Of a stretch of 23,867 nt of DNA, positions 1 to 23,867 are shown in pieces. Numbering within the stretch: the first letter of the stretch is position 1; every line of letters starts with the position of its first letter. This DNA is from a virus, in IMG/VR virus record IMGVR_UViG_3300009103_000154, positions 1 to 23,867 of that record; one strand, given 5' to 3'. The notes under the pieces were generated by a model. That model saw only the letters and a program-made list of their open reading frames with translations, made no database searches and was not told the origin of the DNA. Position numbers and translations under genes: made by a program.

Positions 1-246
1 TTGGAGGGGATCAAGCGGGTCGAGCTGATGATCTGTTACGGCGGGCCTACCGTCTGGGTCGAGTGGGACGGGCGCTACGGCGAGCATGGGCAGGCGCATT
101 TTAACCATTCGTGGGGCGGGGACTATCGGCACCAATTAGAGGGCGGCGAGCGGGGGCCCGGCGAGGCCTGTACGGACTGCACAAAGGTTGAAACGCGCGG
201 GGAACTCGTGGAACAGCTCCTAGAGGTTATGGGGGTGCTGGCGTGA
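1..246 (+). CDS. Small conserved phage protein, unknown function, possibly cut at the left edge
   Basis: The frame is open from the first base of the window, which reads as a TTG codon, to a TGA at 244-246, giving up to 81 residues. The true start may lie to the left or at an internal codon, so the N-terminus is uncertain. The protein is rich in Trp, Gly and Glu, with a segment reading GGPTVWVEW followed by HFNHSWGGDY. It resembles in style the short proteins of unknown function found beside replication and regulatory genes in many tailed phages; that resemblance is recalled, not searched. Its stop overlaps the GTG start of the next gene (GTGA), so the two are probably translated together. 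I cannot assign a function. Confidence 0.65.
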   Translation: MEGIKRVELMICYGGPTVWVEWDGRYGEHGQAHFNHSWGGDYRHQLEGGERGPGEACTDCTKVETRGELVEQLLEVMGVLA

Positions 247-449
247 GCGGGGTGTATAGCATCGTCCGTATGTATCAGGACAGCGAGATACCGTCCGAAA
301 TCATCAAGGAAGGGCTAACCCTTGAGGAAGCTCAAGCCCACTGCCGGGATAAAGAGACCAGTTCCACAACCTGCACCAGCAAGGCGGGCAAGGCGCGGAC
401 GCGCCGCTGGGGGCCTTGGTTCGATGGTTATCAGGGGGAGACAGCATGA
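243..449 (+). CDS. Small conserved phage protein (LTLEEAQAHC family), unknown function
   Basis: This 68-residue protein starts at GTG 243, overlapping the upstream TGA, and stops at TGA 447-449. It contains the stretch GLTLEEAQAHCRDKETSS followed by a basic TSKAGKARTRR region and ends in WFDGYQGETA. The order of an N-terminal YSIVR strand, a GLTLEEAQAHC helix, a D-x-ETSS turn and a C-terminal WFDGY motif is shared by a small protein widespread in tailed phages, especially actinophages. Its function is not known to me. It is flanked on both sides by 4-base overlaps, so it belongs to the same operon as the genes before and after it. Confidence 0.85.
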   Translation: MSGVYSIVRMYQDSEIPSEIIKEGLTLEEAQAHCRDKETSSTTCTSKAGKARTRRWGPWFDGYQGETA

Positions 450-748
450 CCTTTATCCCGGAGCCCCACTGGCCTGATGGGTCCGACGATAGGAGCGCGG
501 CCCCAGAGGGGGACGAGTCGGTCCACTACTGGAACGACAGAACCCGACGCGGGGCGTACTATCGGCCGCGTGTAGATAATCCCGCCCATGGCCCCGGCCC
601 CGGCTGCCATTGGTGCCGGGTGGAACTGTGGGGGCAGAATAAATGGCAAGTCCATTTCAACTGGGGGCGGCCGGGCGGGGTTACCAGGCGCGTGTTCGCT
701 TGCGCCAGCTGCGCTGAGGCTTATGCGTGGGGGCGGCTTCACGGCTAG
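446..748 (+). CDS. Putative zinc-binding phage protein with two CxxC pairs
   Basis: The best start is ATG 446, which overlaps the upstream TGA (ATGA); the frame also opens 30 bases earlier, but that start would sit inside the preceding gene. The 100-residue product has CHWC at about 54-57 and CASC at about 86-89. Two CxxC knuckles about 30 residues apart are typical of a treble-clef or zinc-ribbon fold. The segment between them is strand-rich and aromatic (WQVHFNW). The N-terminal half is rich in Pro, Asp and Arg and is probably flexible. It is the last gene of the left operon, followed by non-coding DNA with hairpins. Metal binding is inferred from the cysteines; the biological role is unknown. 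Confidence 0.8.
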   Translation: MTFIPEPHWPDGSDDRSAAPEGDESVHYWNDRTRRGAYYRPRVDNPAHGPGPGCHWCRVELWGQNKWQVHFNWGRPGGVTRRVFACASCAEAYAWGRLHG

Positions 749-817
749 GCGCCCCCTGTCGAGCTGTGGCGGCTCCTAGGCCCGCGTTGGGCGGGGGCTT
801 GGGCGCTGCCACTATCT

Positions 818-857
818 AGGCCCCTGGGCGCTGTGACGGCGTCTGGGGGCCTTCTTC
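818..857 (+). terminator. Possible intrinsic terminator after the left operon
   Basis: AGGCCCC at 818-824 is the exact reverse complement of GGGGCCT at 846-852, and the 3' arm runs into CTTCTTC. The loop of 21 bases is long and itself GC-rich. A GC hairpin followed by a short pyrimidine tract is common for phage terminators in GC-rich genomes, but there is no clean run of T. The position 70 bases after the zinc-binding gene fits. Confidence 0.4.
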
Positions 858-897
858 GTGGCTAATAGTGGCGCTCGCCCCTAATGGGCGCCCGCTG

Positions 898-906
898 TGG
901 TACGCT
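898..906 (+). promoter_or_regulatory. Extended -10 promoter-like element
   Basis: TGGTACGCT reads as TGn followed by TAnnnT, the extended -10 pattern recognised by housekeeping sigma factors. It ends six bases before ATG 913, so a transcript beginning about 7 bases downstream would start at or next to that ATG, giving a leaderless message. I see no good -35 hexamer at the usual spacing. The CGCCC/GGGCG inverted repeat at 876-890 covers the -35 position and could be an operator. The assignment rests on pattern only. Confidence 0.35.
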
Positions 907-912
907 GGCGGC

Positions 913-1497
913 ATGATAGAGCCCTCGGTGCATGTCCTGGACGAGCTGCGCGGACACTCTGAGCCGCTGCGCCTGGCGGGCATGGCTGCGGACTATGTGC
1001 GCGTTCACCTGGACGATCCCAGCCTCGAGGGCCTAGAGGATGATCGGATTGCAGAGGCCCCGCTAGGCTTATCCTCTGCGCTCTTATCCGCTGCCGGTGA
1101 GCGCCTTAACGCCCGGTCCCGCCTTATCTCTGCCGCGTTCCGTTATTCTGAGTCCGCGGACGAGCTGGGGTGGCGTGTGGCCGGTGGTGGCCCTGGCGCT
1201 CATCCGGCTGGCCATGTCGCTATCATGGCTCTGGGCGAGCCGGACGCCCGGTCCCGCCCTAACAGGGACAGCGTGGCATTGTGGCGCCACACTCCCTCCG
1301 GTGCCGTAGGCGGTGACACAGCTCCTCTCGAGGATCGCTTCAGGTCTGAGGCCTGGGCCATGCAGGGCCTGGTCCCGCTCTTAAGTGAGCGCCTGGTTAT
1401 CGTACCCACAGCTGCGTATCTATCCCTGTGGCCTATGTCGCTGCCAGGCGGTAGCCGTCTTATCTGGGTTGCTTATGTCGACATACACTCCGCCTAG
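913..1497 (+). CDS. Unidentified protein upstream of the RusA-like resolvase
   Basis: I prefer ATG 913 (194 residues) to GTG 868, because 913 follows the promoter-like element directly and no Shine-Dalgarno precedes either codon. The N-terminal half is acidic and helix-forming (DELRGHSEPLRLAG, DDPSLEGLEDDRIAE); the C-terminus is more hydrophobic (LVIVPTAAYLSLWPMSLPG). No motif I recognise is present. ARSR appears twice, encoded by the same 13-base direct repeat at 1111-1123 and 1246-1258. The stop overlaps the resolvase ATG at 1475 by 23 bases, consistent with a real coupled gene. Because the frame has low complexity in places and competing frames are open, it could be only partly real. Confidence 0.5.
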   Translation: MIEPSVHVLDELRGHSEPLRLAGMAADYVRVHLDDPSLEGLEDDRIAEAPLGLSSALLSAAGERLNARSRLISAAFRYSESADELGWRVAGGGPGAHPAGHVAIMALGEPDARSRPNRDSVALWRHTPSGAVGGDTAPLEDRFRSEAWAMQGLVPLLSERLVIVPTAAYLSLWPMSLPGGSRLIWVAYVDIHSA

Positions 1498-1981
1498 GCC
1501 TGGCCCGGTCACGCCCTTATGTGGGGGGGCAGAGCTCGAGGTGCGTGAGCTCCTGGTCGACGTCGATGTGATCGGCGTGCCGGCTGCACAGCCACGGCCC
1601 AGGGCCTGTGTCGTCGCTGGCCGTGCGAGGATGTACGACCCAGGGACGGCCGCGGCCTGGCGACAGCTCGTCCGCCAGGCGCTGGCCTCGCATGCGACGC
1701 GAGACAGAGAGGAGGCAGCGGTGGCGGTGGACCTCGCCGTACGGATCCCCCGCGCGAAGGCCCATTACAGCACAAAACCGCTTTCCCTACGCCCCAGTGC
1801 CCCCTCTGCCCATATAATTAAGCCCGACATAGATAACCTAGCTAAAGCGATCCTCGACGAGACCGGCGTTATAATTAAAGACGACAAACAAATAGTTGCA
1901 CTCACCGTGACTAAGCGTTACATCGAACCAGGTGAAAAGGGTGGTGCCCGCATCAGAATATGGACTCAGCCACAGCTATGA
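1475..1981 (+). CDS. rusA: RusA-family Holliday junction resolvase
   Basis: RusA-family endonucleases cut four-way DNA junctions symmetrically as homodimers and help phages debranch replicating DNA before packaging. From ATG 1475 the product is 168 residues. The family signatures are visible: a PQPRPR-type N-terminal strand (PAAQPRPRACV, about 36-46), KPDIDNLAKAILD at 116-128, and KDDKQI at 135-140. Asp118, Asp120 and Lys124 match the spacing of Asp70, Asp72 and Lys76 of E. coli RusA, and the Asp136-Asp137 pair corresponds to the third catalytic acid. The frame stays open to 1385, but the extra residues do not look family-like; an in-frame GTG at 1541 is another possible start. It precedes the small-terminase gene with an ATGA overlap, fitting a role just before packaging. 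Confidence 0.9.
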   Translation: MSTYTPPRPGPVTPLCGGAELEVRELLVDVDVIGVPAAQPRPRACVVAGRARMYDPGTAAAWRQLVRQALASHATRDREEAAVAVDLAVRIPRAKAHYSTKPLSLRPSAPSAHIIKPDIDNLAKAILDETGVIIKDDKQIVALTVTKRYIEPGEKGGARIRIWTQPQL

Positions 1982-2397
1982 GTGACACCGACGAGCTTGA
2001 GGAGCGCGATAAGCCGAACTGGGACGCCTTCTCCCTTCGTCAGCGTAAGGCCTTGGCCGCTATGTCTGCGGGGCAGTCTGTTACAGCTGCTGCTGACACG
2101 GCTGCGATTAACCGCTGGACCATTTACCGGTGGCGCAAGGAGAGCGAGGAGTTTGGGGAGGCTATGTCCCGAGCCCAGGAGGAGGGCATTGACCGTTTGG
2201 AGGACCACGCGAGGCAGAGGGCCATGGATGCCGAGCGTCCTAGTGACGCGCTGACCATGTTTTTGCTTAAGGCCCACCGTCCGGTTAAGTTCCGAGAGCG
2301 AGTGGACTTATCTCACTCAGGCGGGATCGAGACAGTGAAGCGTGTGATTATGGTGTCGCCGGAGGAGGCCGCTGAGGATGGTGAAGACCAGTCCTAA
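1978..2397 (+). CDS. Terminase small subunit-like HTH protein
   Basis: The small terminase subunit binds phage DNA at the packaging start site and loads the large subunit. ATG 1978 overlaps the resolvase TGA (ATGA) and gives 139 residues; an in-frame ATG at 1960 would lengthen the overlap. Residues 20-56 (RQRKALAAMSAGQSV, then TIYRWRKESEEF) form a helix-turn-helix of the type seen in many phage small terminases. This is followed by a long charged helix (about 57-84) and the motif TMFLLKAHRPVKFRERVD at 93-110, which also recurs in this family. The C-terminus is acidic. The large subunit is not adjacent: it lies 6.6 kb downstream at 8998. Confidence 0.78.
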   Translation: MSDTDELEERDKPNWDAFSLRQRKALAAMSAGQSVTAAADTAAINRWTIYRWRKESEEFGEAMSRAQEEGIDRLEDHARQRAMDAERPSDALTMFLLKAHRPVKFRERVDLSHSGGIETVKRVIMVSPEEAAEDGEDQS

Positions 2398-2605
2398 TAC
2401 GCGACCTTCTGTTCTCTGGGCTTCACAAACGAGCCAAGATGGTGTACAGAACTTATGGCCGCTTGACGGAGCGGCCCGACATATACCTGGTGGATCGTGC
2501 CCCTGTGGACCCGTATTAGACGCGGGCCAGGCCGAGCCCATCTGGATCCACAAGACCGAGCTCCAACGGCTCATCGTCCCTAACTACCTGCCGGAACAAA
2601 CCTAA
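2378..2605 (+). CDS. Short CPCGP-motif phage protein, unknown function
   Basis: The 75-residue frame starts at ATG 2378, inside the last 20 bases of the small-terminase gene, and its TAA overlaps the next ATG (TAATG). Residues 29-59 contain LDGAARHIPGGSCPCGP and end in IWIHK. An H-x(4-6)-C-x-C-GP motif followed by a short hydrophobic I/V-x-H strand occurs in a family of small phage proteins of unknown function that I recall from many tailed phages. The Cys-Cys-His set could bind a metal, which is an inference. Coupling on both sides places it in the packaging/structural operon. A 26-codon alternative reading at 2439-2519 was considered and set aside. Confidence 0.65.
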   Translation: MVKTSPNTRPSVLWASQTSQDGVQNLWPLDGAARHIPGGSCPCGPVLDAGQAEPIWIHKTELQRLIVPNYLPEQT

Positions 2606-3228
2606 TGGCAAACTACGTTTTTAACATCGCAAAGAAACTCATGGCCTCTGGCGACATCCGGTTGGACGACCCCGGCGTGGATCTCTCCACGGTCGCAAAC
2701 GGAGCTGACACCAGCCACTCCAACACTGCCACAGCTACCGGCGAATATCGCGTACTGCTGATTGGAACCGGGAACACTCTCTTTAGAGCCGAAGAGGAGA
2801 ATGAAGTTGGTGGCACAACGAAACTGGCGATTGACCTCGCGGACCTAACAGAGGTCGAAGACCTTAAAGAGCTCAACGGGCTTGCGGGCTACACTGACCT
2901 CGCCTCAGGAGGCAGCGAAACTGACGGGGTCCTAGAGGGGTTATCTGTCGAGTCGATTGTCGCGGCCTCTGGAACGTCCTATACGAAGTGGGACGCAACG
3001 GACACGGTGTTCAACAACATCGCCACTGGCGGCGCAGTCCACGGCCTACTGATTATCTGGTCTAAGCTCACCCCAACCAGCGCGGGAACACCTGGGGAGC
3101 AACCCGGTAATGCCTCGTCGCAGATTCCCCTGGTGTGGATTGACCTCAGCGGTAGCCCGATCAGCACCAACGGCGGCGACATTGAGATCGTGTGGGCGTC
3201 TGACGGCATCCTGCGACTTAATGCCTAG
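2605..3228 (+). CDS. Probable virion structural protein
   Basis: This 207-residue protein starts at ATG 2605 (TAATG overlap) and opens with MANYVFNIAKKLMASGDIRL. Its composition is rich in Thr, Ser, Gly and Asp, with strand-forming runs such as YRVLLIGTG, GLLIIWSKLT and IPLVWIDLSG, and it ends DIEIVWASDGILRLNA. An NYxFNIAKG-like start followed by a beta-rich body ending in a strand with VLxA is a recurring form among small phage capsid- or tail-associated proteins of unknown precise role. No signal peptide or membrane segment is seen. It is translationally coupled to the giant repeat protein after it (TAGTG), so the two may act in the same particle substructure. Confidence 0.7.
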   Translation: MANYVFNIAKKLMASGDIRLDDPGVDLSTVANGADTSHSNTATATGEYRVLLIGTGNTLFRAEEENEVGGTTKLAIDLADLTEVEDLKELNGLAGYTDLASGGSETDGVLEGLSVESIVAASGTSYTKWDATDTVFNNIATGGAVHGLLIIWSKLTPTSAGTPGEQPGNASSQIPLVWIDLSGSPISTNGGDIEIVWASDGILRLNA

Positions 3229-6200
3229 TGCTTTGTCGGGTTGTCTCGTTTGATGTCGACCCGGACGGCCTAAACCCGTTTGCAAGGTACGTTGACGTCG
3301 TCACCGACGTTAACGGCAACGCCTTGCCGCGCCGGCCGATTCGGGCGGCCATCGCCGTTGCGGCGGCTGTCGATCACGACGTAGATCCAGGGGCCAGTCC
3401 TACCGGGCTAGGCACCGATGGTGCGGTGTGGAGCGTAGGGTTTATTGCGGACGGCGACGACGTATCCGCCTTAAGTGGTACTAACCCAAACTCAGCGGAC
3501 GTAAACAGGTTTTGCGTTACGGGTCTCTCTCGAGACGAGGGGCACGACGCCACAGGGGACACCAAAGCCAGGCGGAATCAAATACAGGGGGTGGAGGTGT
3601 ACCTCCACAACCCAGACGACGAGCAATGGGACGGAGGGGGCTCCAGTCTCCTAGAGGGGTACGCCTTTACTTGTAGTGCGGAGTTAAACCCCGTTGGTTC
3701 GGCCTTTGGAACAGCCACTGGCCGCCTGCGGGTCCACTACAAGGGAGGTATAAGCGACGGGTCAGGCGGGACTCGTCCGGTGCGCGTTACATACCACCTG
3801 TTTTACGGCGACTCCTACGTCGGCACCGACCCAACGGACCCCACTACCGAACACGACATAAAGGCGGTCGCCGGTGTGACGACTACAGGGTCGGGAACCA
3901 AATTCGTCCCGACATCTAATGCGTGGGCTCAATCCGAAGACCTGTTTAACCCTACCCATGTGTTTGTGGTGTCGGCCAATGGCTCTGGTGGTGCCGTGGG
4001 CTGGGCGCCAGCGTGGGTTGCGTCTGGCACAGGGGAGGCTGAGCGAGCCTCTGGCAACCCTTTTAGCGATGCTGTTTACGGCAGCTGGCAGATCGACGCC
4101 ATGCTAAGCATCGGTATATCGCAAAACGACATCGACGGCGAGGCGGTAAACAGGTCGCATACCTGGGCTGACGCAGGCGACGAGGGCACGACCAAAACCA
4201 GCGCTCACATGAGCGAGACGTATGCGCTGTTTAGCGAGATCAGCTCGTCGGCCGCGCTCACAGGCGCTGCTAAAATCGAATGTGTCCAGAACGGGTTTAA
4301 TGTCGTTCAGGACGGGACCGGCGACGAGGACTACGACTTTCTGTACCTGGCGCTCGATCTAGGTGAGTTCGGCTCCTCGTTCCTGTGGACGTACTCTACA
4401 GAGTCCGGCACCGGCGATACCGAGCTCAAGATTCCGGTTCCAGCCGTAGGCTCCGATCCGGGGTGGCTCGTTCACCCCTCAGCGATCATCGCCCTGCAAG
4501 GCCAGACTACCTACGGGCAAATTGGAGGGTCACAGACAGCTGCGACCTCAGCAACGATGGGTCTTGGCCTGGGGGCCAACAACGAGCAAACGTGGACGCG
4601 GCGCTTGTTTTTAACGGACGGGGGCAAGCTATACGGCTATGCCGGTTCCGCCCATCAAGACGAGGGCGAGCCGGGCGTTGACGGGCCGTTTGCCAGCTAC
4701 GAGTGGTCAAAGGGAGATTTCGTTCAGATTCTCGGCGCGGTAAACAGCTCGGACGAGGCGGAGGTCAACTCGTACCTGGGGAAGTGGTTTATTGACTCGA
4801 AGGCGAACGATGAGGAGATATATCTGGTTGATGCGGCCGGTAGTCCACCAGATGACCCATCCGGCATCCTCCCGTTAGTGGTCTCGGTTTTCCAGAAAGG
4901 CCTGGAGCTCGCCAAGGGCCAGCGTTCTATCGGGTGGCAGTCGGAGGACAACCAGTCAACGGCCGACACTCAGGCGTCCGTCTATGACGAGCTCGGCTAC
5001 CTGCTTAAAAAGCATGGCACCCCGACCTATGACACTAACACTGTTACCCGGTTTGAATGGGCGCCACACGATTCGGCCGGGAGCGTTCCGCATACCTGGG
5101 ACGCCAACCTCTACTATCACTCGAGCAAGCTCAATGCTCGCCAGTGGCCAATGCTCGCGTTCCAGATGGAACGTCAGCGGATACCCGTTACGTCAACGTC
5201 AAGCTCGGTCGAGTCGGTTACGCCTGGCGCGATATACCAATATCCTGAGCAAAAGGTCTATATAGGCCGGTCGGTCAATGTTGGCGTAGAGCACGGGTAT
5301 AAGGGCGAGTCGGCCCATCTAAACAGACAGAAGGTCACGCCAAACCCCGTTTCGTTCTGGGTTAGCGTCAAAACCAAACCAGAGTCCCGCTACTACATTG
5401 AGCTGCCGGCCGCTGTCACAACCAGGGTCGCCCCGTCTCTTGTAGAGACCAGGTATCACATCGAGCTCGAGGCCGCTGTTCCTATTGGGGTAACACAGCC
5501 AAACGTCGGGTTCACCATAGGCCTGACGCTGCAAAAGCTAATCCTCGCCTCTGACCGGACGGGATTCCAGGTCGTCGCTCCAGACGTATCTAAAGTCACT
5601 CTGCTGCACCAGTGGATCTATGCAAGCCGGGGCGTACAAACATTCGTCGAGGCCAACGATGCCGTTAAAGCCGGGACTACAAGGCAGTTTATAAGCCAGG
5701 ATCACGCTGTCCCGGTCGCTACGGCTGGAGTTACCTGTGTGGTTCCGAACTACGGGCCGATCCGACTAACAGAACTGCCGGAGATCACGGTAACGGCCAT
5801 AACTCCAGAGAGCCGTTATCAGCTGCTGCCGCCCGCTGTGGCGGTGCCGATGATCGCGGTGGATAATAGAGCTACGGCCACCGAGCAGTACGCGAACCCG
5901 GCCGCGGTGCCGATCTCATGCGAGGCTGTCCCGCCATTTGAGATCCTGCTGAAAAAGCAGACCATAACCGCCACGGTGGCGACTGCCGGGTCGGTTGCTA
6001 TAACGCCCGCGATAACCAGGACCAAGCAGACGGAGGTTGTAGCGGCCGCAACGTCTAGGGCGTTATCGTTGACGCCGGCCACTATCACGGCCACCAAGAC
6101 GACATTTACCGCGGCCGCGGTTGTTTCTAGGACTCTCGCGCCCAGCGTTACCAGTAACATCTTCGCGTACCAGAGCAAGACGGTGACGGCCGCAACGCTC

Positions 6201-8552
6201 CCGGTTTTTGCCAACAATGTAGACGCCGAGACAACAAGCCGGACGCTGTATATCGTAGCGGCGGCCTCGCAAGTGTCCGCGCCGCCGGCAGCGGTAGCCG
6301 ACACGCTGCAAACGCTTAGCCCCACTGCGGTAGAGTCCCGAACGCTGCCTGGCGTGCCAGTGGCAGAACTAAGGCCGGTGCTAACCGCCTTGCCGGCAGC
6401 CGTGGTGTCTGCTGTATTGCCCGGCTCCCCGGTAGTCTCAGACACAGGCCAGGCGATTGCTCCAGTGGCTTGCGCGATCCGCGTGCTACCCGGATACGCC
6501 TCCGCTAGTAGAACCGGCCAAAAGATCCACCCCGTCGCTGCCGGAGTTGCCGTTCTCCCTGGAGCTCCTGTTGTCACGCACCTCGATATAGGCCGCCCAT
6601 CGGTCGACGCGGTAAATGCTGCGGTGCTTCCGGGCGAGCCGGCGGTAAACCTTGTAACCGTAACCCAGAGGTCGGTGAGCTCGGTTGAGTCCAGAGTGCT
6701 CACCAGCGATCCAACGGCGAGAGCAAACCGGCAAAAGACATACCCGCTTGTCGTTGCCGTCCCGACGCTCTCCACAAGTCCCGCAGTTAACCGCGTAATT
6801 GTCCAAACCATCACGGTTGCGGCCGCCGTCGCGTCCCCCGTCTTGGGCCTGGCGCCGCAAAGAGTGGAGGCAACAAAACAGACCAGCGAAGTGACCTCGG
6901 TGTCAGTCGCGGTGCTTGGCCCAATACCGGCAACGGACATACGCGAGTATCAGCAGGTATCCGCTACTACTGCAACTGCCCGAGTCATGCCGGCCAGTTC
7001 GCTTGTAGCACGGTTGACAAAAGAGACTAGGGAGCCGACCTCAACGTCTGTCGCGGTGCTACCTGGCGCCGGCGACGTAGAGGTGCGCCTCCTACAGCAA
7101 GATGTCTCAGTAACCTCTACGGCCATTGGCGTAACTGGCAACCATGCCTACATCCTGCGCGGCACGCTCGCGGTCGTAACACCAACTTTGTCTGGTGTCG
7201 CTGCACCGTCGCCGGTTATCAGAACAACCAAGCAGACGGTAAGCGTTACAGGCGCTGCCTTCAGCTTGAGCTCCGGCGAGCAACAAGCCCGCCTGGTAGG
7301 TGCGCCTCAAAGCACAACGGTAACGGCCGCCAGATCCCGCGTCTTAGGTCTGGCACCGCAAAAAGTTACACGCCTCCATCAAGTCGTTGAGGTTATTGCC
7401 GCTGCACCTACTCGCCTCTTAGGTCAGTCGCCACAAAGAGTTACGCACCTCCACCAGACCGTCGAGGTAGTGCGTGCGGTGGCCTTCCTGGTTCAGTCCA
7501 GCGCGATAGGCATTGGCACCCTTCTAAACCAGTCTATTGCCGCCGTGGTGGCCGGCGTCACGGTACGGCCAACGTCTCCGGTCGTTAAGGCTGACAGGCA
7601 GACTTTCACCGCCGTTGCCGTAATTATCGCCGTGCGAGCTGGCGCGGCAGCGCAGTCCCGCAAACAGACCCAAACTGTTACGGCCGTATCGGCCATCGTT
7701 CGCGCCGGAAGCCCGACCGTAAAAGACTCAAAGCAGACAACGGTTGTTTCCGGCGCTCAGTCCCGCGTCGTGCCGGGAGACGCCTCTATTGTCGACAGGG
7801 AGCAGGAGGTCTCGGTCGCGGCGGTCGCGTCGAGAGTGTTGCCTGGCGATGCTTCAATAAGGCAGCTGGAGCAAACGCTCTACGCCACCGTCGCGGGAAC
7901 ACGGGTCTTTGCCCAGGCCCCTTCATTCCGTGGCTTTAGACAGACCAGGGTAGTCACCTCTGCCCAGTTCCGGTGCATCGGCCTTAGCACAGCAACGGTT
8001 ACGCTGTTAACCCAAACGGTAGAGGTCAGCTCGGCGGCGTCTAGGACGCTGGCGGTGGCACCGCAGAGTGTGCATAGGCGCTTGACCGTGTTCGCAACGT
8101 CCGCAAGGACAAATGTTGAGCCAGTCCAGGCGACCCTCACCACCTCTAAGAGGTCATACACGGTATCGGCCGGCTCGTCTCGAGTCCTGGCGCCGGCCAC
8201 GACAGTTAAAGGCTTAACGAGCGTAATAACGCCTCTGTCGGCGCAAGTTTTAACGGCGGCACGGAACGCGGAGGTTTTATTCACCCAGGTAGACGACTCC
8301 GGCCTAAACCGCGCCGTGCCTTTAAGCGTTGTCGCCCCACAACTAAAATTTAAGTCGCACCAGGCACCCCTACAGTCGATGACGGCCGCCCCGTTAGCGG
8401 CGGACGCCCTCCAGGTGGCTGCCTCTATGTCAGTGGAGTCTGGCGCTATAGCGGCCTCATTTGTTACAAACCATGCGGCCGGACGAGCTCGGGTGTATCC
8501 CACAGCAGCTCACTGGATCTGCACAGCCCTCTCAACCTCGAGACAAGTATGA
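3228..8552 (+). CDS. Giant virion protein with about 33 tandem 23-residue repeats
   Basis: This 1774-residue protein starts at GTG 3228 overlapping the upstream TAG. Residues 1 to about 700 are a non-repetitive, beta-rich, Gly/Asp/Ser-rich region of the kind seen in virion proteins. Parts such as THVFVVSANG through to YDFLYLALDL (about 235-374) resemble a domain I recall from environmental phage structural proteins. Diverged repeat-like segments appear from about 715 and become clear from about 910 to 1685. The unit is roughly 23 residues, with the pattern xQTVxVxAxxSRVLPGxP and then a short V-x-x link. Each unit predicts two short strands joined by a PG turn, so a fibrous beta-solenoid or bead string is likely. 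The last 90 residues are not repetitive. No catalytic motif, signal peptide or membrane segment is evident. Its position between the terminase genes suggests a head- or tail-decorating fibre, but this is inference. Confidence 0.85.
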   Translation: MLCRVVSFDVDPDGLNPFARYVDVVTDVNGNALPRRPIRAAIAVAAAVDHDVDPGASPTGLGTDGAVWSVGFIADGDDVSALSGTNPNSADVNRFCVTGLSRDEGHDATGDTKARRNQIQGVEVYLHNPDDEQWDGGGSSLLEGYAFTCSAELNPVGSAFGTATGRLRVHYKGGISDGSGGTRPVRVTYHLFYGDSYVGTDPTDPTTEHDIKAVAGVTTTGSGTKFVPTSNAWAQSEDLFNPTHVFVVSANGSGGAVGWAPAWVASGTGEAERASGNPFSDAVYGSWQIDAMLSIGISQNDIDGEAVNRSHTWADAGDEGTTKTSAHMSETYALFSEISSSAALTGAAKIECVQNGFNVVQDGTGDEDYDFLYLALDLGEFGSSFLWTYSTESGTGDTELKIPVPAVGSDPGWLVHPSAIIALQGQTTYGQIGGSQTAATSATMGLGLGANNEQTWTRRLFLTDGGKLYGYAGSAHQDEGEPGVDGPFASYEWSKGDFVQILGAVNSSDEAEVNSYLGKWFIDSKANDEEIYLVDAAGSPPDDPSGILPLVVSVFQKGLELAKGQRSIGWQSEDNQSTADTQASVYDELGYLLKKHGTPTYDTNTVTRFEWAPHDSAGSVPHTWDANLYYHSSKLNARQWPMLAFQMERQRIPVTSTSSSVESVTPGAIYQYPEQKVYIGRSVNVGVEHGYKGESAHLNRQKVTPNPVSFWVSVKTKPESRYYIELPAAVTTRVAPSLVETRYHIELEAAVPIGVTQPNVGFTIGLTLQKLILASDRTGFQVVAPDVSKVTLLHQWIYASRGVQTFVEANDAVKAGTTRQFISQDHAVPVATAGVTCVVPNYGPIRLTELPEITVTAITPESRYQLLPPAVAVPMIAVDNRATATEQYANPAAVPISCEAVPPFEILLKKQTITATVATAGSVAITPAITRTKQTEVVAAATSRALSLTPATITATKTTFTAAAVVSRTLAPSVTSNIFAYQSKTVTAATLPVFANNVDAETTSRTLYIVAAASQVSAPPAAVADTLQTLSPTAVESRTLPGVPVAELRPVLTALPAAVVSAVLPGSPVVSDTGQAIAPVACAIRVLPGYASASRTGQKIHPVAAGVAVLPGAPVVTHLDIGRPSVDAVNAAVLPGEPAVNLVTVTQRSVSSVESRVLTSDPTARANRQKTYPLVVAVPTLSTSPAVNRVIVQTITVAAAVASPVLGLAPQRVEATKQTSEVTSVSVAVLGPIPATDIREYQQVSATTATARVMPASSLVARLTKETREPTSTSVAVLPGAGDVEVRLLQQDVSVTSTAIGVTGNHAYILRGTLAVVTPTLSGVAAPSPVIRTTKQTVSVTGAAFSLSSGEQQARLVGAPQSTTVTAARSRVLGLAPQKVTRLHQVVEVIAAAPTRLLGQSPQRVTHLHQTVEVVRAVAFLVQSSAIGIGTLLNQSIAAVVAGVTVRPTSPVVKADRQTFTAVAVIIAVRAGAAAQSRKQTQTVTAVSAIVRAGSPTVKDSKQTTVVSGAQSRVVPGDASIVDREQEVSVAAVASRVLPGDASIRQLEQTLYATVAGTRVFAQAPSFRGFRQTRVVTSAQFRCIGLSTATVTLLTQTVEVSSAASRTLAVAPQSVHRRLTVFATSARTNVEPVQATLTTSKRSYTVSAGSSRVLAPATTVKGLTSVITPLSAQVLTAARNAEVLFTQVDDSGLNRAVPLSVVAPQLKFKSHQAPLQSMTAAPLAADALQVAASMSVESGAIAASFVTNHAAGRARVYPTAAHWICTALSTSRQV
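5955..8282 (+). repeat. Tandem array of about 33 diverged 69-base coding repeats
   Basis: In the frame of the giant protein, units of about 23 codons (range about 21-28) follow each other with little interruption. Most begin with a basic or polar residue then QT, for example KQTVSVTGAAF, HQTVEVVRAVA, KQTQTVTAVSAIV, EQTLYATVAGT. Conserved positions are QT at the start, alternating V/A in the first strand, S-R-V-L near position 11-14, then PG or GLAP, and a V near position 20. Nucleotide identity between units is low, so this is an old amplification kept at the protein level. The best-preserved block is about 7657-7927. Confidence 0.8.
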
Positions 8553-8998
8553 ACTCAGCCGCGACCTTAACTATCTACGAAGGACAGGACGTATGGACCG
8601 TGGCAAGAGTAACCCTGCCCACAGGGGCCGCATTAAAGCAGGCCGATGTGCCGGCAGACGCCACCGACCCCGTAGAGGCCCACGTTTATCTTATTACAGA
8701 CGGAGCCGCCACACTTAAGACCAAGTATAAGTATAGCGCCACGGCGGGATGGACGGCGGACACCACTTTAGGCGCCCATGCTGCTCCTGGCTCAGGGGGG
8801 TGCTTGTCTGACACGCTACTCACGGATGGATACTGGTCGGGCGACGCTACGGGATACAACTTCCGTCACCAGATCCCTGGCTCAAACTTTGACGCCGGCG
8901 GGGGCCGCTATCGCATCGAATACTCTATTACGACGAGCAGCTACGGCACTATGTTTGTCGTAACCGAGGTGGCCTCAAGAGCCTTGTCTCACAGCTAA
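8549..8998 (+). CDS. Probable small virion protein
   Basis: This 149-residue protein starts at ATG 8549, overlapping the stop of the giant gene (ATGA), and its TAA overlaps the large-terminase ATG. The N-terminal part (LTIYEGQDVWTVARVTLP) and the C-terminal part (YNFRHQIPGSNF, GGRYRIEYSITTSSYG, MFVVTEVASR) form a beta-sandwich-like pattern. The motif of an NF-x-H segment, a GG-x-YRIEY strand and an ending VxEV strand recurs in small phage structural proteins next to packaging genes. Coupling to the giant repeat protein suggests the two are made in similar amounts, perhaps as partners. No enzymatic motif is visible. Confidence 0.72.
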   Translation: MNSAATLTIYEGQDVWTVARVTLPTGAALKQADVPADATDPVEAHVYLITDGAATLKTKYKYSATAGWTADTTLGAHAAPGSGGCLSDTLLTDGYWSGDATGYNFRHQIPGSNFDAGGGRYRIEYSITTSSYGTMFVVTEVASRALSHS

Positions 8999-10368
8999 TG
9001 TCTAAAGAGGTCGAGTACAAGGACTATGTCCCTTCTGGAGCTGCTTACGAGCTGTTCACCCAGGCCATCCACGAGAGGGATCCCGAGATCCTTATTGAAG
9101 GGCCGGCTGGCACCGGAAAAACAAGAGCTGTCCTTGAGTACGTCAACTGGCTCTGCGAGAGCTATCCTGGAATCCGTATTCTCGTGTTCCGCAAGACGCG
9201 GACCTCGATGAACGAGTCCGTGCTTGTCACCTGGGAGGAGAAAGTGCTCTGGGACGGCCACCCGGCCAAGGTCGGGGACGCGCACCGGAACAACAGGCAG
9301 CACTACCACTACCCCAACGGTAGCCACGTTGTTATCGGGGGCATGGACAACTCAGACAGGATCATGTCCACGGAGTACGATGTGGCGGCCTGTTTTGAGG
9401 CCACCGAAATCAGCCTAGAGGACTGGGAGAAGGTGCAGAGCCGGCTCCGTAACAACATCTTGGACTGGCAGCAGGGGATTTGCGACTGCAACCCAGGGTC
9501 CCAATATCACTGGCTCAACCAGCGGGCCAACCAGGGCAAGATGCGCCGGCTCCTGTCGCGCCATGAGGACAACCCTACGGTCACTGAGGCCTACTTGAAC
9601 ACTCTTCGCAATTTGACCGGCGCACGCTACGAACGGCTGTTCAAGGGCCGCTGGGTGTCTGAGGAGGGCCTTGTGTATGACGGGTGGGATCCCGCCACGC
9701 ATATCATGGAGCCGGAGGACGTCCCCGAGCTCAAGTGGCACTTCGGAGCGGTGGACTGGGGCTTTCGAGCTCCAGGCGTCTTCCAGGTCTGGGGCGTGGA
9801 CAACAACGGTGCGATGTACCGCGTAGCGGAGATATACAGAACCCAAAAGCAGATTGACTGGTGGGCTGAGGCTATCTGGCGTCTGCATAACGAGTACAAC
9901 CTGTCTGCGATAACGTGCGACCCAGCTGAGCCTCGCTCCATAGATATGCTGAATCAGCGCATGGGTGATCCAAGGGGCAGGGATATGCCCTCGTTGGCCA
10001 GAAAGGCCGACAACGACATCATGGCCGGCACCGACCAGGTGAGGTGGGCGATGGACCCCGGCGGAGACGAGCCGCCCCTTCTGTATCTAGTAAAGGGTGC
10101 GCTAAGAGAGGGCCGTGACCCGGCCCTGGCGGAGTCCTTTGCGCCTTGCTGCACGGAGGAAGAGGTTACGGGCTACGTTTGGCTGAAACAGGACGATGGC
10201 AAGCCCATCAAAGAGAAGCCCGACCCGGCCTGCCCCGATCACGGCCTAGACGCTATGCGCTATGCCGCCATGTTCGCCTGGAGAAAAGACTTAGTTGCAC
10301 CCAGCAACGGGCCGGCCTTCCCCCATGGAAGCCTCGGGCAAGTCCTTAAACATAACGAGGTTTTTTAA
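8998..10368 (+). CDS. terL: Terminase large subunit (ATPase and nuclease)
   Basis: The large terminase powers DNA translocation into the prohead and cuts the concatemer. The 456-residue product starts at ATG 8998 (TAATG overlap). It has a Walker A motif GPAGTGKT at 35-42, and a Walker B/catalytic-Glu segment in DVAACFEATE at 128-137. A QGICDCNPGS segment (159-168) fits the end of the ATPase domain. The C-terminal RNase H-like nuclease shows its acidic triad: Asp253 in AVDWG, Asp308 in AITCDPAEP, and Asp414 and/or Asp418 in CPDHGLDAMRYA. The length and motif spacing match full-length phage terminases, so the enzyme looks intact. It is followed by a small basic protein and the portal, its docking partner. 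Confidence 0.96.
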   Translation: MSKEVEYKDYVPSGAAYELFTQAIHERDPEILIEGPAGTGKTRAVLEYVNWLCESYPGIRILVFRKTRTSMNESVLVTWEEKVLWDGHPAKVGDAHRNNRQHYHYPNGSHVVIGGMDNSDRIMSTEYDVAACFEATEISLEDWEKVQSRLRNNILDWQQGICDCNPGSQYHWLNQRANQGKMRRLLSRHEDNPTVTEAYLNTLRNLTGARYERLFKGRWVSEEGLVYDGWDPATHIMEPEDVPELKWHFGAVDWGFRAPGVFQVWGVDNNGAMYRVAEIYRTQKQIDWWAEAIWRLHNEYNLSAITCDPAEPRSIDMLNQRMGDPRGRDMPSLARKADNDIMAGTDQVRWAMDPGGDEPPLLYLVKGALREGRDPALAESFAPCCTEEEVTGYVWLKQDDGKPIKEKPDPACPDHGLDAMRYAAMFAWRKDLVAPSNGPAFPHGSLGQVLKHNEVF

Positions 10369-10487
10369 TGACGATCAAAAAGAAACGCGGTGGGTACTCA
10401 GTTAAATACGGCGGAAAAACACGCCAGGTTAAAACCAAGACAGCGGCTGTAAAAACGCGCAAGAGCATGAAGGCTAAGCCCAAATGA
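10368..10487 (+). CDS. 39-residue highly basic protein between terminase and portal
   Basis: A short frame starts at the ATG overlapping the terminase TAA (TAATG) and ends at a TGA overlapping the portal ATG at 10484 (ATGA). This double coupling is the main evidence that it is translated. The product begins MTIKKKRGGYSVKYGGKTRQ and ends in KSMKAKPK; about one third of residues are Lys or Arg and there are no acidic residues. Such a peptide could bind nucleic acid or the acidic scaffold-like protein, but no function can be assigned from sequence. It fills what would otherwise be an unexplained 115-base gap. Confidence 0.75.
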   Translation: MTIKKKRGGYSVKYGGKTRQVKTKTAAVKTRKSMKAKPK

Positions 10488-12316
10488 TTGACGTTAACCC
10501 CAAGCACCTCCTGGAGGAGCTCCAGGCCGCTGAGCAATACCGCGACTCCCACATCGACGGTATGGCCGAGCAGGTCGAGCGCTTTCATGGTCCGTTCTAC
10601 AACGACAGCTCTGGAGAGTTCTCCCCGGAAAACCACTACTACGAGTATTTGAGCCTCATGGTGCCGCGCCTGGTGTTTGACAACCCCAGGGTAACGGTAA
10701 GTAGCCGGCGCTCAGGCACTCAGGGCGATGTGGCCACGGCCATCCGGCACGGCCTAAACCGGTGGACAAGAGACAACCGGCTTAGAGAGCTCTTGTCCAG
10801 GATCGCCACGGACACCCTGTTTACCTTTGGAGTTGTGATGACGGCCCAAACAGAGCGGGATCACGTTACTTCGACCAAAAACGTAGAGGGCTCTTCCAAA
10901 TCAGTGTGGCCTAGCTGTGACCGTATCCCCCAAAACAGGTTCTTTATCGACCCAGCGGCCTCTGCGGTGACTGAGGCGAGGTTTATGGGGCATAAGTGGG
11001 TCAGGGACAAGGAAGACCTGTTAGAGATGGCGAAGGACGACCCCGATGCCGGCTGGAATGCAGCAGTCATTGAAGAGTTGGCCGCCACAGCTGCCCACGA
11101 CGACCTCATGGATCGACCGGACGACGTCCCGGACAGGGCTGAGATTGTGGCCTACGAGATTTGGGTCCCGGAAATCGAGCTCGACGAGAGCCCCGGCGCC
11201 AAAGAGGGCTTCCACGGCACGATTTACACCCTAGGCCTGGCTGAAAACTCAGATGGGCAAAAGGCGGACTATATTCGGGAGCCGAGACCATACTACGGGC
11301 CTCGGTGGGGCCCCTATACGTTCTTCGGTATCTACACGGTGCCTAACCGGGTGTTCCCCTTGTCCCCGCTTTCGGCCGTAGAGGGCCAAATTCAGGACCT
11401 CAACGCGCAGGCCTTGGCCTCTACTACCGCAGCAGGCCAGTACAAGAAGCTCGTTCTTGTCGACAGCGGCGATCCGACGCTCGCCCAGCGCCTCAGAGAC
11501 TCCCCGGACAGCTATGTGCTGCCCGTTAACGGCCTAGACCGGGCAAAGTTCGTAAATGCGGAGGTTGGCGGCACAACCAACCAGCAGCTCGAGTATCTCC
11601 AGATAGCCAGAGACCGACTGGACCGGAATTCAGGCGTCCAGGACGCCCAGAGGGGCTCTGTGACCGGCGAAGGCACGGCTACAGAGGTCCAGGTGGCCGC
11701 AGAGGCCTCTTCTTTGCGGGTCAACTACATTAAGCAGCAGTTCCAGGACGGGGTCCTGCGTATGTTAAAGACCGTGGCCTGGTTCTTGTACCATGACGAC
11801 CGCGTGGAGTTCCCTTTGGGGGAAGAGGCCGCTAATGAGCTCGGGATGGTCGACCCGTGGCTTAAAGGAGGCGATCACGACCCGGAAAGCGGCGCTACCT
11901 ATGACGACCTTGAGCTCGAGATCGAGGCATACTCTATGGAGCGCACCAACGAGGGCCTTTTCCAGAAGCGGGCCATGGAAGCGTTCCAGCTCGTGACGTC
12001 GACAGCGCAGATAATCCCCCAGGCCCCGTGGATTAAGTGGCCAAAGGTGTTTGAGATGCTTGGGGACGCCCTTAACTTCCCGCGCCTGGCGGATATGGTC
12101 GATATGCGTGTTGCAGCCCAAGCTGCCCAGGCCACCTGGGGAGAAGACCAAGGCGAAGAGGCGCGTATGGGTAAGCACGTTGGCCAGGCCGGCAACACCA
12201 CCGCTAAGCGGCCGACGCCTGGAGCTACGCCGCAGGCTAGAGCTCCGCAGCCGGGGCCCCCTCAGCCGGCGCCGGGAGGCGCTGGGCCCCCTGATCCCGC
12301 ATCGCTAGGAATTTAG
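10484..12316 (+). CDS. Portal protein
   Basis: The portal forms the dodecameric ring at one capsid vertex through which terminase pumps DNA. ATG 10484 overlaps the upstream TGA and gives 610 residues, within the range of podovirus-type portals. Identification rests on position just after the large terminase and on portal-like segments: an N-terminal helical QVERFHGPFYN region, YYEYLSLMVPRLVFDNPRV near 53-71, a DTLFTFGVVM core, NRVFPLSPLSAVEGQIQDLN (clip/stem-type helices), and GTATEVQVAAEAS near 397-409, a recurring portal segment before the long helix. The last 45 residues are Pro/Ala/Gly-rich and probably disordered. There is no separate head protease in the window. Confidence 0.88.
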   Translation: MIDVNPKHLLEELQAAEQYRDSHIDGMAEQVERFHGPFYNDSSGEFSPENHYYEYLSLMVPRLVFDNPRVTVSSRRSGTQGDVATAIRHGLNRWTRDNRLRELLSRIATDTLFTFGVVMTAQTERDHVTSTKNVEGSSKSVWPSCDRIPQNRFFIDPAASAVTEARFMGHKWVRDKEDLLEMAKDDPDAGWNAAVIEELAATAAHDDLMDRPDDVPDRAEIVAYEIWVPEIELDESPGAKEGFHGTIYTLGLAENSDGQKADYIREPRPYYGPRWGPYTFFGIYTVPNRVFPLSPLSAVEGQIQDLNAQALASTTAAGQYKKLVLVDSGDPTLAQRLRDSPDSYVLPVNGLDRAKFVNAEVGGTTNQQLEYLQIARDRLDRNSGVQDAQRGSVTGEGTATEVQVAAEASSLRVNYIKQQFQDGVLRMLKTVAWFLYHDDRVEFPLGEEAANELGMVDPWLKGGDHDPESGATYDDLELEIEAYSMERTNEGLFQKRAMEAFQLVTSTAQIIPQAPWIKWPKVFEMLGDALNFPRLADMVDMRVAAQAAQATWGEDQGEEARMGKHVGQAGNTTAKRPTPGATPQARAPQPGPPQPAPGGAGPPDPASLGI

Positions 12317-12341
12317 AGAAAAAACGCGCAGAAGACGCCCC

Positions 12342-12347
12342 AGGAGG
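12342..12347 (+). promoter_or_regulatory. Shine-Dalgarno for the FmdB-like gene
   Basis: AGGAGG lies 12 bases before ATG 12360, in the 43-base gap after the portal stop. The spacing is a little long. It marks the point where the operon changes from stop/start-coupled genes to genes with their own ribosome sites. Confidence 0.65.
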
Positions 12348-12359
12348 ACATAAGTAGAT

Positions 12360-12650
12360 ATGCCGCTTTATACGTTCACATCAGACGACGGAAGTACCGT
12401 AGATAAGTTTTACCCTATGGCCGATGCCCCGTCGTTTGGCACAAGGATCGTGGAGGACGGGGTTGAATACCGCCGGCGACCCCTGCCGGTAAGGATGACC
12501 GTTCAGAAAACCTGCGTGGTGGCCTCTTCGCTCCCCAGATGGGATAAAAGGGCCAAACGCCACACAGAAGATGGCAAACCGGCCTTTGAAACCAAGCGAG
12601 AGATCAAAGAGTATGAGGCCCGATCAGAAAATGATTGGACCTGGGACTAA
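12360..12650 (+). CDS. Small FmdB-like protein lacking zinc cysteines
   Basis: The 96-residue product starts MPLYTFTSDDG and continues with VDKFYPMADAPSFG, IVEDGVEYRRRPLPV and then a basic C-terminal half with SLPRWDKRAKRH. The N-terminal pattern resembles FmdB-type putative regulatory proteins (MPxYxFxC...C, then a strand-turn-strand), which normally bind zinc through two CxxC pairs. Here the expected cysteines are replaced (TSDDG in place of C-x-x-C-G); the only Cys is in the later TCVVAS segment. Similar small proteins occur between portal and capsid genes in environmental phages. It may be a structural remnant of the fold working in head assembly; no function is established. Confidence 0.72.
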   Translation: MPLYTFTSDDGSTVDKFYPMADAPSFGTRIVEDGVEYRRRPLPVRMTVQKTCVVASSLPRWDKRAKRHTEDGKPAFETKREIKEYEARSENDWTWD

Positions 12651-12670
12651 TTAAGCTGTATCGAAACATA

Positions 12671-12677
12671 GAGGAGG
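12671..12677 (+). promoter_or_regulatory. Shine-Dalgarno that sets the scaffold gene start
   Basis: GAGGAGG lies 8 bases before ATG 12686. The reading frame is open back to 12635, but that earlier ATG would overlap the preceding gene and lacks a comparable ribosome site, so 12686 is chosen. Confidence 0.75.
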
Positions 12678-12685
12678 ACCCTTTA

Positions 12686-13684
12686 ATGGACCAAGTAGCA
12701 GACAACCCGATCACCGAGATGGCAGAGGCCGAGGCGCCCGAGGCCTCCCTGGTGGAGCCGGAGTCTTCGGCAGACGACGACCTCTTGGCGCGACTTGACG
12801 CGGCCGAGGACGATATCGGCGTCATGCTTGAAGACGCAGCGGGGGATGACCCCGTAGGGGACGGGGTAGAGGACCCTGAGCCCAAGGAAGACGACTCTTC
12901 TGACCAGGAAGAGGATAGGGAGCAACCCGAGCCCATTGACGGCGATGAGATGGAGAAAGCCCTCTCAGCGCTTCGCAGGGACGGACTCCCGGCCGATGTT
13001 ATCGAGAAGATGACAAACCAAGAGGTTATTGACCTTGGCGTTAAACGCGCCAAGGTCCAGGCCGACACTGATAATGCCTACCGCGAGCTCCGCGAATTGC
13101 AGGAGTCTAGCAAGCAAAACGACGCCGTTAAGAGCGACCAGGACTCGGAGGCCGCAGAGCCCACCGAGCAACCCGTACTCGCCAACCTTGACGAGGCTGT
13201 CAAGCCGTTTGCAGACTTGTTTGGCGATGATGGAGCTGAGGCATTGAAAGCCATCCAGCAGGCGGCGATAGCCCCCCTTATGGGGCAGATCCGGGGTATC
13301 ACAAATGCCCTAGGAGAATACGCCGCTAAGGATGCACGCCGAGAGCTGGCGGATCAGTTTCCGCAGCTTTCAGATGACCAGGCCTATGGCCAGGTCGAGG
13401 AGCGAATGGGCAAGCTGATTAAGAGCGGTTCTTACTCTAGCCCCCGTGAGCTCATGGCCGACGCAGCGCGTTTAACTTTTGCTGATGACCAGCGAGACGC
13501 GGCTAAGGCCTACCGTGACAAAACCAGCAAGATGCGCTCTAACGGGCAAATGTCTAGCACCTCAAAGCAGCCGGCCCCGGCCTCAATGTCCTACGAGGAC
13601 AGAGAGGATATGGTGTTAGAGTTACTTGAGGGCGGCGGAAGCCGTGCCGATGCCAGGCGAGCGTTTGACGGCTCAAACCAATAG
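12686..13684 (+). CDS. Probable scaffolding protein
   Basis: Scaffolding proteins guide capsid assembly and then leave or are degraded. This 332-residue protein sits between the portal and major capsid genes, the usual place for a scaffold. Residues 1-90 are strikingly acidic (runs such as EDDIGVMLEDAAGDD and EPKEDDSSDQEEDREQPEP). The central part (about 90-140) is predicted helical or coiled coil (MEKALSALRRD, ELRELQESSK), and the C-terminal part is a mix of helices ending in a charged segment (DMVLELLEGGGSRADARRAF). Low hydrophobicity, acidic N-terminus and charged helical C-terminus fit the class; there is no sequence motif that proves it. No protease domain is seen. It has its own strong ribosome site. 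Confidence 0.75.
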   Translation: MDQVADNPITEMAEAEAPEASLVEPESSADDDLLARLDAAEDDIGVMLEDAAGDDPVGDGVEDPEPKEDDSSDQEEDREQPEPIDGDEMEKALSALRRDGLPADVIEKMTNQEVIDLGVKRAKVQADTDNAYRELRELQESSKQNDAVKSDQDSEAAEPTEQPVLANLDEAVKPFADLFGDDGAEALKAIQQAAIAPLMGQIRGITNALGEYAAKDARRELADQFPQLSDDQAYGQVEERMGKLIKSGSYSSPRELMADAARLTFADDQRDAAKAYRDKTSKMRSNGQMSSTSKQPAPASMSYEDREDMVLELLEGGGSRADARRAFDGSNQ

Positions 13685-13694
13685 GACCTAAATA

Positions 13695-14855
13695 ATGGGC
13701 TCTGCACTCCAAGTCTTTAATGACTTTATGACAACGACGGACTCCGCGATCCTCACGGATTCGAGCTCCATCGTTAACGAGGCGGTAAAGCACAATTACC
13801 TCCTCCGCCGCTTTATGCGCGGCAAAGGCCCCCAGGAGATTCTCCAGGGCGGCAAATCCATCAAGGACACGATCCTCTTCGACGAGGAATCGACGTTCCA
13901 GTATTACCAGCCGAACGAGACGTTCACCTGGCAGAACCCGCAAGTTCTGACTGAGTGGGAAATTGCATGGCGGTTCTGTGTGGACCATGCTTCCTGGACG
14001 GATCAGGAGCTTTCATTGAACACCGGCGGCGGTATGAGCAAGAACGCTCGTCACCGCGCCTACAAGGATCTCAAGCGCTCTAAGATGCAGCGCCTCTGGA
14101 CCTCTATCCTTAACGGGATGGAGGACGCCTTGTTCGCGGTGCCGAACGGTGCTGAGATGGAAGTGAACAGCGGCACAAGGCCGTATTCCATCCCGTCGTT
14201 CATCACGGAAGCCTCTGACGGCCTCCCGGCCGGCACAGGCGCAACGTCTTGGAGTGGGTCTACGACCATCCAGAACATCAGCCCGACGACCTACGCCAAG
14301 TGGGACAACCAGAGGTCAACTTACGCAGCTGCGGCTAACATCTTCGACGCCTTCGACGAGATGTACCTCAAGACCAAGTTTGACGCTCCCCCGACTCGTA
14401 AAGAGTATTTCGAGAGCGACAGCCTGTACCGCCAGTTCATCGCGTGCTCACGCGACGGTATTAACAAGTATCAGGTGCAGCTCCGCGAAACCGGCGACCG
14501 CTTCATCACTCAGTCCCGTCAGGACCCGGCTTTCCTTAAGCCGACTTATGGCGGCATCGAGCTCGAGTACGTCGCGGCCCTTGATACGGCAGCTGTGAAC
14601 CTTTCTGGTGACGCTGCTGTTGCCGATGGCGACGCCTACGCGACCGAAGGTGCCGCTACCTGCGACGGAGCTCGCTACTGGTGGATCAACGCCAACTACC
14701 TGACGCCTGTGTTCCACAATCAGCGTTATCTGACCACTCACCCGGTCCAGACGCACCCGAACCAGCCGTTCACTCACGTTATGCCGGTCGATTGCTGGTA
14801 CAACCTCGTTTGCCGAAGCCGTCAGCGCCAAGGCGTCGTTTCACCTGCTACCTGA
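13695..14855 (+). CDS. Major capsid protein
   Basis: This 386-residue protein follows the scaffold-like gene and precedes a decoration-like gene, the standard head order. It starts at ATG 13695, 8 bases after an AGGA that overlaps the scaffold stop. The N-terminus (MTTTDSAILTDSSSIVNEAV, about 12-31) is a short amphipathic arm; next come FDEESTFQYYQPNETFTWQN and LTEWEIAWRF, a strand-loop pattern like the extended loop of HK97-fold capsids. A long helix (NARHRAYKDLKRSKMQRLW) resembles the spine helix, and the C-terminal part has FHNQRYLTTHPVQ. I cannot confirm the fold without comparison, but size, order and its own ribosome site support the call. No prohead protease accompanies it. Confidence 0.85.
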   Translation: MGSALQVFNDFMTTTDSAILTDSSSIVNEAVKHNYLLRRFMRGKGPQEILQGGKSIKDTILFDEESTFQYYQPNETFTWQNPQVLTEWEIAWRFCVDHASWTDQELSLNTGGGMSKNARHRAYKDLKRSKMQRLWTSILNGMEDALFAVPNGAEMEVNSGTRPYSIPSFITEASDGLPAGTGATSWSGSTTIQNISPTTYAKWDNQRSTYAAAANIFDAFDEMYLKTKFDAPPTRKEYFESDSLYRQFIACSRDGINKYQVQLRETGDRFITQSRQDPAFLKPTYGGIELEYVAALDTAAVNLSGDAAVADGDAYATEGAATCDGARYWWINANYLTPVFHNQRYLTTHPVQTHPNQPFTHVMPVDCWYNLVCRSRQRQGVVSPAT

Positions 14856-14880
14856 TCCTAAGACCAAGGACTAAAATCAC

Positions 14881-15351
14881 ATGGCAACTACATCTATTGC
14901 TGGACCCGGCGCTGGTTTCAAATACGCCAACACGGATTTCCAGATGATCTGCACCCCTGGGTGCTCTAAGGGCGACATCATGGCCATCGACGTCAGCCTT
15001 CTTAACACCCGCAACGGCGTTGAGATGGAGGTCTGGGACACTATGGTTGTTCCGGCCGCTGCTGGCGATACTGGCGAGTCTGTCGACACCTTGATTGCGG
15101 GCGTTGCGCTTGAGGACGTCGATGCTGGCGCCAAGGGCACGTTCCGCTTCCGGGGCATTGTTGATGTGCGCGGCGGAGCAACCGTCGCCATCGGCCAGGC
15201 CTTTGGCTGTGGCGAAGACAAGCACTCTGTTGCTGGTGCTGACACTCTCAAAACCATTGGTTTTGCGATCACAGCACACACAGACACAGCTGCGCCCTTG
15301 TATCGCAGCGTGTTTAACGGCATCGAAGGCTTCGAAGGCAAGTTCGGCTGA
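14881..15351 (+). CDS. Capsid decoration-like protein
   Basis: The 156-residue product starts at ATG 14881, with AAGGA ten bases upstream. It is small, rich in Gly, Ala, Val and Thr, and dominated by short strands: GDIMAIDVSLL, GVEMEVWDTMVVP, TLIAGVALEDV, GTFRFRGIVDV and IGFAITAHTD. The phrases IAGVALEDVDAG and GGATVAIGQAFGCGEDKHSVA match the style of DUF2190-type capsid cement proteins, which sit on the outside of the capsid as trimers and strengthen it. Location immediately after the capsid gene supports this. The family assignment is by recalled similarity. The gene is followed by a 211-base gene-free stretch, so it is probably the last gene of the head block. Confidence 0.75.
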   Translation: MATTSIAGPGAGFKYANTDFQMICTPGCSKGDIMAIDVSLLNTRNGVEMEVWDTMVVPAAAGDTGESVDTLIAGVALEDVDAGAKGTFRFRGIVDVRGGATVAIGQAFGCGEDKHSVAGADTLKTIGFAITAHTDTAAPLYRSVFNGIEGFEGKFG

Positions 15352-15365
15352 TCCCAACTACTCTA

Positions 15366-15435
15366 CGAGAGGGGTCAGGCGGTCGTTGACCAACCCGCGC
15401 CACCTGCACCATCTATCGGGTCCTGGCCCCTCTCG
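15366..15435 (+). ncRNA. Predicted three-way-junction RNA element
   Basis: The outer stem pairs 15366-15379 with 15422-15435 over 14 base pairs, all Watson-Crick except one G-U (T15375 with G15426). Inside it, GGTC 15381-15384 pairs with GACC 15388-15391 over a GTT loop, and ACCCG 15393-15397 pairs with CGGGT 15417-15421. The two inner stems almost abut each other and the outer stem, leaving only 15380 and 15392 unpaired at the junction. It matches no ribozyme or riboswitch consensus I know. Confidence 0.5.
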
Positions 15436-15444
15436 CTTCTTCCA

Positions 15445-15485
15445 CGTTGGCGTTTCAGCCGCCTGGCTCTTCTAAAACGCCAACG
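15445..15485 (+). ncRNA. Predicted long hairpin with perfect 11-base-pair stem
   Basis: CGTTGGCGTTT at 15445-15455 is the exact reverse complement of AAACGCCAACG at 15475-15485. Inside the 19-base loop, AGCC 15457-15460 can pair with GGCT 15465-15468. The hairpin could act as a terminator on either strand or an RNase site; downstream sequence is C-rich, not T-rich, so a classical terminator is doubtful. Confidence 0.55.
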
Positions 15486-15486
15486 A

Positions 15487-15542
15487 GCCCCCCGCTTGGC
15501 TACCGGTGCCCTCCTCCTGGTACGCGGAGTATGGGGGGCACC
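15487..15542 (+). ncRNA. Predicted hairpin with an alternative pairing, upstream of the first adaptor gene
   Basis: The stem pairs 15505-15514 with 15533-15542 over 10 base pairs, including one G-U, with an inner TCC/GGA stem (15515-15517 with 15526-15528). The 3' arm GGGGGGC at 15533-15539 can alternatively pair with GCCCCCC at 15487-15493, so two exclusive folds are possible. The element ends 20 bases before ATG 15563. Confidence 0.45.
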
Positions 15543-15562
15543 TACACTGACTGGACCTCGAT

Positions 15563-16288
15563 ATGATTAACTTCGGAAAAGCCTCAGCTCACATTCGGCA
15601 CACTTTAGGCGGAGAGCTCTCTCCTGACCTCGACCTAGCCAGCATTATGAACGATGCCGGCAACTTTATGACGGCGGTATACCCCTGGAAGTGGCTCGAG
15701 GCTACGAGCTCCGCCATCACCTTGGCGGACGGGGCTCTCACAGACCTGGACTCGTCAGCCCCGAACTTTGTCGAGCTCATTGGGTATAGCCCGCGAGGCA
15801 CGGATAGCCGTATCACATCGGGCGCCGTGGCCTTCCTTGTGAGCCCCCAGGAGCTCCAGGACCTCAGGCAGTCAACCCACACAATCCCGGCGACAACAAA
15901 CTACTTTGCCGTGGTGTACGACTCGGCGGGTGGCTCCGGCCTTATTAGGCCGCAGCTCGACGCTGAGGTTGGCGCCACAGCTATCTCAGACTTGCGACTT
16001 CGCTACCGCAAGGGGTGGGCTGCTGTGTCCGACGACACGAGCACGTTTACCATGCCTAACTGGATGGAGCCTGTGTACATGCAGTGCCTCCGGGCCTTTG
16101 CCCGCGGTTATGAAGAGGAAGACGTCGCCTCTTTGAGTCAGCGCCTCCAGGACATTCGTAACGGCCCGCTCGTTGCCGCAGCTGTCGAGCGCGACCCGCG
16201 CATGACGACGTACAAGCGATTCAGAACTGGCCCCCAGCAAGAGTGGGGCGTACCCGGCACGCACAACGCAGGCACTCCGAGAGCGTAG
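15563..16288 (+). CDS. Head-tail adaptor/neck-like protein, copy 1
   Basis: The 241-residue product starts at ATG 15563 with no strong Shine-Dalgarno. It opens GKASAHIRHTLGGELSPDLD and has MNDAGNFMTAVYPWKWLE near 30-47, a C-terminal strand/helix region LRLRYRKGWAAV, MPNWMEPVYMQCLRAFARGYE, and RDPRMTTYKRFRTG near 211-224. The next gene repeats the same landmarks, so the two are paralogs. Their location after capsid and decoration genes and before the large tail protein fits the ring proteins that connect portal to tail (the role filled by T7 gp11-like tail tubular proteins). The assignment rests on order, size and the helix-strand pattern rather than a diagnostic motif. The C-terminal 20 residues are likely flexible. 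Confidence 0.7.
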   Translation: MINFGKASAHIRHTLGGELSPDLDLASIMNDAGNFMTAVYPWKWLEATSSAITLADGALTDLDSSAPNFVELIGYSPRGTDSRITSGAVAFLVSPQELQDLRQSTHTIPATTNYFAVVYDSAGGSGLIRPQLDAEVGATAISDLRLRYRKGWAAVSDDTSTFTMPNWMEPVYMQCLRAFARGYEEEDVASLSQRLQDIRNGPLVAAAVERDPRMTTYKRFRTGPQQEWGVPGTHNAGTPRA

Positions 16289-16299
16289 GGGCATAGGCC

Positions 16300-17355
16300 A
16301 TGTCTAGCGGCTCCGTTCCTTCTGGGTTCTCAAACTCGTTGGCTCATCAGCAGTCGGCGATGACGACGCATCGGGCAAAGCTCGCTCTCCGCCAGGCGGT
16401 CGGAGGCGAGCTCCCGCCCCACCTGGATATAGACGAGTTTTCGCTCATCAACGAGGCTGGTCATTTCATGACCACCATGCACCAGTGGAGCTGGCTCGAG
16501 GGCGGAGAAGTTCGGTTAGACCTCCGGGCTAACATCACTGTCACGGGTGTCACCACTAGCGTTACCACTGCTAATACGCTAAACGTCGTGTGTGGCGCCA
16601 GTCAGTTTACGGACTACACCTTCCTTGAGGGCGACCACCTGGAGATCACGGGGGGCGGCAACCTGAACAAGGGCTTCTACCGCATCTCTAAAATCGTAGA
16701 TGACACTACTATCGCGCTAGAGGACAGCCCGCTCACGGACACATCCGCGGCCGGAACGTCTCTTACCGGCACGCTTCACGCTTCGGCCTGTGCCCTTCCC
16801 CTGGACTTTCGGGAGATCACAGGGCTCTACGCCGAAAGGGACACTAACAACCATGTGGAGCTGACCACGCTGCAAGACCTGATAGAGAAGCGATCTATAA
16901 ACGCTACCTCTCCTGGGACGTACTACGCGGCAATCAGTCACTCCATGGACATTGGCAACGAAGAGGGGGAGGCTGGACCGCGGGCTCGGCTGGAGCTGTG
17001 GCCTACACCGTCAGCTAGTAGGGTGGGAGGCCTGGCCATGTTTTATCGGGCGGGCTGGCAGACCTCAACGTGGGACAACAACCTGCTTAGGATGCCAGGG
17101 TACTGCGAGACCCTGTATCTAGAGATACTGGGGGCCTACGGTCGCTCTAGGGCCCTGCACACTGATCTAAGCGCTGATCTGGCTCGCGTAATGGCTGGAC
17201 CCATCTTTATCACAGCCATGGAAAGAGACACGACGACGCAACCGGACTATGGCCGCCTGCGTAACGGCGCAGCGGACAGCTTTGCGATTGGCGGAGGCCG
17301 GCACTGGATCAACGAGAACCAGGGAGCCCCAACCCCGCCTAAGCACCTTCGTTAA
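16300..17355 (+). CDS. Head-tail adaptor/neck-like protein, copy 2 with an inserted domain
   Basis: This 351-residue protein shares with copy 1 a GGEL-P-x-LD motif, an N-EAGHFMTTMHQWSWLE segment, an I-G-Y/L-x-R-D turn, a strand ending FYRAGW, an M-P-x-W/Y helix, and RD-x(6)-Y-R-x-R-G near the end. Between the W-WLE segment and the I-TGLYAERD segment it carries about 80 extra residues (about 78-155), including ASQFTDYTFLEGDHLEITGG and GFYRISKIVDDTTIALEDSP. The insert looks like a small beta barrel or sandwich. An 11-base gap separates it from copy 1, and its TAA overlaps the next ATG. It is probably a neck ring or upper tail component; which of the two copies contacts the portal cannot be told. 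Confidence 0.72.
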   Translation: MSSGSVPSGFSNSLAHQQSAMTTHRAKLALRQAVGGELPPHLDIDEFSLINEAGHFMTTMHQWSWLEGGEVRLDLRANITVTGVTTSVTTANTLNVVCGASQFTDYTFLEGDHLEITGGGNLNKGFYRISKIVDDTTIALEDSPLTDTSAAGTSLTGTLHASACALPLDFREITGLYAERDTNNHVELTTLQDLIEKRSINATSPGTYYAAISHSMDIGNEEGEAGPRARLELWPTPSASRVGGLAMFYRAGWQTSTWDNNLLRMPGYCETLYLEILGAYGRSRALHTDLSADLARVMAGPIFITAMERDTTTQPDYGRLRNGAADSFAIGGGRHWINENQGAPTPPKHLR

Positions 17356-20300
17356 TGGCTGATCGCGTTGACATCCCGTTCCCGTCTGGAGGTCTTAGCG
17401 ATGCGCTGCCGTTTGGAGATCAGCAACCGGGCACAACGAGAGAGGCCAAGAACGTCAGGGCTGTAGACGCCGAGACCGGCCGCAACAGGGGCGGCCAACG
17501 CCCCGGCCTGTCAATGTTCTCAACGGACGCCGTAAACGCCGGCGACAAGGTCCAGGCGATTACGTCCCTCTCTGTCCATAACCCCCGCACCACATACTCA
17601 CAGCGCCTAGTTACGGGCGGGACAAACCCGTTTGTAGTTAACGAGGGCGAGTGGAAGGCTACGACCAGAGACAAGGGGAATGTCAAGGCCATCGCCACCG
17701 ACCGGCAATCTAACGTCTACGCATTAGACGACAGCGGCGTGCTGTACAAATACTCCAGCGACGGCGAGCTCATTGAAGAGCACCCCGTTGCATCGTGGAC
17801 GCACCTTAACCTGGCGCCCTCTCTCGAGGTCGACGCGGTAGGTGGCGTCTATGTGGGTGGCGGCACAATCCCCGAGGGGGAGGCCGGCGACATTATCCGG
17901 CTCCACTACGAGCAGAAGACAGAGGAGTCTGGGTACTTCACCGAGACGTACCGTATCAGCCTTAACGCAACCCCGGTGGACTTCAAGGTCCAGGGCGACA
18001 GGCTCTATGTGCTCATGTCCCGCAAAGAGGACTCAACCTCAAACAAGAGTGCGGTGCGGTGCTATGCGTTCATATTTAGCGGGGCCCCGGCGCTCTTATG
18101 GGAAAAGCCTGTCCCGCACCCGAGCAATAACCTGGCGGTCAACTCCCGCGGACAGGTGTTTGTTACGGCTCAACCCAACTCCCTGCGAGGCGCCGGCGAC
18201 AACGGGAACTTTAAGACAGTCTCTGTTAGCTGGGTCCCCAATCACCTGGCTAACGCGCACAAGCGCATACACTACTGGTTTGACGCTACGCGAGTCCTGG
18301 AGCCAAGCGGCGAGCTCCATCACCTCGACCACCCCATCCTTGTCGGCCGCGACCGGCGGCTTGACGACACCACGAGCTCAGAGACGGATCCCGCTTCGGG
18401 CTATTACAACTCATACGCCGGCCCGTTTACGCCGGGCGAGAACCAGTTTGGAACAGCTGGCCGGCACTTAACGGCCAGCCTGTCGGCCTTCCCCACGGGA
18501 ACCATTGTCAGCCCGGAGAAGTACCCGCCAAGCCCTCGCTTTCAGGCTAACCAGTTTGGTCAGTCAGCTGCCGGCAACGCCAACGAGATGGGCGTCGGCG
18601 TCTTGTTTGAAAGGACCCAGTGGGCAATCACGGGAGCCCATTCAGATGACATACCAAACACCATGGCGCTTCCATTTAAGCACTCACTCTGGCGCACGGG
18701 CACAAACGACCCCTCACACTCTGGAACTCCAGACGCAACCACAAGCGCAACGATAGCGAACAACGGAGCCCTGTTACCCGGCTGGGACGGGGCCAGTTGG
18801 ACCCTGTGTATGGTCGTCAAGTTTGAGCGCGACCCCCATGTAGGGGCGCTCTTTTACCACAACGTCGGTGGCGTTAAGATCGCCATTTGGGCCAATGCCA
18901 AGGGAGCTCCAGACCTGTCTAGCAACTTGCTTGACGCGACCGACAGCGACTTTGTCCAGGAGGGCGGCCTGCGTATCCACGTTGACACTGGAGAGCTGCA
19001 CGCTAACGCCGGAACGGGCTCCGACTACTCTGGTAGCGCGGGCGGCTCTACTACGTCAACGCACTTTAGCTACGACAACAACGTAGACTGCGCCATAATC
19101 ACCATCCACTTTGGGAATCCTGACGGTGGGCTGACCGGGAGTGCCAACGCCGGAGGTGTTAACCAAGTCCGCGTTAACGGCAAGGCGTGTTACGAGTTTA
19201 AGGCTGACGCCAACACTAACGGCTCCAGCGCCAGCTCCGACAACTACTCGATGTTCGGGACCACGATTAAAAACAACATCGGGTGGTATGAGAGCTCAAA
19301 CAACGCCCACGAAAACCCGGACAAGCCGCCGTATTCGTTTGTGGGGGCGCTAGGCGAGGTCCTGGTTGTGTTGCCGAATACGACAAGCTCGCTGTTCGAC
19401 ACGCCAACGACTTGCCCCTGTGGAACGGACTTAACGGTTAACCCGACCCTTGGCACGCACGGCGTTGGCACCGTAGACCAGGTCGACAATACGAGTGGTG
19501 TCGCGGCCTCTACGGCAACTGAGGTGGAGCACCTAGAGGGTTACCTGGCCCACAAGTACGGGGTGTCCCATATCCTTCCGCATGGATACAGCGGCGCCGT
19601 AAGCGGGTACTACAAGAACCACCCTTTTGGGGATGCTACCGGCGGGCAGTATTTCCCCGGCCGCGGAACGGCCAGCACCTCCTCGCTGGTTACTAACCCG
19701 GCCACCAACTCACTGGCTAGCACCGGGGCGATCACCGCTAAGTACGACGGGAACACCGGAGCCTTTGTGTGGGCCGCGGCCACCTCTGGCATGGGCTATG
19801 GCATCGCGGTTGACCAGACTGGCGACGTATACACGGTGGGGACAGATCCAGCTGGGGAAGCCAACGGGGACCTCATCACGGCCATTGTCGCCCGTAAGAT
19901 TATCGACAACGGCTCGACCTATAGCGTAGACACCAGCGACGGCGCCTGGGCTATGCAGGCCTACGAGGCCAACGAAGCTCCAGGGGGAGGCGACATCGTC
20001 GTCGACGGGGACAACTACAACGACCAGGTCACAGCCAATAAGTACACGCGGCTCCTAATAGACAGCCATGGGGACCTGTATTGGTGTAAGGCCTTGGCGG
20101 CCTCCTCTAAGGCCGCGCAGGTAGTCAAGATCATAGGCACTACATACACCCCGACCTCCGGCGGCAGCCCCGTAACGGCAAAGACCATTGCGTGGTATTT
20201 CAGCGTTCACCACTCCCAGGACTGCTTTAGCGTGGCACTGCCCAGCACCCAGCCTGGATATGGGTTCACGGACGTAATCGGCCCTGAAAGGATGTTCTTA

Positions 20301-21734
20301 GGCACTAGCAGCACCGTTAGCGAGGCTAACAACGTGCGCTCGGTAAGGCTCGTAAACGCGACTATCAACAACTCGGGCGACGAGTATAGCCCGCGCTCTA
20401 CGACCCATCTCGCGGTTGCAGGCGGGAGCATTAGGACATTCACGCGGGACGGCTCTACTAACCAGGTGTATGTCGACGCAGCCCTTGATGCAGCCGGTAA
20501 TGCCGACGCGCAGCTGAGCTCCACCAGCGACTACGTCCAGGCCGTCCCCCTGTTTGGAAAGGTCTACTTCTCTGACGGGCTTAACTACCGCGTGTACCAC
20601 CCGCCGTTGACCGGCCAAACCGGAGTCAAGCAGCACGGGGAGGTTAAGGAGTGGAAGGCGGCCGTAGGCGAGATGCCGGTCAGGCCTAAGATCATGGTGG
20701 GCTGGCACGGCCGTATTGTGATGGCCCGAACAGCTGACGACGCCTTTGACTGGCAGATGAGCAAGATCGGGGACCCGTTTAACTGGGACTACTACCCCAC
20801 GCAGATCACGCCCACGCAGGCCGTGACCGGGGCGAGCTCGAGGTTCGGCAAGTCGCCCGACATTATTAACGCTCTTATCCCGTACTCGGACGACCTCCTG
20901 ATTGTGGGGGGGGATGCAACCATTATGAGGATGACCGGCGACCCGATGGCCGGTGGGCAGCTGGACCTAGTGTCGGACACAACGGGCATGGCCTACGGGC
21001 GCTCATGGTGCCGAGGGCCTGACGGCTCTGTGTTTTTCTTTGGGTCTCGTGGGGGCGTGTTTGCCCTTAGCCCAGCAGGGGCCATGGCGCGTATCTCAGG
21101 GGCCATCGACCGTAGGCTTATCGACGTCGACACGGCGGCTAACAAGGTAGAGCTGGTCTGGGACCATATCGAGAACGGGCTTCACGTCTTCCTGTTCTAC
21201 TACGGATCTACCGTGGCCACCCGGACACATTACTTCTGGGATTCGTTAAACGCAGCTTGGTACGAGGACACATTTACTGGTAGCTCCGTTCAGCCAACCG
21301 CTGTGGCCACCCTGGACGGGGACACCGGCAACGACCGCGTCATGGTTGTAGGCGGCCCCACGGGCCTCCTGTACTTCTGGGACCGGGACGCAAAATCGGA
21401 CAACGGCACCGCTATTGAAAGCGAGGTCCTGCTGGGGCCCCTTGCCCCTAACGACGCCACTAGCACGGTGCGCTGGACAAGGCTCGAGGCCCTTATGGCG
21501 GATAGCCAGGGCGGCGTCCGGTACGAGCTCATGGCCAACGACAACCCTGACACTATCGGGGACATTGTCGCCGCCGGCGAGCTCTCTGGCGGCCCAAACC
21601 CCATTAAGCCTGTAAGGGCAAAGGGCCGTGCCGTATGGCTGCGGCTGCGTAACCGCCAGGCGGGCGAGCGTTGGGCTATGGAAAGTATTGCCTTAACTGC
21701 GAGTACGGCGGGTCGGCGGAGGATCAGGTCTTGA
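17355..21734 (+). CDS. Large tail protein: beta-propeller with lectin-like insertion
   Basis: This 1459-residue protein begins at ATG 17355 (TAATG overlap). The N-terminus carries NVRAVDAETGRNRGGQRPGL at 33-52, a motif I associate with large phage tail proteins. Residues about 100-300 and 770-870 contain propeller-type repeats (NVYALDDSGVLYKYSSDG; GIAVDQTGDVYTVG). Between them, about 305-740 has IHYWFDATR at the start and LEGYLAHKYGV at 727-737, which bracket concanavalin A-like/laminin G-like lectin domains in environmental proteins. Residues about 1060-1300 (VPLFGKVYFSDG, KIMVGWHGRIVMAR, DPFNWDYYP, LLIVGGDATIMRMTG, SVFFFGSRGGVFAL) resemble podovirus tail-tube/hub proteins of the T7 gp12 kind. 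It probably forms the tail nozzle or hub, with the lectin domain exposed for sugar binding. The function is inferred from architecture. Confidence 0.75.
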   Translation: MADRVDIPFPSGGLSDALPFGDQQPGTTREAKNVRAVDAETGRNRGGQRPGLSMFSTDAVNAGDKVQAITSLSVHNPRTTYSQRLVTGGTNPFVVNEGEWKATTRDKGNVKAIATDRQSNVYALDDSGVLYKYSSDGELIEEHPVASWTHLNLAPSLEVDAVGGVYVGGGTIPEGEAGDIIRLHYEQKTEESGYFTETYRISLNATPVDFKVQGDRLYVLMSRKEDSTSNKSAVRCYAFIFSGAPALLWEKPVPHPSNNLAVNSRGQVFVTAQPNSLRGAGDNGNFKTVSVSWVPNHLANAHKRIHYWFDATRVLEPSGELHHLDHPILVGRDRRLDDTTSSETDPASGYYNSYAGPFTPGENQFGTAGRHLTASLSAFPTGTIVSPEKYPPSPRFQANQFGQSAAGNANEMGVGVLFERTQWAITGAHSDDIPNTMALPFKHSLWRTGTNDPSHSGTPDATTSATIANNGALLPGWDGASWTLCMVVKFERDPHVGALFYHNVGGVKIAIWANAKGAPDLSSNLLDATDSDFVQEGGLRIHVDTGELHANAGTGSDYSGSAGGSTTSTHFSYDNNVDCAIITIHFGNPDGGLTGSANAGGVNQVRVNGKACYEFKADANTNGSSASSDNYSMFGTTIKNNIGWYESSNNAHENPDKPPYSFVGALGEVLVVLPNTTSSLFDTPTTCPCGTDLTVNPTLGTHGVGTVDQVDNTSGVAASTATEVEHLEGYLAHKYGVSHILPHGYSGAVSGYYKNHPFGDATGGQYFPGRGTASTSSLVTNPATNSLASTGAITAKYDGNTGAFVWAAATSGMGYGIAVDQTGDVYTVGTDPAGEANGDLITAIVARKIIDNGSTYSVDTSDGAWAMQAYEANEAPGGGDIVVDGDNYNDQVTANKYTRLLIDSHGDLYWCKALAASSKAAQVVKIIGTTYTPTSGGSPVTAKTIAWYFSVHHSQDCFSVALPSTQPGYGFTDVIGPERMFLGTSSTVSEANNVRSVRLVNATINNSGDEYSPRSTTHLAVAGGSIRTFTRDGSTNQVYVDAALDAAGNADAQLSSTSDYVQAVPLFGKVYFSDGLNYRVYHPPLTGQTGVKQHGEVKEWKAAVGEMPVRPKIMVGWHGRIVMARTADDAFDWQMSKIGDPFNWDYYPTQITPTQAVTGASSRFGKSPDIINALIPYSDDLLIVGGDATIMRMTGDPMAGGQLDLVSDTTGMAYGRSWCRGPDGSVFFFGSRGGVFALSPAGAMARISGAIDRRLIDVDTAANKVELVWDHIENGLHVFLFYYGSTVATRTHYFWDSLNAAWYEDTFTGSSVQPTAVATLDGDTGNDRVMVVGGPTGLLYFWDRDAKSDNGTAIESEVLLGPLAPNDATSTVRWTRLEALMADSQGGVRYELMANDNPDTIGDIVAAGELSGGPNPIKPVRAKGRAVWLRLRNRQAGERWAMESIALTASTAGRRRIRS
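18267..19575 (+). other. Lectin-like (concanavalin A/LamG-type) domain within the tail protein
   Basis: The domain spans about residues 305-740 of the protein. It starts with IHYWFDATR and ends with VEHLEGYLAHKYGV, the paired landmarks of a family of jelly-roll domains. Within it, FSYDNNVDCAIITIHFG, NQVRVNGKACYEF and FVGALGEVLVVLPN give the expected strands. Boundaries are approximate and the family call is from memory of the motifs. Confidence 0.6.
21718..21722 (+). promoter_or_regulatory. Shine-Dalgarno selecting a TTG start
   Basis: GGAGG lies 8 bases before TTG 21731, inside the end of the large tail gene. Its ideal spacing, together with the TTGA stop/start overlap, favours TTG 21731 over ATG 21671, which lies 64 bases inside the upstream gene. 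Confidence 0.7.
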
Positions 21735-22948
21735 GCTGGCAAGGCGGACAGTTTGGAGCCTCAGGCTTTAGCGAGTCTCTTGGCAAAGACCCCCGCGCCA
21801 GGCGCAACATGCAGATGTCACTCATGTCGCAGCTGCGCTATGGGCCAGGCCTTATGGTGGACAAAAACGGGGCAATCATCCCCGTGGACAAGGCCGGCGT
21901 CGACCAGGCAGGGGGCGGGCCTGACACGGGCGGGGTAGACCTAAGGTATCTGTTGCGAGGGGTGGATGCTCCGCCGACAGATACGGCCAACTATCAGAGG
22001 CCTGAGTCTGGCGGGTATCTAAGCGGATTTCAGTCTGATGCTGCCGGCGCCTACAACGCAACGGCTAGCAGCATCGACGTCTCAATGACCGAGCCGAAGC
22101 CCATAGCCATCGAAACACAGGTTTTTAAGAGTGACAGCACCCATACTGTCTTCGGAGGCGGTGCTGGTGGGGGCAACAGCACTTATGCCATAGCGGATAT
22201 TTGGCCTGGGCTTAACGGCGGTATTAAGTTTTCAGACCATACCACCCCAAGGGCGTCAGACTCGGCCGGGACCACGATCCAGCTGATGAACGAAATGAGG
22301 TGGCTGGTGACGTTTCATATAACGATCAAAGTAAAGAAGGGCGCTGCTAACCAAGAGTATGCACACAGCGCAAGAAGCCGGTTTAAGTGGTTCACGCAGG
22401 ACGCCAGTGGCAATACAGACCAGGAGTTGTGGTACAGAGAAGCCCTGAATTTTAGGTATGGATCCACAGGCGTACTTAATGAGTTTGGAGGACTCCAAGA
22501 CACGCAGCACATGTCTGGGACTTTGCTAATAGACCTGTCCGCGGTTGACCATACCACGGCCATTGGGGCCTACACCAAGATTGGTCTGTACACAAACCGG
22601 CCTCCCGGCCAGGAGTCTCAAACCGGCAATATGCAGATCGTCGACGCAGAGGTGGTGGCCCAACCCGTAGGGGCCATTAACGACTCCGCATCTGTAGATG
22701 TGCAGGAATTCGCCAACCCCATCACCGGCGCGGCCGCAGCTCCTGTCGCAGCTCTTAAAACCGGCATCGTCACCGCCGAGACTAACGCCAACACGGTGAT
22801 CGGGGCCGTGGGCGGCGGCCTAAGCACAGTTGACGACGTTACATCAGACCATATCTCAGCTTATAACAATGCCTTGGCAGCGTTACAGCAGGAGGTTATG
22901 CTCATTCGAGAGATCATCCAATCCCTCTCCGGAGGAGGCCCTAGCTAG
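21731..22948 (+). CDS. Probable tail-associated structural protein, unknown family
   Basis: With the TTG start the product has 405 residues and begins MSWQGGQFGASGFSESLGKD. Residues about 20-40 are basic (RARRNMQMSLMSQLRYG). The middle is a beta-rich, Gly/Asp/Thr-rich domain (about 110-320) with VFGGGAGGGNSTYAIADIWPG, EMRWLVTFHITIKVKKG, FKWFTQDASGNTDQELWYRE and GTLLIDLSAVDH. The last 80 residues are Ala/Val-rich, ending in a helix that may form a coiled coil (NNALAALQQEVMLIREIIQSL). The architecture of a short N-terminal anchor, sandwich domain and C-terminal helix could suit a trimeric tail appendage or spike, but no catalytic residues or known receptor-binding motif are apparent. It follows the large tail gene directly. 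Confidence 0.72.
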   Translation: MSWQGGQFGASGFSESLGKDPRARRNMQMSLMSQLRYGPGLMVDKNGAIIPVDKAGVDQAGGGPDTGGVDLRYLLRGVDAPPTDTANYQRPESGGYLSGFQSDAAGAYNATASSIDVSMTEPKPIAIETQVFKSDSTHTVFGGGAGGGNSTYAIADIWPGLNGGIKFSDHTTPRASDSAGTTIQLMNEMRWLVTFHITIKVKKGAANQEYAHSARSRFKWFTQDASGNTDQELWYREALNFRYGSTGVLNEFGGLQDTQHMSGTLLIDLSAVDHTTAIGAYTKIGLYTNRPPGQESQTGNMQIVDAEVVAQPVGAINDSASVDVQEFANPITGAAAAPVAALKTGIVTAETNANTVIGAVGGGLSTVDDVTSDHISAYNNALAALQQEVMLIREIIQSLSGGGPS

Positions 22949-22957
22949 GAAATAATT

Positions 22958-23867
22958 ATGTGGGGAGCTCTGATCGGCGGCGCCTTTAGTCTCTTTGGCG
23001 CCAACAAACAACAGAAGCATAACGAGAAGATGGCCAACCAGGCCGCGTGGCAGAACCAGCAGACGGTTAACGCGATGCTGGGCGACATGGCCACCTCTCG
23101 GGACGAGATTAGCGCCGGGTATGGCGCTTATCGCGGTTTTGCGAAGGACTACGCCGAGTTTATGGAGGACGAGCCGTGGAGGATCGCCCAGGACGTCGAA
23201 GCGGCCCGCGCATCGTTTTTAGAGTACGGGGAGACGGCACAAAATCTGCTAACAGACGCGGCTGTAGAGAGGGAAGGCTTTGGCCGAGAGGCCCTTGGGC
23301 GTATCTCTAGCGCAGAGCAGTTGATTGCGCGAGACCAAGAGAAGGCGCGTCAGCTCCAGGCCGCCCAGGTGGCGGGTTCAGGGTTAACGGGCTCTGCGGC
23401 CGCAGCTCAAGCCCTGCAATTGCAGGGCAACCAGGCCGAGCAGCTCGAGAACGCGGCTTTATCGGCCGGCAGGGAAAGCGCAGGCATCACTGAGCGCATG
23501 GGCCAGGATATCCTTGGCATTAGGGGGCAGGAATCTGGGTTGGCTATGCAGATCGGCGGCGCCCTTGGAAGCATGGGGATGGCTGAGGCCGGTATGCTTC
23601 TCGGTGCCCGTACTGCTGGGGCGAACGCCCGCCTAGGCTATGGGCAGACGTTCCTTGACGAGAGGATGGCGAGGTCTGGGAGCTTTGAGCGGCAGGGCCA
23701 AATGCGTATGGGGGTGCAACACACATCTGCCGCGCCGGCCGCGAACTACGCGGAAACCTACGGCAGACTTGGTCAGGCTGTCGGCGGCATGGACTGGGGA
23801 TCTATGTTTGGGGGTGGCAGTGGCGGCCAGCCGATCTACGGGGCTCAAGCACCGGGCATGACAAATC
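22958..23867 (+). CDS. Internal virion/ejection-type protein, cut at the right edge
   Basis: The frame starts at ATG 22958, with AGGA eight bases upstream, and is open through the last base (303 complete codons), so the C-terminus is missing. It opens with MWGALIGGAFSLFGANKQQK, a Gly-rich hydrophobic helix, followed by long Ala/Gln/Glu-rich helices (NEKMANQAAWQNQQTVNAML; DQEKARQLQAAQVAGSGLTG; LQLQGNQAEQLENAALSAGR) and a Gly/Met-rich segment. An N-terminal small hydrophobic helix then extended Ala/Gln helices is typical of podovirus internal core or ejection proteins, which leave the capsid with DNA and span the cell envelope. Location after the tail genes fits. The family cannot be named. Confidence 0.75.
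   Translation, partial: MWGALIGGAFSLFGANKQQKHNEKMANQAAWQNQQTVNAMLGDMATSRDEISAGYGAYRGFAKDYAEFMEDEPWRIAQDVEAARASFLEYGETAQNLLTDAAVEREGFGREALGRISSAEQLIARDQEKARQLQAAQVAGSGLTGSAAAAQALQLQGNQAEQLENAALSAGRESAGITERMGQDILGIRGQESGLAMQIGGALGSMGMAEAGMLLGARTAGANARLGYGQTFLDERMARSGSFERQGQMRMGVQHTSAAPAANYAETYGRLGQAVGGMDWGSMFGGGSGGQPIYGAQAPGMTN

Follow-up and report, generated by a model that had tools for sequence, protein, structure and literature searches.

A 33-unit repeat array in a protein encoded between the terminase genes of a phage contig, a probable virion-surface adhesin or fibre

The window, that is, the whole 23.9-kb viral contig analysed here, encodes on its plus strand a 1774-aa repeat protein (REP; positions 3228-8552, GTG start) that probably acts as an adhesin or fibre on the surface of the virion. 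It would have a stalk of beta repeats that can expand, and is carried in an exchangeable gene cassette. Its location on the virion is plausible from the position of the gene and from the comparison with relatives; the geometry of the stalk and the binding to a host are likewise inferred. Phage fibres made of repeat arrays are an already known kind of protein; the repeat sequence of REP is new.

Position of the gene and architecture of the protein

The genes of the window follow one another on the plus strand in the order orf1, RusA, TerS, orf4, REP, orf6, TerL, portal, orf8, scaffold-like, MCP, decoration-like, orf12, major tail protein and a tape-measure-like ORF. RusA, TerS, TerL, portal, MCP and the major tail protein had clear family matches (PHROG/Pfam), and the other labels are based on weak matches or on position only. 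The 1459-aa ORF located after the major tail protein gene (17355-21734) was called tape-measure-like by its position, and showed no significant Pfam or PHROG match. REP is flanked on the terS side by orf4 (207 aa; 2605-3228, plus strand), a small partner with homologues in the related contigs L066 (46%) and L002 (41%), and on the terL side by a second small partner, orf6 (149 aa; 8549-8998, plus strand), which separates the slot protein from TerL in most of the relatives whose contigs reach far enough upstream.

The position of the gene, amid packaging and head genes and not 3′ of the tape-measure gene, where tail fibres are usually encoded, argues against a tail fibre and makes attachment to the head the main rival explanation. 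According to it, REP would be a head fibre or capsid decoration, binding polymers of the host surface or of the environment with no injection being triggered. The gene indeed belongs to the packaging/head module, where it follows TerS and precedes TerL, portal, scaffold and MCP, and in another phage, L051, a protein with a repeat array is encoded between the portal gene and putative head genes. The position of a gene, however, says little about where its product sits on the virion, and the nearest annotated proteins with arrays of similar period are annotated as tail proteins. We consider a head fibre or capsid decoration rather unlikely.

REP comprises an N-terminal region (residues 1-690; 3228-5297), a stretch of marginal, degenerate repeats of 21-25 residues (residues 691-909; 5298-5954), the 33-unit array (residues 910-1686; 5955-8285) and a C-terminal cap (residues 1687-1774; 8286-8549), all encoded on the plus strand. 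The cap, located behind the array, was absent from the first-pass annotation. The N-terminal region is acidic (net charge -48) and the array is basic (+31).

Periodicity, age and relatives of the array

The first-pass annotation had described about 33 consecutive units close to 23 residues in length, with little DNA identity between them. Autocorrelation, cross-half profiles and shuffles all supported a real repeat array. Using BLOSUM62 scores, the autocorrelation of residues 910-1685 was highest at lags 70, 23 and 24 (z = 7.0, 6.7 and 6.2), with a further signal at 47, and residues 1-600 gave z values of at most 2.8 at every lag. A gapless parse divided the array into 33 units of 20-27 aa (mean 23.5), all of which were recovered by a unit HMM with bit scores between 4.6 and 20.1. 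Also, an HMM built from units 1-16 detected units 17-33 with 79.8 bits (maximum of 1000 shuffles, 11.5), and the reciprocal search gave 54.8 bits (shuffle maximum, 10.9). Nucleotide repeats were few and weak, in line with the low DNA identity described, and the mean identity between units was 22%.

The consensus columns also agreed with the pattern previously noted (QT-V-x-V near the start, S-R-V-L-P-G in the middle and a late V). Counts were Q 22/28, T 18/31, V 18/33, S 13/33, R 14/33, V 24/33 and L 18/33, followed by a P/G column, P (17/33) and V/I (16/33). Each unit begins with hydrophobic columns alternating with Ser/Thr, continues with S-R-V-L, a P/G turn and P-x-V, and ends in a charged linker of variable length. 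This succession of columns is suggestive of two short strands in each unit. An AlphaFold2 monomer model of 13 units was all beta, with about two strands per unit, at low confidence; the mean pLDDT of 39 means that the model speaks neither for nor against a regular fibre such as the solenoid or bead string predicted in the first-pass annotation. The model of the L002 orthologue was unusable (pLDDT 29).

Could such a signal arise from Ala/Val/Thr-rich low-complexity drift, or from a wrong reading frame, instead of a functional repeat? The marked bias in composition, with about 61% of A, V, T, S and P, and the low identity between units would fit this explanation. Composition-preserving shuffles, however, never matched the signal, and the orthologue keeps both the N-terminal region and the cap. 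Comparison of codons between units pointed in the same direction: position 3 differed in a fraction of 0.719, compared to 0.728 in random codon pairs, and was thus saturated, while positions 1 and 2 differed in 0.60 and 0.57, compared to 0.71 and 0.70. The shuffle and codon-position tests together refute drift or a wrong frame, whose probability we regard as close to negligible. Moreover, saturation at position 3 combined with conservation at positions 1 and 2 indicates that the units are old and have been kept by selection at the protein level. Adjacent units resembled each other most (P = 0.001), which is what tandem duplication of one unit at a time would produce.

Weaker units had been proposed to extend the array back to residue 715. 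In REP itself this extension was marginal (lag 25, P = 0.022; unit HMM score reached by 63 of 2000 shuffles, P about 0.03). The L066 stretch homologous to the 691-909 region, which aligns with the L066 array, did show a clear 23-residue period (z = 4.6; 0 of 1000 shuffles).

Regarding known families, nothing in Pfam or NCBIfam matched REP at E ≤ 1, PHROGs gave only two sub-threshold matches (E about 0.5), PDB sequences nothing convincing (best E 0.66) and tblastn against 50,697 phage records no match, an absence that applies to the collections searched. When viral contigs, phage genomes and PDB sequences were searched with the array, with the N-terminal region or with complete REP, L002 and L066 were the only homologues, and REP showed no homology to fibres that have been studied experimentally. 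The array is therefore still unrecognised by family collections and PDB sequences, and the outcome named beforehand as speaking against it, namely that the units clearly match some known family of repeats, did not turn up. This kind of element is, however, less isolated than the first-pass annotation implied: minor tail proteins of mycobacteriophages contain arrays of similar period, as do other environmental phages.

Exchange of the cassette between the terminase genes

IMG/VR was scanned with MCP and TerL, which yielded more than 100 related contigs. Two of them, L066 and L002, carry clear REP orthologues. Between L066 and the window, protein identity was 94% for TerL and 82% for TerS, compared to 33% for REP. 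The L066 orthologue has 1005 aa, so that REP exceeds it by about 770 residues, or some 30 units. The BLAST alignment ended at residue 945 of REP and 886 of L066, and a second one paired REP 1704 with L066 935; from these end points, about 700 REP residues, roughly 30 units, would have no counterpart in L066. Conservation was found at both ends of the protein: in global alignments the N-terminal region was 42% identical in L066 and 33% in L002, and cap residues 1704-1770 were 37% identical in L066 (E = 5e-7). L002, whose MCP is 72% identical, encodes a 618-aa orthologue that shares REP residues 1-682 at 26-32%, with a short array of 18-residue period at its end. In the more distant L013, the 540-aa slot protein resembles REP only weakly, in its N-terminal part, and includes a short array of 20-22-residue units; as judged by eye, L013 also has an ORF resembling orf4. 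In L026, a 400-aa ORF (6789-7991) located 3′ of MCP and orf12-like genes showed a strong 37-residue period (z = 8.4).

At the DNA level, the window and L066 aligned at 1237-2483 (72%), 3159-3224 (85%) and 8787-10341 (78%), with nothing alignable across REP. Since the REP DNA cannot be aligned and its flanks can, the orf4-REP-orf6 cassette diverges or is swapped far faster than the flanking genes. The 66-nt stretch at 3159-3224 (plus strand), at the end of orf4 and just 5′ of the REP start, is bordered on both sides by non-alignable sequence, and is possibly an exchange or recombination junction, or else a conserved translation signal.

The slot 5′ of orf6-TerL is usually occupied in the relatives. 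BLAST grouped 41 slot proteins, REP included, into seven unrelated families, which, together with the identities of TerL (94%) and REP (33%), shows faster divergence and modular exchange than in the genes for packaging and the virion core. C-terminal arrays of 18-25-aa units were present in five of these families, with periods of 23 (window and L066) and 18 residues (L002) in the first, 25 (L094) and 23 (L093) in the second, 23 (L106 and L095) in the third, 23 (L133) in the fourth and 20-22 (L013) in the fifth. The 16 members of the largest family sampled (L003/L009/L011/L014 type) showed no convincing array, with one borderline signal. The array of L133 is preceded by a PKD domain.

In L132 (4917-6845) and L137 (2043-3914), the nearest large ORF 5′ of orf6/TerL encodes a sulfatase (PF00884; E = 4e-13 and 2e-27). 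These enzymes may act from the virion on sulfated polysaccharides, or may be auxiliary metabolic genes. The PKD domain and the sulfatases in or near the slot suggest proteins aimed at the host surface.

The location of the gene directly between both terminase genes could also mean that REP is ejected with the DNA or acts inside the infected cell, in packaging, replication or host take-over, and is repetitive by chance. Such a role is improbable in view of the divergence of REP, far above that of both terminase genes, and of the relatives, which swap in unrelated beta-repeat or PKD proteins or carry a sulfatase nearby. That one slot repeatedly harbours unrelated proteins with similar arrays is better explained by host-surface recognition than by packaging, and constitutes the strongest hint about function.

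As for the host range of the lineage, the bacterial genome collection contained a sole MCP relative, in a decayed remnant (L060; CP070811.1) of an Anaerolineales MAG (Chloroflexota) with portal, scaffold and MCP homologues at 42, 31 and 56% identity, which gives a hint about it. A search of 396 genomes of the class of this MAG returned that MCP, one further marginal match (E = 8e-4) and nothing for the N-terminal region of REP.

Comparison with other repeat systems and proposed function

The L106 slot array matches proteins annotated as minor tail proteins in Mycobacterium phages (52 Mycobacterium records), a name that is in these phages an annotation; in the loci read, the array genes adjoin other minor tail genes and lie just 5′ of lysis genes. 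GIASxEAFGxPxV repeats, without a Pfam match, are common to the slot proteins of L106 (3-1703) and L095 and to mycobacteriophage loci L140-L143. These EAFG repeats (GIxSxEAFGxPxV; Kumao gp32, Beckerton gp31, Konstantine gp36 and L106) are tandem units of 20-23 aa, compared to a mean of 23.5 aa in REP, and the L106 protein fills the same genomic slot. In the best profile register the S, G, P and V columns of both repeats coincide, but the REP units lack the EAFG core. Membership of REP in this group is therefore suggestive only: the EAFG HMM scored 0.3 bits on the REP array, equalled by 53 of 1000 shuffles, and unit-HMM searches between both repeats remained at shuffle level in both directions.

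Arrays of 22-residue HxHTADxPxL units, spaced mostly by 22 and also by 20 or 24 residues, were found in L047 (2616-4253), L048, L049, L051, L055 and L056, which are unrelated environmental phages. In those scanned, the repeat had no Pfam, PHROG or NCBIfam match, and these proteins are a possible metal-binding fibre family. In the tail fibre of Alteromonas phage R22Y, HxH pairs also lie about 22 residues apart (PMC11705849). REP shares with the HxHTADxPxL proteins a 22-23-residue period and a tandem array placed after a non-repeat N-terminal region; it lacks HxH, having arginine there in 14 of the 33 units and only 0.9% His in the array, and its array is basic. Homology, pursued on account of the period and the motif spacing, was rejected, as the HGH-unit HMM gave 0 bits and the profile comparison was not significant.

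When profiles were compared in all cyclic registers, REP-EAFG was best at shift 2 (P = 0.033-0.042), REP-HxH at shift 0 (P = 0.17-0.19) and HxH-EAFG at shift 2 (P about 0.33), all values being uncorrected and the first coming from one of several comparisons. The three registers are mutually consistent. Given the uncorrected multiple comparisons and the lack of cross-detection by unit HMMs, a common origin is hypothetical. A single unrecognised fold including REP, EAFG and HxH units, with a terminase-gene slot that exchanges unrelated N-terminal regions and beta-repeat stalks of 18-25-residue (often 23) units, is a tentative idea that may well prove wrong.

In fibre shafts of the triple beta-spiral and T4 types, short-period beta repeats form a long shaft, the triple beta-spiral having a period of about 15 residues. 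REP, with its top lags at 70, 23, 24 and 47, lacks that period, and a triple beta-spiral was discarded. Tail proteins of crAss-like phages contain tandem BACON-domain repeats that have grown by duplication of single domains and have been proposed to bind the host (PMC6949934). REP resembles them as a tandem phage-protein array grown by single-unit duplication; BACON, however, is an Ig-like domain, and units of about 23 aa with no Pfam match place REP outside that group.

We propose that the N-terminal region and the small C-terminal cap would be the conserved functional ends of REP, and that the 33 units between them would form either a long, extended, beta-rich stalk, each unit adding about two short strands, or else a surface for repetitive binding. 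Duplication or loss of whole units would lengthen or shorten the stalk and so alter how far it reaches or how many contacts it makes. The orf4-REP-orf6 cassette would be swapped, or diverge far faster than the surrounding packaging genes, as host-recognition genes do.

If this proposal is true, REP would represent a new phage repeat sequence family and its slot an unusual gene position for the exchange of adhesin-like genes. The window and L066 would constitute a natural pair, with the same protein differing by about 30 repeats, in which the effect of repeat number on adsorption could be tested. The comparison also suggests that many unannotated proteins of environmental phages would share this organization, a non-repeat N-terminal region followed by a stalk of roughly 23-residue repeats.
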